DNA from: Elusimicrobia bacterium HGW-Elusimicrobia-1
GTDB taxonomy: Bacteria; Elusimicrobiota; Endomicrobiia; PHAN01
Assembly: GCA_002841695.1 (NCBI GenBank)
Contig: PHAN01000011.1
Location: 1-64,000, forward strand
Reading direction: 5' to 3'
DNA length: 64,000 nt
This document shows positions 1 to 64,000 of the stretch, piece after piece. The notes beneath the pieces were generated by a model, which saw only the letters and a program-made list of their open reading frames with translations, had not been told where the DNA came from and did no database searches. Every line of letters begins with the position of its first letter. Position 1 is the first letter of the stretch. A program made the translations under genes and the position numbers.

Positions 1-3000
1 TCTACTGGTCCACGCCGACGGCTCTGACGTTATCGCAGGGCACAAGAAACTTCAACGCCACGCTTCTTACCGCGGCGACTTATCATTACATAAGAGCGGA
101 AACCCAGCTTTATGAGGACGGCACTTCTTCGATATTTACCGTCGAAAGTGAGGCGGGTTATCCGATGAAACTCGCTTTCACGACACCCGCCCGTCATCTT
201 ATAGCCGGCACCACCATACAATTCGACGGCTCCGGTGTTCCATCATCCACGACGACCGTCCCTGCCCGCGGCGGCGATATGACGATAACGCAAAACGGCG
301 ATTTCGCGCCCGCCTTCATGACAGTGGAAATACGCGATGCCTACGATAATGTCGCCGTCTCGACGGAAAACGTAGTCGTGAGTTTTTCCGCTCCCTATTC
401 GACGAATACTTACGGCATTACAAATCCTGTGCCGCCGGACAATCCTGCGTGGCAGTCGATATCAGGAGGCAACTATGCGAACATGCTGATTCCCGCCGGC
501 AATACGACCGCCTCGTTTTATTTCTTCGAAACCGCGGCGGGTACCGTAGCGATAAAAGCGGCGGCTAAGACGGCATCCAACAGAGAATTTCAACCGTCTC
601 AACAGGACAATTTTGTAACGAACGCACCGCCGAGTTATTTCACCATTCATCATAATTTTACTTCGGCAAATCCACTCTCGGTCAACACGACCGGACAGCT
701 TACCGTAAAAGTCCGCGATAGATACGGCAACCTCGCAAGCGGAAGCGATGTCAACGGACAATATTACACGGGAACGATATTATTGAGTCATAACGGCACA
801 AGCGGCAAGGCGATTCTGGAAGATGCCATAAGCGGGGCGACATATTATACATTCACGCAGTCGGATGCGGGGGTATATGCGAACTTGCGGATTTCGGACC
901 AGATTCAGGAAACTTTGAAAGTCAATGTAACCGACTACGCGACGGAGCATCTTCCTCCGGGCGACCCGGCCAAGATAGTCGGTTACACTAACGATACGGA
1001 CCGCGACCTGCCTGTCCGCTCCGATGGAAATGTCGTAACGGCGGGCGTCATTGTAACGCCCGAAGATATGGCGCCGGAGCATCCTCTTAGTCCGACTAAA
1101 CAAACATTGCGCGAAGGCAGTATTTACGAATATAGAACTATGCTTCTGCAGGGCGACGGCGAGACCGACGAAAAACCCTCGCCGTTCCCGATGATGCGAC
1201 TTAATATGAGAACGCGGCCCGCCGGCACAACTCAAACTTCGACAATAACGCAGATAAGAGTTGACAAACTCGGCACGTCGTCGTCGAGCGCCGTCACTGA
1301 ACTCGCCCTTTACAGGGATGATAACAACAACGGTAAGTTCGACGGAGAATTATATTCGGGCGGTCCTTCGGCTGACGTTCTTGTGAAAACCGGAGAGTTT
1401 AACGAAAGCGAGCAGGCGTGGTATTTTACGGGTTTGAATGAGGTGATAACCGCCTCGCAAAAGAATTACTTTCTGACGGCGAGAATATCCAAAACCGCCG
1501 AGCCCGGCGAAACCGTCGGTTTGCGTATAAGCAGTTACAGTTATATAACGACTTCACCGGGAACCGCGATAAAAGTCGCGTCGAGCAATTTTTCGATGAG
1601 AACCGCGACTTCGACTATTATGGAAGAAGAGGGAAAGGTCTACGCCGTCTCTGAGGATATAGCGGCGTGGTTTGAAGTCGATATGGGAACGTGGACGACA
1701 TTGCGCAAAAACAATTATATCTATCAGGGTTACCCCTTTGCGGGCATGTTGAAAATATCAATGTGGACGCCATACTTCAAGGGGTGGCTGCAACAAATCC
1801 GCGTCACAAGAATAGGCACCGGCAGTGATTCGGATATCGTCGGTTGCGCCGTATATATGGACGACAATAGCGCGGGGGAACCTTCCGGCGGCGACGGCAT
1901 ATTTCAGCCGGCTCTTGATACGCGAATTTCATCGTGGACGACCTTCGGCGCTGAGGGTACCGCGCTCGTCACACTGAATACTACGCAGCTTATAGACACG
2001 ACGACGAGGCAATTTTTTATAGCGTACAGAATAAACGATTCCGCTGTTCCGGGCACTACTCAAGGCGCAAGAATCTCCGATGCAAATCATCTGGTTCTCT
2101 CTGTGGGAAACATACAGCCGACGCCTTCTATGATTTCGTCGCTTGTGTCCGTAGTTGCTACCACTGACAGAGTGAATCTTCTTGACTTTAACAAGGCGGC
2201 GCCGAATAATTTCTCTGTTTCCAGCGCTGCCGTTCAGGGCGACGTTAACTGTGTAATGGCGCGTCTTACGATGGGGACTATGGAAAGAACGGCCATCTGG
2301 CGCGGCCTTAAAATAGACAGAGGAAATACCGAAAAGAAAAACAAACCTTCCGATGTCGCCGATATAAAACTCTGGCGCGATGTTAATGGAAATGGCCTGT
2401 TAGACCCGTATATAGACCAGGTTGTGTCGTCTATCGATAAAGCCAATACATTTCCCGTCTCATTGCTCGCGCAGCCCGTCGGGCCGGCGGACACTTTTAT
2501 AAAAGTAACAGACATAACGACTTTCATTCCCGATTCCGGATTATTTCCGCTTGTGCCGGGCCGTCTTATCCTGGGGGATGGTTCCGAGAATCAGGAAGTC
2601 GTGATATACAAAGGGATTAACGTCTACGATAATACTTTCACGGATATTGAGCGCTCGGCTACACCTTTGAGTTTTTCGACGGGAACTGTCGTTTCGGGAC
2701 AGGCGATTATCAGAATACTCGGCACTCTGGGCGGTCAGGAGTTGACCACGGTACCCAAAGATTATTTTGTGACGTATGACATAGATACCCTTTCTTCCGT
2801 TTCCGCGGATTCTAATCTCGGACTTGAGATCAGAACAACGAATTACTTCTCTCTCTTGTCGCCCGACTATATGGAAAACAGATTCGGGAATATAGGGATT
2901 CCTCCGGGCGGCAAGTCGGCAAGTTATATTACGAAGTTAAATGAATTCGCCGACAGTGTCATATGCGTCGCCACTGAAACGCTGACGGGCAGTAATTTGC

Positions 3001-5438
3001 AGCAGAACACCGTCAATCAGGCGGTTTTAATGTTTACACTTGAAACTGCGAAATCCGAAGCTTTATGGAGCGGACTCAATGTCCACGGAATCGGCGCCGC
3101 CGCGGATAACGACAATCTTGTTGAAGAGGTTTCTTCGGTCAAGATATGGTATGACAATAACAACAACGGCATTTTTGAATCACAGTATGATTTGCTTATA
3201 GGTTCCGGCGCTTTCGGCAATATCGGTCAGTCATTGGTTGCGAATATTCCTTTTCAGCCGCAGTTTGTCAAGACGCTCATAACAAAAACGCGCGCTCAGA
3301 CAATCGGCGATTCGCAGAGATACTTCGTCACCTATGATATTACCGGTACCGCCGTTCCGGTCGAGCCTGAAACCCAGGAGTCGCGCACACTCGGAGCAAA
3401 GATAGTCCGCGACGATTCAAACATCTTCGTTTCTTCCCCGAACTTTATGATTCCGACGGGTGGGTACTCCGGCGCTTTTCTTGGCCGCCTGCGAAATATA
3501 ATACCTATGCCGGACCCGTTCGCGCCGGCCGCGGTTTATGGCGCGGCACTTTCTACAACATCAATAAAATGGAGCTGGCACGAAGTCGCCGAAGATGTTT
3601 CGGGTTACAGGATATATTCGGCGACGGGATGTATTTCGGGCGACTTGTCCAAAACAACAACATGCTGGACGGAGAACAATCTCAGCCCGAACACGCCCTA
3701 TGTCAGGTATGTCAGAACATTTAATTCATACAGGGAAAGCGTCAATTCTCCTCCGGTTATAAGGCGTACCCTCGCCAATCCGCCCGTCGGAAGTCACATA
3801 TATTTTATTTCAAGACATAACCTTGGTATTGCATGGTCGCCCAACGGAAACAGCGGCTATACTTCATGGGGAATTATTATTTCCACCGACAACTTTAAGT
3901 TCTCCGTTGCAATGATTAAAAACTTCGCCGACAACCACACGGACACTTTTTATCTCGCCGCGGGGCTTGCCGCAGGCACTACTTATTGGTTCAAAGTCCG
4001 CGCCTTCAACGAGGATGGCATACCGACGGGTTATGATTCAACTGTCGCCGCGCAGACATCTTCGTCGCCGGAACTTTTCGCCGCGGACATTTCCACCGGC
4101 TCTATCAAATGGGAGTGGAAAATTGTCTCCGGCGCGACATATTATCGGGTTTATGACGCGGCCGCCGCTTCACTGTTGGCGAATCTCGAAGGAAACGGCG
4201 CGACCACGTGGACGGAAACCGGTCTTGCGGCGAACACCCCATATTCAAGATACGCGAAATCGGGCGACCAAGACGGTCTTTCGGCCGCGTCCGCAATTGT
4301 AACGAGATATACGCTTGCCAATCCGCCGACCGGACTTTCGATAAGCTCGCCGGGCATTCACGCGTTAACGCTCGCATGGAACGCCAACGACGCGACAAGG
4401 TTCAGGATTTTCTGCGCTCCCGCCGACGATGAGAACGCCCCCGTCAAGGTATTGGAATGGGCAGACGGCATAACCGCTTCACCGGTTACGATAAACGCTC
4501 TGGCGCCCTCAACGACATATTATTTCGCGGTTTACGGTTATAACAGCGACGGTATACCAACGGATAGCAGCGCGACGGTAAAAGGTATCACGCAAGACCT
4601 GCCCCCGACGGTAAGCATGGTCGCCCCCGACCAATCCGCGACGATTAACCGCGACAAGACCACTGCCGGTGGCGTTAATCTTGAAGTAAAAGTGGAGATG
4701 CTGGCCGGAGCCGTTACGAGACAGGTTTATATGGATATCTCGGTTGACCCCGTCAAAAATCCGATAGTTGTGGACAAAGAAAAGATAACCGCCGCGAACA
4801 GTAAAATAACGTCGGACATAAAGAAAAAGATTATCGGCGATACGATAACCGAGTTTGTCGCCAGAGATTATGCCACGGGCGAAAAATTTACCGCGGAATT
4901 CGGCAACACGGTAAGGATAACACTCTCGTATCCCGACGCCGACGACGACGGTTTTGTCGACGGAACGGAGCCGAAGATTCCGGAGAAGAGTTTGAAAGTC
5001 CACGTTCTTAACGAAACGACAGACGAGTGGGAAGAAGTCGGCGGCACAGTGGATACGACAAGCAATAAGGTAACCGTGGAAGTCAAACACTTCAGCGTGT
5101 ATGCTTTGGTAAGCGTAAAGACGTCGTCGTTAAGCCTCGAAGGAGTGAGAATCTATCCCAACCCGTATATACCGGCAGGGACCGGCGCAAACGCAAAATA
5201 CCGCCGAGCCGAGGGCATAAGGTTTGAGGGATTAACCGATAAGGCAAAGATAAGGATATACAATGTAGCAGGCGAACTCGTGTTCGAGAAAGACATTGAA
5301 AACACCGGCGGGGTTTATGACTGGCCCGCGGCGAACACCGACGGAAACAAAGTCGCAAGCGGCGTGTATATCTATTACATAATCAATCCCGACGACGGTT
5401 CGCAAAAAGCCAAAGGGAAGCTTGCAATAATAAAATAG
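1..5438 (+). CDS. Giant secreted multidomain protein with FlgD-like C-terminal sorting-type domain (5' end outside window)
   Basis: The reading frame is open from base 3, so the gene begins upstream; 1811 residues are visible. Early residues (about 90-305) look like filamin/invasin-type Ig repeats. Three calcium-loop-like segments follow, DDNNNGKFD near residue 440, DVNGNGLLD near 793 and DNNNNGIFE near 1050, each in a similar repeated beta-rich unit. Four fibronectin-III-like modules lie between about 1176 and 1530, each with a conserved Trp (IKWSW, LGIAW, IKWEW, LTLAW). The last 95 residues form a FlgD-like domain with YPNPY, IRIYNVAGELV, GNKVASGVYIYY and a final KGKLAIIK. In Bacteroidota such domains are secretion/anchoring signals; here that role is inferred. 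The PorV-type barrel 65 bases downstream is a likely partner. Probably a surface adhesin or stalk-like filament protein; ligand unknown. Confidence 0.85.
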   Translation, partial: YWSTPTALTLSQGTRNFNATLLTAATYHYIRAETQLYEDGTSSIFTVESEAGYPMKLAFTTPARHLIAGTTIQFDGSGVPSSTTTVPARGGDMTITQNGDFAPAFMTVEIRDAYDNVAVSTENVVVSFSAPYSTNTYGITNPVPPDNPAWQSISGGNYANMLIPAGNTTASFYFFETAAGTVAIKAAAKTASNREFQPSQQDNFVTNAPPSYFTIHHNFTSANPLSVNTTGQLTVKVRDRYGNLASGSDVNGQYYTGTILLSHNGTSGKAILEDAISGATYYTFTQSDAGVYANLRISDQIQETLKVNVTDYATEHLPPGDPAKIVGYTNDTDRDLPVRSDGNVVTAGVIVTPEDMAPEHPLSPTKQTLREGSIYEYRTMLLQGDGETDEKPSPFPMMRLNMRTRPAGTTQTSTITQIRVDKLGTSSSSAVTELALYRDDNNNGKFDGELYSGGPSADVLVKTGEFNESEQAWYFTGLNEVITASQKNYFLTARISKTAEPGETVGLRISSYSYITTSPGTAIKVASSNFSMRTATSTIMEEEGKVYAVSEDIAAWFEVDMGTWTTLRKNNYIYQGYPFAGMLKISMWTPYFKGWLQQIRVTRIGTGSDSDIVGCAVYMDDNSAGEPSGGDGIFQPALDTRISSWTTFGAEGTALVTLNTTQLIDTTTRQFFIAYRINDSAVPGTTQGARISDANHLVLSVGNIQPTPSMISSLVSVVATTDRVNLLDFNKAAPNNFSVSSAAVQGDVNCVMARLTMGTMERTAIWRGLKIDRGNTEKKNKPSDVADIKLWRDVNGNGLLDPYIDQVVSSIDKANTFPVSLLAQPVGPADTFIKVTDITTFIPDSGLFPLVPGRLILGDGSENQEVVIYKGINVYDNTFTDIERSATPLSFSTGTVVSGQAIIRILGTLGGQELTTVPKDYFVTYDIDTLSSVSADSNLGLEIRTTNYFSLLSPDYMENRFGNIGIPPGGKSASYITKLNEFADSVICVATETLTGSNLQQNTVNQAVLMFTLETAKSEALWSGLNVHGIGAAADNDNLVEEVSSVKIWYDNNNNGIFESQYDLLIGSGAFGNIGQSLVANIPFQPQFVKTLITKTRAQTIGDSQRYFVTYDITGTAVPVEPETQESRTLGAKIVRDDSNIFVSSPNFMIPTGGYSGAFLGRLRNIIPMPDPFAPAAVYGAALSTTSIKWSWHEVAEDVSGYRIYSATGCISGDLSKTTTCWTENNLSPNTPYVRYVRTFNSYRESVNSPPVIRRTLANPPVGSHIYFISRHNLGIAWSPNGNSGYTSWGIIISTDNFKFSVAMIKNFADNHTDTFYLAAGLAAGTTYWFKVRAFNEDGIPTGYDSTVAAQTSSSPELFAADISTGSIKWEWKIVSGATYYRVYDAAAASLLANLEGNGATTWTETGLAANTPYSRYAKSGDQDGLSAASAIVTRYTLANPPTGLSISSPGIHALTLAWNANDATRFRIFCAPADDENAPVKVLEWADGITASPVTINALAPSTTYYFAVYGYNSDGIPTDSSATVKGITQDLPPTVSMVAPDQSATINRDKTTAGGVNLEVKVEMLAGAVTRQVYMDISVDPVKNPIVVDKEKITAANSKITSDIKKKIIGDTITEFVARDYATGEKFTAEFGNTVRITLSYPDADDDGFVDGTEPKIPEKSLKVHVLNETTDEWEEVGGTVDTTSNKVTVEVKHFSVYALVSVKTSSLSLEGVRIYPNPYIPAGTGANAKYRRAEGIRFEGLTDKAKIRIYNVAGELVFEKDIENTGGVYDWPAANTDGNKVASGVYIYYIINPDDGSQKAKGKLAIIK

Positions 5439-5502
5439 AGAAGAGTTTCGGGTATTCCGCCGTCGAGCGCGATTTGGAATAACGATGTTTATCCGAGGTT
5501 AT

Positions 5503-6417
5503 ATGCGAGGTTTTTTAATAAATCTTTCGGCGCTTTTACTGATTCATGGCGTTGCCCTTGGAGCATTTTCAAAGAGCGACGCGGGAACATCCGGCGCGCA
5601 GTTTCTAAAGCTTGGGGCGGGAGCCCGCGCAACTTCAATGGGCGGCGCTTTCACGGGAGTTGCCGATGACGCCACCGCGGTTTACTGGAACCCGGCGGGG
5701 TTGAGCCGGATAGAAAAAAAATCGGTTTCACTGATGCACGCCCTGTGGTTCGAAGATATATCGTATGACTGGGCGTCATATGTTTGCCCCGCGAAGATAG
5801 GAAGTTTCGGCGTCGGGATACAGTATGTTTCTTACGGAGCGCTAAAAGGCGCCGACAAAGATGGCGCGGAGACGGGCAATTTTATTCCTGCCGATATAGC
5901 GCTTACGATGGCGTATGGAAGAAAGATATCGGGGATAGATGCCGGCATAAGCGTAAAATACATTCAGTCAACGATAACGGAGACGGCCACGGCGCTCGCC
6001 GCCGACCTGGGCGTTATGAAAAAGATGGTTGATAATAAACTGTCCCTCGGATTGGCGGTTCAAAACATCGCCGGCGAAATGAAGTTCATAGAGGCGGCCG
6101 ACCCTTTGCCGCTTACGATAAAAGTAGGCGTGGCGTATAAATTTATGAAGAACCTTCTTGTTTCGGCAGATATAATTATGCCCAGCGACAGCGGAGTCAA
6201 CTTCGCTATAGGCGGCGAATACGCTCATCGGGTCAACGACGACCTCTCCGCGACTTTGAGATTAGGATGCAACACAATAAGCAAAGACGTCACCGGATTA
6301 AGCGGCATAACCGCCGGCATCGGGGGGGCATACAAAAACTACGCCATCGACTATGCATTCGTCCCATACGGCGATCTCGGTATGACGCACAGAGTATCGT
6401 TGGGTGTTAAGTTTTAG
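5503..6417 (+). CDS. PorV/PorQ-family outer-membrane beta-barrel protein
   Basis: About 304 residues with an N-terminal signal peptide (LLIHGVALGAFS). Hallmarks of the PorV/PorQ (UPF0164-like) family are visible: GAGARATSMGGAF, then ADDATAVYWNPAGLSR, repeated alternating beta strands and a C-terminal barrel strand ending in VSLGVKF. An in-frame ATG at 5485 is possible, but 5503 has a GAGG box six bases upstream and gives a cleaner signal peptide. It follows the giant FlgD-domain protein in the same direction with a 65-base gap, so the two are probably co-transcribed. In Porphyromonas PorV shuttles type IX substrates by binding their C-terminal domain; an equivalent role here is an inference from the repeated pairing in this window. 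It is paralogous to the barrels at 15.6 and 62.1 kb. Confidence 0.88.
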   Translation: MRGFLINLSALLLIHGVALGAFSKSDAGTSGAQFLKLGAGARATSMGGAFTGVADDATAVYWNPAGLSRIEKKSVSLMHALWFEDISYDWASYVCPAKIGSFGVGIQYVSYGALKGADKDGAETGNFIPADIALTMAYGRKISGIDAGISVKYIQSTITETATALAADLGVMKKMVDNKLSLGLAVQNIAGEMKFIEAADPLPLTIKVGVAYKFMKNLLVSADIIMPSDSGVNFAIGGEYAHRVNDDLSATLRLGCNTISKDVTGLSGITAGIGGAYKNYAIDYAFVPYGDLGMTHRVSLGVKF

Positions 6418-6433
6418 CTTATGGAAAGTGTGT

Positions 6434-6454
6434 AATGTAACCGAATCTTGACCC
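6434..6454 (+). repeat. 21-bp direct repeat, copy 1
   Basis: Begins AATGTAACCG and ends CTTGACCC; an identical 21-bp string lies at 21277-21297. Both copies sit just downstream of beta-barrel genes and upstream of accessory genes. It may be an end of a lost mobile element or a recombination scar; no transposase is visible. Confidence 0.6.
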
Positions 6455-6585
6455 CACCCATGGATAAAAACACCGTTTTAAGTAGTAGTGAGCCCACTTT
6501 TACGATGCCTGCGACCCATTTTTACACCCTGGCATGACCCCTTTTGCTCCGTCGCCTGCCGATGCTCACCTCGCTTATTTTTAGC

Positions 6586-6656
6586 AGAACCCCCTCAAAA
6601 ATCAACACAAACAGCAAAATTCGCCCCCACAAGCCAGGTTCGAACTGTAGTTTTTT
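6586..6656 (+). repeat. Modular dispersed repeat, copy A (5' module only)
   Basis: Carries the conserved 5' module seen in seven places: ACCCCCTCAAAAATCAACAC, then CGCCCCCACAA and GGTTCGAAC. After GTTCGAAC the sequence switches to an Ig-domain coding remnant, so the hairpin modules found in copies B, C, E and G are missing. The junction suggests recombination inside the repeat. Confidence 0.7.
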
Positions 6657-6804
6657 CGTTAATGACATAAAACAAGGATGGCCGGGTAGATGGAAAACTG
6701 GTTTTCCAGTTAAATTGGGTCGTGGTAAAAACATACTAAAACTTGTAGTTACCGACGGACACAATACAGTAACCAAAGAAATGACGATTTATGTAAAAGA
6801 GTAA
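6643..6804 (+). pseudogene. Remnant of an Ig-like-domain surface protein (C-terminal end)
   Basis: About 53 residues end in GRGKNILKLVVTDGHNTVTK and a short beta strand, the typical tail of bacterial Ig-like repeats (GxNxLxVxVTDxxGNxxxxxxxxxV). It begins exactly where dispersed repeat A breaks off, has no start codon or signal peptide of its own, and is therefore read as the last piece of a larger surface protein joined here by recombination. No function is expected. Confidence 0.55.
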
Positions 6805-6896
6805 CAGTGATGAAGAAAAATCCATTTTACATTCGGCGGGACATCACAGGCGCCGGCCGCGGCTCGTCCGATTTCAAGGACTGACACTCCTTGAAA

Positions 6897-6925
6897 TTGA
6901 CATATTACAAGGATTTTGATATACT
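6897..6925 (+). promoter_or_regulatory. Sigma-70-type promoter for the DUF4143 ATPase
   Basis: TTGACA at 6897-6902 and TATACT at 6920-6925 with a 17-base spacer. The start codon at 6935 is only ten bases after the -10 box, so the transcript would be leaderless or nearly so. Confidence 0.65.
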
Positions 6926-6934
6926 CTTGCCGAT

Positions 6935-8062
6935 ATGAAAATACCGAGAACGTACGATTTGTCCCAAAAGATCGCGCCCGGCAAAGTCCTTGTCATTTAC
7001 GGCCCGAGGCAGGTGGGAAAAACCACGCTTCTTAAGGATTTTCTTGCCGGAACAAAACTTAAATACCGGCTTGATTCGGGCGATAATATCGGGACACAGA
7101 ATGTTTTGGGCTCGCGGGATTTTTCGGCGCTCAAAGATTACACCCAGGGCTACAATCTTATAGCCATAGACGAGGCGCAGAAAATCCGAGGCGTCGGCGA
7201 CGGCCTTAAAATCCTCGTTGACCAAATACCGGGGATTCGCGTAATAGTAACCGGCTCGTCATCTTTCGAACTTACCGGACAAATCGGCGAACCTCTTACC
7301 GGCAGAAAGACCACGCTTAACCTTTATCCTATATCGCTTCTTGAACTCTCGCGTATGTATAATCCGTCGGAGACAAAAGAAAAACTGAGCGAGTGGCTGG
7401 TGTATGGCGGATACCCCGAGGTCCTGACGACGAAAAGCAAGAACGGCAAAGCCGCGCTGCTCGAGGAGATAGTCCAGTCGTATCTTCTGAAGGACATTTT
7501 GGAGCTTGAAAAAGTCAAGAGTTCCAAGATTCTGCTCGATATGCTGCGGCTTCTGGCTTTCCAAATCGGCAAAGAAGTTTCGCTGAGCGAAATAGCCCAA
7601 CAGGTGGGCGTGAATTATAAAACCGTGGCGCGGTATCTCGATTTGTTCGAGAAATCGTTCGTGATTTATAATTTAAGAGGATTCAGCAGAAACCTCAGAA
7701 GCGAAATCACCAAAAAGAGCAAATATTTTTTCTACGACAACGGCGTCAGAAACGCCGTTATTTCCAATTTCAACGCTATTGAGTTGAGAAACGACATCGG
7801 CGCGCTGTGGGAGAACTTTATATTTATGGAGCGGCTCAAAAAACGCTCTTATAAAAACATATTCGCGAATTGCTATTTCTGGCGGACATGGGAGGGCAAG
7901 GAAATAGACCTTGTCGAGGAGCGCGGCGGCAAACTTTACGGCTATGAGATAAAATGGTCGCCCGCAAAAAAACCTCGCGTCCCCCGCGAGTGGGCCGAAA
8001 CTTACAAAGGCGCAAAGTATGAAGTCGTAACGAAAGATAATTTTGCGGGTTTTGTGTCTTGA
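6935..8062 (+). CDS. AAA+ ATPase with C-terminal DUF4143 nuclease-like domain
   Basis: 375 residues. An N-terminal AAA_14-type ATPase has Walker A GPRQVGKTT (residues about 26-34) and a Walker B-like LIAIDEAQ (about 73-80), with sensor segment VIVTGSSSFEL. A winged-helix stretch (EIAQQVGVNYKTVARYLDLF, about 215-234) is followed by DUF4143 with a PD-(D/E)XK-like pattern, KEIDLVEE then YGYEIK. These are widespread in bacteria and archaea; some are thought to act in defence or toxin systems but their substrate is unknown. It has its own strong promoter, is followed closely by a small antitoxin-like gene and then a dispersed repeat, and is about as long as family members usually are, so probably intact. 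A second paralogue lies at 10.6 kb. Confidence 0.9.
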   Translation: MKIPRTYDLSQKIAPGKVLVIYGPRQVGKTTLLKDFLAGTKLKYRLDSGDNIGTQNVLGSRDFSALKDYTQGYNLIAIDEAQKIRGVGDGLKILVDQIPGIRVIVTGSSSFELTGQIGEPLTGRKTTLNLYPISLLELSRMYNPSETKEKLSEWLVYGGYPEVLTTKSKNGKAALLEEIVQSYLLKDILELEKVKSSKILLDMLRLLAFQIGKEVSLSEIAQQVGVNYKTVARYLDLFEKSFVIYNLRGFSRNLRSEITKKSKYFFYDNGVRNAVISNFNAIELRNDIGALWENFIFMERLKKRSYKNIFANCYFWRTWEGKEIDLVEERGGKLYGYEIKWSPAKKPRVPREWAETYKGAKYEVVTKDNFAGFVS

Positions 8063-8073
8063 AATGTCGGAAT

Positions 8074-8238
8074 ATGAAGAATTATAAAACACTGCACTCG
8101 AAAGCCACCGCGGCGCTTAAAGAAGCCGTAAGAGAAGTCGTCGAGGACCACAAACGCACCGGCCGCCCGCTTGCCGTCTGGCGCAAAGGCAAAGTGGCCT
8201 GGATCTCGGCCGACAAAGTATCCAGAACCGCAAAATAG
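8074..8238 (+). CDS. Small antitoxin-like protein of 54 residues
   Basis: Starts 11 bases after the ATPase stop. The sequence has an amphipathic helix (KATAALKEAVREVVEDHKRT) followed by a short beta-hairpin-like tail (RPLAVWRKGKVAWISADK). Such small helix-plus-hairpin proteins (pattern H-K-R/T-G-x-P-x-x-V/I-W-x-x-G-K-V) are common next to nuclease or toxin genes, but no family is named with certainty. Because it is tightly coupled to the DUF4143 ATPase it may form a two-gene module with it. Alternative: an unrelated small regulator. The helix-rich composition and clean reading frame support a real gene. Confidence 0.6.
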   Translation: MKNYKTLHSKATAALKEAVREVVEDHKRTGRPLAVWRKGKVAWISADKVSRTAK

Positions 8239-8310
8239 GGCTTGTCAGTAGGGGCATTTCCTCGTTTTAAAGCATCATCGGACGCGGTTCCGACCCGCCA
8301 CCAATTTACC

Positions 8311-8425
8311 AAAACCCCCTAAAAAATCAACACAAACACCCAAATCCGCCCCCACAAAATAAGTTCGAACATCGTCCAGTCGGGGGAGTTTTTTCATTTT
8401 TACCGTCGACGTCTCGACGGAAAAA
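8311..8425 (+). repeat. Modular dispersed repeat, copy B
   Basis: Contains the 5' module (AAAACCCCCTAAAAAATCAA to AAGTTCGAAC), the short linker ATCGTCCAGTCGGGGGAG, a T-rich run and the 3' hairpin ACCGTCGA-CGTC-TCGACGG. The optional inner hairpin seen in copies C, E and G is absent. It follows the 54-residue gene by 72 bases and precedes leader copy 1. Confidence 0.75.
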
Positions 8426-8563
8426 TCGTTCCACAAAAGTTTCTCTCCGACGGAAAATCAACTCGCAATCCATTCGCAATCGCCATCTGCTTCAATGGAA
8501 ACTCTCGCATCTCCCGCCCAAAACATCGCTCGCAATCGCGCCTGGCCCGCCCATTTTATTTTG

Positions 8564-8630
8564 TATAATTTGCTCGCGGCCGGGCGCCACTTCGCCCGGC
8601 GCAAGGGGAAATGTTTTGGGGATGGCGGGA
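8564..8630 (+). ncRNA. Candidate structured leader RNA, copy 1
   Basis: A TATAAT box at 8564-8569 is followed by a perfect 8-bp hairpin (GCCGGGCG 8579-8586 with CGCCCGGC 8593-8600) and then GCAAGGGGAAATG, TTTT, GGGGATGGCGGGA. Three other copies in the window keep the two GGGGA boxes while the hairpin changes sequence but keeps pairing. The next gene starts at 8643, so this is its 5' leader. Confidence 0.55.
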
Positions 8631-8642
8631 GCATAACAAGAT

Positions 8643-8879
8643 ATGAAAAAAATAATTATTTTTCTCTCGGCAGTTTTGATTTCAACGGCGGGTTTCGGGC
8701 GGCAAAAAGAGCAGGCGGTGCCGTCTGTCCCCCCGGATTTGGAGTCAATCAGGCAAGAATGGGGCATGCCTTTAGCCAACGTTTCGCCCTACATGATAGA
8801 GCGTATGCGGGAGTATAAAAGATACAAAGAGTCGTCCGTCATAAAACGGATAGACGAAGCGCTTGAAAAAACGAGATAA
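8643..8879 (+). CDS. N-terminal part of a secreted helical-repeat protein (frameshifted)
   Basis: 78 residues. A clear signal peptide (MKKIIIFLSAVLISTAGFG) is followed by a helical region. The frame ends at 8879, but adding one A in the A-run at 8866-8871 would continue it directly into the frame of the next entry (EK-N-EITISTAVLYKIYAAED). The restored segment then matches two later repeats in that protein, so the two entries are one gene split by a single-base deletion. The N-terminal unit resembles the leading region of MXAN_6640-type secreted metalloproteases (helix, GEI, A-LY-YA, LP). Preceded by leader copy 1. Either a decayed gene or a sequencing error in a homopolymer. Confidence 0.7.
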   Translation: MKKIIIFLSAVLISTAGFGRQKEQAVPSVPPDLESIRQEWGMPLANVSPYMIERMREYKRYKESSVIKRIDEALEKTR

Positions 8880-8893
8880 CCATAAGCACCGCC

Positions 8894-10372
8894 GTGCTTT
8901 ATAAAATCTACGCGGCGGAAGACAAGAGCAAACTCCCCGAAAAATTCAGGACCGACGACAAGATAGAATGGTGGTGCGCGGAAGCGGAGATGAGCGGGCG
9001 TATTGCGGATATCGCCGAGGAGACGCGTCGCGAAATATTCGAGTACCAGAAGAAAAGATACAAAAAGCCCTTCGGAGCCCACAGAATTGAGACGGGCTTG
9101 CAGAAATACCGGCAGGAAGGAAAAATCACCGACGAGGAGTGTCTGCTTTACACCGCATACGCTTTATATGACCGCGCCTTGCTTCCGAGTAAATACAAAA
9201 AGCCGGAGTTGTACCAAGATTTCGAGAGAAGAGGATACATTTATCCCGACGCGCCACCAAAGATGCACGATATGTACTACGACGGCGCTGAGAAAAACTT
9301 CAAGAACCGCATAGAGCAAGAGTGGTTTAACCTAAGCCAAGGCCTCAGGGCAAAACTCGAGCCGCTATTAAAAAAGAACAATGTTTTTATCCCGCAGCGG
9401 GTGGAAAAAGGACCAACAACCTTGGGACTTATAGAAGAAGCATATCAAAAGGGCGAGATAGACGATGATGCCGCGACATTATACAAATTCTATGACTATT
9501 ATGGTTTGGTAGATTTAATTCCTAAAAATTTAATCGGTAATCCTCTTCAGTGGGAGAGTGATGTGGTTTTTGAGCCACCGCCGTTCATTGAACAAAAATG
9601 GAACAAATTGCGACAAGAGACAAAAATTAAAATGAAAAAAGCAAGGTGGGGCAGAAACTTGCATCCTGAAAGTATTAGTATTAATTTGCCAAGAGATAAT
9701 GAGGTGGTCAATTTACCCGCGATAACAGTTAAGGGGGCAATCAAAACGCTTGAGATGTACGAAGTGATAAAAGCATGGATAGAAGTCGGCGACAAGAAGC
9801 AAGAAATAAATATTTCTAAGTCAGAATATATTCCACCCGAGGAAACATTTGAAGATACAAAGGAAGGAAGATTGTCTAAACAAAGATATTTTGAGTGGAA
9901 GGAGAAACACAAAGATAATCCCGGATTTGTCGAATTATCGGTGCCCCCCGGTCAGAAAGTGTATAAATTCAGTGAGACAGTAGTATTACCATCAACAGGG
10001 ATACATAGTATGAAAGTTTATGCGCAAAATGCATCAGATGGATCAGCAAACAAGGGAGTGTATGTTGTCTATCCTCCAAAAGATAAGACAGATACTACTC
10101 CGCCGACTATCGAAATAGAAGGAATTTATGAGGGACAAATACTTAGTGAAAAAGATTTTCGTTACAAAGTTAGGGGTTATGATGAAAACTTAACTCTTTG
10201 GTTTATCTATCTTAACGACAAAAAACTTACGGGCGGATCCCCTCTGCCTTGGATAGATATTTCCGCGGGAGCAGGTCCGGCGGCACCCGGCAAAAATATT
10301 TTTAGAGTGGTTGCTACTGATTTATATGGCAACAAAAATCAGAAGGAAATAAAATTTATTTATAAAAAATGA
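8894..10372 (+). CDS. C-terminal part of the secreted helical-repeat protein
   Basis: 492 residues from a GTG; the open frame really extends back to 8876, joining the signal-peptide fragment upstream. Three copies of a helical unit are visible: EITISTAVLYKIYA (restored), KITDEECLLYTAYALYDRAL and EIDDDAATLYKFYDYYGL, each followed by a P-containing loop (LPEKF, LPSKY, IPKN). This unit also opens MXAN_6640-type metalloproteases, but no HExxH or catalytic domain is present here. Two Ig-like stretches end the protein (NLPAITVKGAIKTLEMYEV and a later PPTIEIEGIYEGQ to FRVVATDLYGNKNQKEIKF). Base usage turns A/T-rich after about 9.4 kb, unlike the neighbours, suggesting transfer or a mosaic gene. Function unknown; probably periplasmic or surface. 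Confidence 0.7.
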   Translation: MLYKIYAAEDKSKLPEKFRTDDKIEWWCAEAEMSGRIADIAEETRREIFEYQKKRYKKPFGAHRIETGLQKYRQEGKITDEECLLYTAYALYDRALLPSKYKKPELYQDFERRGYIYPDAPPKMHDMYYDGAEKNFKNRIEQEWFNLSQGLRAKLEPLLKKNNVFIPQRVEKGPTTLGLIEEAYQKGEIDDDAATLYKFYDYYGLVDLIPKNLIGNPLQWESDVVFEPPPFIEQKWNKLRQETKIKMKKARWGRNLHPESISINLPRDNEVVNLPAITVKGAIKTLEMYEVIKAWIEVGDKKQEINISKSEYIPPEETFEDTKEGRLSKQRYFEWKEKHKDNPGFVELSVPPGQKVYKFSETVVLPSTGIHSMKVYAQNASDGSANKGVYVVYPPKDKTDTTPPTIEIEGIYEGQILSEKDFRYKVRGYDENLTLWFIYLNDKKLTGGSPLPWIDISAGAGPAAPGKNIFRVVATDLYGNKNQKEIKFIYKK

Positions 10373-10521
10373 GAAGTTTAGTCAGAAACACACTATTTAC
10401 GGTATTTACAGTTCTGTTTTTTAGTTCATTGTCAGAATGTTCGGTTACTGCTTCAATAACGACAAACAGTGGGGCAACATATACAATTTCGAGAGATGTG
10501 ACGCTTGCTCTTTCAATATAG
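10369..10521 (+). pseudogene. Truncated secreted protein start (50 residues)
   Basis: The ATG overlaps the TGA of the preceding gene (ATGA). A signal peptide (FTVFTVLFFSSLSEC) is followed by TNSGATYTISRDVTLALSI and a TAG. The segment after the signal peptide is the opening strand of an Ig-like repeat found in long surface proteins (GAxYTxSxxVTLxLSA), so the rest of the gene has been lost, replaced by the promoter and ATPase that follow. Confidence 0.6.
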
Positions 10522-10539
10522 TCCAAATTGTAAATCCGA

Positions 10540-10569
10540 TTGACAATTTGCCCCCTTAATTGTTATAAT
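10540..10569 (+). promoter_or_regulatory. Promoter of the second DUF4143 ATPase
   Basis: TTGACA at 10540-10545 and TATAAT at 10564-10569, spacer 18 bases. The gene start chosen at 10640 leaves a leader of about 65 bases. Confidence 0.65.
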
Positions 10570-10639
10570 GCCGACGTCCGGCTGCCCGCCGTCGTTGGTG
10601 GCGGCCGGTATCCCCGCGCTTATACCTCAAAAAACCATT

Positions 10640-11803
10640 ATGATTAAAAGAACCCTGTCGACGAAATTAAAAAGTTTGTTTTCAAAGTTTCCCGTTGTCG
10701 CCGTAACGGGTCCGAGGCAATCGGGTAAAACCACGCTCGTCAAACATGTTTTCGGCGGTATGAATTATGTTTCTTTGGAGGATTTGGACACCAGAGAGTT
10801 CGCGCTCAAAGACCCCAGGGGATTCCTTGCAAACTACGATGGCGGGGCCATAATAGACGAGATACAAAGAGCGCCCGCGCTTTTTTCTTACATTCAGACC
10901 GCTGTCGACGCAAAAAAGAAGTCAGGGCGTTTCGTTTTGACCGGCTCGCAGAACTTTTTGCTTCAGGAAAATATATCTCAGACGCTCGCCGGACGTGTCG
11001 CCATCCTCAAACTTTTACCTTTCAGTATTGACGAGTTGCGCCTCGACGGACGAAAAATCGGCGCTGCGGACGAATATATTTTCAAAGGTTTGTACCCGCC
11101 GATTTATGACAGGAAAATATCTCCCGCCGATTGGTATCCTAATTACATTCAGACATATGTCGAAAGGGATGTGCGCCTGATAAAAAACATAACCGACCTC
11201 GCGGCTTTTCAGCGTTTCTTAAAGATGTGCGCCGGAAGAATCGCTCAACCGCTCAACCTATCTTCGCTCGGGAACGAGTGCGGCATCACTCACAACACGG
11301 CAAAAGCGTGGCTGTCCGTCTTGGAGGCGAGTTACATCATTTTTCTTCTTAAGCCATTTCACAAAAACTTCAATAAGCGGCTTACGAAAATGCCCAAACT
11401 CTATTTTTACGATACGGGTCTCGCCTGTTCGCTTTTGGGATTGCAAGACAAGAAACAGCTCGACGGACATTACGCGCGGGGAAGTTTGTTCGAGTCGTTT
11501 GTTATCTCCGAGATAATAAAGGAAAAATTAAACAGTGGCGAAGAGCCGGGATGTTATTATTGGCGGGACAAAAAAGGAAATGAGGTGGACTGTGTAATTG
11601 ATACTGCCGGCGGTCCGATTCAAGTAGAGATAAAATCAGGGATGACCATAGCCGATGATTATTTCGACGGGTTGAGATACTGGAACAAAGTTGCGGGATC
11701 GAAAAACACAAGACCTTTTCTTATATACGGCGGCGACGAAAATCAGCGTCGGAGTTTTGCCAGAGTGTTGAGTTGGAAAAGCATCCCGGATGTTTTTGCT
11801 TGA
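10640..11803 (+). CDS. AAA+ ATPase with DUF4143 domain, second paralogue
   Basis: 387 residues from the ATG at 10640 (upstream in-frame start codons lack the family N-terminus MIKRTL). Walker A GPRQSGKTTL near residue 26, Walker B-like GGAIIDEIQRAP near 70, sensor FVLTGSQNFLL, a helix-turn-helix-like region (LGNECGITHNTAKAWLSVLE) and a C-terminal DUF4143 with NEVDCVID and QVEIKSG, the PD-(D/E)XK-like pair. It is only moderately similar to the copy at 6.9 kb, so it is an independent acquisition rather than a recent duplication. It belongs to the same broad group of ATPases found in genomic islands; the substrate is unknown. It stands alone with its own promoter. Confidence 0.9.
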   Translation: MIKRTLSTKLKSLFSKFPVVAVTGPRQSGKTTLVKHVFGGMNYVSLEDLDTREFALKDPRGFLANYDGGAIIDEIQRAPALFSYIQTAVDAKKKSGRFVLTGSQNFLLQENISQTLAGRVAILKLLPFSIDELRLDGRKIGAADEYIFKGLYPPIYDRKISPADWYPNYIQTYVERDVRLIKNITDLAAFQRFLKMCAGRIAQPLNLSSLGNECGITHNTAKAWLSVLEASYIIFLLKPFHKNFNKRLTKMPKLYFYDTGLACSLLGLQDKKQLDGHYARGSLFESFVISEIIKEKLNSGEEPGCYYWRDKKGNEVDCVIDTAGGPIQVEIKSGMTIADDYFDGLRYWNKVAGSKNTRPFLIYGGDENQRRSFARVLSWKSIPDVFA

Positions 11804-11809
11804 TGGCCC

Positions 11810-11923
11810 CGCCGCCGATTTTACCGGGGGGTCGGTTTCAAGAAGTGTTTGTTCGACGGTGTAAGAGTTTCCCGCAAGTTCCGCGGCGATAATATCCGTG
11901 AACTCTTTCGTCGTTCCGGTCAG
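11810..11923 (-). pseudogene. Possible flavodoxin-like N-terminal remnant
   Basis: On the minus strand the frame reads LTGTTKEFTDIIAAELAGNS and then YTVEQTLLETDPP. This resembles the flavin-phosphate loop and first helix of flavodoxins (TGNTKxxAxxIAxxL). A stop precedes it and no start codon or remaining fold exists. It fills the otherwise non-coding gap behind the ATPase. The assignment rests on a short stretch. Confidence 0.35.
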
Positions 11924-12097
11924 TTAGTGTGTAATTATGAGGATGTTCAAAAGTGTTGCGCGATATCTATAATCTTTATCAAAAGACGGAGTGTCGTTGT
12001 CGGGTGTGTTATAGGCCGTTACCGGTTTATTTCAGAACTTGATGTGTCAAATCTTGAAAATGTTCTTTCTTCCGGATACAAGAGAACAATCATTTTG

Positions 12098-12892
12098 TTA
12101 TTTCGTCGCCCCTTCGTTGTCCTGAAGATAATTCAAAAGGCCGTATATGTTTCGGTGAGCCGACCTTGTGGTAATGATGCCGCGCCGAGGACGATCAAGA
12201 TCGAGGATGAAATAAATGGTCATGACAGTCATCAGCGAATACGTGCACAGAATCACATAATCTATCTTCCTTGATTTGCTCGCGTAGCCGACAATAAAAC
12301 TGCCGGTAATGCAAAGCAGGGACAAAAGCCAGAGGATGGATTCCGGAACATGCTTCTTTCTTGCTTCTTCACGCGTGCTCATGCCATCGACCATCTTGTT
12401 GATAGCCGGTATCATTTGCATCGACCGGGTTGCATTGCCGGGCAATTGGGAGATGTATGATGCGCGCTGCCATATTCTCGTCGAAATGTCGTTTGCTTCT
12501 TGCAGAGCGGCAAAAATTCTATCTTCATTGGTGCCTGCTTCATAGTACGCAATGCGCGCCACGATGTAATCTTTGAAATCGTTCCTGAATGCGATTTTGA
12601 GAGAGTCGGGATATAACGCGGAACGGAATAAAGCGGTTCCGATATCGTTGCTTTCTTCAATAAGTAAATCCCTCCGTACATCGTAATGGGATGCCGATTG
12701 ATTAAATGTAAACGCAAGCAACAAGGAGAGCAAACCAAGCACTGCTCCTTCAAGCGGACCTATTCCGTCCGGCGAGTATGAAGGGTCCTTCTTCATCTTA
12801 TACCGCATTGCCCGCAGACCAAGCAAATAGAAGAGTATTATCCCGATGAAAAGAACTCCGACAAGAAGCACAGCGGGTATATTATAGAGCAT
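12098..12892 (-). CDS. DUF4239-type (bestrophin-like domain) membrane protein
   Basis: 264 residues on the minus strand. Two N-terminal membrane segments (VLLVGVLFIGIILFYLLGL, and GPLEGAVLGLLSLLLAFTFN) and two near the C-terminus (ILWLLSLLCITGSFIVGYA, YVILCTYSLMTVMTIYFIL) flank a soluble helical region with RRDLLIEESNDIGTA and a following YY-EAG stretch. The layout EGAxxGLLxLLLAFTF plus R(R)xxxxxEANxIGTA is that of the DUF4239 family, a distant relative of bestrophin-type proteins; transport or signalling function is not established. It ends DLDRPRRGIITT then a short tail, as in the family. Isolated on its strand among accessory genes. Confidence 0.8.
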   Translation of the reverse strand: MLYNIPAVLLVGVLFIGIILFYLLGLRAMRYKMKKDPSYSPDGIGPLEGAVLGLLSLLLAFTFNQSASHYDVRRDLLIEESNDIGTALFRSALYPDSLKIAFRNDFKDYIVARIAYYEAGTNEDRIFAALQEANDISTRIWQRASYISQLPGNATRSMQMIPAINKMVDGMSTREEARKKHVPESILWLLSLLCITGSFIVGYASKSRKIDYVILCTYSLMTVMTIYFILDLDRPRRGIITTRSAHRNIYGLLNYLQDNEGATK

Positions 12893-13052
12893 CAGTATCG
12901 TCCTCCCTGTATTTTAAAATACGATGTTTGGCGGCCGGATATTTGTGGAAAACGGTTTGAATGTCTTCTTTAAGACGAAAGTGGAATCTTGAAAATATGT
13001 TCATAACAGAGGGCCTCGCGAGATTTCGCGGACAGTTCCACCAAAAATTATG

Positions 13053-13184
13053 TCAATTTGTCTGTCGAAAGCAAAAGTTCGCGCCGCTTCGGACATCGTT
13101 GCCCTGCGCCGTCCATTCAAGAATGATTTCGCCGTCTTTGAGTCCTGTCAGCGCCGTTAAATTGGAAACAGAACCGGGTGGAGT
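13053..13184 (-). pseudogene. Fibronectin-III domain remnant
   Basis: On the minus strand a frame reads TPPGSVSNLTALTGLKDGEI, then ILEWTAQGNDVRSG before a stop. This is the classic first half of a bacterial FN3 module (PGxVxxLxA...GxVxLxWTAPGDDxxxG). No start, signal or remaining strands are present, so it is a leftover of a lost surface protein gene. The rest of 12893-13507 shows no other coding signal; a promoter and leader for the gene at 13508 must lie there. Confidence 0.5.
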
Positions 13185-13507
13185 GTAATACATTACACAA
13201 ACAGCACTTGTGATTTTTGTCACATTTTTGGGGGCATATTTTCAAATTTGTGTCCCTTGCGTGTATTTTTCGTCGGAGCGCCCGCGCAAGTATCTTTTGC
13301 CGTTTCCAGGGGTTTAATGAAAGGTTGTTTTGGTTCGGGGGCATATAAAAATTTATATACTGGAAGAAGCTTCTGCCGCAATAGGCAGAAATGATGAAAT
13401 GTACAGAGTTCTTTTACGGAGCGGTAAAAATGTGTCAACAGAGCGCTCTTCCTCGAAGGCAGTTGAGAGAAAATCTCTGCCCAAATTACAAAGTGGAGGT
13501 TTTTTAT

Positions 13508-13687
13508 ATGCGTAAGATTCTGCCATTGCTTGTTTTTGCCTGTGTCATAAATTTTATATTTTGCGCCCGTCTTTTTGCGGCGACGCCAAACAGGATTAGC
13601 TATCAGGGCATACTGAAAGAAAAGGGAAATTTTGTCTCGGCGACAAAAACGATGAAATTTTCTATTTTTGACGCTCTGACCGGATGA
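13508..13687 (+). CDS. N-terminal part of a tail-fibre-like repeat protein, ends at in-frame TGA
   Basis: 59 residues from an ATG with a GGAGG box about ten bases upstream. A signal peptide (ILPLLVFACVINFIFCARLF) precedes TPNRISYQGILKEKGNF, the usual opening of a family of secreted or phage-tail-like proteins. The frame stops at TGA 13685-13687 and resumes in the same frame with TEVWTSGNVSVEVSQGVFRY, which is the expected continuation (family pattern ..LTGGTEVW). The TGA thus replaces what is probably a Gly codon (GGA). It is a nonsense mutation, a sequencing error, or less likely a recoding site. Confidence 0.7.
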   Translation: MRKILPLLVFACVINFIFCARLFAATPNRISYQGILKEKGNFVSATKTMKFSIFDALTG

Positions 13688-13717
13688 ACAGAGGTTTGGA
13701 CAAGCGGAAATGTTTCA

Positions 13718-14908
13718 GTGGAAGTCAGTCAGGGCGTCTTCAGATATGTATTGGAGCCGACGGCAACTAACTGGGAAACCGGAACATACTTTTTACAAAC
13801 TACGGTTGAAGGCACAGTATTGACTCCCAGAGAGGAACTGGTTTCAAGTGTATATGCTTTGCAGGCAAAAAGTGTGGATGACGGCGCAATTACCGCCGCT
13901 AAAATAGCGAATGGGGCTGTTACATCGGATAAAATAGCGGCCGGCTCCGTCGGCCCTGCCAAAATAGCGGTCAATCAGTTTTACGATATTACAGTGGCCT
14001 CCGCTTCAAATGTCGTTCCGACTATTGCCAGCGGGAATTACTTCAATAATGTTAAGGTGTCTTCTGCGATATACGCCGACAGCGCAAACACTGCCGCGAC
14101 GGCGACCAATGCGACCAATGCGACTAATGCCACAACCGCCGCTACGGCAAACGCCCTTGCATCCGACAGTAATCACTTCAACAATGTTAAGGTTTCAAGC
14201 GCAATCTACGCCGACAGCGCGAACACCGCAAATACAGCGACCAGCGCCAACAGCGCAACGACTGCCACGACAGCGAGCGGATTAGCAAGCGGAAATTATT
14301 TGAACGATGTCCGAGTATCCAGCGCCATATATGCCGAGAGCGCAGCGATAGGTTCCGGAGATTATTTGAACGATGTGAAAGTGTCATCTGCAATCTACGC
14401 CGATACCGCAAACACCGCCGCAACGGCGACTAATGCGACTAATGCCACAACCGCCGCCACGGCAAACACCCTTGCATCCGACAGCAATCACTTCAACAAT
14501 GTTAAGGTGTCTTCTGCGATATACGCCGACAGCGCAATCGACATTGAGTGTAGAGCATCCACCGGCACAATTATCACGGCATACAACGGGAATGCGCAAT
14601 ACACAGGTGTAGTAATTTATAGTTCAATGACATCCACACTATCAGGGTGCAGCACTTTTTATTTAACGAATGACGGCACGGAAACAGGAACCGCCTTATT
14701 TACGAGTATTTATTCGGCAAATGCAACTGCAAAAACCGATACGGCAGCGGCAATAAGTGTCCCATTGGCGAGTATAAAATTTATATCAGAAGATCGGAAA
14801 AGAATTATAGTAAATGTCGTAATAGGAATAAATCTTGGGGTTTTAGGAGACACTATTGAATTCGCGCAGGATGGGACACAAGTATATTTGACCGTATTTG
14901 GACAGTAA
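13718..14908 (+). CDS. Main part of the tail-fibre-like repeat protein
   Basis: 396 residues from the next ATG after the in-frame TGA; the open frame actually continues from 13688. After a beta-rich head (GVFRYVLEPTATNWETGTYF, SSVYALQAKSVDDGAIT, KIANGAVTSDKIAAGSVGPA) there are five imperfect repeats of the form FNNVKVSSAIYADSANTA separated by Ala/Thr/Asn-rich linkers (TATNATNATTAATA). The head motifs VDDGAIT and KIANGAVTSDKIA are typical of fibre-shaft proteins of phages and surface filaments. The C-terminal 110 residues form a separate domain (STGTIITAYNGNAQYTG onward). The product is likely a fibrous surface protein. The next genes are a FlgD-domain protein and a PorV barrel. Confidence 0.7.
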   Translation: MEVSQGVFRYVLEPTATNWETGTYFLQTTVEGTVLTPREELVSSVYALQAKSVDDGAITAAKIANGAVTSDKIAAGSVGPAKIAVNQFYDITVASASNVVPTIASGNYFNNVKVSSAIYADSANTAATATNATNATNATTAATANALASDSNHFNNVKVSSAIYADSANTANTATSANSATTATTASGLASGNYLNDVRVSSAIYAESAAIGSGDYLNDVKVSSAIYADTANTAATATNATNATTAATANTLASDSNHFNNVKVSSAIYADSAIDIECRASTGTIITAYNGNAQYTGVVIYSSMTSTLSGCSTFYLTNDGTETGTALFTSIYSANATAKTDTAAAISVPLASIKFISEDRKRIIVNVVIGINLGVLGDTIEFAQDGTQVYLTVFGQ

Positions 14909-15007
14909 TAATGAAGCAATGGGATCGGAGGAAAAGTTAAGTTGACAAGATGGCAGGTCGATAAAAATGGGTAGAAATGGGGGGCGATTCTGATCCGGAG
15001 GAATTTT

Positions 15008-15562
15008 GTGGCCACATCAAAAAAAATAGTGCTGTCGCTGCCGGTATTGCTGTTGATGGGGTCCGCCGGCGCGTTCGTTATATCCGGCGGAGATTTTTCG
15101 CTGATTATGCCGGGGCTGAGTTCCGCATTTGCCCCCGCGGCGTCTTCGGGCGGTGATTTTTCGGTTGTTTCCTCAGTCGGACAATCCGCAGGGACGATAT
15201 CACTTTCAGGAGGGGATTATTCAATATCGGGAGGACTCTCGGATGTTCTTGCGGCCTCATCTTATCTGAAAACCGATCTCTCCGAAGTCATAGTATTTCC
15301 AAATCCGTTTAAGCCGGGAAGCGGCGGCGCTTACGACGCAGCCGAAATTACATTCAGAAATCTCACACGGAAATCAACGATTAAGATATTCAATATAGCC
15401 GGCGAACTCGTCAAGACAATAGAAGTTGACAACGTCGCAGGCGAAGAGAAGTGGAACGCAAAAAATGATTCGGGCGAAAAAGTCGCAAGCGGTGTTTATA
15501 TTTACTATGTTTCTACCGACGGTGGCTTGAAAGCCAAAGGCAAGTTTGCGATTATCAAGTAA
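15008..15562 (+). CDS. Small secreted protein with FlgD-like C-terminal sorting-type domain
   Basis: 184 residues from a GTG with a GGAGGA box. A signal peptide (VLSLPVLLLMGSAGAF) is followed by two short Gly/Ser-rich repeats (SGGDFSLIMPGLSSAF, SGGDFSVVSSVGQSAG, SGGDYSISGGLSD), and then a FlgD-like domain with FPNPFKPGSGG, IKIFNIAGELV, GEKVASGVYIYY and KGKFAIIK. Its C-terminal domain is very close to that of the giant protein at the start of the window. It sits 50 bases upstream of a PorV barrel, repeating the arrangement at 5 kb. It may be an anchor or a minimal substrate of the same export route; the link to PorV is inferred from position. Confidence 0.82.
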   Translation: MATSKKIVLSLPVLLLMGSAGAFVISGGDFSLIMPGLSSAFAPAASSGGDFSVVSSVGQSAGTISLSGGDYSISGGLSDVLAASSYLKTDLSEVIVFPNPFKPGSGGAYDAAEITFRNLTRKSTIKIFNIAGELVKTIEVDNVAGEEKWNAKNDSGEKVASGVYIYYVSTDGGLKAKGKFAIIK

Positions 15563-15612
15563 AGGAATAGAGCCACAGCGGTGTCTTGTTGCCGTAAAAT
15601 CCGGAGAGGATT

Positions 15613-16560
15613 ATGCGTAAAAATTTATTTTTATCTTTTTTCGTTACGTGCTGGCTGTTATCGGCCGTCTGCCACGCGGGAGCCGGCACATCGGGAGCGC
15701 AGTTTCTTAAAATAGGAATTGACGCAAAAACGAGCGCTTTAGGCGGAGTCGGCGCGGTATCAAGCGGGCCCGAGAGTTTATTTTTAAATCCCGCGGGTAT
15801 TTACTGCGGGTCGGCACGGACGGCCGTAAATCTTTCTCAGGCGATGTGGATTGAGTCGGTGAACTATTCAAATGTGGCGATAAGCCGCGAATTTGGTTTC
15901 GGCGCGCTTGGCTTGGGCGTTAATTATCTCTCTGTGCCCGCCATAACAAAGTACGACTCCGCCGGCGCAAAACAAGAGGAAAGTTATTCTCCGACGGATA
16001 TGGCGGTAACGCTTGGCTACGGCAACAAAATAAGCGCTGCTTTGAGTTACGGCGTTAATGTCAAATATATCTCAAGCAAGATTGACACTGAAACAGCCGC
16101 GGCGTTCGGAGGCGATTTGGGAGCGCAGTACTTGTTTAACGACTTGCGGCTTAAACTCGGAGCCGTAATTCAAAATATCGGGACGCAGTTGAAATATGTT
16201 AATGAAGGCGACCCTCTTCCGACGACGTTTACACTTGGCGCCAAATATACGCTGCCTGTTAATTCGAAATTAGACGAGTGTTTTAAGATTGACCACGGCG
16301 TCAATTTTAATCTCGACGTAAATTACGTTAATGACAGCGGGGCGATTGGCCGGTTCGGGATAGAATACGCAAGAAACTTTGGAGAGTTTGGATGCGCCTT
16401 GCGTACCGGATATAAGACAAATGTGGCGGGACTAACGGGATCCGCCGGTTTGACCGCGGGGCTTGGATTGGAATATAACGACTATTCTTTGGATTACGCT
16501 TTCGTGACTTACGGTGTTTTGACGGATGTACACAGAATTTCGCTTGGAATGAAATGGTGA
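15613..16560 (+). CDS. PorV/PorQ-family outer-membrane barrel, second copy
   Basis: 315 residues. A signal peptide (LFLSFFVTCWLLSAVCHAG) is followed by AGTSGAQFLKIGIDAKTSAL, GGVGAV and SLFLNPAGIYCG, the PorV hallmark (A-x-G, NPAG). Beta strands of alternating pattern run to a last strand HRISLGMKW ending in an aromatic residue, as expected of an outer-membrane barrel. It is close in plan to the 5.5 kb barrel but has a lost WNPAG (LNPAG). A dispersed repeat follows about 100 bases after the stop. Predicted role: partner of the FlgD-domain protein directly upstream. Confidence 0.87.
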   Translation: MRKNLFLSFFVTCWLLSAVCHAGAGTSGAQFLKIGIDAKTSALGGVGAVSSGPESLFLNPAGIYCGSARTAVNLSQAMWIESVNYSNVAISREFGFGALGLGVNYLSVPAITKYDSAGAKQEESYSPTDMAVTLGYGNKISAALSYGVNVKYISSKIDTETAAAFGGDLGAQYLFNDLRLKLGAVIQNIGTQLKYVNEGDPLPTTFTLGAKYTLPVNSKLDECFKIDHGVNFNLDVNYVNDSGAIGRFGIEYARNFGEFGCALRTGYKTNVAGLTGSAGLTAGLGLEYNDYSLDYAFVTYGVLTDVHRISLGMKW

Positions 16561-16656
16561 TTTGACGAAGTGTCCTGATATGCGGTCCCGTTTGTAAAAG
16601 AAGCATACGCGCTTTTGCCGGTTGCCGCACGGTTTTCACCCGCCTCTCTATTTCAC

Positions 16657-16790
16657 TAAACCCCCTCACAAATCAAGCCGAAACTTCAAATTGACGAGCC
16701 ATCAAAAAGGTTCGAACAACTTGTCACCCGTAGGGTGATCGTCCAGCCCTGGGAGTTTTTTATTTTTACCGTCGAGCCGTCGACGGAAAA
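16657..16790 (+). repeat. Modular dispersed repeat, copy C
   Basis: Has the 5' module (TAAACCCCCTCACAAATCAA), GGTTCGAAC, then the optional inner hairpin TCACCC-GTA-GGGTGA, the linker GATCGTCCAGCCC, a T run and the 3' hairpin CCGTCGA-GCCG-TCGACGG. Placed between a PorV gene and leader copy 2. Confidence 0.75.
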
Positions 16791-16850
16791 AACATTCCGC
16801 AGAAGTTTTTCTCCGAGGGAAACTACCTTTCAAGTTCTTCCAAAATCCGC

Positions 16851-16942
16851 TTGATACTAAACATAGCTATTTAGTATAAAGTGCCCATAAACAGGCGGTT
16901 GTCCGTCAGCTGTAAGGGGAAATGTTGCGGGGATGAGGGGGG
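16851..16942 (+). ncRNA. Candidate structured leader RNA with promoter, copy 2
   Basis: TTGATA at 16851-16856 and TATAAA at 16875-16880, spacer 18. The RNA would carry a short hairpin (GGCGG-TTGT-CCGTC) and then TAAGGGGAAATG, TTGC, GGGGATGAGGGGG. The gene it precedes begins at 16952. Confidence 0.55.
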
Positions 16943-16951
16943 AATTTTCTT

Positions 16952-17644
16952 ATGAAGTTTCTACCTAAAAATATCTATCTTCGGTCGTTTGTTTTGGTCG
17001 CGGTTTTTTCCGTTCTTGCGGCGACGTGTAGAATTGCGCCCGACTTTCTGAATCAAATGGATGCGAAAATAGGCGAGCGCTTGCTTTTATCCGGGGATTG
17101 GAACGGAATAAGAAAATCTCTGGAAAGACCGAGGCCTTTTATCAGGCGTCATCCTGTGGTGAATTATCTTCTGGCCAGGGCATACTCCGAAACTGATGAC
17201 CGCGATGCCTCCGAGCGCCGCCAAAAATATTTTTGCCGTGTCATCCGCACCTACCCCGAACTTCTTTATTTGAACCAATGGCTTGACATGTTGAATAACA
17301 CCTATCAGGGCAATCCTCACATACTGCACACCTTGGCCGAATTGTACTATTCTCTTTACTTGCGATCCGGGCAAAAAGAAAATAAATATCTGATGTCGGC
17401 TGCCGAATATCTTGACAAGGCCTTAAGCGTCGAACCGTCGGCGGAAAACCTGCTTTCATTCAGGTCGGCGATTGCCGCTGATATGGGCGAACCGAAATCG
17501 GCGTTGAAATATTTGAATATGGTCAAAAGCCCGTCGCCCGTAACGTTGCTTAAAACGGCCTCTCATCTTAACAGCGCCGGCTTTCGCAGGGATGCATCGC
17601 GGGATATCCCGATTATTATGCGAATGATTTTGCCAATCTTATAA
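16952..17644 (+). CDS. TPR-type periplasmic protein, N-terminal part (frameshifted)
   Basis: 230 residues. An N-terminal hydrophobic segment (SFVLVAVFSVLAATCRIAP) looks like a signal anchor or a weak signal peptide. The rest is alpha-helical with TPR-like pairs (HPVVNYLLARAYSETDDRDA, YLDKALSVEPSAENLLSFRS, EPKSALKYLNMVKSPSPV). The frame ends at 17644, but in the +1 shifted frame coding continues with YYANDFANLIIAGY and EYDKAIEFAEKALVKGG, so this and the next entry are one gene broken near base 17600. Preceded by leader copy 2. No enzymatic domain is visible; a scaffold role is likely. Confidence 0.7.
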   Translation: MKFLPKNIYLRSFVLVAVFSVLAATCRIAPDFLNQMDAKIGERLLLSGDWNGIRKSLERPRPFIRRHPVVNYLLARAYSETDDRDASERRQKYFCRVIRTYPELLYLNQWLDMLNNTYQGNPHILHTLAELYYSLYLRSGQKENKYLMSAAEYLDKALSVEPSAENLLSFRSAIAADMGEPKSALKYLNMVKSPSPVTLLKTASHLNSAGFRRDASRDIPIIMRMILPIL

Positions 17645-17982
17645 TAGCGGGTTATCACGGCGGGAATAAAGAATATGACAAGGCCATAGAATTTGCCGAA
17701 AAAGCTTTGGTGAAAGGCGGGCGCAACAAAAGCACGGCTTATCGTCTGATTGCCTCGGCCCTGCTTGACAAGGATGACATAAGCGGCGCCATCCGCGCCT
17801 GCCAAAAAGCCGTATCGCACTCCGGCGAAATCCGAAAGTGGGAAAGACATAGATATGAAAGACTTGAGCAGATTTATAGGTTCGCGCGGCGGGTTCATCT
17901 TATAGACGGCAACTTCGTGAAATCCGATAAATACAACCGCCGATTGACAGTTCTTTATAAAGAAAAAAACAAGTGTAACTGA
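17602..17982 (+). CDS. TPR-type protein, C-terminal part in shifted frame
   Basis: The open frame restarts near 17602 (GYPDYYANDFANL) and runs to 17982; the first ATG or GTG in this frame is downstream (17707). Two TPR-like helices are clear (YDKAIEFAEKALVKGGRNKS, DISGAIRACQKAVSHSGE). It has no start signal of its own, so it is the continuation of the gene at 16952 after a single-base change. If the read were corrected the protein would be about 343 residues. Confidence 0.6.
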   Translation, partial: GYPDYYANDFANLIIAGYHGGNKEYDKAIEFAEKALVKGGRNKSTAYRLIASALLDKDDISGAIRACQKAVSHSGEIRKWERHRYERLEQIYRFARRVHLIDGNFVKSDKYNRRLTVLYKEKNKCN

Positions 17983-18013
17983 TTCCCATCCGAAGCATAT
18001 TTATAAAAAACCA

Positions 18014-18060
18014 TTGACTTTCCGGCCGGTTTATGTTATAATGTAACACAAATGTAACAC
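18014..18060 (+). promoter_or_regulatory. Promoter and likely autoregulatory operator of the Phd/PIN module
   Basis: TTGACT at 18014-18019 and TATAAT at 18037-18042 (spacer 17). Two direct repeats ATGTAACACA and ATGTAACACA lie directly over and after the -10 box. Phd-type antitoxins usually bind such repeats to repress their own operon. Confidence 0.65.
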
Positions 18061-18076
18061 ATTCGGAGGATATGGT

Positions 18077-18328
18077 ATGCTTTTCGCAAACGTAAGAGAA
18101 CTTAAACTTGAAACCAACAAAGTCCTTGATTCAAGCCGCACCAACGGCCCCGTGGTCATTACCCGTCGCGGGCGCCCCGTGGCCATAGTCCGCTCGGTCG
18201 ATTCTGCCGATTTCACCGTAAATGCCCGGCCGCTGTGGTCGCGCCTCCGCGCGGGAGCCGAGCGCGCGGGCTATAAGGCGTCCGGCGTCGACAAACTTAT
18301 CAGACAAACCCGCCGGGCGGTAAAATGA
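18077..18328 (+). CDS. Phd/YefM-family antitoxin
   Basis: 83 residues. The N-terminal half has the Phd/YefM fold signature: VRELKLETNKVLDSSRTNGP then VVITRRGRPVAIV, a beta-hairpin DNA-binding part. The C-terminal tail is a toxin-binding arm rich in Arg and Ala. Its TGA overlaps the ATG of the PIN toxin (ATGA), typical of a translationally coupled toxin-antitoxin operon. It is expected to neutralise the PIN RNase and, with it, to repress the promoter just upstream, where two ATGTAACACA repeats lie. Confidence 0.88.
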   Translation: MLFANVRELKLETNKVLDSSRTNGPVVITRRGRPVAIVRSVDSADFTVNARPLWSRLRAGAERAGYKASGVDKLIRQTRRAVK

Positions 18329-18744
18329 GTTCCCGCCGCTTAAAGGTCGTAATAGACACGAACATACTTGTGTCGAGCTTATGGGGAGGCAAGCCCGGCA
18401 GAATAATCGAATTATGGGACGAGGGGAAGCTGTCTTTGATTGCCAGCGAAGAAATCCTCTCCGAATATTTCAGTGTAATCGAAAGATTCGACATAACCGA
18501 CGAGGATATGGAAGATTTGGCGGTACTTTTCGCGAATCCGCACAAGGCGGTTATCGTTGAGCTGCGCGCTAAGGTAAATATCGTTAAAAAAGACCCCGCC
18601 GATAATAAGTTTCTTGAAGCCGCCATTGCCGGGCATGCTGACTTTATAGTCAGCGGCGATACTCATCTTTTAGAAGTGAAAAAATCGGTGAATATCCCCA
18701 TAGTGACGCCCGCCGAATTCCTGAATATTTTGCATAAGGGATAG
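18325..18744 (+). CDS. PIN-domain toxin (PIN_3 type ribonuclease)
   Basis: 139 residues, ATG overlapping the antitoxin stop. The PIN fold acidic residues are visible: VVIDTNILVSSLWGG (first Asp), the EILSEY region (Glu), then KKDPADNKFLEAA and ADFIVSGDTHLLEV (Asp residues of the metal site). All four conserved acidic positions appear intact, so the enzyme is probably an active Mg-dependent RNase acting on RNA, inhibited by the upstream Phd-type antitoxin. Length is usual for the putative-toxin PIN_3 group. The module sits between a broken TPR gene and dispersed repeat D. Confidence 0.9.
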   Translation: MSSRRLKVVIDTNILVSSLWGGKPGRIIELWDEGKLSLIASEEILSEYFSVIERFDITDEDMEDLAVLFANPHKAVIVELRAKVNIVKKDPADNKFLEAAIAGHADFIVSGDTHLLEVKKSVNIPIVTPAEFLNILHKG

Positions 18745-18787
18745 CGCGCCACCCTATTTGACCGTCTGCCCGCCCGTCGCTTTTGGC

Positions 18788-18888
18788 ATAAACCCCTCAA
18801 AAATCAATCCGAAACCTTAAATTGACGGACCGTCAAATAAGTGCAAACATCGTTCAGTCGGGGGATTTCGCTTTTTTATCGTCGGAGA
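18788..18888 (+). repeat. Modular dispersed repeat, copy D (short)
   Basis: 5' module ATAAACCCCTCAAAAATCAA, a diverged middle (AATAAGTGCAAAC), the short linker ATCGTTCAGTCGGGGGAT and a T run; the 3' hairpin is reduced to ATCGTCGGAG. Lies 44 bases after the PIN gene. Confidence 0.7.
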
Positions 18889-18960
18889 AATAACTACCCC
18901 GCGCTGGACGCTCGAACCTGATTTTGCCTGCCTCAGATAAATACGCGTTATAAAAAACTC

Positions 18961-18989
18961 TTGACTTACCATATATTTATATGTATAAT
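18961..18989 (+). promoter_or_regulatory. Promoter of the BrnT/BrnA operon
   Basis: TTGACT at 18961-18966 and TATAAT at 18984-18989, spacer 17, 15 bases ahead of the brnT start codon. ATATATTTATAT between the boxes is palindromic and could be the operator bound by BrnA. Confidence 0.65.
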
Positions 18990-19003
18990 TACGTCGAAAC
19001 CTT

Positions 19004-19288
19004 ATGGATATCAAATCGGGCGATTTCGTCTTGGACAGGAATAAAGAAATTCTGAACATCAAGAAACACGGCGTTGATTTTCATACGGCTGCTCTTGCGT
19101 TTAAGGATGCTACAAGAAAGATATTTGTTGATGAACTCCACAGTAAAGATGAAACTCGGCTGTTTTGCGTGGGGAAAGTGGATGGCCGGCCGCTGACGGT
19201 AAGATTTATTTACAGAGGCGGAAAAATCAGGATTTTCGGCGCCGGTTACTGGCGCAAGGGAGCGAAATATTATGAAGAAAACGATTGA
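19004..19288 (+). CDS. brnT: BrnT-family ribonuclease toxin
   Basis: 94 residues. The BrnT core is recognisable: DRNKEILNIKKHGVDFHTAA followed by FKDATRKIFVDE, ETRLFCVGKVDGRPLTVRF and RIFGAGYWRKGAKYYEEN, matching the family order (N-x-x-K-H-x-V-x-F, D, R-x-x-x-x-G, V-x-F/V, R-x-I-S-A-R-x-A). The final Arg/Lys-rich helix (WRKGAKYYEE) replaces the usual ISARxAxxxER, so activity may be altered. The stop overlaps the antitoxin start by 17 bases. Toxin-first order is typical for brnT-brnA, in contrast to most type II systems. Confidence 0.82.
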   Translation: MDIKSGDFVLDRNKEILNIKKHGVDFHTAALAFKDATRKIFVDELHSKDETRLFCVGKVDGRPLTVRFIYRGGKIRIFGAGYWRKGAKYYEEND

Positions 19289-19502
19289 CGCCAATATGCC
19301 CGTGGGCAAACTAAAGAAAATCGCGGACTTTCTGCCGTCGCCGGATGAACTGGCGCTGCCCGAAGACAAAATCAAGGTCACGATAGAGTTGAGTAATAAG
19401 AGCGTTGACTTTTTTAAGCAGGAAGCAGCCAAGCGCCACACCAAATATCAGAAGATGATACGAAATCTTCTCGACAGATATACTCTCCAGCATAGTCGTT
19501 GA
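19272..19502 (+). CDS. brnA: BrnA-family antitoxin (CopG/ribbon-helix-helix type)
   Basis: 76 residues overlapping the 3' end of the toxin gene. The C-terminal half reads KVTIELSNKSVDFFKQEAAK then YQKMIRNLLDRYTLQ, the ribbon-helix-helix pattern of BrnA/CopG (strand, F-K, GKGYQxxIRxxL). BrnA binds BrnT and represses the shared promoter. Start: the ATG overlaps the brnT reading frame and gives the usual family length. The two-gene module is intact on both sides by dispersed repeats D and E. Confidence 0.85.
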   Translation: MKKTIDANMPVGKLKKIADFLPSPDELALPEDKIKVTIELSNKSVDFFKQEAAKRHTKYQKMIRNLLDRYTLQHSR

Positions 19503-19552
19503 TGGTGGTGTGGGGGCGATCCATCCCGCTATGGACTTCGCGCCAACTTTCA

Positions 19553-19691
19553 CTAAACCCTCTCAAAAATCAGCACAAACACCTAAATTAGCCCCCACGA
19601 AATAAGTTCGAACAACTTGCCCCGCCTTGGCGAGGTCGTCCACCCCGGGGAGTTTTTTTATTTTTTACCGTCGAGCCCCCGACGGTAAAAA
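19553..19691 (+). repeat. Modular dispersed repeat, copy E
   Basis: 5' module TAAACCCTCTCAAAAATCAG, AAGTTCGAAC, inner hairpin GCCCCGCC-TTGG-CGAGGTC (different sequence from copies C and G but still pairing), linker CGTCCACCCCGGGGAG, T-rich run, 3' hairpin ACCGTCGAGCCCCCGACGGT. The change on both arms of the two hairpins is compensatory. Confidence 0.75.
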
Positions 19692-19835
19692 CGGCATCCC
19701 GCCTTCAGTAACGCAAATTTAAAATTATCTTTAGGGTATATTTTACTCAGCCGTATTGCCGCCCCCGCCCCGTTTTTCATTTTCAAAAAAACCTTGATTT
19801 TGGACGGGATTTCTGATACAAGCTACGTGTAAGAG

Positions 19836-19945
19836 TCAGCGACAAAGGCAAACCACGCCGAAAGGGTGGGACGCAAAGCCACGGGACTAAATCACGACGC
19901 AATGAAAGCGCCGTGACATTTGTTCGCCGGGTTGCCGAAAGACAT
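19836..19945 (+). ncRNA. GEMM-I (cyclic-di-GMP-I type) riboswitch
   Basis: The conserved core is present in order: GGCAAACC (19847), a hairpin closed by a GAAA-type loop (CGCCGAAAGGGTG), GGGACGCAAAGCC (19868-19880), a second helix ACGGGACTAAATC to GTGACATTTGTTCGCC, and GGGTTGCCGAAAGAC near the 3' end. This is the GEMM-I architecture that binds cyclic di-GMP (some members bind 3',3'-cGAMP). It is followed by an intrinsic terminator, so it should control transcription of the beta-barrel gene downstream. Confidence 0.88.
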
Positions 19946-19963
19946 ATCTGATGTTTTGCCCGA

Positions 19964-20033
19964 CCGGAGTGCCGGAATTTTGCGTTTGTGTCTTTGTAGT
20001 TAAACGCTGGTTTTTGGCATTCCGGTTTTTTTA
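19964..20033 (+). terminator. Terminator of the first GEMM-I riboswitch
   Basis: CCGGAGTGCC (19964-19973) pairs with GGCATTCCGG (20016-20025) with one G-T pair; inside is a second helix GCGTTT/AAACGC; a run of seven T follows. The geometry is that of an expression platform. Confidence 0.75.
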
Positions 20034-20065
20034 TTTGCGGATGCCGGGTTTTGGGGGTTATTAAA

Positions 20066-21007
20066 ATGCGCGTAATACTCCGGTTTTTTATTTTTGTTGT
20101 TCTTGCCATGCCGCTGTGTACCCGCGGTCTTTTTGCGGCAAAACTTACGTTGGAGGAAATAGGTTTCGTCGTTCAGTCATATTACAGGAATAACGTCACG
20201 ACTCTGGTTGTGTCTCTGGACAGAAAAATCCCTACTATGACGACGCTTTATGCCAAGAGAAATATCCCTGTGCTTGTGGATGACTTTTTTCATGAGGAGA
20301 ACGAAAGATTTTTTTATGAATCGACGTCGCCCGGTCATCGTCAAATCGGAGAGGGGGATAAGATTTATGCGCTGATGGATGAAAGTGATGCGCAAAAAAA
20401 TATACCGGATGTATACATTAAACTGGAAAAAAAAGATTTTACCGACGTCTTTGTTCCCAAAAAAGAGGGCCGAGTTTTTGCTTATCACAGATATAAAGTA
20501 CATTTTAATCGCGGTTCTTTGCACGGTGTCAAGGAAAGGGACGTCTACGCGGTTTATGATTCAACCGGCAAATATCAGGGTAAGTTTGAGGTATACGGAA
20601 TAGGCGATAAAGAGGCCGTGGGCGAACTCTATGGCCGCCCGAAAGAATATATCAGGTCGGAAGACAAAGTTGTTCATCTCGGCACGAGAAAATGGTTCAG
20701 TTTGGGACTTTTCTTCGGCGTGCCGCTTTCGGTGCCGTCGGATGAAGATAAGCTGGAGGGTTTTGAAAAAGATGTATCTATGCGGGGCGGCGGCATCTTG
20801 TGGCAGTTTAATTTCGGCGATGGCTGGAGCGCCTGTCTGCAGTTTCCGCGCGGCGACAGCGGTTCGTCATATGGATATTCACAATCGAGTTATAGATATT
20901 ACGCATTATCTTTCCAATTTCCATTTTATGTCAAGAAACTTTTTCTTTCCGGGATGGCTCTCCCCTTATGCGGGGTTGGGCGCCGGATTTTCTTCCGCAT
21001 CGTTTAG
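20066..21007 (+). CDS. Riboswitch-controlled outer-membrane protein, N-terminal part (frameshifted)
   Basis: 313 residues from the ATG at 20066 (MRVILRFFIFVVLAMPLCTR), a signal peptide ending at a likely LFAA site. A soluble domain follows with a small beta-barrel-like stretch, FNRGSLHGVKERDVYAVYDS then KFEVYGIGDKEAVGEL, which resembles the flagellar-assembly type SH3-like fold seen in envelope proteins. From about residue 215 strands typical of an outer-membrane barrel begin (WFSLGLFFGVPLSV, ILWQFNFGDGWSACLQF, YYALSFQFPFYV). The frame then derails near 20940 and ends at 21007, while the barrel continues in another frame. It is the first gene after the GEMM-I riboswitch, so it is probably induced or repressed by cyclic di-GMP. 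No named family recognised. Confidence 0.65.
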   Translation: MRVILRFFIFVVLAMPLCTRGLFAAKLTLEEIGFVVQSYYRNNVTTLVVSLDRKIPTMTTLYAKRNIPVLVDDFFHEENERFFYESTSPGHRQIGEGDKIYALMDESDAQKNIPDVYIKLEKKDFTDVFVPKKEGRVFAYHRYKVHFNRGSLHGVKERDVYAVYDSTGKYQGKFEVYGIGDKEAVGELYGRPKEYIRSEDKVVHLGTRKWFSLGLFFGVPLSVPSDEDKLEGFEKDVSMRGGGILWQFNFGDGWSACLQFPRGDSGSSYGYSQSSYRYYALSFQFPFYVKKLFLSGMALPLCGVGRRIFFRIV

Positions 21008-21239
21008 TCACAACATTTACGATGTTTCGACAGATAAGCGGGAAGTAATATATTCGGACAGTGCGAACTACAGCGGTCTCGCGCCGATATTGGTTTTAGG
21101 CATTGAATTATTTCAATCGGAGCCACTAAGGATGCATTTACACTATGAATATCTGCATTTGCCTGAACTAAAGGGCAAATACGAAAATCATACTTATCGC
21201 GGCGGTGTATTATCGGCGGGAGCGTCGGTCAACTGGTAG
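20928..21239 (+). CDS. C-terminal barrel strands of the riboswitch-controlled protein, shifted frame
   Basis: About 103 residues: NFFFPGWLSPYAGLGAGFSS, then SGLAPILVLGIELFQSEPLR, HLHYEYLHLPELKG and a last strand YRGGVLSAGASVNW ending in Trp. These are four outer-membrane barrel strands with the expected terminal aromatic. They continue the preceding entry after a +1 shift around 20935-20950, in the run AACTTTTTCTTTCC. Joined, the protein would be about 390 residues. The homopolymer site makes both a true mutation and a read error possible. Confidence 0.65.
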   Translation: MSRNFFFPGWLSPYAGLGAGFSSASFSHNIYDVSTDKREVIYSDSANYSGLAPILVLGIELFQSEPLRMHLHYEYLHLPELKGKYENHTYRGGVLSAGASVNW

Positions 21240-21276
21240 CGCCCGCGCATTCGTGAAATCAGGATTTGTTTTGTAA

Positions 21277-21297
21277 AATGTAACCGAATCTTGACCC
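21277..21297 (+). repeat. 21-bp direct repeat, copy 2
   Basis: Identical to 6434-6454 (AATGTAACCG to CTTGACCC). Again placed just after a beta-barrel gene. Confidence 0.6.
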
Positions 21298-21360
21298 GGC
21301 CACTCCTCGAATTATATTTCTTCGACGGATATTCCCTTAAAACAACACGCCGAATCTCTC

Positions 21361-21445
21361 TTGACTTTCCTTTGCCCATTTAGATAAAATGCTCTCATAA
21401 GCGCGGCCATCCCGTGGCCGCAAGGGGAAATGCCGTGGGGATAAT
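21361..21445 (+). ncRNA. Candidate structured leader RNA with promoter, copy 3
   Basis: TTGACT 21361-21366 and TAAAAT 21385-21390 (spacer 18), then a 7-bp hairpin GCGGCCA (21403-21409) with TGGCCGC (21415-21421), followed by AAGGGGAAATG, CCGT, GGGGATAATT. The downstream gene begins at 21566. Confidence 0.55.
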
Positions 21446-21565
21446 TAAAGAATTCCGGTCTCGCCCGCGTCGAAAATTTTTCTTTTTCCGGCATCAATCG
21501 GTTTGTGTTCCGTATTTTTTACGGACGCGGGGAGCGCGTTCATTATGTCGAGTTAAGGGGGATAT

Positions 21566-23809
21566 ATGATTATGAGGAAAAGTGTAAGTCGTATTATTCT
21601 TTTGCTGTATTCATTCCTACTGTGTGCGGACGGTCATGCGCAGGAAAAAGAGGCCGTTGAGTCATTTTTACTAAAGCAATCCACTTCGACGTTTATTGAC
21701 AATGCGCGGAATTGGGTCGCCGTAGCTCCCGATAACGCTCCGGCTCGTCTGTTTTTGACATTGGCGTACGATGTCGTCGGAGATACGCGCGCGTGGAGTC
21801 AGATGTGCAAATGGAGAAAGAAGTCGGACGATGTTTTGGCTTACACGGAAGAAATTGTTCGAACCCAACCCCGCTCGCCGCGCGCCCTCGGAGCCCGCGC
21901 ATACACACTTTACGTGCTGGAAAGAAATGACGCAGCGCTTGAAAATATCGACAAAGCAATTGCGCTCGATAATGACGATTCATGGCTCTCTTATACGGCG
22001 GCTATGATCAACTACCGGTTGCGTAATTATAAAACCGCCGGCGGACAGTTCTTGCGCGCCATCGAGCTTGAACCCGACAACCCCCGCAAACACAAGGCGC
22101 TTTCTTTTGCAGGCGCGGCGCTGTATTGGGCGCAGGATTACGGTGCCTCCGGGCAATGCTTTGAGCGTCTTCTTGAATCCCAGTCCGGCGATTTTTACGG
22201 GCTTTCGTGGCTTGCGAGAGTTTATGAAAAAAGCGGAAAATACAAGGATGCTCTCGAAACTTACGAAAACGCGCTGCGGGCAAAGGATAAAAGCGGCCCG
22301 GGGATAGAGGAAATCAAAGGGCGCATAGCCAAGTTGAAGGGAATCAAGCCCCTGCCGCCGATACCTGTTCTTGCTTCGCCGGATGAAGTCGAACTTCAGC
22401 GCGGAGAGATTATTATCACTACCATAGGAGATGTCGACGGTGAAATGGTATCGGCGGTAGCGGCGCATCTTGAAAAAATTTTTCGATTTAAGGCCCGGAT
22501 AATGCCGCCCATTTCCATCCCACCGGAAGCTTATAATGCCCAAAAAGACCGGTATCGGGCGGACATACTGTCGGAAGAAGTCGGAAAAAAATACGGTTAC
22601 GACATTCCGCACATTCTGGCGCTTACAAATCTTGATTTGATAGGACCGGACGGTAAAAGATGGTGGTCATGGGGCGCTATGGGATTTGGGGTTCAAGTGG
22701 TATCGCCGCGCATGTTCAAGACGCACGACAAAGAACGATTTTTACACCGCACCTTGGTTGCGACACAAAAAAGGGTAGCGCACACATTCGGAATCCCCAC
22801 TGTCAGAGACAAGAATAATTTCGCTTTTTCGCCGGCGCGGGGTTCAAGTCAACTCGATGTTATGTCCCTGGCTCTGGCGCCCGGCCAGGCCTCTTGCGCC
22901 GAGTTCACAAAAAGATATGCACGGGAAATATCGTACTCCACGGTTACCGACGAGACGATTGAGCGTTTAAGCAAAGAATCCGAATCGGGAGGATGGATCT
23001 CGTCAGTTCTTTATGCCTGGGCGCTTATGGAACGTTACGCTCTCTCCGGCGACTCGCCGAACAAAGAAAAATTGAAACTCGCGGAGAATATTTTGCTGCG
23101 CTCGACGGCAATAAAACCAGCCGAGGCTTTTGCCCGTTTGGGCCTGGCAATTATCTACGGCGAGGCCGGCGATGGCATCCGTTCTTCCGCCGAAGCATCG
23201 AAAGCCGTGAAGTTGAATTCCACGGTTCAAAATTTATTTTATTTCCCCGGCCGCGCTGCGCTGTCGCGCGGCGATTATGTCCGCGCCGCTATACTGCTTG
23301 ACAGAGAATATTTCCTGCAGGGCATATATGTGCAGAAATATATTGGCGGTTCCGAGTATCGGCTGGAGCTTTTTGCCGCCGAGATATCGTCGAGACCACG
23401 TCTTTTTAATGCGGGTCTGACGCTGTCCAATTATTTTTATCACATTAAGGAGTACGACAAAGCCGCCGCAATTCTTGATAAAACTCTTTCCGCCGCCAAT
23501 CCGGCTTATTCGCGAAAGCGGCGCTACGCGGCGTGGGGGCATAATCATCTGGCGTGGACTTATACCAACAATCTTGAAACGAAACTTGATGATGCTCTGC
23601 TCAATGCGAAGATAGCGGTTTCACTGGAACCGAAATGCGGAGCTTACATAGATACTCTCGGCTGGACGTATTACAAAATGGGGAACTATAAAAAAGCGCT
23701 GCCCCTTCTTAAAAAAGCGTCTAAATTGGATCCCGACCCGGAGATTAAAGAGCACATAAAAAGTACCGAAGCGGCGTTGAAAAAGCCGCCATTGACTTCG
23801 GCTTATTAG
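21566..23809 (+). CDS. TPR protein with a degenerate archaemetzincin-like peptidase domain
   Basis: 747 residues, signal peptide MIMRKSVSRIILLLYSFLL ending near DGHA, so exported. Residues about 50-250 form TPR repeats (YTLYVLERNDAALENIDKAI, YKTAGGQFLRAIELEPDN, YKDALETYENALRAKDKS). Residues about 280-450 follow the plan of archaemetzincins: IITTIGDVDGEMVSAVAAHL, then YNAQKDRYRADILSEEV, ILALTNLDLIGPDGKRWWSW and GVQVVSPRM. Where active enzymes have HELGHTFGL this one has KRVAHTFGI near 405, so the first His and the Glu are gone and the later zinc Cys motif is absent: a pseudo-peptidase is inferred. A further TPR array closes the protein (YTNNLETKLDDALLNAKIAV, YKMGNYKKALPLLKKASKLD). It is likely a periplasmic scaffold. 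A second TPR gene follows. Confidence 0.75.
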   Translation: MIMRKSVSRIILLLYSFLLCADGHAQEKEAVESFLLKQSTSTFIDNARNWVAVAPDNAPARLFLTLAYDVVGDTRAWSQMCKWRKKSDDVLAYTEEIVRTQPRSPRALGARAYTLYVLERNDAALENIDKAIALDNDDSWLSYTAAMINYRLRNYKTAGGQFLRAIELEPDNPRKHKALSFAGAALYWAQDYGASGQCFERLLESQSGDFYGLSWLARVYEKSGKYKDALETYENALRAKDKSGPGIEEIKGRIAKLKGIKPLPPIPVLASPDEVELQRGEIIITTIGDVDGEMVSAVAAHLEKIFRFKARIMPPISIPPEAYNAQKDRYRADILSEEVGKKYGYDIPHILALTNLDLIGPDGKRWWSWGAMGFGVQVVSPRMFKTHDKERFLHRTLVATQKRVAHTFGIPTVRDKNNFAFSPARGSSQLDVMSLALAPGQASCAEFTKRYAREISYSTVTDETIERLSKESESGGWISSVLYAWALMERYALSGDSPNKEKLKLAENILLRSTAIKPAEAFARLGLAIIYGEAGDGIRSSAEASKAVKLNSTVQNLFYFPGRAALSRGDYVRAAILLDREYFLQGIYVQKYIGGSEYRLELFAAEISSRPRLFNAGLTLSNYFYHIKEYDKAAAILDKTLSAANPAYSRKRRYAAWGHNHLAWTYTNNLETKLDDALLNAKIAVSLEPKCGAYIDTLGWTYYKMGNYKKALPLLKKASKLDPDPEIKEHIKSTEAALKKPPLTSAY

Positions 23810-23864
23810 CCATTTTAATTGAGGGGATGGCAACTATTATTTTGAGAATGTCGAGGGATATATT

Positions 23865-24725
23865 ATGTTGCATATGAAAAGCGTCGGTTTTTTAGCGTTT
23901 CTATTTACCCTGTTGACAAATTTGATGCGGGTTTCCACGGTTTCGGCCGATGCGGCAAAGGATTTGGAGTATAAGAAACATTATGACCGTGCGCGGGAAC
24001 TGATGAAGTCAAAGGATAAATCCGATATAGAATCCGCAATCAAAGAACTCAAGCAAGCCGTTCCATCCAAACGTTCCGCCGTCTACACGTCACTTGGTAA
24101 TGCGTATTACAGGATAGGCGATATGACGCAGTCGATGTGGGCTTATCAAGAGGCCATAAGTATCAATCCTAACAGTGCGGCTTCTTATTACGGTTTGGGA
24201 CGCATATACCAGAAGAACCGTAATTATGACAAGGCCGAAGAGATGTTTAATGAGGTTATCAAGATAAATCCCAATAGAGCGGCTACTCACCGAAGGATGG
24301 CTTCCGTCCAAAGTCACAAGGGTAATCACGAAGATGCCTTGGCGTCTATAAATAAAGTGATTTCTTTAAAAAGCGCCACCGCCAGAGATTATTACCATAT
24401 GGGCGTATATTACGGCTTACAAAATAAGCATAAGAAAGCTCTCGAATCTTTTGAACAGGCGATTCGAATGGACCCTAAAGACGAGTATTCGCTCTATTCC
24501 GCAGGAAAAAGATATTTATCGTTTGAAAGATATGATAATGCCACAGATTGTTTTAAAAAAGTTTTAGCCATAAATCCGCAACATCAACGCGCACGGTATC
24601 AATTGGCGATTTGCTATGATAAAACCGGCCAAAAAGACAAAATTACGCAGGAATACCGTAAGGCCAAGGATGCGGGTGACATAGATTCATTACGGGCGCT
24701 CTCGGATTTTATCGACGAGGAATAA
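23865..24725 (+). CDS. Secreted TPR-repeat protein
   Basis: 286 residues, with a signal peptide (VGFLAFLFTLLTNLMRVSTV) and a likely cleavage before DAAKDLEYKK. At least six TPR units follow, for example YTSLGNAYYRIGDMTQSMWA, YYGLGRIYQKNRNYDKAEEM, YYHMGVYYGLQNKHKKALES and YQLAICYDKTGQKDKITQ, each with the W/LxxLG...YxxA...P pattern. No other domain. It lies 55 bases after the archaemetzincin-like TPR protein and in the same direction, so the two may be co-transcribed. Start: ATG at 23865 with GAGGG eight bases upstream. The role is probably protein-protein scaffolding in the periplasm. Confidence 0.82.
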   Translation: MLHMKSVGFLAFLFTLLTNLMRVSTVSADAAKDLEYKKHYDRARELMKSKDKSDIESAIKELKQAVPSKRSAVYTSLGNAYYRIGDMTQSMWAYQEAISINPNSAASYYGLGRIYQKNRNYDKAEEMFNEVIKINPNRAATHRRMASVQSHKGNHEDALASINKVISLKSATARDYYHMGVYYGLQNKHKKALESFEQAIRMDPKDEYSLYSAGKRYLSFERYDNATDCFKKVLAINPQHQRARYQLAICYDKTGQKDKITQEYRKAKDAGDIDSLRALSDFIDEE

Positions 24726-24809
24726 TGCTTGTATACCGGTCGGCAATTAACTTCGAATCCCCGGGTAAGCGCAATAAATAATTGAATTCATTTTCAACAG
24801 GGAGGCAAC

Positions 24810-25550
24810 ATGGAAGGCGTCATTTTAGTTGTGCTGGCCGCGTTAGCTTACGCGTTTTTCGGCTTAAGAATCATTTATCAGTATGAGCGCGCGGTGGTTT
24901 TTACGCTCGGAAAATTCGCCGGAGTAAAAGAACCGGGTTTGAGATGGATAGCGCTGGTTTTTCAGACGATAAGAAAGGTAGATTTGAGAATCAAAACCGT
25001 CGATCTCCCGCGTCAGGAAGTAATAACCAAAGACAACATCCCTCTGCTTGCCAACACCGTGGTGTATTTCAAAGTATCAAAGCCCGAAGACGCCATAATA
25101 AAAATTGAGGACCACGCCTATGCGGTGCGTCAATACACGCAGGCGGCCTTGCGCGACATCGTCGGAAACAGCGAGCTCGATTTTGTGTTGACCGAGAGAG
25201 AAAAAATCGCGGGCAGCATCAAAAGTATCGTTGACGCCGAGACGAGCGGATGGGGAGTGGACATCGAATCCATTAAAATTCAAGAGATTGAACTTCCCGC
25301 CGAGATGAAGCGCGCAATGGCTAAACAGGCCGAGGCCGAGAGAGAAAGGCGCGCCATGATAATCGCCTCCGAGGGCGAGCTTAAGGCCTCGGAGAACCTG
25401 CGCGCCGCAGCCGAAACGCTCTCGAAAAGCCCCGCGGCGATACAACTGCGCACTCTTCAGACGATAAGAGACATCGCCTCCGACCCGTCGGAAAAAATCG
25501 TCCTGTTTCTTCCGTCGGATATTGTTGAAACGGTAAAAAAACATATCTGA
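24810..25550 (+). CDS. Stomatin-like SPFH/Band 7 membrane protein (slipin)
   Basis: 246 residues, start with a GGAGG box six bases upstream. One N-terminal membrane segment (VILVVLAALAYAFFGLRIIY) is followed by the SPFH domain: QYERAVVFTLGKFAGVKEPG, then LRIKTVDLPRQEVITKDNIP and VYFKVSKPEDAI, AALRDIVGNSELDFVLTERE, and the coiled-coil part MAKQAEAERERRAMIIASEG. All fit prokaryotic slipins, which usually pair with an NfeD membrane protein; no NfeD gene is seen here. It is thought to organise membrane microdomains and interact with proteases. The next gene, an HPS/OMPDC-type enzyme, starts 13 bases later. Confidence 0.92.
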   Translation: MEGVILVVLAALAYAFFGLRIIYQYERAVVFTLGKFAGVKEPGLRWIALVFQTIRKVDLRIKTVDLPRQEVITKDNIPLLANTVVYFKVSKPEDAIIKIEDHAYAVRQYTQAALRDIVGNSELDFVLTEREKIAGSIKSIVDAETSGWGVDIESIKIQEIELPAEMKRAMAKQAEAERERRAMIIASEGELKASENLRAAAETLSKSPAAIQLRTLQTIRDIASDPSEKIVLFLPSDIVETVKKHI

Positions 25551-25563
25551 AGGCCGCCGCGAT

Positions 25564-26229
25564 ATGCTCGAAAGAAAACTCCGGTATCTTCAACTCGCAT
25601 TCAACTACGACATCGCCCATGCCGTGACGACCATCGGGCGCATACCGCAAAGCGACAGGATTTTGATTGAAGCGGGCACGCCTTTCATCAAACGCGAAGG
25701 ATTGCGCGGTATAGAGCGGCTTGCGTATTACCGCCCCGGTCGCGTCGTGGCCGATTACAAGGTCGCCGATGGCGCCGCCTCGGAGGTCGCTATGGCCGCC
25801 TCGGCCGGAGCGTCGGCGGTGACGGCTCTCGGCAGTTCGCCGCGCGAAACGTTGTTGATTTTCGTGGATGAATGCGCGCGGCTGGGAGTGGTTTCGATGA
25901 TAGATATGCTCGGCGTCGAAGAGCCGATGAGGGTTTTGCGCGGGTTGCGCCGCTCGCCCGACTGCGTGATAATCCACAAAGGCCGCGACGAGGAAAGAAC
26001 GCGCGGCAAGTTAATTCAGTACAAACACATCAATAAGATAAAGAGCAAGTATGACGTTCTGATCTCGGCCGCCGGCGGAATAGATTTAAGAGAGTCCAGA
26101 AGCGCCATATTCAACGGAGCCGACATCGTGGTCGTAAATCTCGTAGAAAGCGGCGCCGGATTGACGGGCATAGATACCGCTTCCGATATCGGAACGGTTT
26201 GCAAGCAGTTTCTGGACACGATAAGTTGA
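25564..26229 (+). CDS. HPS/OMP-decarboxylase-family enzyme
   Basis: 221 residues of the orotidine-phosphate decarboxylase barrel superfamily. Visible signatures: RYLQLAFNYDIAHAV at the first strand, RILIEAGTPFIKREG, the DxKxxD catalytic motif VVADYKVADG, MIDMLGVEEPM, CVIIHKGRDEE and the phosphate-binding GGIDLRESRSAIFNGADIVV. The pattern (IEAGTPxIKxEG, IIHxGRDEE) is nearer to 3-hexulose-6-phosphate synthase than to true OMP decarboxylase, so formaldehyde fixation or sugar-phosphate chemistry is possible. The usual partner isomerase (6-phospho-3-hexuloisomerase) is not adjacent. Follows the stomatin-like gene closely. Exact substrate uncertain. Confidence 0.8.
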   Translation: MLERKLRYLQLAFNYDIAHAVTTIGRIPQSDRILIEAGTPFIKREGLRGIERLAYYRPGRVVADYKVADGAASEVAMAASAGASAVTALGSSPRETLLIFVDECARLGVVSMIDMLGVEEPMRVLRGLRRSPDCVIIHKGRDEERTRGKLIQYKHINKIKSKYDVLISAAGGIDLRESRSAIFNGADIVVVNLVESGAGLTGIDTASDIGTVCKQFLDTIS

Positions 26230-26271
26230 TTTCGTGCCGGATTCTGCCGCGCCGCATCACATCGGCGCCTT

Positions 26272-26345
26272 TCTATTTCAGCAGGCCCACTCAAAAATAC
26301 ATATAAACACCTGAATCCGCCCGGTCGTCGACTTGAAAAGTCCCC
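26272..26345 (+). repeat. Modular dispersed repeat, copy F (degenerate)
   Basis: CTATTTCAGCAGGCCCACTC, then AAAAATACATATAAACACCT and CCGCCCGGTCGTCGACTTG preserve the order of the 5' module; the inner hairpin, GTTCGAAC and 3' hairpin are missing or decayed. Confidence 0.5.
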
Positions 26346-26385
26346 GCCATTCAAACCGCTTTGCAAATCGCCGTCTCTCTTTGAC

Positions 26386-26448
26386 TTGACAACGCCCCTC
26401 GCTATTTTATATAGTTAACCAGTTTACTAACAATCATACTTACTAACC
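26386..26448 (+). promoter_or_regulatory. Promoter and candidate operator of the ArsR-DsrE operon
   Basis: TTGACA at 26386-26391 and TATATA at 26408-26413. Immediately after, AGTTAACC, then two copies of TTACTAAC (in CAGTTTACTAAC and CATACTTACTAACC) form a repeated site that the ArsR-type regulator encoded next could bind. Confidence 0.55.
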
Positions 26449-26463
26449 AAAGGAGATTCTTAA

Positions 26464-26781
26464 ATGGACGAGATTTATGAGCTGCACGCCGAAGTGTGTA
26501 AAACGCTGGCCAACCCGGTAAGGTTGATGATAATAAACACACTGAGGGCTAAAAAGATGTGCGCGAGCGAAGTTCTCAAAAAAGTGAAAACCAACAAAGT
26601 CATCCTTTCTCAGCATATGTCGTTGCTCGTGGAGCAAGGAGTCGTAACGGCCGAAAGAAAAGGCAGAAATGTTTTTTACGAGTTAAGTAACCCCGATATA
26701 ATCAAGGCGTGCGACATAATGAGAAAGGTCTTGGTAAGAAATCTTCAAAAAAACAAAAGGTTGCTGGGAAAAATCAAATAA
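26464..26781 (+). CDS. ArsR/SmtB-family transcriptional regulator
   Basis: 105 residues. Winged helix-turn-helix of the ArsR group: EVCKTLANPVRLMIINTL, CASEVLKKVKTNKVILSQHM then SLLVEQGVVTAERKGRNVFY. Three Cys residues are visible: one in EVCKTLANP, one in KKMCASEV near the start of the recognition part, and one in the C-terminal IKACDIM. The first could serve metal or persulfide sensing; in BigR/SqrR-type regulators two Cys form a tetrasulfide. It precedes a DsrE-type sulfur protein and a membrane protein by eight and about 390 bases, so it probably controls sulfur-related genes. Promoter with repeated TTACTAAC boxes lies upstream. Confidence 0.9.
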   Translation: MDEIYELHAEVCKTLANPVRLMIINTLRAKKMCASEVLKKVKTNKVILSQHMSLLVEQGVVTAERKGRNVFYELSNPDIIKACDIMRKVLVRNLQKNKRLLGKIK

Positions 26782-26794
26782 ACAGGAGGTGTTT

Positions 26795-27115
26795 ATGAAA
26801 CTGGGTATTGTTCTTTATTCAAACGACGCGGAACTTGTCTGGAATGCGTTTCGTCTTGCCAATTTCGCGCTCCATGAGAAGGATACCGTCAATGTCTTTC
26901 TTTTGGCCAAAGGCGTCGAATATGAAAAACTCTTAAGCGAAAAATACGACATCGTCGCGCAGGCGCAAAAGTTTCTGGACGCCGGCGGAAAAATCCTCGC
27001 CTGCGGGACGTGTCTGAAACTCCGTCAACAAGACGGAAGCCAGCTTTGTCCCGTCTCTACTATGAAGGATTTACACCAAATTATCAGAGAGTCCGATAAA
27101 ATAGTGACATTCTAA
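26795..27115 (+). CDS. DsrE/DsrF-like sulfur-relay protein
   Basis: 106 residues; the ATG at 26795 is preferred because AGGAGGT lies six bases upstream (an in-frame GTG at 26789 overlaps it). The fold signature KLGIVLYSNDAELVWNAFRL then ALHEKDTVNVFLLAKGVEYE is typical of the DsrE superfamily, and the conserved Cys motif GGKILACGTCLKLRQQ holds the two Cys of the family's small persulfide-binding members. It may carry sulfane sulfur or act as a thiol-sensing partner. It sits between the ArsR-type regulator and a polytopic membrane protein, followed by a cysteine desulfurase remnant, which makes a sulfur or selenium trafficking role plausible. Confidence 0.85.
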   Translation: MKLGIVLYSNDAELVWNAFRLANFALHEKDTVNVFLLAKGVEYEKLLSEKYDIVAQAQKFLDAGGKILACGTCLKLRQQDGSQLCPVSTMKDLHQIIRESDKIVTF

Positions 27116-27169
27116 TCCCCGGCAATATGTGTATGATAACATAACTGAGAAATGAAGAGGGTAAATAAT

Positions 27170-28279
27170 ATGAAGTTCTCGCCGATTAGATTTCAGGCCG
27201 CGCTGGCGGCGGCCGGCGTTGCTCTTATGCCTTTCGTATATTTGCAGTTTTCCGTTCCGCACGGAAACGGGATAATCGGATTTTCCGATATATCCGGCTC
27301 TGTCGCGGCGGGCTCCTATTTAATAATGTTTCTCGTCGGCATAATGGCGGCCTTTACGGCCGCGCATTTTGTTTTAACGACGGTTTATCTGAAAGATTTA
27401 TTTTTGTGGATTTCGGACAAAAAAGAATTCGACGATTTCCTCGGCAATCCGCTGACGAATACCGGAATTTTTTCGCCGATAATTTCACTGGCTATGAGCA
27501 TAAACGTTGTTTTGGGGCCGGTAGTTTTTTTCTTTGAATTCTCCGGCGATGTCGTTCAGTCGATGCTTTTGCCCGTTTTTATGATATGGGGAATTCTCTG
27601 GGCTCTTTTGCTTCTGGCCGAAGCGAGGGTTCTCAAATTATGGTTTGTGAAACCCGTAGAAACCGAGAAATTGAATTTCGGCTGGCTGCTGGACGTATTC
27701 GCCTTCGGAATGGTTTCGCTGGTCGGAGCCGGCATAGCGGTGCTGTCCGTAAAAAGTCATATCGCGTCATCCTCCGCATTGATGACGATAGTCGCCCTCG
27801 CCGCCGGGGCGTTTATTTTTGCCGCAAAACTCGTCATACTGATTTATCATCAGTTAAGGGCGGAAAAATTGCCCGAGAAATCGTCTCTGCCGGGATACTT
27901 CACCGTCGTTCCCATACTTTGTCTTTTCGGCGTGAGCGTTTATAAATTTAACATATACCTAAAAAATAAATTCGCCTATGATTTGGGGGCCTTTTCGTTT
28001 TTTGCCGTTGTGATTTCTTTTGCGGCTGCCGTCCTTTGCATTTTCCTGATAACGTATCTGCTCGAGGAATATTTCAGAGAAGAATTCGGCAAAAAAGAGT
28101 TTTATCCGAGTTTATGGAGTCCCGTCTGCGCTTTGGTGGGGTTTGAGGTCTTGGGTTGTTACGTCTACGGGAACTACTATCGGAGCCCGGCGCTGCTGTT
28201 CGTGTGTTTCTTGAGCACCGTTATGGCGGTCGTTTTGTACGCCTCCAACTTTTTGAAATACCGTCGTTATGCGAAATAA
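27170..28279 (+). CDS. Polytopic membrane protein of a DsrE-associated locus
   Basis: About 369 residues from the ATG at 27170, preferred over ATG 27152 because GAGGG precedes it. Nine or ten membrane segments are apparent, e.g. AALAAAGVALMPFVYLQF, YLIMFLVGIMAAFTAAHF, SLAMSINVVLGPVVFFFEF, VFAFGMVSLVGAGIAVL, LMTIVALAAGAFIFAAKLVI and a final LFVCFLSTVMAVVLYASN. The neighbourhood (ArsR, DsrE, desulfurase remnant) suggests transport or electron transfer linked to sulfur or selenium; it could belong to the TsoY-type membrane proteins, a guess from context and size only. No catalytic Cys pair is clear except a Cys in CYVYGNYYRS near the C-terminus. Confidence 0.65.
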   Translation: MKFSPIRFQAALAAAGVALMPFVYLQFSVPHGNGIIGFSDISGSVAAGSYLIMFLVGIMAAFTAAHFVLTTVYLKDLFLWISDKKEFDDFLGNPLTNTGIFSPIISLAMSINVVLGPVVFFFEFSGDVVQSMLLPVFMIWGILWALLLLAEARVLKLWFVKPVETEKLNFGWLLDVFAFGMVSLVGAGIAVLSVKSHIASSSALMTIVALAAGAFIFAAKLVILIYHQLRAEKLPEKSSLPGYFTVVPILCLFGVSVYKFNIYLKNKFAYDLGAFSFFAVVISFAAAVLCIFLITYLLEEYFREEFGKKEFYPSLWSPVCALVGFEVLGCYVYGNYYRSPALLFVCFLSTVMAVVLYASNFLKYRRYAK

Positions 28280-28297
28280 AACCGGAGCGGCTCTTTA

Positions 28298-28484
28298 ATG
28301 AAACATATCTATCTGGACTATAACGCGACCACGCCGGCTCGAAAACTCCGTCGGCGGTATTGAGCGCGATGGGTGTTGCCCCGAACGTCGCTTTTTCTGC
28401 CGTCAGAATCAGTATGGGTCTTTTTACGACGGAAGAAGAGATAGATTACGCATTGAAAAAGATAAAGTCGGCCGCGGGCTGAAG
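28298..28484 (+). pseudogene. Cysteine desulfurase (NifS/IscS type) with internal deletion
   Basis: The ATG is followed by KHIYLDYNATTPA, the universal N-terminus of NifS/IscS enzymes. After a few codons the reading jumps (out of frame) to PSAVLSAMGVAPNVAFSAVR then ISMGLFTTEEEIDYALKKI, the C-terminal end of the same family. The PLP Lys, catalytic Cys loop and most of the protein are gone, so some 300 codons have been deleted. It sits 18 bases after the membrane protein of the ArsR-DsrE cluster, suggesting that the operon once included a sulfur or selenium donor. Confidence 0.85.
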
Positions 28485-28672
28485 AATTTCTTCCGGCTTT
28501 ACCGGCCGTTTTTAAGCACGTGGATGATTTTCGACAATTCGGGCGCCGAGCCGTTTCTCATCGTCGAGGAAAAACAGAGGGAACTCAGCGTCAAGGATAA
28601 TGATTTGTTCGCCGCAATTTTGACAAAGGCCACTCCGAAATCAAGCCAAACCCTCAAAGCCCCGCCTGACTG
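28484..28672 (+). pseudogene. Zeta-toxin-type kinase, C-terminal remnant
   Basis: Frame starting at the desulfurase stop reads KNFFRLYRPFLSTWMIFDNS then GAEPFLIVEEKQRE and ends after about 62 codons. The pattern NFFRLYRPLADxWxxFDNSG..P.LIA is the C-terminal signature of zeta-toxin/AAA_33-type kinases. No Walker A portion exists. The unrelated remnant directly abuts the desulfurase fragment at 28484, so a deletion or insertion event fused them. Its stop lies inside dispersed repeat G. Confidence 0.7.
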
Positions 28673-28758
28673 AATCAGTTCTGACAACTTGTCACCCGTA
28701 GGGTGATCGTCCACCCCGGGGAGTTTTTTGTTTTTTCCGTCGAGCCATCGACGGGGAG
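28646..28758 (+). repeat. Modular dispersed repeat, copy G
   Basis: Starts with a decayed 5' module (CAAACCCTCAAAGC), then TTCTGACAACTTG, inner hairpin TCACCC-GTA-GGGTGA, linker TCGTCCACCCCGGGGAG, T run and 3' hairpin CCGTCGA-GCCA-TCGACGG. The inner hairpin is identical to copy C. Leader copy 4 follows. Confidence 0.72.
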
Positions 28759-28796
28759 TAAGCATTTCACGCTTGAATTATCGCCTGCAATTACGA

Positions 28797-28887
28797 TTGA
28801 CACGCCCGTGTTATTTTGTATAATTTGCTTGCGTCAGGGCGCATCTTCGCTCGCCGCAAGGGGAAAACCGTTGTGGGGATGACGGGA
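28797..28887 (+). ncRNA. Candidate structured leader RNA with promoter, copy 4
   Basis: TTGACA 28797-28802 and TATAAT 28819-28824 (spacer 16), then TTGCTTGCGTCAGGGCG and a weak hairpin with CTCGCC, followed by GCAAGGGGAAAACC, GTT, GTGGGGATGACGGGA. The promoter region is homologous to copy 1 (TATTTTGTATAATTTGCT in both). About 240 bases separate it from the next gene at 29126; a short open frame at 28816-28998 there is not convincing. Confidence 0.55.
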
Positions 28888-29125
28888 TTTTGTCGCATAT
28901 TGCCATTCAACAAAATCAGGATATCCGATAGATATATTTTGGCGGACGCCATTGCCGTCGACGTTATGGCATTTGAAACCATCGTCGCTAAGATGTGACG
29001 CTTATGGAAACACCGCAATGCGCCGCGAATTGACTGAAGCCGCGCAGTGGAACACCCTCTGATAGAGCCCCTTCGGCAAGTCGTAAAACTGCGGGCTAAC
29101 CGGCGGTGGAAAGGAGAAAATAATT

Positions 29126-31156
29126 ATGAGCGAAGAAAATAAGCAGGAAATCATTATGGAATGCCGGGCGAGTTATTCTTTGAGCGATGAGGCGGGCCAA
29201 ACGGCGGCGAGCAAGGACGCTCAGGCCATATTGAAGGAAGAAAGTATCGCCATTATGCCTAAGTTCGGCGAGCCGTTGTTTTTTTCTCTGAGGGATATTC
29301 TTGAAATTTCCGGGGGCGACTATAAAATTTATCTCGCCTTGACTTCAAAAGAGAAACTTACAATTTTTGATCTTGGATATAAGCGCGAGGATTTCCTGCG
29401 CGTTCTTTCGCGTCTGCGCAACGAAATTATCCTGAAAGATATGTTGATGCATGAAACGCTTAATAAATCCGGAGTTGAAGCGGAGTTCGTTTATTTTGAC
29501 GCCGCCGGCAATGAAAAACTAAAAGGAAAATGCGAACCGCGTCTTTATGAGACAGGCATAGTAATAATACCCGAAAGAGGAGAACTCGTCCGCATCCCTT
29601 ACAGCGACATCTCAGGAATCGTGGACGAAGATTTTGCCCTTGCCGTCGCCACGGACTTTGGAGAAAAATTTATTTTTTCAAAAATGGGCGGGCAATTTAA
29701 TCCGTTCACGAAAACTCTCTCCGACTCAATCAACGAACTTTCTCTTAATGTCCAATCGTCCCTCAAAGAATTATTGCCTGAATCCGACCCGTCGGTAATA
29801 AGACGAGCCGCCCGGATTATGAAAGAAGGCAAAGCGGCGCGAAGAAGCGACATCGAATCAATTTCTCCTGAACTCTGGACCGAATTGGAAAAGAAATTGG
29901 AGCCGGCGGGGATAAAAGAAGAATACGATTTTCTGAGGTCTCTTGCCCGGGAAAAGAAAATGTGTATCGGATTAAAACGCGGACTTTTAGGCGATTTGAC
30001 CGGCGAGTACGTCTGGTTTTTGATTCCTGTGTACGGCGCGAACCCCGACGAGCCGGGTAATGCGGTCGCTATGGAAGCTATTTCAGGCGAAGGCGGCGGC
30101 AAGGCGACTTATTTCTTCAGAATCGTAAGCAGAAAGGATTATCCGGATTTTAAGAATATAGAAGATTTGCACAAGGAGACGGACAATTTCATCGGGAAAA
30201 TAAATCGTTGTATGCTCGCCATAAATTTCAGGAGGGAACCTGTTTACTTACCGGACGAACGGCTGGAAGAGCCGCAGTACCGGAAATATAAATTCGCTAT
30301 TGATAAAATACCGGCGCTTCGGGATTTGCGGCATCTTTTTATCGGAAGAGTGATACATTCCTCGGCGGAGCAGTGGAAGAAAGATGTGATGGATTTGTTG
30401 AAGTTTAACGTAAGCGCGCGGGATGACGATGCCAAATGGAGCAAAACAAAAACAGCGTCGGAAATAACCGGCTATGTGACGGCGCTGGATTTTGACCCAA
30501 AATCTCTTAGGGATATAACTGACACGCCCGAAGCGAACGCGATATTTAAAGATAATCCGATTGAAGGGGTTATTCCGCCAAAGTCAAAGGCGCGTTTGAC
30601 TTTCAGGACTTTTTGTTTGGACGAGGGAAAGCTTGCGCCCGACATAAATACGCCTTATATATTTTCCTACGAGAAACTTGATATGCCTATGTCTTTAAAA
30701 ATCATGAAATACTTTGCGGGGCATCCCGAAACAGAGCAGGCATTTTCGCAAAATTTAATCTGGAAGCTATGCAGGAAACCGAAATTTGAAGAGTTGACAA
30801 AAGAAGAACAAGAGTTTCTTTTCAAAACAGACCCTTACGCGGACAGTGAAGTCAACAATTATAAGAGCGTCAAACATGAGCAATGGAAGGGGCATCCCCA
30901 AGAACTCTGGCCCGAAGAAATTATTCCGCAGCCAATTCCCCGCTCAAATATTTTTGCCAAGTTCGTAAGAGCGAAAGGATTTTCCGAGGGAGAAGTCGAG
31001 TTTTATAATCCGACAGAAACGTCGCAGAAATTAGTGTTGATAGGTTCAAGTTTGGCAGGCAACTTTTTCAACGCGGTATGTCAGCGCTTGGGGCTTGTTA
31101 CTCCGACGGTGAGAAGAACACGCGGGTTCTTTACGTCAGACAGCGTCAGGGGATGA
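29126..31156 (+). CDS. Large soluble protein of unknown function
   Basis: 676 residues, start with AAAGGAG eight bases upstream; no signal peptide or membrane segment. Two repeated beta-rich modules in the first 190 residues (SIAIMPKFGEPLFFSLRDIL and later GIVIIPERGELVRIPYSDI share the pattern IxIxPxxGExxxxxxxDI) suggest a duplicated PH-like or Sm-like fold. A middle region holds helical segments, and the C-terminal part contains charged stretches (FEELTKEEQEFLFKTDPYAD). I do not recognise the family. It runs toward the convergent CHASE2 gene; two zinc-ribbon proteins lie 1.3 kb further on. The last residues (VTPTVRRTRGFFTSDSVRG) are unlike the rest and may reflect a 3' frameshift. Confidence 0.7.
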   Translation: MSEENKQEIIMECRASYSLSDEAGQTAASKDAQAILKEESIAIMPKFGEPLFFSLRDILEISGGDYKIYLALTSKEKLTIFDLGYKREDFLRVLSRLRNEIILKDMLMHETLNKSGVEAEFVYFDAAGNEKLKGKCEPRLYETGIVIIPERGELVRIPYSDISGIVDEDFALAVATDFGEKFIFSKMGGQFNPFTKTLSDSINELSLNVQSSLKELLPESDPSVIRRAARIMKEGKAARRSDIESISPELWTELEKKLEPAGIKEEYDFLRSLAREKKMCIGLKRGLLGDLTGEYVWFLIPVYGANPDEPGNAVAMEAISGEGGGKATYFFRIVSRKDYPDFKNIEDLHKETDNFIGKINRCMLAINFRREPVYLPDERLEEPQYRKYKFAIDKIPALRDLRHLFIGRVIHSSAEQWKKDVMDLLKFNVSARDDDAKWSKTKTASEITGYVTALDFDPKSLRDITDTPEANAIFKDNPIEGVIPPKSKARLTFRTFCLDEGKLAPDINTPYIFSYEKLDMPMSLKIMKYFAGHPETEQAFSQNLIWKLCRKPKFEELTKEEQEFLFKTDPYADSEVNNYKSVKHEQWKGHPQELWPEEIIPQPIPRSNIFAKFVRAKGFSEGEVEFYNPTETSQKLVLIGSSLAGNFFNAVCQRLGLVTPTVRRTRGFFTSDSVRG

Positions 31157-31221
31157 CAGATGAATAGAGTCAATTTCTCCGACGAAACGCGAGCGTAAAA
31201 CCTTTTAATAAGTTACGGCAG

Positions 31222-32223
31222 TCACCGTGTCTTGACGGCTTCAGGTGAAGGCGCGCGCAAATGGTTGATCACCGTTACCGCGGCGTTGGCGCGGAAACCG
31301 GTGGCGGGTTTAGCGCGCAAATGGTTGATCACCGTTATCGCGGCGTTGGCTTGCGCTTCAGTTCCGCTCATTATCCCGACAGGCGTTTCGTGATCGCCGC
31401 CCGGCGATGCGTAGCCGACAAAACAGATTCTTCCGCGGATTTTTTCCGCGCCGATTTTACCTGAGACAACATCGGCCAGCGAAAATGTTTCAATACTCCC
31501 GGCCGGCCCTTTGTAAGATATTTTCGCCAGACCGCCGTTGTACAGTGGCACGGACATATTGCCGAGTTTAAGCACATGCAGCGGCATGCCGAACAACAAT
31601 ACCGCCGCAAGAGAATTTCCTTCTATTGACATTGGTTCTTTGACACCGATGTATTCACGCGCGACCGCGAAGGCGAGCGCCGGAATGAATTTGACCTTGT
31701 CTGATGCGCGGGCAAGCGGTGCGATTCCTTTTACGCGCATGCTGTTTCCTGTCCACATCTCGCCGTGGGCAACTGCGCGCGCGTTTTTCTTTAACGCGCC
31801 TATCGGATAGATGATCTTTTCCTCGTCCGCAGTTGCCAGAAGTATGACATTGCCGGCGCGGCCGATGGCCCGGGCGAAACGCTCGTCTTCCTGCCTGCCG
31901 TGTGAAGACGGCAGGTCAAAAAGTATATTTATGGCAATTATGGCGGCGCTGTGACGGGTAAGCGCGTCCACGCAATCGGCGTAAACGCCGCGTTTGAGCG
32001 GGAAGCTGCCGAAAGTTCTTATCGTTTTTCCGTCCACTGCGATTATGGCGACGCGCGGTTCGTCCGCCGGAGTTAAAGCCCGCTTTTTTTGCGCGCAGGC
32101 CGTCGGAATGAGCATTAAGAGCGCCGCCGCCGAAACGGCTCCGAACGGCCGGAAAGCGCGGAGATTCTCCGTCGCGCTTTTGCGGCGCGAAATTGTTTGA
32201 AGAAAGTGCCTTGGCATTTTCAT
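31222..32223 (-). CDS. CHASE2-type sensor protein, truncated C-terminus
   Basis: 333 residues on the minus strand. After an N-terminal hydrophobic segment (FGAVSAAALLMLIPTACA) the sequence matches the CHASE2 periplasmic sensor: PRVAIIAVDGKTIRTFGSFP, RGVYADCVDALTRHSAAIIA, ILFDLPSSHGRQEDERFA, and the IAPLARASDKVKFIPALAF, KISYKGPAGSIETFSLADVV and GRICFVGYASPG blocks. CHASE2 proteins normally continue into three membrane helices and a cyclase, kinase or GGDEF output domain; here the frame ends soon after ANAAITVINHLRA, which is duplicated by a 60-bp repeat. The output domain is missing, so it is either a remnant or a binding-only receptor. A promoter with a GTAAC-GTTAC palindrome lies upstream. 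Confidence 0.75.
   Translation of the reverse strand: MKMPRHFLQTISRRKSATENLRAFRPFGAVSAAALLMLIPTACAQKKRALTPADEPRVAIIAVDGKTIRTFGSFPLKRGVYADCVDALTRHSAAIIAINILFDLPSSHGRQEDERFARAIGRAGNVILLATADEEKIIYPIGALKKNARAVAHGEMWTGNSMRVKGIAPLARASDKVKFIPALAFAVAREYIGVKEPMSIEGNSLAAVLLFGMPLHVLKLGNMSVPLYNGGLAKISYKGPAGSIETFSLADVVSGKIGAEKIRGRICFVGYASPGGDHETPVGIMSGTEAQANAAITVINHLRAKPATGFRANAAVTVINHLRAPSPEAVKTR
31253..31350 (-). repeat. 60-bp tandem duplication at the end of the CHASE2 gene
   Basis: Units 31253-31290 and 31313-31350 are identical except one base (GTTACCG versus GTTATCG) and lie 60 bases apart, so each unit adds 20 codons. In the protein this doubles ANAAxTVINHLRA. The duplication sits where CHASE2 proteins normally pass into their membrane helices. 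Confidence 0.8.
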
Positions 32224-32303
32224 TTCTGACTCCTTTCAAGGGAAAATTTTGCCGCGATGCGCGGTTGTCGCCGGATTTGGTAAGCATCGACGGCTTTCGT
32301 GAC

Positions 32304-32335
32304 ATTATAACACCACAATGTAACGAAATTGTTAC
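32304..32335 (-). promoter_or_regulatory. Promoter and palindromic operator of the CHASE2 gene
   Basis: On the minus strand TATAAT (32304-32309) is preceded by GTAACAATTTCGTTAC (32320-32335), an inverted repeat with arms GTAAC and GTTAC. Its position upstream of or over the -35 region suggests repressor or activator binding. Confidence 0.45.
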
Positions 32336-32506
32336 GTAATCCACGGTGAAAGAAAATTAAAAACAGGGCGGCGCCGCAACACTAAAAGAGCCAGAAAATT
32401 GTCGATCCCGCCGCAAGAACAATAGTTGCAATCACGCGGGAAACCATATGCAACCGGGCAATGCGGAGTTGGATTTATCAAAAATTAAAGAAGGAGGTGA
32501 TTGATT

Positions 32507-32836
32507 ATGCCGGGATACAAACATCCGTGTAATTATTGCGGCAAACTGATACCGCCCGACTCAAATGTTTGTCCGTTATGCGGCAAGGTAAACCCGCTGG
32601 GTCCGTTAAGATGCCCCAAATGCAGGAATCCAATCCAAAAAGATTGGAAGAAATGCAGCAATTGCGGGATCTCCCTGGAAATTGCTTGTCCAAAATGCGG
32701 CGAGACAACATTTTTTGGGGACTACTGCGAACATTGTGACGCACGGTTGGTTGTCGTCTGTCCAAATCCAAAATGTAAAACAGACCAGCCGCCGGTCGCA
32801 GAGAAATGCATAAAATGCGGTAAACCGCTAAAATAA
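32507..32836 (+). CDS. Multi-zinc-ribbon protein
   Basis: 109 residues; the ATG at 32507 is chosen because AAGGAGGTGA lies seven bases upstream. Four zinc-ribbon knuckle pairs in a row: CNYCGK with CPLCGK, CPKCRN with CSNCG, CPKCGE with CEHCD and CPNPKCK with CIKCGK, each pair separated by 11-22 residues. No other domain or membrane segment. It forms a pair with the next zinc-ribbon gene (17-base gap). Tandem zinc ribbons often bind nucleic acid or act as adaptors; target unknown. A short frame (MQPGNAELDLSKIKEGGD) ends on its ribosome-binding site and could be a leader peptide. Confidence 0.85.
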   Translation: MPGYKHPCNYCGKLIPPDSNVCPLCGKVNPLGPLRCPKCRNPIQKDWKKCSNCGISLEIACPKCGETTFFGDYCEHCDARLVVVCPNPKCKTDQPPVAEKCIKCGKPLK

Positions 32837-32852
32837 AACGGAGGATAAAACT

Positions 32853-33518
32853 ATGGCGTTGCAACCATTTACAAGTAATTTCGCGGACAACAGCACGGAT
32901 GCGGGTTTTCAGTTCACGTTTTTTTGCGATGTGTGTCGCGAAGGATACAAAACGAAATTCGTCGAGAGCAAGTCGCACAAAAAAGGTCAGTTCTTTAAAA
33001 ACCTGGGAAAAATCGCAAGCGCGGCGGCGCAGATCACAGGAAAGTACAATATCGGTTACGGCGTGGACAGAGGAGCCGATGTAATATCGGGCAGATACAG
33101 CGGAATGTCGCCGGATTGGCACAAGGAACACGAGGCGGCGTTCGAGTTCGCCCAGAACGAGGCGAAGCAACACTTTCACCGTTGTCCTAAATGTAAAAAA
33201 TATGTCTGCGAAAACGACTGGAACGAACAGGAAGGACTTTGTGTAAACGATGCTCCGAGAGTAAACGTCGAAGTGGCCGCCGCCAAAGCCCAAAAGGCGG
33301 TGGAAGACATAAAAGCGAAAGCGGCCTCGACACAGGTTTTTACCGGCGAGATAGAAAGCAAGCAAACGCTCTGCTCCCAATGCGGCAAACCCGCCGGCGA
33401 GGGCAAGTTCTGCAACAACTGCGGCGCATCGCTTGACTTAATAAAATGTTCAAAGTGCGGCGCGCAGAGTCCGGCGCAAACGAGATTCTGCGGAGGTTGC
33501 GGCGCAAAATTCGAATAA
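32853..33518 (+). CDS. Zinc-ribbon protein with central helical region
   Basis: 221 residues. An N-terminal zinc knuckle (FTFFCDVCREGYKTKF) pairs with CPKCKKYVC near residue 108 across a Gly-rich segment (GYGVDRGADVISGRYSGM). A predicted helix AAAKAQKAVEDIKAKAA links to two C-terminal zinc ribbons: LCSQCGKPAGEGKFCNNCGA and IKCSKCGAQSPAQTRFCGGC. This domain order is seen in zinc-ribbon partners of SPFH or phage-shock-like proteins in many genomes. The start has GGAGG upstream, and the gene is translationally close to the other zinc-ribbon gene, so both probably work together. Function unknown. Confidence 0.85.
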   Translation: MALQPFTSNFADNSTDAGFQFTFFCDVCREGYKTKFVESKSHKKGQFFKNLGKIASAAAQITGKYNIGYGVDRGADVISGRYSGMSPDWHKEHEAAFEFAQNEAKQHFHRCPKCKKYVCENDWNEQEGLCVNDAPRVNVEVAAAKAQKAVEDIKAKAASTQVFTGEIESKQTLCSQCGKPAGEGKFCNNCGASLDLIKCSKCGAQSPAQTRFCGGCGAKFE

Positions 33519-33597
33519 GCGAATTGCCGTCGCATATCTTCGGAGGAACCGGAAATCTCCGTCCGGACATTCGGTTTGACGGGCGCAGATAGGGGGA

Positions 33598-33711
33598 TTA
33601 GTGTGGCGCCGGGTCGCGCGGGGTAACTCCGGCAATATCGCCTTTTGAGTCCGTCACTATAAAATAAACTATATCGCCTCTGCATCCCTCTACGACGGAT
33701 ACGCCGCAAGC
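33598..33711 (-). pseudogene. Possible NiFe-hydrogenase large-subunit-like C-terminal remnant
   Basis: A minus-strand frame ends KKNACGVSVVEGCRGDIVYF then IVTDSKGDIAGVTPRDPAPH. The pattern GVSxVEGxRGDIVYFIxTDxxG..xxVxxRDP is the C-terminal end of Ech/HycE-type hydrogenase large subunits and their Nuo 49-kDa relatives. No further part of the subunit is present in 33519-33864, which otherwise holds nothing else I can support. Weak assignment. Confidence 0.35.
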
Positions 33712-33864
33712 GTTCTTTTTCAGTATCGCGGTTTTGTCGAAAAAATAGACGAGGGCGATAGAAAAAATGCCGCCGGTTTCCTTCCGACTTTGATAGAATA
33801 ATAAAAAGCGGCGATTCCGCCGCAGATTTGCCTGATTATGCGAAGTTCAATAAAGAGGAATTAA

Positions 33865-36800
33865 ATGCCGTTTCCGTTTTTCGGACATATTATTTCGACT
33901 GTCGGTCCGCGTTTGGGTAAATTTCTGCCCAAAAAGAGTATTGCCGAGGAACATCCCCTCAGGGACGAACTCTTCAGCATAGATCAGTTTGAGGCGCACG
34001 CCAAAAAATTGGCCGGAAAACACACTGTCAGTTTCAAAAGGGGTCGGGAAAAACTTCTGTCGCGCCTGAAAGAAAACGAAAGGATACTGTTACGGACATA
34101 TGAGTTGCTCAATGAGGCGGGAAAAGTCAAAAGAAGAATATCGCCCGCCGGCGAATGGCTGCTCGATAATTATTATCTTATCGAGGAACAAATCCGTCTC
34201 GCGCAAAAATACCTGCCTAAAGGTTACAGCCGCGAATTACCCAACTTAACCAAAGGTCCCATGGCCGGATATCCGCGTGTCTACGATATCGCAATGACGA
34301 TGGTTTCCCACGGCGACGGCCGGCTCGATATCAAGGGACTGTCCGGATTCGTGTCATCCTATCAAACCGTCAAACATCTGAAACTGGGCGAGTTGTGGGC
34401 CATCCCCATAATGTTGCGGCTGGCCTTAATTGAAAATTTGCGGCGCGTTTCATCCCGTATGATGCGTTCTCAAATCGACAGAGACCGCGCCGCCGCCTGC
34501 GCCGACCGTATTCTTGAAGTTTCGGCAAAAGACGCTAACGACGTAATTCTTGAGATTGCCTCAATGGCAAAGAGCGATTTGCCGCTTTCCAGCTCTTTTG
34601 TGGCGGAATTCGTCAGGCGGATTCACGGTCAAAGTTCCACGCTGAACCTTCCTCTGAGCTGGCTGGAAAAGAAACTTTCCGAGCGCGGCGAAAACATAGA
34701 CCGGCTCATACAATCCATCGGTCACGATCTGGCCGCCGATCAGGTGTCGATGGCAAACACCATAGAGAGTTTGCGGCTGCTTGAAGCCAAGGACTGGCAC
34801 GATTTTGTCGAACAGTCAAGTATCGTCGAAGAAATTTTAAGAAGGGACCCGTCCGGCGATTACGGTCTGATGTCCTTTGCCACGCGCGACGGTTATCGCC
34901 ACGTGATAGAAAAACTTTCCGCGCAAGGCCGCCTCGCGGAAGAAGCCGTCGCCGCCGCGGTCGTTCGACTCGCGGCGGAAGCGGAAATATCACTCGGTCG
35001 TCGGGCCGCGGCGGCGCATATCGGATATTACCTTATTGATAGGGGACTGAGGCAATTATACCGCGCATTGGGGCTTCGAGCGCCTTTAAGCGTGTCTCTA
35101 CAAACGAAAAATACGGCCCTGCCGTTGAGCGCGTACATAGGTTCGATTGTAACTCTGAGCGCAGCCGTTTTTGCCGCGTTTTTGTTTTTGGCGCAGGACG
35201 TCCTGTCGGCGCCGTGGCCGCGGCTTGTGTTATTCGTCATCCCGCTGTTTGTTGTGGCGGGTCAGGCGGCGATTTCCGTGGTGAACTGGATTTCAACCAT
35301 TCTTGTCAAACCCGGTCCGCTTCCCAGGATGGATTTCTCCGAAGGCATTCCGGCCCGGGCGCATACGCTGGTAGTCGTTCCTTCCATGCTGAGCGGCCCG
35401 CGCGGGGTGGAATCGCTTGTTGAAAATATGGAGGTCCATTATCTGGCGAATACCGACGCCAACGTGGATTTCGCGCTGCTGACGGATTTTTGCGACGCGC
35501 CGCGGATGACCATGCCCGACGACGACGCCCTTCTTGCGCAGGCCGTCGCCGGCATAGAAAAACTTAATCAGAAATACCGCCGCCTCAAAGAAAATATTTT
35601 TTATCTTTTCCACCGTCCGCGCATTTGGAACGACAGGGAAAGTGTGTGGATGGGTTATGAGCGCAAAAGGGGAAAACTCGCGGATTTGAATTCTCTGCTG
35701 CGCGGCGGCGCGAAAGATAAATTCAGCGCGATAGTGGGCGACCCCGGGCGCTTGCAGGACGTAAAATACGTTATAACGCTCGACGCCGACACGCGTATGC
35801 CGCGCGACGTCGCGCGGGAGTTGGCGGGCGTTATCGAACATCCGTTGAACAGGCCGGTCTACGACGAGAAAAAGCGGCGCGTTACCGCCGGTTACGGCAT
35901 TTTACAGCCGAGGGTGGAAGCCGCCTACCCGGGCGGGAATCCGTCCCTGTTCGTTAAAGTGTACGGCGGCGAATCCGGCATCGACCCTTATACAAAGACC
36001 GTCTCGGACGTGTATCAGGATCTTTTTGGCGAGGGGTCTTTTATCGGAAAGGGCCTTTACGACGTCGATGCCTTTGAAAAATCTCTCGCGGGACGTTTTC
36101 CGGAAAATCTTATATTGAGCCACGACCTCCTGGAAGGATGCTACGCGCGCTCCGCGCTTGTCACCGACGTGCAGCTTTATGAAGAATATCCCGCCGCCTA
36201 CCTCAAAGACGCAAGCCGCAGACACCGATGGATTCGCGGCGACGTCCAGATAGCCCGATGGATATTCGCGAAGGTGCCCGCCTTCGGCGGTAAAAAAGTC
36301 AAAAATCCTATATCCGTTTTGTCCAAATGGAAAATATTCGACAATCTCAGACGGACGTTAGTTCCGGCGTCGACCGCTTTTTTGCTTTTGTTCGGGTGGA
36401 CGTTTTTTGAGCCCGCGTGGTTTTGGTCGCTTGCGGCGATAGCTTTTATGGGTTCGCCGGCGGCGCTCGCGGAACTGGTTAAGGCCGCAAGAAAATCCGC
36501 GGAGATAACTCTGAACGCGCATTTGGATTCCATGCTTTCCTCGCTCCTCTCCCGCGCCGGACAATTTTGTTTTTCACTCACTTTTGTCGTCTATGAGGCC
36601 TTTTACGGTTTGGACGCGATCGCGGCCGCATTGTGGCGTATCCTCGTTTCGCGCCGGCGCCTGCTCAAATGGAAAACGTTCAACGAATCGGCGTCGAGCT
36701 CGCCGAAAAACATTTTTGGTTTCTATAAAAAAATGTACGTGCCGCCTATGATAGTCGTTTCTTTTTGGGCGTATTCGGCGTTAGTACAAAAAAACATAGA

Positions 36801-39800
36801 CGCGCTTACGGCTGCAATTCTGGGTTTGTGGGCGTTGGCTCCGGCCGTCGCGTATTTGATCAGTCGTCCCGGGTCCTCCCGCAAAATCATTCTGTCCGTT
36901 CCGCAGCTTCTTTTTTTGAGAAGCAAGGCCCGAAGGATTTGGGATTTTTCCGAAACCTTTGTCACCGAGCGGGACAACTGGCTTCCGCCGGACAATTTTC
37001 AGGAAGAGCCCCTCGGCGCCGTCGCGCACAGGACATCGCCCACCAATATAGGGCTGTCTCTGCTGTCGAACCTCGCGGCGTATGATTTCGGTTACGTGTC
37101 CATGGGGCGGATGTTTAACAGATCGGAAAAAACTCTCGGCACGATGGATCGCATGGAAAAATACAGAGGACATTTTTATAACTGGTACGATACGCAAACC
37201 TTAAAACCGCTTGAGCCGCTTTATGTTTCCTCGGTCGACAGCGGAAATCTGGCCGGCCATTTGCTGGTTTTGCGTTCCGGACTTATGGAAATGAGGGAGA
37301 ATAAAATAGTCCACTTGAAAATATTCGACGGCCTCGCGGACACTTTGAGCGTTCTTCGGGAATGTGTCGCGCAACTGGCAAAAAACAAAACGCCCGCCCA
37401 ACCGGGGCTTGCCGGAGTCCTCTCGGAAAAGATAGATTATTTCAGGAAAAACCTCGCCGCTCCGCCTTCTTCTCTTCCGGAAATACACGCGCTTTTGCGG
37501 CGTTTCTCGAAGGATATATCCAAAGTTCTGTCAGTTTTGCCCTCTGAGGATACCTGGAAAATTAAAAAATGGGCGCAAGTGTTTGAAAGACAGTGTTATG
37601 ATTATCTGGAAGATATGTCTTTTATAGCCCCGTGGATTCTGATGCCTCCGGAAATTCCCGGTATGTGGGACAAAGGCGGCGAGAACCGCAGGCGTCTCCT
37701 TGCCCGTTTGCGCGAAGAATTGCGGCGTTTGGATGAAATACCCGTATTGTCCGAAGTAGCGATGCTGGAAATGAAATTTTTCTCCCTGATAGACGAAATT
37801 CGCGGGGACATCGTTTCATCGGGCGACGACTCGCTCAGAGAAAACGAATGGTTCGAGCAACTCAAAAACGCCATAAGCGCCGCGTCGGCCCGATCGAGCG
37901 AAAGAATCACGGCAATCGACTATATAGTTTTGCGCGCCAGCGAACTTTCCGCCATAGAATACGAATTTCTCTACGACAAAACCTCGTATTTGCTTTCCAT
38001 AGGATACAATGTCGGCGAACATAAATCCGATTCGGGCTGTTACGACCTTCTGGCTTCGGAATCGCGTCTTTGCAGTTATGTGGCTATTGCCCAGGGGCGG
38101 TTGCCGCAGAAACACTGGTTTATGCTCGGCAGAATGCTTTCAAAGTACGGCGGCCCGCCCGTTTTGGTTTCTTGGGGCGGTTCGATGTTTGAATACCTGA
38201 TGCCTCTTTTGGTAATGCCCACCTACGAGGATACTCTTCTTGAGAGAACTTATCATGCCATGATAGGCCGCCAGATAAAATACGCTTCCGCCAACAATAT
38301 CCCGTGGGGCATTTCGGAATCCGGCTACAATAAAATTGACGCGGCAATGACATATCAGTACCGCGCGTTCGGAGTCCCCGATATAGGTTTTAAGAGGGGA
38401 CTGTCGGAAGATTTGGTAATCGCCCCTTACGCCGCCGTTATGGCGCTGATGGTCGAACCGGCCAAGGCGTACGAAAATCTCAGACAATTAAATGAGATGG
38501 GCTTCGCGGGGGAATACGGTTTTTACGAGGCGGTTGATTATACTCCGTCCCGACTCAGTCGGGATAAAACGCGCGCCGTCGTCAAATCGTATATGGCGCA
38601 CCATCAGGGAATGAGCTTTCTGTCCCTGGCGTACGTTTTGCTGGATATGCCGATGCAAAGGCGTTTTCTCTCGGATCCCATGTTTAAGGCGACCGAGCTT
38701 CTTTTGCAGGAGCGAGTGCCGAAAGAGGCGCCTTTGCTTTATGACGTCGAGGTTACCGGAAGTTTGAAAAAAATCGAAGAAAGAGAAGCGCTCCTGCGCG
38801 TATTCATCAATCCCGATACACCCTCCCCCGAAACGCACCTTTTATCCAACGGAACATACAGCGTTATGGTGACCAATGCCGGCGGCGGATACAGCCGCTG
38901 GAAAAATATCGGAGTGACAAGATGGCGCGAAGACGCCACATCGGACGCCGACGGAGCTTTCATATACCTGCGCGACACGATAACCGGCGAGTTCTGGTCC
39001 GCGGCATACCAGCCGGCATTGAAAAAATCCGATAGCTACGAAGCCGTATTCTCGCAGTCGCGGGCCGAATTCAAGCGCAGGGATAACGGCATAGACACTC
39101 ACACGACAATAGCGGTTTCGCCCGAGGACGATATAGAACTCCGTCGGGTGAAGATAACCAATACGTCGCGGAGCCGCACTCGCGTCATCGAGATTACCAG
39201 TTATGCGGAAGCCGTGCTGAATTATCCCGCCCACGACGCGGCTCACAGGGTGTTCGGTAATTTATTCGTGCAAACTCAGATAATCAGGTCGCACCAGGCG
39301 ATTATTTGTACCCGCCGACCCCGCTCCGACAGCGACAAGTTTCCCTGTATGCTTCATCTTATGGCGGTGCACGGCAACGCGATTGTCGGGGCATCCTATG
39401 AAACCGACCGCAATAAATTTATCGGCAGGTGCAATACGCTTGAGAGCCCCTCGGCCATGCGCGCCAAAGGACGCCTTTCCGACAGCGAAGGTTCCGTTCT
39501 TGACCCGATTGTCGCAATCCGCTCTACGGTGGAACTCGGACCCGAAGAGTCGGCTGTAATCGATTATGTCACCGGAATCTGCGAAACTCCCGAAACCGCC
39601 CGCGGGTTGATGGAAAAGTACAGAGACCGGAATCTCGCCGACAGAGTTTTCGATCTTGCCTGGACACGCGGGCAGGTGGCATTGCAGCAGATTAACGCCA
39701 CGGAAGCCGACGCCCAGTTATACGGCCGTCTGGCGAGCGCAATTATTTACGCCAACCCCGCATGGAGAGCCAACGCGAGTGTCCTTAAAGCAAATTACCG

Positions 39801-42657
39801 AGGGCAGCCCGACCTTTGGGGATACGGCATTTCCGGCGACCTGCCGATAGTCCTTGTTCGTCTGGAAGATCAAAAAAATATCGAATTGGCCGCAAAAATG
39901 GTGCAGGCGTACTCGTATTGGCGCCTGAAAGGCCTCGCGGTCGACCTGCTGATATGGAACGAGGACCGTTCGGTTTACAGGGACACAATGGGCGAAAGAA
40001 TAAACGCCCTTATAGCGGCCAACGCCGAGGTGCAGTCGAACCGCCCCGGCGGGATATTTTTAAGGCGCGCCGATCAAATGTCGGACGAGGACAAAACGCT
40101 TTTTGAGACGGTTGCGCGGATAGTCGTTACCGACAGAGCCGGCACTTTGGCCGAACAGATCGAGTCCCGCGCGCGGTTAAAAAAAAGCCGTCCGCCGTTT
40201 ATTCCCGCTCCCAAAACCGACCGTGAAAACGCGCAGGGAAATATCGCGGAACGCCCGGAACTGGCATATTTCAACGGTATCGGAGGTTTCACGCGTGACG
40301 GGCGGGAATACGTTATCACGACCGACCGCGCCCAAAGAACTCCGGCTCCGTGGGTAAATGTATTGGCCAGCCGCGATTTCGGCACGGTAATTTCAGAAAG
40401 CGGCGGCGCTTATACGTGGAGCGAAAACGCCCATGAGTTTCGTTTGACGCCGTGGAAAAATGACCCTGTGACCGACACTTCGGGCGAAGCGCTTTATATC
40501 CGCGACGAAGAAACGGGAATCTTCTGGTCCCCGACGCCTCTGCCTTCCGGAGGGAATAACCGTTATGTGACGCGCCACGGTTTCGGTTATAGTATTTTCG
40601 AGCATGTCCGCTCGGGCATTGTATCGGAACTGACAGTATTTGTTTCGCCGGAACATCCGGTAAAGTTCGCCGTTTTGAAAATCAAAAATATTTCGGGACG
40701 CAAAAGAAAACTTTCCGCGACATCGTACAACGAATTGGTTATGGGCTCTCTGAGAGATAAATACCATATGCACATCTCGACCGAAGTCGACCCCAAGACC
40801 GGCGCGCTGCTGGCCCGTAATCCCTACAACAAAGAATTCTCCGGCAGAGTGGTTTTTCTTAATGTAAGCGAAACGGCGCGTTTTGTGAGCGGCGACAGAA
40901 ACGAGTTTTTGGGAAGGAACGGCTCCATCCGTTATCCTGCCGCCATGCGGAGCGAAAAACTCTCGGGCAAAGCCGGCGCGGGTCTTGATCCGTGCGCTTC
41001 CATGCAAGTGAAGTTTGAGCTTGACGATAGTTACCAGAAAGATATCGTATTTGCCTTCGGCTCCGCCAAAAGCGTGGACGAAGCCCGCGGCCTTATCGGG
41101 CGTTTCAACGGAACGGCGGCGGTCCGGAAGGAACTTGAAAATGTCTGGGATTACTGGAAACGCGTCCTCGGAGTTGTGTACGTGGAAACGCCCGACGACT
41201 CGATAAATTTCCTCGTAAACGGATGGCTTCAATATCAGACAATCAGCTGCCGCCTGTGGGGACGGAGCGGATACTACCAGTCCGGCGGGGCGTACGGTTT
41301 CCGCGATCAATTACAGGACGTAACGGCCTTAACTCATTCATTGCCCTCTATGACAAGAGCGCAATTGCTATCGAGCGCTTCGCGTCAGTTTATCGAAGGC
41401 GACGTTCAGCACTGGTGGCATCCCCCCGCGGGCCGCGGCGTTCGCAGCCGCTGCTCGGACGATTATTTATGGCTTCCATTCGCGGCCTGTCTTTACGTCG
41501 AAGAAGTCGGAGACACGGGTGTTATGGATGAGCCGGTCAACTTTCTTGAAGGTCCCGCGATAAAATCGGAAGAAGAGTCATACTACGGCCTGCCGAAAGT
41601 ATCCGAAAAATCCGGAACATTGTACGAGCATTGTGTTTTGGCCGTAAAAAGAGCTCTTAATTTCGGCGCGCGCGGGCTTCCCCTTATGGGAAGCGGAGAT
41701 TGGAACGACGGTATGAATCTGGTCGGTCGGCAGGGCAAGGGCGAAAGCGTATGGCTGGCATTTTTTCTGTGCCATATACTTAAATCAATGTCGTCGCTGG
41801 CCGAGAGCCGCGGCGATAAAAATTTCGCGGAATTATGCGCCGTCGAAGTCAAAAAACTTTCAAAAAATATCGAGGATAACGCGTGGGACGGCCGATGGTA
41901 TACCCGCGCGTATTTTGACAACGGGGAAGTCATAGGATCCTCGTCAAACATCGAATGCAGGATTGATTCCATACCGCAGTCGTGGGCCGTCATTTCGGGC
42001 GCGGCCCCGTCGGAAAAAGCCGGAGCGGCCATGGACAGCGTCGACGAAATTCTCGTGGACAGGAAACACTCTCTTGTAAAACTGTTCGCTCCGGCATTCG
42101 ATAAGTCCCCGGACAATCCCGGTTACATAAAGGGCTACGTGCCCGGCGTGAGGGAAAACGGAGGGCAATACACCCACGCCGCCGTGTGGGCAGCCATAGC
42201 GTTTGCGATGCTAAAAGACAAAAAACGCGCGTGGGAATTGTTGAATATCATTAATCCCATACATCACGGCGACACATTCGACAAATGCGAAATTTACAAA
42301 GTGGAACCTTTCGTGGCGGCGGGCGATGTATATTCCGTCGGCAGCAACGCGGGACGGGGCGGCTGGACGTGGTACACCGGCGCCGCGTCATGGATGTATC
42401 GGCTTATAGTCGGGCATCTGCTCGGACTGCGCCGCGCCGCCGGCCGGCTTTATTTTGAGCCCTGCCCGCCCGAAGATTGGCAATCGTTCAAAATGCATTA
42501 CCGGCACGGGGAAACGTTTTATCATATAGCCGTTCAAAGAATCGGACCCGCGGACGGCGTGGTCTCGGTCGTTGTCGACGGAAAAGAGAGCGAGGACAAA
42601 TCCGTGCGTCTCATCGACGACAGAAAAGAGCATTTCGCCGAGGTTAAAATAGGATAA
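33865..42657 (+). CDS. ndvB: Cyclic beta-1,2-glucan synthase-type protein (NdvB/ChvB)
   Basis: 2930 residues, similar in length to ChvB/NdvB. An N-terminal soluble region is followed by membrane segments around residues 415-480 (YIGSIVTLSAAVFAAFLFLA, VLFVIPLFVVAGQAAISVVN). A GT84-type glycosyltransferase region follows with HTLVVVPSML, the metal motif DADTRMPRDV, ILSHDLLEGCYAR and HRWIRGDVQIARW. More membrane helices around 830-1010 precede a glucoamylase-like region (HKSDSGCYDLLASESRLCSY, WGISESGYN, SYMAHHQGMSF). Two carbohydrate-binding/GH94-type parts follow, each with the beta-sandwich signature (SNGTYSVMVTNAGGGYSRWK and GGAYTWSENAHEFRLTPWKN), and the phosphorylase catalytic signature GSGDWNDGMNLVG near 2611. 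Reaction: UDP-glucose to cyclic glucan, exported to the periplasm; linkage is assumed from family. Intact, single-gene locus. Confidence 0.93.
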   Translation: MPFPFFGHIISTVGPRLGKFLPKKSIAEEHPLRDELFSIDQFEAHAKKLAGKHTVSFKRGREKLLSRLKENERILLRTYELLNEAGKVKRRISPAGEWLLDNYYLIEEQIRLAQKYLPKGYSRELPNLTKGPMAGYPRVYDIAMTMVSHGDGRLDIKGLSGFVSSYQTVKHLKLGELWAIPIMLRLALIENLRRVSSRMMRSQIDRDRAAACADRILEVSAKDANDVILEIASMAKSDLPLSSSFVAEFVRRIHGQSSTLNLPLSWLEKKLSERGENIDRLIQSIGHDLAADQVSMANTIESLRLLEAKDWHDFVEQSSIVEEILRRDPSGDYGLMSFATRDGYRHVIEKLSAQGRLAEEAVAAAVVRLAAEAEISLGRRAAAAHIGYYLIDRGLRQLYRALGLRAPLSVSLQTKNTALPLSAYIGSIVTLSAAVFAAFLFLAQDVLSAPWPRLVLFVIPLFVVAGQAAISVVNWISTILVKPGPLPRMDFSEGIPARAHTLVVVPSMLSGPRGVESLVENMEVHYLANTDANVDFALLTDFCDAPRMTMPDDDALLAQAVAGIEKLNQKYRRLKENIFYLFHRPRIWNDRESVWMGYERKRGKLADLNSLLRGGAKDKFSAIVGDPGRLQDVKYVITLDADTRMPRDVARELAGVIEHPLNRPVYDEKKRRVTAGYGILQPRVEAAYPGGNPSLFVKVYGGESGIDPYTKTVSDVYQDLFGEGSFIGKGLYDVDAFEKSLAGRFPENLILSHDLLEGCYARSALVTDVQLYEEYPAAYLKDASRRHRWIRGDVQIARWIFAKVPAFGGKKVKNPISVLSKWKIFDNLRRTLVPASTAFLLLFGWTFFEPAWFWSLAAIAFMGSPAALAELVKAARKSAEITLNAHLDSMLSSLLSRAGQFCFSLTFVVYEAFYGLDAIAAALWRILVSRRRLLKWKTFNESASSSPKNIFGFYKKMYVPPMIVVSFWAYSALVQKNIDALTAAILGLWALAPAVAYLISRPGSSRKIILSVPQLLFLRSKARRIWDFSETFVTERDNWLPPDNFQEEPLGAVAHRTSPTNIGLSLLSNLAAYDFGYVSMGRMFNRSEKTLGTMDRMEKYRGHFYNWYDTQTLKPLEPLYVSSVDSGNLAGHLLVLRSGLMEMRENKIVHLKIFDGLADTLSVLRECVAQLAKNKTPAQPGLAGVLSEKIDYFRKNLAAPPSSLPEIHALLRRFSKDISKVLSVLPSEDTWKIKKWAQVFERQCYDYLEDMSFIAPWILMPPEIPGMWDKGGENRRRLLARLREELRRLDEIPVLSEVAMLEMKFFSLIDEIRGDIVSSGDDSLRENEWFEQLKNAISAASARSSERITAIDYIVLRASELSAIEYEFLYDKTSYLLSIGYNVGEHKSDSGCYDLLASESRLCSYVAIAQGRLPQKHWFMLGRMLSKYGGPPVLVSWGGSMFEYLMPLLVMPTYEDTLLERTYHAMIGRQIKYASANNIPWGISESGYNKIDAAMTYQYRAFGVPDIGFKRGLSEDLVIAPYAAVMALMVEPAKAYENLRQLNEMGFAGEYGFYEAVDYTPSRLSRDKTRAVVKSYMAHHQGMSFLSLAYVLLDMPMQRRFLSDPMFKATELLLQERVPKEAPLLYDVEVTGSLKKIEEREALLRVFINPDTPSPETHLLSNGTYSVMVTNAGGGYSRWKNIGVTRWREDATSDADGAFIYLRDTITGEFWSAAYQPALKKSDSYEAVFSQSRAEFKRRDNGIDTHTTIAVSPEDDIELRRVKITNTSRSRTRVIEITSYAEAVLNYPAHDAAHRVFGNLFVQTQIIRSHQAIICTRRPRSDSDKFPCMLHLMAVHGNAIVGASYETDRNKFIGRCNTLESPSAMRAKGRLSDSEGSVLDPIVAIRSTVELGPEESAVIDYVTGICETPETARGLMEKYRDRNLADRVFDLAWTRGQVALQQINATEADAQLYGRLASAIIYANPAWRANASVLKANYRGQPDLWGYGISGDLPIVLVRLEDQKNIELAAKMVQAYSYWRLKGLAVDLLIWNEDRSVYRDTMGERINALIAANAEVQSNRPGGIFLRRADQMSDEDKTLFETVARIVVTDRAGTLAEQIESRARLKKSRPPFIPAPKTDRENAQGNIAERPELAYFNGIGGFTRDGREYVITTDRAQRTPAPWVNVLASRDFGTVISESGGAYTWSENAHEFRLTPWKNDPVTDTSGEALYIRDEETGIFWSPTPLPSGGNNRYVTRHGFGYSIFEHVRSGIVSELTVFVSPEHPVKFAVLKIKNISGRKRKLSATSYNELVMGSLRDKYHMHISTEVDPKTGALLARNPYNKEFSGRVVFLNVSETARFVSGDRNEFLGRNGSIRYPAAMRSEKLSGKAGAGLDPCASMQVKFELDDSYQKDIVFAFGSAKSVDEARGLIGRFNGTAAVRKELENVWDYWKRVLGVVYVETPDDSINFLVNGWLQYQTISCRLWGRSGYYQSGGAYGFRDQLQDVTALTHSLPSMTRAQLLSSASRQFIEGDVQHWWHPPAGRGVRSRCSDDYLWLPFAACLYVEEVGDTGVMDEPVNFLEGPAIKSEEESYYGLPKVSEKSGTLYEHCVLAVKRALNFGARGLPLMGSGDWNDGMNLVGRQGKGESVWLAFFLCHILKSMSSLAESRGDKNFAELCAVEVKKLSKNIEDNAWDGRWYTRAYFDNGEVIGSSSNIECRIDSIPQSWAVISGAAPSEKAGAAMDSVDEILVDRKHSLVKLFAPAFDKSPDNPGYIKGYVPGVRENGGQYTHAAVWAAIAFAMLKDKKRAWELLNIINPIHHGDTFDKCEIYKVEPFVAAGDVYSVGSNAGRGGWTWYTGAASWMYRLIVGHLLGLRRAAGRLYFEPCPPEDWQSFKMHYRHGETFYHIAVQRIGPADGVVSVVVDGKESEDKSVRLIDDRKEHFAEVKIG

Positions 42658-42660
42658 CCC

Positions 42661-42682
42661 CGCCGCTTTCGCGGCCTTTCTT
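42661..42682 (+). terminator. Terminator after the glucan synthase gene
   Basis: CGCCGC-TTTC-GCGGCC hairpin followed by TTTCTTTC, four bases after the stop. Confidence 0.5.
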
Positions 42683-42722
42683 TCAAAATAAAATATAATC
42701 CACGGTTCGTTTTTTTTGCGAT

Positions 42723-43370
42723 ATGACAAGAAGTTTGGATAGTATCTACGGCGACGATTTTTTCAAAGAATGGGGAAGAGAACACGCCGATTACGTTCGC
42801 TCCGCCGAAATTATCGCATCGGAAATACACCGGCAGTTTCGCCCCGCCCGCGTGGCCGATATAGGGTGCGGCTGCGGAGTTTACGGACATTTCTTGAGCA
42901 AAAAAGGAGTCGATGTGTTTTCATTGGACGGAGTGATTCCGCATAAAGATCACTCCTTTGCCGTTAACATTCATAAACAGGATCTTACGGAGCCCTTTGA
43001 AAACGCCTGGGGCGACTTTGACATCGCGTTATGCCTTGAAGTGGCCGAACATATATCCGAATCGCTGACGGAGATTTTTCTTAAAAATCTTGCGCGTTTC
43101 TCGTCTGTCCTGATTTTTTCGGCCTCGCCGCCGCATCAGGGCGGATGTCATCACGTTAATGAACAGCCCAAGCGTTACTGGGTACAAAAGTTGGCCGCTT
43201 TGGATTTTGTTTACAGCCGTCCGAAAACAGGTCTTTTATCCGAAGCGTTCCGCGTTCTGCGTCCGCCTTATATGTGGATGGCCCAGCAAATCAGCGTCTA
43301 CGAGCGAGGCAACGCTCATCGACTGCACCCGGGGTCTATGCCGTTCGCTTCGCCGCGTCGTCGTCGCTAA
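42723..43370 (+). CDS. Class I SAM-dependent methyltransferase
   Basis: 215 residues. Rossmann-fold methyltransferase with motif I VADIGCGCGVYGHFLSKKG, then acidic end of strand 2 (DVFSLDG), motif IV WGDFDIALCLEVAEHISE and a C-terminal lid. Between, KDHSFAVNIHKQDLTEPF is the strand 3 region. The EVAEH signature is common in small-molecule and sugar methyltransferases, including those modifying polysaccharides; substrate unknown. It lies immediately after the glucan synthase gene but behind a terminator, so it likely has its own promoter near 42.69 kb (no clear box). Confidence 0.82.
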   Translation: MTRSLDSIYGDDFFKEWGREHADYVRSAEIIASEIHRQFRPARVADIGCGCGVYGHFLSKKGVDVFSLDGVIPHKDHSFAVNIHKQDLTEPFENAWGDFDIALCLEVAEHISESLTEIFLKNLARFSSVLIFSASPPHQGGCHHVNEQPKRYWVQKLAALDFVYSRPKTGLLSEAFRVLRPPYMWMAQQISVYERGNAHRLHPGSMPFASPRRRR

Positions 43371-43456
43371 AAACTTGACGCGCGGACGCTTCCGCCGTCG
43401 ATGCAATATGCGCTTTTGCGCGCATCCCCGCGGGTAAATATATTTTTGTCCGCCTA

Positions 43457-43558
43457 TTGCTTTAGCCCGGCGCAATATGCTATACTGCTCGCGAATGTAG
43501 GACAAACAAAGACCGCAAGGTGCTTGAAGTCACCCGGCGCCCCGCGGTTATTTTTTTA
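43457..43558 (+). promoter_or_regulatory. Promoter and hairpin leader of the cold-shock gene
   Basis: TTGCTT 43457-43462 and TATACT 43481-43486 (spacer 18). The leader RNA contains GACCGC (43511-43516) pairing with GCGGTT (43544-43549) around an inner hairpin GGTG-CTTGAAG-TCACC, followed by TTATTTTTTT. It looks like a terminator-type attenuator or a temperature-sensitive leader before the GGAGG box of cspA. Confidence 0.5.
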
Positions 43559-43581
43559 ACAAAAAGGAGGTGAGATAACAG

Positions 43582-43779
43582 ATGAAAGGCAAAGTTAAGT
43601 GGTTTAATGACAGCAAAGGTTATGGTTTCATAACCCCCGAAGAAGGCAGCGACGTATTCGTGCACCACACCGCCGTCCAGATGGAAGGATTCAAATCCCT
43701 GAAAGAAGGCGACGAAGTGGAGTTCGAAGTTGTTCCTTCGGACAAAGGTTCCAAAGCGGCCAACGTGGTAAAACTTTAA
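43582..43779 (+). CDS. cspA: Cold-shock protein, CspA family
   Basis: 65 residues, start with AGGAGGTGAG upstream. Complete [23 protein letters not shown] (RNP1 KGYGFIT), then [19 protein letters not shown] (RNP2 VFVHH) and [20 protein letters not shown]. Binds single-stranded RNA/DNA as an RNA chaperone; both aromatic patches are intact. A structured leader and its own promoter lie upstream, matching the regulated expression of this family. The final residues VVKL are as expected. Confidence 0.97.
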
Positions 43780-44046
43780 TTACGGCGTTTTAACGCTGTT
43801 TTAATGTTTTTCGCGATAGGACTTAGAATCATCCCCGCGCCATAACAGGCCGGACAGAGATCTAAAGATTGTCAGTGTAAATAGAGTAAAGTGCTGATTT
43901 TAAAAAGCGGTATTAAAGGCGGAGTGATCATTAAAAGTTCACTCAACCCCAACAAACGGCTTTAGAAATAATAGCAAGATTACCCTTGTAGTTTGCACAG
44001 AGCACATTCTGATCTCGTCCGGCCGGCGGGGGGTGTTTTATCGATG

Positions 44047-44077
44047 AACCGTCGATGTTTAATCGACGGTTTTTTTT
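44047..44077 (+). terminator. Intrinsic terminator upstream of typA
   Basis: AACCGTCGAT (44047-44056) pairs perfectly with ATCGACGGTT (44062-44071) around a GTTTA loop and is followed by a run of T. Its arms match the 3' hairpin of the dispersed repeat (CCGTCGA/TCGACGG). The stretch 43780-44046 shows no gene. Confidence 0.8.
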
Positions 44078-44121
44078 GTCGGCGGAGTTTAAGAAACAAA
44101 GAATAAGGAACGCCAAACGCG

Positions 44122-45960
44122 GTGAAAAAAACACAAAGCAACGATAAAGTCCGAAACGTGGCCATTATAGCGCACGTGGACCACGGCAAGACGACTCTTG
44201 TGGACCACATGCTGCGGCAGAGCGGGATATTCCGGGCAAATCAGGATGTCTCCGAACGCGTTATGGACAATATGGATCTGGAGCGCGAGCGCGGCGTCAC
44301 TATCGCGGCCAAAAACTGCGCGGTTCGATGGGGCGACGTTCGGATAAACATTATCGACACGCCCGGCCACGCCGATTTCGGCGGCGAAGTGGAGAGGGCT
44401 CTTAAAATGGTCGACGGCGCCCTGCTTCTTGTCGACGCGGCCGAAGGTCCTCTGCCGCAGACCAGATTCGTTTTGCAGAAAGCGCTGGAATCGGGGCTCA
44501 AAATTATCGTTTTAATAAACAAAATCGACCGCAAAGACGCCCGCCCCAAAGATGTTCTCGACGAGGTTTACGAACTTTTTATGGACCTCGGAGCCAAGGA
44601 CGCACAGATAGATTTTCCCGTGATATTTTCCGTCGGACGGGACGGCATCGCGCAAAAAACTCTTGAAGAAAAAGGCAAGGATTTAGGTTTGCTTTTCGAG
44701 ACGATTATCGACGAAGTTCCCGCGCCTTCGCACAATCCCGACGAACCCTTCCAGATGCTCGTCTGCGACCTTGATTATTCCAACTATATGGGACGGCTTG
44801 CCGTCGGAAGAGTTTTTAACGGACGGGTGAGCAAGAACGACAATATCGTCTGCATAAAAGAAGGCGGCGATATCGTGCCTTTGAAAACGACAAAACTTCA
44901 GGTTTACGACGGTATCAGCATAAAAGAGGTGGACTTCGCCGGGGCGGGAGACATAGTTATTTTGGCCGGCATCGAGGACGTATCGATAGGCGATACCATC
45001 TGTAACGGCGAAAATCCCCGCGCCATCAAGCGCATAAAAGTCGACGAGCCCACTATTTTCATGATGTTTACCATCAACTCGTCGCCGCTTTCCGGCACCG
45101 AGGGAACTATCGTTCAGTCGAGAAAAATTTTGGAGCGGCTTAAAAAAGAAACGCTGCAGAACGTCGCCGTGCAGGTCGAGGAATCGCCTTCGTCGGACAA
45201 ATATATAGTCAAAGGCCGCGGCGAGTTTCAGATGGAAATTCTCATCGAAATGATGCGCCGCGAGGGTTTTGAGTTCAGCGTGGGCCGTCCGCAGGTAATA
45301 TTCAAAAAGAAAGACGGCAAACTTCTTGAACCCATAGAGCATCTTTTCATAGATTGCGCGGAAGCCAACGTCGGCATAGTCACCGAGAAGATTTCAAGCA
45401 GAAAAGGAAAGATGGTCAACATGGTCAATCACGGTACCGGCCGTGTGCGCCTTGAGTTTACCGTGCCTACAAGAGCTCTTATCGGTTATAGAAGCGAGTT
45501 TTTGACCGACACCAGAGGCACCGGCATAATGAATTCCTATGTCCACGATTACGAAGAGTATCGCGGCGATTTTTCGTTGAGAAAAACCGGTTCGCTGGTC
45601 GCCGACAGAGCGGGCAAGGCAGTTCCGTACGCGATCTTCCATCTTGAGCCGCGCGGCACGTTGTTTATATCGCCCAATGACCCTGTGTACGAGGGAATGA
45701 TAATAGGCGACAACAGCCGCGACACCGACCTGAACGTCAATCCGTGCAAAGAAAAGAAACTCTCGAATATGCGCGCCGCCGGCAAAGACGACAACATACT
45801 TCTTACCCCGATACAACCGATGACGCTTGAAAGAGCGATAACATTCATAAAAGACGACGAACTCATAGAAATCACACCCAAGTCCATCCGCCTCAGAAAG
45901 ACAGCGCTTGCGATCTCCGAGCGCGGCAGAAAGACCTCTATAACGCAAGAGCAGGATTAA
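44122..45960 (+). CDS. typA: Ribosome-binding GTPase TypA/BipA
   Basis: 612 residues, GTG start, no strong ribosome-binding site. G1 AHVDHGKTTLVDHMLRQSG, switch region with RVMDNMDLERERGVTIAAKN, G3 DTPGHADFGGEVERALKMVD, G4 NKIDRKDARPKDV, followed by EF-G-like domains II, III and V and the unique TypA C-terminal domain (GRVRLEFTVPTRALIGYRS, KLSNMRAAGKDDNILLTPI, ALAISERGRKTS). Usual length is about 605-615. It binds 70S ribosomes and affects 50S assembly under stress and low temperature. Follows the cold-shock gene, which may be a functional pairing. The switch DNMDLERERG varies slightly from the usual D-x-N-D-L-E-R-E-R-G but keeps the key residues. Confidence 0.97.
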   Translation: MKKTQSNDKVRNVAIIAHVDHGKTTLVDHMLRQSGIFRANQDVSERVMDNMDLERERGVTIAAKNCAVRWGDVRINIIDTPGHADFGGEVERALKMVDGALLLVDAAEGPLPQTRFVLQKALESGLKIIVLINKIDRKDARPKDVLDEVYELFMDLGAKDAQIDFPVIFSVGRDGIAQKTLEEKGKDLGLLFETIIDEVPAPSHNPDEPFQMLVCDLDYSNYMGRLAVGRVFNGRVSKNDNIVCIKEGGDIVPLKTTKLQVYDGISIKEVDFAGAGDIVILAGIEDVSIGDTICNGENPRAIKRIKVDEPTIFMMFTINSSPLSGTEGTIVQSRKILERLKKETLQNVAVQVEESPSSDKYIVKGRGEFQMEILIEMMRREGFEFSVGRPQVIFKKKDGKLLEPIEHLFIDCAEANVGIVTEKISSRKGKMVNMVNHGTGRVRLEFTVPTRALIGYRSEFLTDTRGTGIMNSYVHDYEEYRGDFSLRKTGSLVADRAGKAVPYAIFHLEPRGTLFISPNDPVYEGMIIGDNSRDTDLNVNPCKEKKLSNMRAAGKDDNILLTPIQPMTLERAITFIKDDELIEITPKSIRLRKTALAISERGRKTSITQEQD

Positions 45961-46082
45961 CCCTCGTTTCAATCCCTCAATATCATCGTCTGACGACATA
46001 AATCCCTTGAATATGAGGTGTTTATTTTGTATATATTTCCGTGTAGAGGCGGGTCTTCTCCGTTTCACGGGGATAAAACGCT

Positions 46083-46754
46083 ATGGGTAAATTATCTATT
46101 GTCTCAAACGGCGTGTCGACCTTCGCCGATCGTAATGAGGCCGCCCGTCTGCTTGCGCACGAATTAAGGAGTATTGTCGATAACAAGACAGTATCGCTCG
46201 GTATTTTGCGCGGAGGGATTGTTATCGCGCGCCAAATCGCCTCGGTGAATGGGACGGAGCTCGATATCGTTCTGTCGCGCAAAATCGGCGCGCCCATGAA
46301 TCCCGAACTGGCCGTCGGCGCGGTTTCCGAAAGCGGCGAATTGTTTGTTCAGCGGGAGACGGCCTCGTACGCGGGCGCCGACGACGAATATATCCGGCGC
46401 GAGGCGCAGCATCAGATGGTCGAGATAAAGCGGCGCGCGCTGCTGTTTAGAAAAATAGCGCCCAAAGTTCCCCTGGAAGGCAAAACGGTCGTCATCTCCG
46501 ACGATGGCGTCGCTACCGGCGCCACAATGCGGGCCGCGATATGGGCGGTGCGGCGGGAGCGTCCCAAATTATTGATAGTCGCCGTGCCGGTGGGCGCGCG
46601 CGAAACGCTTTCTATGCTTGCCCGCGATGTCGATGAAATCGTAGCTCTTGAAGCGCCCCGCGATTTCGATTCGGTGGGAAGTTTTTACCTGCGTTTCGCG
46701 CAAGTGGAAGACAAAGAGGTTTTGGCTATTCTTAAAGAGTACAAGGCGGGATGA
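46083..46754 (+). CDS. Phosphoribosyltransferase-family protein
   Basis: 223 residues. PRPP-binding loop VVISDDGVATGATMRAAIWA (about 137-156) is the defining motif. Other family blocks: SLGILRGGIVIARQIASVNG, the PP loop RKIGAPMNPELAVGAVSESG and a C-terminal VGSFYLRFAQVED. This domain order, with RKIGAP and GAVSE, matches the group of predicted phosphoribosyltransferases of about 210-230 residues often linked to erythromycin-esterase-type or unknown neighbours, rather than hypoxanthine or uracil enzymes. Substrate not predictable. The neighbour on the opposite strand, thpR, overlaps its 3' end by 23 bases. Confidence 0.88.
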   Translation: MGKLSIVSNGVSTFADRNEAARLLAHELRSIVDNKTVSLGILRGGIVIARQIASVNGTELDIVLSRKIGAPMNPELAVGAVSESGELFVQRETASYAGADDEYIRREAQHQMVEIKRRALLFRKIAPKVPLEGKTVVISDDGVATGATMRAAIWAVRRERPKLLIVAVPVGARETLSMLARDVDEIVALEAPRDFDSVGSFYLRFAQVEDKEVLAILKEYKAG

Positions 46755-47319
46755 GAGGATTTTCCGGTCCGGCGAATTTCGCCGTAAAAATCGTCTCGTA
46801 AATCGCGCCGGACGGCGAGAGCGTGCTTTTTATCACGGATATCGCTTCGGGCTTGAACTCGCGCGTCGACAAAACAGCTTCCGCGATGAAGCGCTCGATC
46901 TGTTCCCTCTGTCCGCCCGGGCCGTTTCTTATCCGCGCCACGGTAATGTGAGGCACGAATGCTCCCGATGTCACGTGGGCTTTCTGCGACAGCGCCATAT
47001 CGAGTTGACGGGCGGCGGCCGCTATAAAATCATCGCCCTGCGTTATGCCCGCCCAGACGATACGCGGCGGGCCGTCCGTCGGGAAACATCCGAATCCCGA
47101 AATTTTTAAGGTTTTCGCCCGACGATTCGCGACGTTCCCAGCCGCCAGTTTGATCCGCTTTAAGCCGTCCTCGTCGGTCTCTGAGATAAACTTAATCGTG
47201 ATATGAAGATTGTCCCGCCGGATTACGGATATCCCGCCCGCGGCGCCAAGCGGCGAGGCCGCGCGGAAAATCTCGTCTCTTATATCGGGTGGTATCTCTA
47301 TCGCGGTGAATATTCTCAT
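46732..47319 (-). CDS. thpR: RNA 2',3'-cyclic phosphodiesterase (ThpR/LigT)
   Basis: 195 residues on the minus strand. The 2H phosphoesterase signature is complete: IRRDNLHITIKFISE near residue 45 and FVPHITVARIRNG near residue 130, the two HxT motifs. The start MRIFTAIEIPPDIRDEIFRA is typical (MRxFxAIxLP). Enzymes of this group hydrolyse 2',3'-cyclic phosphate RNA ends. It overlaps the phosphoribosyltransferase gene tail-to-tail. The intergenic stretch 47320-47509 carries only the hairpin described next and the tRNA promoter region. Confidence 0.94.
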   Translation of the reverse strand: MRIFTAIEIPPDIRDEIFRAASPLGAAGGISVIRRDNLHITIKFISETDEDGLKRIKLAAGNVANRRAKTLKISGFGCFPTDGPPRIVWAGITQGDDFIAAAARQLDMALSQKAHVTSGAFVPHITVARIRNGPGGQREQIERFIAEAVLSTREFKPEAISVIKSTLSPSGAIYETIFTAKFAGPENPLIPPCTL

Positions 47320-47463
47320 ATAGGCGTATTTTTCGACCCTCCGCCGGCGGTTGTATGCTTCCTCAGTATATCATATCGTTTTATTCCTAAGTAAAACTAT
47401 CGCCCCGCCGTCTGTTTTTTTTGCTCAATATCTTCTTTTTTTGTAAAATAACCGAGTCAAAGT

Positions 47464-47496
47464 ATTCGCCGGGGTAGCGAAAAAACGGCTACCCCG
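47464..47496 (+). other. Hairpin containing a duplicate of the tRNA 5' end
   Basis: ATTCGCCGGGGTAGC at 47464-47478 is identical to 47506-47520, the start of the tRNA. Here it forms a perfect 9-bp hairpin with GGCTACCCCG (47488-47496). Possible transcription signal or remnant of duplication. Confidence 0.6.
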
Positions 47497-47509
47497 TCAA
47501 AAAAGATTC

Positions 47510-47582
<73 letters not shown>

Positions 47583-47602
47583 TTTTTTAACACACCATAA
47601 AA

Positions 47603-48973
47603 ATGAAACATAAGTTCCGTCGGGCGGCGATACTCCTTGCTCTGGCTTTCGGCGACGCCGCCGCCGTATCCATCGCATTCTTCGCGGCCTATCATGTTCG
47701 TTTTTATTCCGGCTTGCTGTCCGTCCATAAGGGAATCCCCGACTGGTCTTTTTATCGCGCCACACTTCTTTTTTCCCTGCCCATATTTCTGTTCGTATTT
47801 TTCTACGCCGACCTCTACAAAAATTATTTCCTTCCGGCGATAGACGAGTTCATAAGGACGCTTAAAAACATAACCGTGGCTATGCTTCTGTCGACACTGG
47901 CCGTGGCCGTGGTGAGACAGTACGAATTTTCGCGCGTAACTTTTTTACTCGTCTGGGTTTTTGCGATTGTCGGAGTTTTTGCTTTCCGGCAGACGTTCAA
48001 GATTTGGGCGCGCTACATTTTAAGAAACATCTACGGACTTGAGCGGGTAATAATAGCCGGAAGAGATTTCTCGTCGATAAAAACGCTCATCAAGGAACAC
48101 CCTCATTTGGAGGCGGTATATCACATAACCGAAGGCCCCGGGTCGCTTTATGCCGTGAAGGCCGCCGCCGAAGAAAAAAACGTTTCGCAGGTTATACTCC
48201 TTAATCTGGATTATCCGCAAAAAGAGTTGATGGCTTTTTACGACTGGTGCGACCTGGCGGGCATCGAATTGAAGGTCTTCCCCGACCTTGTGCAGCTCTG
48301 TCTGGGCGAGACGATAATCGACACATCTTTCGGCGTGCCGATGCTGCGCCTTAAGGCCGTGAATCTCAGCGGCTTCAATTTTTATTTCAAGAGGTGCATC
48401 GACGTTTTTCTTGCCGCCGCATTTCTGTCGATGGCCTGGCCGTTTTTGGCAATAGTGACGCTGCTGATAAAACTCGATTCCCGCGGACCTTTTCTCTACG
48501 CGCACAAAAGAGTCGGCTACCGCGGCGTGCCGTTTTTCTTCTACAAATTCCGTTCCATGGTCGCCGACGCCGACGACCGCCTGGAAGAACTCAAGAAAGC
48601 CAGCGACAGAAAAGGCCCCGCTTTCAAGATGAAAAACGACCCGCGCATAACCAAGTTCGGCAAGTTTATCCGTCGATACAGCATAGACGAACTCCCCCAG
48701 ATAATAAACGTGCTCAAGGGCGATATGTCTCTGGTCGGGCCGCGCCCGCAAGTGCTCTGGGAAGCCGCGCATTACGACGAATGGGCCAAACGCCGGCTGC
48801 GGGTGCTGCCGGGTATCACCGGCTTGTGGCAGGTCTCCGGACGCGCTTCTTTAAGTTATGAAGAAATGATAGAACTCGACATTTTCTACATAGAGAACTG
48901 GTCGCCCGGTCTCGACGTTAAAATTCTATTTAAGACATTTTTCGCGGTGATGAGCCGCCACGGCGCGTATTAA
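47603..48973 (+). CDS. Polyprenyl-phosphate sugar-1-phosphate transferase (WcaJ/WbaP type)
   Basis: 456 residues. Membrane segments at the N-terminus (ILLALAFGDAAAVSIAFFAA, FSLPIFLFVFFYADLY, TVAMLLSTLAVAVVR, VWVFAIVGVFAFRQT) then a cytosolic linker, one re-entrant helix (CIDVFLAAAFLSMAWPFLAI) and the catalytic domain: SRGPFLYAHKRVGYRGVPFF, KFRSMVADADDR, PAFKMKNDPRITKFGKFIRR, YSIDELPQIINVLKGDMSLV and GPRPQ. The enzyme links the first sugar phosphate to undecaprenyl phosphate for exopolysaccharide or O-antigen. Length and order fit the family. It is followed by recA and the sugar-nucleotide genes, a mixed locus. Confidence 0.93.
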   Translation: MKHKFRRAAILLALAFGDAAAVSIAFFAAYHVRFYSGLLSVHKGIPDWSFYRATLLFSLPIFLFVFFYADLYKNYFLPAIDEFIRTLKNITVAMLLSTLAVAVVRQYEFSRVTFLLVWVFAIVGVFAFRQTFKIWARYILRNIYGLERVIIAGRDFSSIKTLIKEHPHLEAVYHITEGPGSLYAVKAAAEEKNVSQVILLNLDYPQKELMAFYDWCDLAGIELKVFPDLVQLCLGETIIDTSFGVPMLRLKAVNLSGFNFYFKRCIDVFLAAAFLSMAWPFLAIVTLLIKLDSRGPFLYAHKRVGYRGVPFFFYKFRSMVADADDRLEELKKASDRKGPAFKMKNDPRITKFGKFIRRYSIDELPQIINVLKGDMSLVGPRPQVLWEAAHYDEWAKRRLRVLPGITGLWQVSGRASLSYEEMIELDIFYIENWSPGLDVKILFKTFFAVMSRHGAY

Positions 48974-49052
48974 AAACGGGTGGTCAGGTATAAGCAGGCA
49001 GAACCCAGGGATCAAAACTATAAGATGAGTCAATTGAAAAACCCCGTTATTT

Positions 49053-49224
49053 GTCATTCTGAGTCCTTCAGCGAGCGTCATTCTGAGCGTAGCGAAGAAT
49101 CTCATAATGCCTCAGGATAAACTCCGCGAAGAATCTTGTCTTCCGACGACCACCCTTCGGGTGGAGACCCTTCACGGAGCATGCCCTGAGTGGGACGAGA
49201 TCCTTCGCTACGCTCAGGAAAGAT
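49053..49224 (+). repeat. Imperfect inverted-repeat element (GTCATTCTGAGCG type)
   Basis: One end has GTCATTCTGAG twice (49053 and about 49077) with GCGTAGCGAAGAATCT; the other end reads GAGATCCTTCGCTACGCTCA, its inverted complement. Similar intergenic repeats occur in many bacterial genomes. It fills the gap between the sugar transferase and recA. Confidence 0.7.
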
Positions 49225-49251
49225 ACAAGCGGGGATACAACCGGAGGTTTT

Positions 49252-50313
49252 ATGTCTAATGCCGAAAAAATGAAGGCCTTGGAACTTGCCATTACGCAGA
49301 TTGAAAAAGATTTCGGGAAAGACGCTGTTATGCGTCTGGGCGAAAGACACGCCAAATCGCCCGTCGAGGTCATTCCCACCGGAATACTTCCTCTCGATAT
49401 TGCCATAGGCGTGGGCGGTATTCCGCGCGGCCGCGTGGTGGAAATTTACGGTCCCGAGGCCGGCGGAAAAACCACGCTCACGCTGTTGATAATAGCGCAG
49501 GCGCAGAAGCTCGGCGGCGTAGCGGCTTTTATCGACGCGGAACACGCGATGGACCCGGATTACGCCAAAAAACTCGGAGTCGATATCGACAATCTTTACG
49601 TGTCGCAGCCGGATTCAGGCGAGCAGGCGCTTGAAATAACGGAGAAACTCGTGCGCTCCGCCGCCGTCGACGTTATCGTGATAGATTCCGTCGCCGCCCT
49701 TGTCCCCAAGGCCGAGATCGACGGAGAAATGGGCGATTCGCATATGGGACTGCACGCGCGGCTGATGTCGCAGGCGCTCAGGAAACTCACTTCGGTGGTG
49801 TCCAAATCCAAAACCACGATAATATTCATCAACCAGATAAGACAGAAAATCGGCGTGATGTGGGGAAATCCGGAAACCACGACCGGCGGTCTGGCGCTTA
49901 AGTTCTACGCCTCTTTGCGTCTGGACATAAGAAGAATAGAAACGATAAAAAAGGGCGACGAGCCCGTCGGTTCGCGCATCCGCGTGAAAGTGGTAAAGAA
50001 CAAAGTCGCGCCGCCTTTCGCGCAGGCGGAGTTCGAGATGTATTACGGCGAAGGCGTGAGCCGCGAGGCGTGTCTGCTCGACAAGGGCGTCGACGACGGT
50101 CTCGTCGAAAAATCCGGCACTTGGTTCATCTACAAGGAAACTCGTCTCGGTCAGGGCAAAGACAACGCCAAGAATTATCTGAAAGACAACCCCGCCGTCG
50201 CCGACGAGATAGAAAAAATATTGAGGGACAAATACTTCGGCCCGAAACCCGCGGACGCGCCCGCTCCGTCGGCTCCGGCGCCTCACGCGGGCTCCAAAAA
50301 GAAACAGCAATGA
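49252..50313 (+). CDS. recA: DNA recombinase RecA
   Basis: 353 residues. Walker [15 protein letters not shown] (usual RecA has GPESSGKTT), the strand [18 protein letters not shown], loop L1 region [20 protein letters not shown], the Gln switch [19 protein letters not shown], and [20 protein letters not shown]. All catalytic residues are in place and no intein is present. The C-terminus is a short Pro/Ala tail. Its TGA overlaps the ATG of an epimerase gene (ATGA), an unusual partner for recA, whose own neighbours are more often recX or cinA. Start: GGAGG box at about 49241 before ATG. Confidence 0.98.
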
Positions 50314-51236
50314 AAATAATAGTGACCGGCGGCGCCGGATTTATCGCATCGCACGTCGCGGACGCCTACGTGTCCGCCGGCCATGAGGTCGTGGTGGTGG
50401 ATAATCTTTCCACCGGCAGAAAAGAGAACCTCAACTCGTCGGTTCCGTTCCGGCTGGTCGACGTGACCGACCGCGCCAAACTGCGCAAAGTTTTTCTGGA
50501 AGAGCGGCCCGACGTGATAAGCCATCACGCCGCGCAGATAGACGTGAGAAAATCCGTCGAAGACCCCGCATTCGACGCGCGGGTGAACATAATCGGCATC
50601 ATCAATGTTCTTGAAAGCGCGCGAGAGTCGTCCGCGTCCAAGGTGATATTTTCGTCGAGCGGCGGGACTATCTATGGCGAATGCGGCGATACGCCGCCCG
50701 CGGAGGATGCCCTTCCGGCTCCAATGTCTCCGTACGGGATATCCAAACTCTCAAGCGAGTTTTATCTGAGATACTACTCCGCCCAGTTCGGGATAAAGCA
50801 CACCATATTAAGATACGGCAACGTTTACGGCCCGCGGCAGGATCCGCGCGGCGAGGCCGGCGTGGTTGCGATTTTCGTCTCAAAGATTCTTGCGGACGAA
50901 GAATGCTTCATTTACGGCGACGGCTTTCAGATGCGCGATTACGTTTATGTGGGCGATGTCGCCGCGGTCAACCTGCTGGCTCTGTCGGCCGGAGACAACG
51001 AGACCGTCAATATCGGAACGGGCTCGGCCGCCGACGTAAACACGCTGTTTGCTTTACTGTCGGGACATCGGGCCGGCTACACTAAAAAACCCGCCTACAA
51101 GCCGCCGCGCAAGGGAGAACTCTTCAAAAGTTTTCTCGACGTTTCCAAGGCGGCGTCCGCGCTTTCGTGGAAGTCGTCGACCACTCTGTCCGACGGCTTA
51201 AAAAAAACAATGGACTTTTTCAAGGCCAAGAAATGA
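50310..51236 (+). CDS. NAD-dependent sugar-nucleotide epimerase/dehydratase (GalE-like)
   Basis: 308 residues from the ATG that overlaps the recA stop. Extended SDR: Rossmann [19 protein letters not shown], acidic [14 protein letters not shown] for the adenine ribose, catalytic [10 protein letters not shown] and [10 protein letters not shown] (YxxxK), then [20 protein letters not shown]. Size and motifs are those of UDP-glucose 4-epimerase type enzymes; the precise sugar is not certain. It forms a run with the next two sugar-nucleotide genes (ATGA overlaps or short gaps), so all are probably one operon with recA. Confidence 0.9.
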
Positions 51237-51247
51237 AAGGACAAGAA

Positions 51248-52654
51248 ATGAAAAAAATTACGGGGGTTATTCTTGCGGGCGGAGCCGGCACAAGATTGTG
51301 GCCGCGTTCGCGCGCGTACTGGCCCAAGTTTCTCATAAAATTCGGCAAGTATTCGCTTTTGGGAGAGTGTTTTAAGCGTCTGGAATCCTTTATCCCCGCC
51401 AAAAATATTCTGGTGGTGACCAATACCGAGCACAAATATTCTGTGGGCGAAGATATTTCGTCGATAAACCCCGCTTGGCCGTCGGACAATATTATAGCCG
51501 AACCCGCCTCAAAAAATACGCTTCCCGCGGCCGTCATAGCCGCCGCAAAATCCCTTGCCGCATTCGGCGACGAGCCGATGGTCATCTGCCCCAGCGACCA
51601 TCTTATCGGCGACAACGCGGCGTTCGCGGCGACTGTCCGCGCGGCCGCCGACGCGGCCCGGAAGGGATTTATAGTTCTTTTCGGCATAAAGCCCGCCCGC
51701 CCCGAAACCGGTTACGGATACATAAAACCCGGACGGCGGTTGCCCGGCTTTTCGCGCGTCCGGATGGTTTCAAAATTCGTGGAGAAGCCGCCGCTTGACG
51801 CGGCCCGCAGAATATTTAAAAAAGGTTATCTGTGGAACGCCGGAATATTCGTTGTCAAACCGTCCGTCCTTCTGGAAGAAATTAAAACGCATAACCCTTC
51901 TTTCCACTCGCTTGTCTCGACGCTTTTAAGCGGTTCGGGGACTACGGATTCGGCGATAAAAAAAGTTTACGGACGTATACCGTCGGTATCCATAGATTAC
52001 GGCGTCGTCGAAAAATCAGACAGAACCGCCATTATGCCGCTCGGCGTTGCATGGGACGACTTGGGCGACTGGAACTCGGCGCGCCGCGTGTACGGGGCGG
52101 ATAAGCGCGGCAACGTTTTTCGCGGCAGGGTGGAGTCCGTGGACACAAGCAATACCGTGGTCATGGGGTCAAGGCGTCTCGTCGGTGTGGTGGGAATAAA
52201 GGATGCCGTTATCGTCGACACTCCCGACGCTCTTTTGGTGGCATCGGCGTCCGCGTCGCAAAATGTGCGCGACCTCGTGGCTAAAATCTCCGGCCGCGAA
52301 GAGGCCTTGCGCCATAGCGTGGTGTCCCGTCCGTGGGGCGAATACGAAGTTCTCGAAGACGCTCCCGGCTACAAAGTTAAAATAATAAGGGTACTGCCGG
52401 GAAAAAAACTCAGTTTGCAGAAACACACGCGCCGCAGCGAGCACTGGCTCGTTGTCGACGGTGTCGCGCGGGTGACCAAGGGCAGTTCCGCGAAAATAGT
52501 GCGGGAAGGACAGATGACTCACATCCCAGTCCACGCCGTCCATCGTCTGGAAAACGTTTCCGGAAAGATACTTGAAGTCATAGAAATTTCCCGCGGCAGA
52601 TATATATCCGAGGACGATATAATAAGAATAAAGGACGATTTCGACAGAAAATGA
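51248..52654 (+). CDS. manC: Mannose-1-phosphate guanylyltransferase / mannose-6-phosphate isomerase (ManC type)
   Basis: 468 residues; start at 51248 with AAAGGA six bases upstream (an ATG at 51233 overlapping the previous stop is possible). Nucleotidyltransferase domain: VILAGGAGTRLWPRSRAYWP, FVEKPPLDAARR, NAGIFVVKPSVLL, GVAWDDLGDWNS. C-terminal cupin isomerase part: VVSRPWGEYEVLEDAPGYKV, KKLSLQKHTRRSEHWLVVDG, IPVHAVHRLENVSGK and a tail VIEISRGRYISEDDI. Both halves are complete, giving GDP-mannose from mannose-6-phosphate. Overlaps the next gene by 4 bases (ATGA). Confidence 0.95.
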   Translation: MKKITGVILAGGAGTRLWPRSRAYWPKFLIKFGKYSLLGECFKRLESFIPAKNILVVTNTEHKYSVGEDISSINPAWPSDNIIAEPASKNTLPAAVIAAAKSLAAFGDEPMVICPSDHLIGDNAAFAATVRAAADAARKGFIVLFGIKPARPETGYGYIKPGRRLPGFSRVRMVSKFVEKPPLDAARRIFKKGYLWNAGIFVVKPSVLLEEIKTHNPSFHSLVSTLLSGSGTTDSAIKKVYGRIPSVSIDYGVVEKSDRTAIMPLGVAWDDLGDWNSARRVYGADKRGNVFRGRVESVDTSNTVVMGSRRLVGVVGIKDAVIVDTPDALLVASASASQNVRDLVAKISGREEALRHSVVSRPWGEYEVLEDAPGYKVKIIRVLPGKKLSLQKHTRRSEHWLVVDGVARVTKGSSAKIVREGQMTHIPVHAVHRLENVSGKILEVIEISRGRYISEDDIIRIKDDFDRK

Positions 52655-53694
52655 AAAAAATAATCAGGGCCTTTGTTATGGCCGCCGGAGCCGGCACTCG
52701 TTTGCGTCCGCTGACTTTCAGCATACCAAAGCCGATGGTTCCGGTAGTCAATAAACCCGTGCTGGAGCATACCATCGAAAACCTCGCCCGCCACGGTGTG
52801 CGCGACATAATGATGAACCTGCATTATCGCGGCGACATGATAAAAGATTATTTCGGCGACGGCTCCAGATGGGGCGTGCGGATATCGTATTCGCCGGAAA
52901 AAAAACTTATGGGCACCGCCGGCGGAGTAAAAAGATGCGAAGATTTTCTTAAAGACGGAACTTTTTTAGTTCTGTCCGGCGACGGCCTTGCCGACGTCAA
53001 CCTTTCGGCGGTTCTTGATTTTCACAGAAGAAAAAAATCCGCGGCTACAATGGTTCTTAAAGCCGTTGATTCCAAATTCGACTACGGCGTCACCCTGTTG
53101 TCTCCGTCGGGAAGGATAAGGAAATTTATAGAAAAACCTCTGTGGTCCGACGTGTTTTCCAACACGGTAAATACCGGTATTTACGTTTTCGAGCCCAAGA
53201 TACTCAGGATGATACCGCCCGGCAAATTTTACGACTTCGGCAATACTCTTTGGCCCCGGCTTCTTAAAAAACGCCTTCCGATTTACGGATATGTGACAAA
53301 ATCTTACTGGACCGACGTCGGCAATTTAAAAGAATACCGTCAGGGACAGCGCGACGCTCTCGACGGGAAAATCTCTCTTAAAATACCCGGGCGTCAGATC
53401 AGGAAAGGCGTTTACGTCGGAGACGGCGCCAGAATCCATCCCACGGCGCGTCTTTTGGCGCCTTGCGTCGTCGGCAGAGAATGTCTCATCGAAAAAAATG
53501 CTATAATCGGCCCCGACACGGTGATAGCCGCCAAGTGCAGAATCGCCCGCGGCGCTTCCGTATCAAACTCCATACTCTGGGGCAGGGTTCGCGTCGCCCC
53601 GAGGGTAAAGCTCGATAATTGCATCATTGGATATCGCGCAAAAGTAGTATCGGACATATCGGTCTACGAGGGAACAATACTCAACGTGGACTGA
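52651..53694 (+). CDS. Sugar-1-phosphate nucleotidyltransferase with left-handed beta-helix tail
   Basis: 347 residues overlapping manC by 4 bases. NTP_transferase domain: FVMAAGAGTRLRPLTFSIPK, MVPVVNKPVLEHTIE, FLVLSGDGLADVNLSAV, KFIEKPLWSDVFSNTVNTGI, and YWTDVGNLKEY. The C-terminal 90 residues form hexapeptide repeats (GDGARIHPTARLLAPCVV, IGPDTVIAAKCRIARGASVS), a trimerising beta-helix. Similar enzymes make GDP-mannose, UDP-glucose or dTDP-sugars; the exact NTP is unclear. With manC upstream it is likely part of polysaccharide precursor supply. Confidence 0.9.
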   Translation: MKKIIRAFVMAAGAGTRLRPLTFSIPKPMVPVVNKPVLEHTIENLARHGVRDIMMNLHYRGDMIKDYFGDGSRWGVRISYSPEKKLMGTAGGVKRCEDFLKDGTFLVLSGDGLADVNLSAVLDFHRRKKSAATMVLKAVDSKFDYGVTLLSPSGRIRKFIEKPLWSDVFSNTVNTGIYVFEPKILRMIPPGKFYDFGNTLWPRLLKKRLPIYGYVTKSYWTDVGNLKEYRQGQRDALDGKISLKIPGRQIRKGVYVGDGARIHPTARLLAPCVVGRECLIEKNAIIGPDTVIAAKCRIARGASVSNSILWGRVRVAPRVKLDNCIIGYRAKVVSDISVYEGTILNVD

Positions 53695-53706
53695 AAATAT
53701 AAACGC

Positions 53707-53730
53707 GCGGCGGACTTTTGAATCCGCCGC
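53707..53730 (+). terminator. Hairpin between the nucleotidyltransferase gene and metK
   Basis: GCGGCGGA (53707-53714) pairs perfectly with TCCGCCGC (53723-53730), loop CTTTTGAA. No T run, so either a weak terminator or part of the metK leader. I see no SAM-riboswitch core here. Confidence 0.5.
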
Positions 53731-53761
53731 TCGTCGTAAAGACAAGGAGAGATAAGCCGTT

Positions 53762-54919
53762 ATGAAAAAAAAGACATTTGTTTTCACTTCGGAGTCGGTG
53801 GGCGAAGGCCATCCCGACAAGGTTTGCGACCAGATTTCGGATTCCATATTGGATGCCATTCTCGCGGGCGACCCCGCGGGCCGCGTGGCGTGCGAAACGT
53901 TCATCACCAAGGGACTTGTCATTGTGGGCGGGGAAATTACCACCAAGACATTCGTGCACGTGCACAGTCTGGTGCGCGACATCGTCAAAAAGATAGGATA
54001 TACCGACCCTAAATACGGTTTCGACTACAAAACCTGCGCCATATTAAACGCTATTCACTCTCAATCTCCCGACATATCTCAGGGCGTGGACACCGGCGGC
54101 GCCGGCGACCAGGGAACGATGTTCGGCTACGCTTGCCGCGAAACGCCGGAACTTATGCCTCTTCCGATAATGCTTGCGCACCGGCTTGTTAAAAAACTGG
54201 CCGATGTAAGACGCTCCGGCGAGCTTCCGTATCTGGGCCCCGATTGTAAATCACAGGTGTCCGTGGAATACGTCGACGGCAAGCCCGTCCGTGTCCGCGA
54301 CGTCGTTATCGCCTGCCAGCATACCGCCGACGTTCTCGATAAGAGCGGCCGTAATATGCGCGACAGCGCCAAACAGGAAATTATTCGCAAGGTCGTAAAG
54401 AAAATAATTCCCGCGAAATATCTGACCTCCGCCACTAAATACCATATTAACGCCACCGGCAAGTTCGTCGTCGGCGGGCCTCAATCCGATACCGGTATGA
54501 CGGGCAGAAAAATAGTCGTCGATACTTACGGCGGATGGGCGCCTCACGGCGGCGGAGCGTTTTCCGGCAAGGACCCGACGAAAGTCGACCGTTCCGCCAC
54601 GTACATGGCACGCTACATAGCTAAAAACATTGTGGCCGCAGGAGCCGCCGTCGAGTGCATGACTCAGCTGGCCTACTGCATAGGCGAGGCGGAACCCGTT
54701 TCGGTGCTTGTGGATACACGGGGCACCGGCAAGGTTCCCGACGAGAAACTCTCGAAAATCGTGCGCGACATATTTCCTCTTACGCCCCGCGGAATCATAT
54801 CGCATCTGAAACTGACCAAACCCGTTTATGTTAAAACGGCCGCTTACGGACATTTCGGCCGGTCGGGTTTCACGTGGGAGGCCACGGATAAAGTCGCGGC
54901 CATCCGCAAGGCGCTGTAA
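53762..54919 (+). CDS. metK: S-adenosylmethionine synthetase
   Basis: 385 residues. Signature segments: [20 protein letters not shown] (ATP-binding region), [20 protein letters not shown], the P-loop-like [20 protein letters not shown], and the C-terminal [17 protein letters not shown]. All catalytic and metal-binding positions look normal and the length is usual. It makes SAM from methionine and ATP. ahcY follows 36 bases later, so together they run the methyl cycle. GGAG box eight bases before ATG. Confidence 0.98.
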
Positions 54920-56212
<1,293 letters not shown>

Positions 56213-56268
56213 TAACCGCCGTAAATTTTAAGTTGAGGTTGTTGAAAAACGTCCCTTTCTCCCCGTGT

Positions 56269-56342
56269 GTCATTCCCGCGAAAGCGGGAATCCAGAGTTT
56301 CCGTCGTAGTATGGATTCCCGATAACAACATTCGGGAATGAC
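56269..56342 (+). repeat. GTCATTCCCGCGAAAGCGGGAATCC-type palindromic repeat
   Basis: Begins GTCATTCCCGCGAAAGCGGG and ends TTCGGGAATGAC; the ends are inverted complements, with two internal hairpins. This class of intergenic repeat is widespread across bacteria and metagenomic genomes. Lies between ahcY and the barrel gene. Confidence 0.75.
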
Positions 56343-56398
56343 GTAATAAGGGTTTTCGACCGAATCAAGTTCATAAACTTTTCGAGGGAGAGACGTGT

Positions 56399-57988
56399 AT
56401 GACGAAATTCGCGCCCGTTTTTTTATTTTCAGTTTTAGCGAGTATCTCGGCTCCGGTACACGCCGGAAGTTTTAAGATACTGGGCTCCCGCCCCACGGCA
56501 ATGGGCGGAGCGTTTGTCGCTGTGGCCGAGGGGGCGCTTGCGCCCTACTGGAATCCGGCCGGGCTCGCTTTTCAGAGGGGTTTCGGCGTGGAACTGCCGG
56601 TCGGCGCGAATATCGAGGCCACCGGCGGTGTTCTAAATTCCGCAAGAAAAATCTCCGATTCTGCCGCGTCCATATCCCGCCTTCAGGACGCGCAAAAATC
56701 CGGCGCTGCCGTCGGACTCGCCGACCTTGACACCTTCTCGCAGGCAATCATAAATCTCAAAGAAATGGAAGGCCCCGGCAAAGGGCTTGAAATCGACGCG
56801 GCCGGAGGCGCAAATTTCACAATAGGCCGATGGGCCGTAACCGTCAATAATTTCAGTTCGGTCGGAGTTGACCCCGTCATAGATTTAAGCGGCGTTTATC
56901 TGGGCTCCACGACCGTGACCGCCGCCCCCGCCCCTTCGCTTTTTAGGACTTCGTCGTCGGAAAGCTTTGACGGTATCGACCTTTCCAAAATAGCGGCCAG
57001 CACCGATGCGCCTTCGGGTCTTGAGACGGAGAGTTCTGACTTGTCGTTGTCCGTTCAGGCGCTCGCCGACGGAGCCGGGGTGAAACTGGGCAATTTGTCG
57101 GCGGCTCAAATAGCCAACGCCCTGATAAATATGGCAGTAGCCCAAAATATGTCGGCCGACGAGATACGCTCCGCCGTCGCTCAAATAGGCGCCGCTATGC
57201 CGATTTTGCTGAATCTTGCGGGTGGCAGGGCATTCAAAGAAAATAATTCAAATATTACCGTCAGAGGCGTGTCGCTTACGGAATTGGTCTTCAGCCATGG
57301 AAGGAAACTTCCGGAATTCGAAAAATTGCGTTTTCTTAAGGGCATTGCCGTCGGTGTCGGCGTAAAATACGTAATGGCCGACACAATGTACGCCCGACAA
57401 TATTTCCTTAGGGAAGGCGATTCAACGAAGTTGAAGGACATCGGCGACATCGCTGGCCAAAACACTAAGCAGTCGTCGTCTCTTGCCCTGGATTTGGGTT
57501 TGTTGTGGCGCAGGGACGATATACTTTTTAAGCCCCGCGCCGGTCTTGTCGGCAAGAACGTCAATTCGCCCGTTTTCGCAATGCCGGATGCCGCCGTCTC
57601 CGACGGATATGCCGATTATAAACTGGATTCACAGTGGCGGTTCGGCGTAGCCGTAAAACCTAAGAATTTCTGGCTTGTCGCCTGTGACATTGACCTGACG
57701 GCCAACCATACGGAAGTGTCCGGCTACGATTCGCGAAATCTGTCTTTCGGCAACGAGATAAATATCGTTAATCGTCCCGCGTTTAATTTTGCTCTGCGCG
57801 CCGGATTGGTGCAAAATCTGGCTTTCAGCGGGGCCCCGATGACCTACACCGGCGGGTTCGGCCTGCGTCTATTCGGTTTCAATATGGATTTTGCCGGAGC
57901 CATGTCCGCCGATAAAGTCGCCGTCGGTGATAATCAGGAACTGCCGTCGCGGGCTATGGCATCCTTGGCGCTCTCGCTTAATTTCTAA
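56399..57988 (+). CDS. TraF/PorV-like outer-membrane barrel protein
   Basis: 529 residues. A signal peptide (FAPVFLFSVLASISAPVHAG) is followed by SFKILGSRPTAMGGAFVAVA and APYWNPAGLAFQRG, the AxGGAF...WNPAG signature shared by PorV/PorQ and TraF-like (PF13729-type) barrels. The longer central region (residues about 190-300) contains helical linkers, beyond the usual PorV length. The C-terminal strands (TGGFGLRLFGFNMDFAGAMS, RAMASLALSLNF) end in Phe, as outer-membrane barrels do. It directly precedes, by 23 bases, a metalloprotease with a FlgD-like domain, a reversed version of the sorting-domain/PorV pairing. Confidence 0.82.
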   Translation: MTKFAPVFLFSVLASISAPVHAGSFKILGSRPTAMGGAFVAVAEGALAPYWNPAGLAFQRGFGVELPVGANIEATGGVLNSARKISDSAASISRLQDAQKSGAAVGLADLDTFSQAIINLKEMEGPGKGLEIDAAGGANFTIGRWAVTVNNFSSVGVDPVIDLSGVYLGSTTVTAAPAPSLFRTSSSESFDGIDLSKIAASTDAPSGLETESSDLSLSVQALADGAGVKLGNLSAAQIANALINMAVAQNMSADEIRSAVAQIGAAMPILLNLAGGRAFKENNSNITVRGVSLTELVFSHGRKLPEFEKLRFLKGIAVGVGVKYVMADTMYARQYFLREGDSTKLKDIGDIAGQNTKQSSSLALDLGLLWRRDDILFKPRAGLVGKNVNSPVFAMPDAAVSDGYADYKLDSQWRFGVAVKPKNFWLVACDIDLTANHTEVSGYDSRNLSFGNEINIVNRPAFNFALRAGLVQNLAFSGAPMTYTGGFGLRLFGFNMDFAGAMSADKVAVGDNQELPSRAMASLALSLNF

Positions 57989-58011
57989 AAAAATCCCCGC
58001 GTAACGATAAC

Positions 58012-59667
58012 TTGAAAATCCCGTCCCATAAAGTAATTATTCCGCTGATAGCCGCCGCGCTATCGCTCTGCGTTTTTCAACAGCGCGCCTTTGCGCTCAT
58101 ACCCGCCGACGGCCGCCCGCGCCCGGGCCGCTTCCGCGACGGCGTTTCACGCAAACCCGATCCCGCAAAACTTCGCCGTATGGGCTACTCGGCTCCTGAA
58201 ATCCGCCGCGCGATGGGAACCGAAGGCACAAAAAAAGTAGCCGTAATATTCGTTAATTTTCCGTCGGCGGACGGCACTACTTCAAGCTCCATCGACGGCA
58301 CCCGTCAGATACAGGACCCCGCCAAGATAATGACCTACATCAGCAGTATGACACATTTCTACAAAGAGGCATCCTACGGCAAACTCAATCTTGTATTCAC
58401 GACATATTCCGCCGTCACCGCCGACTACGGGATGTCCTACTATTCCGACGACAATGCCCATTTGCTTATCAAGGAAGCCATCATGGCCTCCGGCGCAAAT
58501 GCCGCTACGCACGACGCCGTAATGATAGTCCACGCCGGTTACGGTCAGGAATCCACCGGAAAGTCCGGCGATATTTTTTCGGCGTTCTACCCGAGCGAAT
58601 ATTTTCCGATACCGGTAAACGGTTTCAGGGAAGGATTCGTGGTGCCGGAATTTCAGAAACCTCTGGCGTGGTCTCCTTTCGGAGTTTACGTCCACGAAAT
58701 GGGGCATCAGCTGGGACTTCCTGATTTATACAGCACGGACAAACTGACGGGCGGCACGCGTATCGGAATCTGGTGTCTTATGGATTACGGGCCGTGGGGC
58801 GGCGACGGACACAAGCCGTCACATTTAAGCGCGTGGTGCAAAAATTACCTCGGCTGGCTGGAAGTATCGACCGCCGCTGCGGCGGGAGAATATGCGCTCA
58901 ACACCGTCTCATCGTCATCGGGGATATTGAGAATTCCCATAGACGTCGCATCTGATCCCGACAACGAATATTTTTTGGTCGAATATCGCCGTCGTGACGA
59001 TGCCGTCGCCGCATACGACAAAGATTTGCCGGCTTCGGGCATCCTGATTTGGCATATCAATGACACCGTCGGGTCAGTGCCCGTCAACGATGTGAATAAT
59101 TATCCGGTTTTGCGGGTTGCTCTCGTGCCCGCCGACTCCACTTTACCGTCTTCAAATTACGGGGACGTTACCGACCCATGGCCGGGCTCTAAAATAACTT
59201 TTGCCGACCCCGACTCGCGCGCTTACAGCGGCGCGGCGTCGGGCATCGCCGCGGCAAATTTCAGGAATTACGCCTCATCGTCCGTATTTTCCGTCGACAA
59301 AATTGCCGTCTCGCCCGCGTTCGCGCTGTCGCGTCTGGTTAATTACCCCAACCCCGCAGGGAAAAATTTCTTCCATCCCCGCGGCGTCTTGACTACGATA
59401 AATTTCCGAACATCTCGGCCCGCTCGCAATATAAATCTTGCCATATATAATATAACCGGCGAGAAGATATTAAGCGTGCCGTCCTCGGCCGTAAGTATCC
59501 GCGTGGGCGGTTCGGGCATAGGCGCGTCTTCCGACGAGAACTGGGTTTACGAGTTCGACTGGAACGGCAAGGACTCCGGCGGCGCGGATGTGGCGCCCGG
59601 AGTTTATATTTACCGCCTCCGCGCCGACGGACAAATCAAAACGGGCAAGATGGTCGTTGAGAGATAA
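58012..59667 (+). CDS. Secreted M6-family metalloprotease with FlgD-like C-terminal domain
   Basis: 551 residues from a TTG start; signal peptide VIIPLIAAALSLCVFQQRAF. The peptidase part reads KKVAVIFVNFPSADGT, THFYKEASYGKLNLVFTTYS, VYVHEMGHQLGLPDLYS (HExxH with third His replaced by a downstream D/H region, as in immune-inhibitor-A-type proteases), GTRIGIWCLMDYG and WCKNYLGWLEV. The C-terminal 110 residues contain NYPNPAGKNFFHPRG, NLAIYNITGEKIL, GADVAPGVYIYRLRADGQIK and GKMVVER, a FlgD-like domain. It is likely an exported protease attached to the surface or released through the envelope route, co-transcribed with the barrel upstream. Confidence 0.88.
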   Translation: MKIPSHKVIIPLIAAALSLCVFQQRAFALIPADGRPRPGRFRDGVSRKPDPAKLRRMGYSAPEIRRAMGTEGTKKVAVIFVNFPSADGTTSSSIDGTRQIQDPAKIMTYISSMTHFYKEASYGKLNLVFTTYSAVTADYGMSYYSDDNAHLLIKEAIMASGANAATHDAVMIVHAGYGQESTGKSGDIFSAFYPSEYFPIPVNGFREGFVVPEFQKPLAWSPFGVYVHEMGHQLGLPDLYSTDKLTGGTRIGIWCLMDYGPWGGDGHKPSHLSAWCKNYLGWLEVSTAAAAGEYALNTVSSSSGILRIPIDVASDPDNEYFLVEYRRRDDAVAAYDKDLPASGILIWHINDTVGSVPVNDVNNYPVLRVALVPADSTLPSSNYGDVTDPWPGSKITFADPDSRAYSGAASGIAAANFRNYASSSVFSVDKIAVSPAFALSRLVNYPNPAGKNFFHPRGVLTTINFRTSRPARNINLAIYNITGEKILSVPSSAVSIRVGGSGIGASSDENWVYEFDWNGKDSGGADVAPGVYIYRLRADGQIKTGKMVVER

Positions 59668-59713
59668 ACGTAACAATTCGGTTACGATTTTGAGTTATAC
59701 TCTTCGTGGTCAT

Positions 59714-59803
59714 ATGCTTAAGAATTGGTTCACAAAACACTGGAAAGATGCTATGAAACAAGCTTTGAGTACGGCAGGCAATGTCGCCGGGGATGAAGAA
59801 TAG
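59714..59803 (+). CDS. Small helical protein, 29 residues
   Basis: MLKNWFTKHWKDAMKQALSTAGNVAGDEE-like helix, preceded by TATACT at about 59696 as a possible -10 box; no clear ribosome-binding site. Placed 17 bases before the homopolymer tract and the membrane protein. May be a genuine microprotein or only the start of the following transcript. Confidence 0.35.
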   Translation: MLKNWFTKHWKDAMKQALSTAGNVAGDEE

Positions 59804-59819
59804 TTCTAAATATCGACGG

Positions 59820-59838
59820 AAAAAAAAGGGGGGGGGGG
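59820..59838 (+). repeat. A8-G11 homopolymer tract ahead of a membrane protein
   Basis: Eight A followed directly by eleven G, four bases before the start codon at 59843. The G-run takes the place of the ribosome-binding site. Slippage would change the spacing to the start codon, a hallmark of phase-variable genes. Confidence 0.75.
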
Positions 59839-59842
59839 ATTT

Positions 59843-60232
59843 ATGGTTTTCGTTATTTGGGGCGTTACAATTTTGGCGGACTTTATCGGCACGGCAATGT
59901 TGGTGGGGGTTGTTTTTTTTGTATTATTCGGGCATGAAATAAAAACGACCTTCGATTTTAAGGCGTTTTTCGCGTTAATGTGCACCATAGCCATTTTTAA
60001 CATTTATGATTTGCCGATTTTAAGGTCGTTAGACCTGATAATAGAAATCAACAACGAACAAGTGACGAGATTTTTGGGCGCGCATGGAAGAGCGAGGTTG
60101 AACTACTTAATCGGTGTTGAATGGCTCTCGCTCGTCAGATGGTTCTTTCAGTCGATTCTGGGATATTTTACGGGCAAAATGGTTTACTCAAAATTTCTCG
60201 CGCGGAGCATCCGCGCCGCAAAAGTGGTGTAA
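59843..60232 (+). CDS. Small integral membrane protein with homopolymer leader
   Basis: 129 residues. Two N-terminal membrane segments (IWGVTILADFIGTAMLVGVV, FKAFFALMCTIAIFNIYDLP) and an amphipathic C-terminal part with a probable third (LVRWFFQSILGYFTGKMVYS). No known family. Its ribosome-binding region is a G11 tract, so its translation may vary with tract length. Its stop lies 28 bases before the next gene (yjbQ-like). Confidence 0.6.
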   Translation: MVFVIWGVTILADFIGTAMLVGVVFFVLFGHEIKTTFDFKAFFALMCTIAIFNIYDLPILRSLDLIIEINNEQVTRFLGAHGRARLNYLIGVEWLSLVRWFFQSILGYFTGKMVYSKFLARSIRAAKVV

Positions 60233-60260
60233 AAATCTTTTTACCTTCTGAGGAACACTT

Positions 60261-60677
60261 ATGAAAACCTATCGCAAGACAATCACCGTCAACACTCCGA
60301 CACGCCGGGCGTATCTGAATATCACTCCCGATGTCGAAAAAGCCGTACGCGAAAGCGGCGTCAAAGAAGGGCTTTGCCTGATAAATCCAATGCACATCAC
60401 GGCGTCGGTTTTTATCAACGACGACGAATCCGGCCTGCACAAGGATTTTGAAATCTGGCTCGAAGACCTCGCGCCGTTCGACGCGAAAAAATACCGTCAC
60501 AATCTGACCGGAGAGGACAACGCCGACGCTCACCTGAAAAGAACGATAATGGGAAGGGAATCCGTCGTGGCGGTTACGGAAGGAAAACTCGATTTTGGCC
60601 CGTGGGAGCAGATTTTTTACGCCGAGTTCGACGGGCGTCGTTCAAAGCGCATCCTGATTAAAATCATCGGCGAATAA
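60261..60677 (+). CDS. yjbQ: YjbQ/UPF0047-family protein (secondary thiamine-phosphate synthase type)
   Basis: 138 residues. Family motifs: [20 protein letters not shown] (HTTxxxxINE-like, with [11 protein letters not shown] here), [20 protein letters not shown] and [20 protein letters not shown]. Homologues are called secondary thiamine-phosphate synthase enzyme because E. coli YjbQ rescues a thiE mutant; the true substrate remains unsettled. Length and order are typical. Its end overlaps the tail of the minus-strand thioesterase gene by 14 bases. Confidence 0.92.
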
Positions 60678-61083
60678 ATTGTGCCAGGGCTTCGGAAATC
60701 TCCCCGGGAATTCTGCGCGGTTTGAAATTCTCTCCCAGACACACCAGTTTTGTGGATCCTTCGACAAGCAGCCGTCCGGATTCTTTCAGTCGGACGGCAT
60801 ACCCGAACACCATATAAGCCCCGCCTGATTCTTCGATGTTCGCCTCGACCGACAGCATATCGCCCAGCTTCGCCGGCGCTTTGTAGTAAACCTTGGCGTC
60901 GGCAACGGCGAACTCAATTCTTGCTTTTTGCGCCCACTCGGCGGCATCAATGCCGGCCGCGCGAAGGAATTCGGTTCGAGCTCTTTCGAAATACCTCAGA
61001 TAATTCGCGTAATAAACTACGCCGCCCGCGTCCGTGTCCTCATAGTAAACCCTGATGTCGACTTGAAATGTGTTCTTTTCCAT
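60664..61083 (-). CDS. ybgC: YbgC/4HBT-type acyl-CoA thioesterase
   Basis: 139 residues on the minus strand. Hot-dog-fold signature [20 protein letters not shown] then [15 protein letters not shown] with the catalytic Asp in the first helix-strand turn. [20 protein letters not shown] and [20 protein letters not shown] complete the fold. YbgC-type enzymes hydrolyse short acyl-CoA or acyl-ACP and often sit near Tol-Pal genes, not seen here. Convergent with the YjbQ-type gene. Confidence 0.93.
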
Positions 61084-61122
61084 ACCGGAAATTATACAAA
61101 TTTAGCCCCCTATAAAAAACCC

Positions 61123-61151
61123 TTGACTTTTTCCGGTTATTTGTGTATATG
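61123..61151 (+). promoter_or_regulatory. Promoter of the tandem riboswitch transcript
   Basis: TTGACT at 61123-61128 and TATATG at 61146-61151, spacer 17. The first aptamer starts at about 61158, at or right after the transcription start. Confidence 0.6.
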
Positions 61152-61157
61152 TATGAC

Positions 61158-61290
61158 GCAGTCGAAAAGGCAAACCCCGGGAAACCGGGGGACGCAAAGC
61201 TACGGAGCTAAAGATAGGGGGCTATCAAACCGACGAGCGAAAGCGAGTCGGATCCCGAAAAATCGGGATGCTGGCCGGGCTGCCGAAGTG
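61158..61290 (+). ncRNA. GEMM-I riboswitch, tandem copy 1
   Basis: GGCAAACCCCGGGAAACCGG, then GGGGACGCAAAGCTACGGAG at 61189 onward, a second helix (CCGACGAGCGAAAGCGAGTC, CCCGAAAAATCGGGATGC) and CCGGGCTGCCGAAG at the 3' end: the complete GEMM-I core. Stretch 61201-61220 (TACGGAGCTAAAGATAGGGG) is also complementary to 61391-61408 downstream, giving the basis for a switch. Confidence 0.9.
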
Positions 61291-61390
61291 GTGATATCAG
61301 GTTCCAGCAGTTGCTCGAAGAAGTTGTAAAGTCGGAGCCGTTGCTCGAAGGTGTGTTTCATCAGGGCTTCGGCGGCAGATTCACCAAGTC

Positions 61391-61434
61391 CCCCTATCTT
61401 TAGCTACCGAGTCGCAAGGTTCGGTAGCTTTTTC
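61391..61434 (+). terminator. Expression platform and terminator of tandem copy 1
   Basis: AGCTACCGA (61402-61410) pairs with TCGGTAGCT (61421-61429), followed by TTTTTC: an intrinsic terminator. Its 5' arm, with CCCCTATCTTTAG just before it, can instead pair with the aptamer strand CTAAAGATAGGGG (about 61208-61220), a mutually exclusive fold. Confidence 0.75.
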
Positions 61435-61464
61435 ATTTGTACCTTATCGTTTCAATTGTCCGAT

Positions 61465-61612
61465 AAACGGCAAACCCCGGGAAACCGGGGGACGCAAAGC
61501 CGTTCCGCTCCGCGCGATGTTCCGCGGATCGGGACTCACCGACGATACGTTGGTGAACGGGCCTTCCTCCCCGCAGGATAATGCGGGGAAAAGGCGGCTG
61601 GGTTACCGAAGG
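61465..61612 (+). ncRNA. GEMM-I riboswitch, tandem copy 2
   Basis: Same core: CGGCAAACCCCGGGAAACCG, then GGGGACGCAAAGCCGTTCCG, enlarged second helix with hairpins (TCCGCGCGATGTTCCGCGGA, CTCCCCGCAGGATAATGCGG) and the closing GCTGGGTTACCGAAGG. A 31-base stretch including the first hairpin is identical to copy 1. GAAGG at the 3' end lies about six bases before the start codon at 61618, so this copy may act on translation. Confidence 0.88.
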
Positions 61613-61617
61613 CAATT

Positions 61618-62094
61618 ATGAGAAACATAGAAAAAAGACACTATCGTCTTTCCTCGCGTATTTCAGGCGCGCGCGCGTATATATATAATACGCTCGCGGA
61701 TGTTTGCTTTCTTGCCTGGTGCGCGGGGCTTGTTTTTTTAATGACCGTCGCCGAGGCAAACCAGTTTGCCCGCGCCGCAGTCGTCGCTGTAACGGTCGCT
61801 CCGGCCGGTGTGTCGCTGTTCAACTATCCCAACCCCTTCGATTCCCGCAAAACCGCAACCCGCATAATCATCAACAGACCCGCAGCTATCGTGGCTTCTT
61901 CGGCTTTCTCGGTTACGATTTATGACCTATTCGGCCTGCCTGTCAGAAGCTACGGCCGCGTGGAACGCGACGAAGTTGTCTGGGACGGCCGCGACGACGA
62001 TGGCCGTTACGTGGCCAGGGGCGGATATATTTGCGTGGTGTCGACGGCGGAAGGCCGCATAGCGGCTTTAAGAAAAATAGGCGTGATACATTAA
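61618..62094 (+). CDS. Riboswitch-controlled protein with FlgD-like C-terminal domain
   Basis: 158 residues. A hydrophobic segment (VCFLAWCAGLVFLMTVAEAN) serves as signal peptide or anchor. The rest is almost only a FlgD-like domain: SLFNYPNPFDSRKTATRIII, VTIYDLFGLPVRSY, DEVVWDGRDDDGRYVARGGY and ICVVSTAEGRIAALRKIGVI. It differs from the 15 kb and 5 kb domains in having ARGGYICVV where others have ASGVYIYY. Its start codon is six bases beyond the second GEMM-I aptamer, so expression is presumably controlled by cyclic di-GMP. The PorV-TPR gene follows 38 bases later. Role may be a minimal surface anchor or a fusion partner. Confidence 0.8.
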   Translation: MRNIEKRHYRLSSRISGARAYIYNTLADVCFLAWCAGLVFLMTVAEANQFARAAVVAVTVAPAGVSLFNYPNPFDSRKTATRIIINRPAAIVASSAFSVTIYDLFGLPVRSYGRVERDEVVWDGRDDDGRYVARGGYICVVSTAEGRIAALRKIGVIH

Positions 62095-62100
62095 AGGCAG

Positions 62101-62128
62101 GGGCTAGGGTTTAGGGTCTAGGGTTCAG
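62101..62128 (+). repeat. Telomere-like CTAGGGTTTAGGGT microsatellite
   Basis: GGGCTAGGGTTTAGGGTCTA followed by GGGTTCAGG, about 28 bases of GGGTTTA/GGGTCTA units just before the PorV-TPR start codon; a related unit (CCCTATCCCCTATCCCCTGT) recurs inside the coding sequence at about 62220-62239. Confidence 0.7.
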
Positions 62129-62132
62129 GAAA

Positions 62133-63755
62133 ATGGGAAAAATAAAAATTAAATTATTGACAAAAATCGCCGGCAAAGTCGCAAAAACTTTGTTTGTGCC
62201 GCTTTTTGTCTTTTTCTATCCCCTATCCCCTATCCCCTGTCTTTTCGCCGCCGCCACCGGAGGTCAGCCGGGACAGTTTGTCGCATGGGGCGCCGGCGCG
62301 CGGTCGCTGGGCATGGGCAAGGCGTTTTTTGCCGTGGCCGACGATGCTTCGGCTACCTACTGGAACCCCGCGGCCATGACGCAACTTGACCGCAAAGAGA
62401 TAATGGCTCTTCACGCCGCGTTGTTCGCCGAGACCAGTTTCAACTTTTTGTCCTACGTGCACCCGACGGCCAAATCCGGAGTTTTCGGCGGTAACATTAC
62501 GCGGCTTCATTCGGGCGGCTTCGAGAAAATAGCCATAACCTTCGACGCCGCGCAGGAAGACATAATCAAAATCGAAAATCTTGGAACCTTCGACGATTCG
62601 CGTATGGCGTTTACGCTGGCTTACGGCAAAAAAATACAGGAAAATCTCTCCATAGGTTTGGCGGGCAAATACATAAGCCACTCTCTGGACACTTCGGTTT
62701 CGGGGGCATTTACCACCGACCTTACGATGTTTCTTGAAGGCCTAAACCATACGGTTCCTGGAATCAAACTGGGCTTTGGCGTCAATAATTTAATATCGAG
62801 TTCCTTTGGCGATACCGACGACATAATGCCTCTGGTATTTCGCATGGGCGCATCCCACAAGTTCCTCAAGGACAAACTTCTTCTTGCCTTCGACATTGAT
62901 AAATCCATGGAAGCCAATCTCGGATGGCATATCGGCACGGAATATTATCTTATGAATTACCTGGCTATGCGTCTTGGTTTCGAGGGGGAAAGCGGAATCC
63001 GCGAGACGACGGCGGGTTTCGGCTTCAAATACAAAGATTACGGACTCGACTACGCCTTTGCGTTTCATGAACTGGGACTCTCTCAGAGGGTGTCGGGCTC
63101 ATGGAGAATCGGCGATTCCGTAAGCGTAGGACGTTTCGCCGCCGTGGCTCGTTTGATGAAAGAAGCCGTGGAGTCCTACAGAAAAGGCGATTTGCTTCTG
63201 GCGTACAACCGGCTTGAGCGTCTGCTCGATATTGACCCCGCCAACAAGGACGCGCAGAATATGTCCCGCCGCCTGCAGGTCATAATAGGCCATATGGACA
63301 CGGTAGTGGGCGATACCGAAGACGCCGTGGCGTCCAGAAAGGGCATAGTGGCTTATCTTGAAGGCGACGATTCCGGCGCCATAAATTCTTTCAGATACGC
63401 GTATTATAAAAAACCCGAAAATGTAAAACTTCTGGGACTCCTCAACAGAATAGAAAAAGAACTCGGCTTGCCCCCCACCGAGTCATACAAAGAAAGCATT
63501 GCCGGCTTTACCATAGTCGATCAGAAAGTGTTTGATTCGCGCCAGGCGATTATAGACGGCAAATACGACAAAGCGCTTATGCGCGCGCAGGAAATACTTA
63601 ATCTTGAGCCCAACCACGTGACCGCTCTTGAAATAATGGGTTCGGCGTTCTTCATGATGGATCAGCCCGATAAAGCCAAAGAAGTATGGATGAAAGTGCT
63701 TGAAGTCGACCCGACCAATAAGGTCGTGCCGCAGTTCCTCAACCAGCTCAGATAA
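62133..63755 (+). CDS. PorV/PorQ-type barrel fused to a C-terminal TPR domain
   Basis: 540 residues. A long N-terminus with a hydrophobic run (KTLFVPLFVFFYPLSPIPCL) coded partly by a CCCCTATCCCCTATC microsatellite precedes GGQPGQFVAWGAGARSLGMG, ATYWNPAAMTQL and barrel strands (YGLDYAFAFHELGLSQRVSG). From about residue 340 helical TPR repeats follow (RKGDLLLAYNRLERLLDIDP, DDSGAINSFRYAYYKKPENV, YDKALMRAQEILNLEPNHVT, DKAKEVWMKVLEVDPTNKVV). Most PorV proteins lack TPRs, so this fusion is unusual and may give the barrel a periplasmic interaction arm. It is in one transcript with the FlgD-domain protein and the riboswitches. A small signal-peptide protein begins 52 bases later. Confidence 0.85.
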   Translation: MGKIKIKLLTKIAGKVAKTLFVPLFVFFYPLSPIPCLFAAATGGQPGQFVAWGAGARSLGMGKAFFAVADDASATYWNPAAMTQLDRKEIMALHAALFAETSFNFLSYVHPTAKSGVFGGNITRLHSGGFEKIAITFDAAQEDIIKIENLGTFDDSRMAFTLAYGKKIQENLSIGLAGKYISHSLDTSVSGAFTTDLTMFLEGLNHTVPGIKLGFGVNNLISSSFGDTDDIMPLVFRMGASHKFLKDKLLLAFDIDKSMEANLGWHIGTEYYLMNYLAMRLGFEGESGIRETTAGFGFKYKDYGLDYAFAFHELGLSQRVSGSWRIGDSVSVGRFAAVARLMKEAVESYRKGDLLLAYNRLERLLDIDPANKDAQNMSRRLQVIIGHMDTVVGDTEDAVASRKGIVAYLEGDDSGAINSFRYAYYKKPENVKLLGLLNRIEKELGLPPTESYKESIAGFTIVDQKVFDSRQAIIDGKYDKALMRAQEILNLEPNHVTALEIMGSAFFMMDQPDKAKEVWMKVLEVDPTNKVVPQFLNQLR

Positions 63756-63806
63756 GGACGCATAATATAAGGTATATATATGACTTTTGAAAAACGGAGA
63801 AAAATT

Positions 63807-64000
63807 ATGAAAAAATCCGACGTCTTCGCCGCCGCGCTGCGCGTAGCCGCCGCTCTGAGTGTTTTCGCGGCCGCATTTTCCGCCGCGACAGCCAAAGCGC
63901 AGGACGGCAGCAGCACCGAAGTCACTTTGATGGAACACAAACTCCGCTATGAGCGCGAAAAAACGGAATATCTCCAGAAGGACATTCTCGACAGAGTTCT
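63807..64000 (+). CDS. Secreted coiled-coil protein, 3' end outside window
   Basis: The ATG at 63807 has CGGAGA upstream (an alternative ATG is at 63780). A signal peptide (MKKSDVFAAALRVAAALSVF) with an Ala-rich core and likely cleavage at AKA-QDG is followed by a charged helix (VTLMEHKLRYEREKTEYLQK) with coiled-coil character. It runs off the end of the window, so its size and fold are unknown. Being directly downstream of the PorV-TPR gene it may belong to the same operon. Confidence 0.7.
   Translation, partial: MKKSDVFAAALRVAAALSVFAAAFSAATAKAQDGSSTEVTLMEHKLRYEREKTEYLQKDILDRV

Follow-up and report, generated by a model that had tools for sequence, protein, structure and literature searches.

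Two tandem c-di-GMP-I aptamers with different predicted expression platforms precede a FliF-FliG operon in an Elusimicrobiota bacterium

Two riboswitch aptamers of the c-di-GMP-I (GEMM-I) class lie in series in the leader of an operon of the uncultured Elusimicrobia bacterium HGW-Elusimicrobia-1 (class Endomicrobiia), which raises the question whether one of them gates transcription and the other one translation of the same genes. The window, i.e., the whole stretch of DNA analyzed, comprises 64,000 nucleotides, and the features discussed here are listed in Table 1. An Infernal search (cmscan) of Rfam bears out that two such aptamers, each with a different expression platform, stand in tandem, as a previous sequence-only reading had claimed: R1 matches RF01051 with 67.9 bits and R2 with 43 bits (E 4e-5), both above the gathering score of 35, and the matches were found again when cmscan was run on the small region alone. 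The specificity bases G20, A47, and C92, in the numbering of Vc2, were read off the cmscan alignments of both aptamers. R1 combines its GAAA loop with a CUAAAG receptor, while R2 shares the GAAA loop but reads CUUCC where the receptor is expected; devoid of the usual CUAA tetraloop-receptor sequence, R2 may bind its ligand weakly. Its low Rfam score is due to a two-hairpin insertion in P3. Five c-di-GMP-I aptamers were detected in the genome (2.06 Mb, 25 contigs), three of them within the window. The third one, at 19838-19940, precedes the gene of a secreted-type protein (313 aa; start around 20066) and is nearly identical to a copy at G000:C5:777-879.

Table 1. Features of the tandem leader and of the genes behind it (positions in the window).
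Feature	Positions	Strand	Remarks
Putative sigma-70-type promoter	61126-61154, approximate	+	TTGACT, 17 nt, TATATG; read from sequence
R1 c-di-GMP-I aptamer	61160-61288	+	cmscan; G20, A47, C92 in alignment
R1 P2 helix	61175-61180/61185-61190	+	GAAA loop; cmscan
R1 P3 helix	61198-61208/61270-61281	+	two extra hairpins in P3 loop
A strand (antiterminator half; P3 5' strand and P3b)	61203-61221	+	CGGAGCUAAAGAUAGGGGG; kept at 8 loci
B strand (other antiterminator half)	61390-61409	+	CCCCCUAUCUUUAGCUACCG; 8 nt shared with terminator 5' arm
R1 intrinsic terminator	61402-61433	+	stem AGCUACCGAG/GUUCGGUAGCU 61402-61429, then U tract
R2 P1 5' strand (anti-Shine-Dalgarno strand)	61454-61460	+	AAUUGUC; pairs with GGCAAUU
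R2 c-di-GMP-I aptamer, two-hairpin insertion in P3	61459-61610	+	cmscan; kept in sister species G001
Two-hairpin insertion in R2 P3 5' strand	61502-61556	+	between basal AGCC and distal ACGGGCC
Shine-Dalgarno site and R2 P1 3' strand	61608-61617	+	GAAGG 61608-61612; GGCAAUU 61611-61617; sequence
FlgD_ig protein, 158 aa, secreted-type, first operon gene	61618-62094	+	weak PF13860, E 9e-5, below curated cut-off
PorV/UPF0164-like outer-membrane barrel, 540 aa, C-terminal TPRs	62133-63755	+	
FliF C-terminal/FliG/TPR fusion, 618 aa	63780-64000	+	continues past window (L057:3781-5637)

A putative promoter precedes R1, and its string TTGACT...TGTATATGTATGACGCAG is kept in the sister species G001, the sole genome of the same genus (PorV protein 91% identical), although a consensus promoter scan gave no score for it. 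Transcription is expected to start at about 61156-61160. R1 is followed by an intrinsic terminator, the stem of which was picked up independently by a scan (12 pairs, 6 GC) and is likewise kept in the sister species. The B strand overlaps the 5' arm of this terminator and is complementary to the A strand about 170 nt away. The earlier reading had seen an aptamer strand compete with the terminator by pairing 61208-61220 with 61391-61403; these bases do pair, but the duplex extends over 61203-61221 and 61390-61409, with 19 bp (16 continuous, one bulged A, and 3 more), and the competing strand has to be amended to the P3 5' strand plus the P3b hairpin. None of 200 aptamer shuffles paired as well with the terminator flank (z -6.2). 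The predicted energy of the apo form is -125 kcal/mol with the antiterminator vs. -111 kcal/mol with aptamer and terminator. Since the duplex takes bases of the P3 stem as well as the terminator 5' arm, the bound aptamer and the antiterminator would be mutually exclusive, and since the antiterminator is energetically favored without ligand, only ligand should favor termination. By this folding model, R1 should act as a transcriptional OFF switch under c-di-GMP. The segment at 61289-61389, which separates R1 from the B strand, is highly conserved in both species of the genus; it holds a CGGAGCC/GGCUUCG stem and a repeated GUUGCUCGAAG, neither of which is needed by the model.

The same arrangement, referred to as platform 1, recurs in four Endomicrobiia families, with a total of 8 loci (the first members of 6 tandems and 2 single copies). 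The P3 5' strand and P3b share the consensus CGG(A/G)GCUAA(A/G)G(A/G)UAGGGG(G), and the complement stands just 5' of a CUACCG...CGGUAG-UUUU terminator that begins 36-114 nt behind the aptamer, with spacers that are otherwise unalike. The antiterminator duplexes have predicted energies of -29 to -44 kcal/mol (z -2.9 to -8.1) and beat nearly all shuffles. In the alignment of the two strands, 148 of 150 cells are standard pairs, and the changes comprise one compensatory A-U to G-C exchange, four G.U pairs, one co-deletion (G4/C4), and two mismatches in one sequence; compensatory evidence is thin, with this one clear event, because the A strand is nearly invariant. A search for the motif across 341 genomes of the phylum gave matches outside the four families in unrelated sequence only; those at L091-L096 and L103, in other families of the phylum, were rejected on inspection as due to chance.

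No terminator was found between R2 and the ATG at 61618. The 3' end of R2 coincides with the likely ribosome-binding site, as had been claimed: the conserved CCGAAG of the aptamer merges into the Shine-Dalgarno sequence GAAGG, 5 nt before the ATG, and P1 covers this sequence. The sister species has an identical P1 helix (AAUUGUC/GGCAAUU), and its tandem agrees closely in spacing, promoter string, antiterminator, terminator, and Shine-Dalgarno site. Where other copies of the class have no terminator, P1 again covers GAAGG but is built from different sequences (GUACC/GGUAU; UACC/GGUA; UUUCCUUC/GAAGGAA), which amounts to covariation between loci. From its sequence, R2 is predicted to be a translational OFF switch. 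P1 is predicted by folding to be stable even without ligand, so the dynamic range of the switch is possibly small. The pair has the anatomy of a bi-mechanism tandem, in which R1 has its own intrinsic terminator, and R2 is terminator-less and extends into the ribosome site.

The elements of the leader are all present, conserved, and paired, and from them we infer ligand binding, direction, kinetics, and coupling of the tandem. When c-di-GMP is scarce, R1 would leave its P3 5' strand free to pair with the B strand and to sequester the terminator 5' arm, allowing read-through, and P1 of R2 would be open, leaving GAAGG accessible to ribosomes. At high c-di-GMP, R1 would fold first and retain its P3 5' strand, so that the terminator would form and transcription would end. 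In transcripts that extend beyond the R1 terminator, c-di-GMP-bound R2 would shut P1 over the Shine-Dalgarno site and block translation of FlgD_ig and, via operon coupling, of its neighbors. Since one ligand would serve both aptamers, the expected outcome is coherent double repression; the two steps of the earlier proposal are retained, its two-input logic is not. The proposed gating of transcription and then of translation agrees with the anatomy and with the comparisons (platform 1 in four families; P1/Shine-Dalgarno pairing kept or re-created). We consider it fairly probable that this tandem of c-di-GMP-I riboswitches is of the bi-mechanism type and works as a coherent double OFF switch.

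In tandems of other families, an AACCGGA...UCCGGUUUUU-type terminator is located downstream of the second aptamer, and its 5' side complements the GGUUACCGAAG end of the aptamer. Judged by the visible GGUUACC/GGUAACC complementarity only, R2 thus appears to end in a terminator in these families, where a duplex test of this second platform gave no clear signal (z -2.0 to 0.3); the translational second stage therefore looks genus-specific. Both members of those tandems would act on transcription, as expected if the value of the tandem were a steeper, pseudo-cooperative dose response and the translational platform of R2 were incidental, an explanation applied to most c-di-GMP-I doublets in PMC9481103. 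However, in both species of the genus of the window, R2 is without a terminator and ends on the ribosome site; we regard the pseudo-cooperative explanation as possible but doubtful here.

The two-hairpin insertion of R2 is also found in five other Endomicrobiia copies, L055 (G000 C7), L039, L073, L048, and L034, and a broad search returned it in Endomicrobiia only, two further pattern matches (L135, L136) aside. The aptamers that carry it, which are poorly scored by RF01051, possibly represent an undescribed structural variant. Alternatively, only R1 may regulate, while R2 is degenerating or structural and its strong P1 sets a constant low translation rate, which would fit the score of only 43 bits, the non-canonical receptor, the large insertion, and the folding of P1 without ligand in silico. 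This is unlikely, as the sister species keeps the R2 core, P1, the Shine-Dalgarno site, and the insertion with compensatory changes (ACG/CGU to AUG/CAU in an insertion hairpin; CCGGGAAACCGG to CCGCGAAAGCGG in P2), and copies whose receptor is standard (G000 C7, G042, G024) have the inserted architecture as well.

With regard to the direction of R1, 13 pairs of the long helix between the A and B strands are located in the loop of P3, so that their formation would not strictly require P3 to open, and the connecting loops, judged from the coordinates, seem long enough for a pseudoknot in which the helix and the bound aptamer coexist; R1 would then be an ON switch. Yet the helix runs into the P3 stem (CGGAGC) and the terminator arm at all 8 loci, which makes sense only as mutual exclusion; with the antiterminator occupying the same P3 bases, the ON switch was rejected as highly improbable.

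The base at position 20 indicates the ligand specificity of such aptamers, and Hypr enzymes are recognized by a signature residue. R1 and R2 have G at position 20, hence not the A20 that is the mark of cGAMP (GEMM-Ib) aptamers. Six GGDEF matches were found in the genome, and the four full-length domains all have the c-di-GMP-type GHxxGD motif and are devoid of the Hypr serine that is the cGAMP signature. The "cyclic dinucleotide" of the sequence-only reading can thus be narrowed: by their specificity bases both pockets are canonical for c-di-GMP, and on these bases and the GGDEF motifs cGAMP was rejected as an unlikely ligand. Sensing of cGAMP or of some other variant dinucleotide is barely credible, for although RF03167 (c-di-GMP-I-GGC; 60.7 bits for R1) is the best-scoring family for R1 and the copy at 19838, both have A at position 47 (GACGCA) where the model consensus has G (GACGCG), so the assignment of R1 to RF03167 does not indicate the variant, and G20 and the GGDEF proteins also argue against it.

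The two aptamers share an identical start, given earlier as 31 bases, which measures 32 nt (61169-61200 and 61469-61500, exactly 300 bp apart). In four of the eight tandems (R1/R2 of the window, G001, G049 C40, and G038 C10), both members of the pair have the same P2 module, which differs from species to species (permutation p about 0.001), with CCGGGAAACCGG in both copies here vs. CCGCGAAAGCGG in both copies of the sister species. The identical start is best read as gene conversion between the tandem copies and not as recent duplication, because the platforms of R1 and R2 are old and different. In several aptamers (G049 C40 and C17, G024 C6 182 kb, and the second aptamers of G058 C31 and G038 C10), a hairpin directly before GGCAAAC replaces the P1 5' strand, and these may be without P1. 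A group I intron (74.6 bits) was observed about 250 nt upstream of a tandem c-di-GMP-I pair at L041:3033-3265 (G038:C11); no tRNA was found at this locus.

The tandem is indeed located ahead of a FlgD-domain gene and a PorV-TPR gene, but "surface proteins" is too narrow a description of what follows, as the operon continues into a FliF-FliG fusion (PF01706, E 2e-25; PF14841, E 2e-14; PF08345, E 6e-5) and into two giant coiled-coil-like proteins of 1546 and 1047 aa without a Pfam match. Adjacent orthologues of PorV and FliF-FliG are found 3' of c-di-GMP-I tandems in G001, G049, G024, G038, and G058, and 3' of a single c-di-GMP-I switch in G002, G007, G010, G014, and UBA5214. A protein search alone yielded four close loci, and a c-di-GMP-I aptamer was present upstream in 3/3 of those with upstream sequence (L074, L076, L077), the fourth (L075) ending at a contig edge and standing outside this count. 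Flagellin and FlhA are absent from the genome, which encodes three MotA/ExbB proteins. The operon may thus encode a non-flagellar motor, possibly rotary or gliding, and a motor or motility apparatus is a likelier target of the leader than surface proteins. Nothing relevant on FliG of Elusimicrobiota or on c-di-GMP control of such an operon was found in the literature.

Tandems as such are well known for this class: Sherlock et al. (2022, PMC9481103) count 347 c-di-GMP-I doublets and 12 triplets, which together with the Bc3-5 triplet (PMC4759541) resemble R1/R2 in aptamer class, ligand, serial layout, and separate platforms. Bc3-5, however, is an ON system with terminators only, in which P1 and part of P3 are in competition with the terminator (PMC4759541), whereas R1 and R2 would use different switching helices (the P3 5' strand and P1) at different levels, both as predicted OFF switches. 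Bi-mechanism tandems are known as SAM-II/SAM-V pairs and mixed SAM-II doublets (PMC9481103), which have a terminator first, a ribosome site second, and one ligand, as in R1/R2, but differ in ligand and aptamers. Cd1 of Clostridioides difficile (PMC9262584) is, like R1, a transcriptional OFF switch with mutually exclusive antiterminator and ligand-binding aptamer, and it targets motility genes; its antiterminator joins the aptamer-stabilizing strand A with downstream T and H strands, while that of R1 sequesters the P3b hairpin together with the P3 5' strand. The Bc1 leader (PMC11218506) is a c-di-GMP-I leader with a dual effect on transcription and translation, as proposed here, but it has one aptamer and incoherent effects in contrast to the two aptamers and the predicted coherent repression of R1/R2.

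If our reading is true, the leader would be a c-di-GMP-I bi-mechanism tandem, of which none was found in the literature searched (by their own account, the authors of PMC9481103 did not evaluate all tandems), and it would contain a GEMM-I platform whose antiterminator captures the P3 5' strand and not P1 or the 3' strand. We tentatively propose that a conserved Endomicrobiia c-di-GMP leader, which switches by the P3 5' strand and to which one genus adds a translational switch, turns off a non-flagellar FliF-FliG motor operon at two levels. In this case, Elusimicrobiota would have a motility machine, not described so far, that is halted by c-di-GMP. The leader is kept before a FliF-FliG/PorV operon in the absence of flagellin and FlhA, and it makes a connection of c-di-GMP with a putative envelope-spanning motor testable in a phylum with hardly any cultured members.
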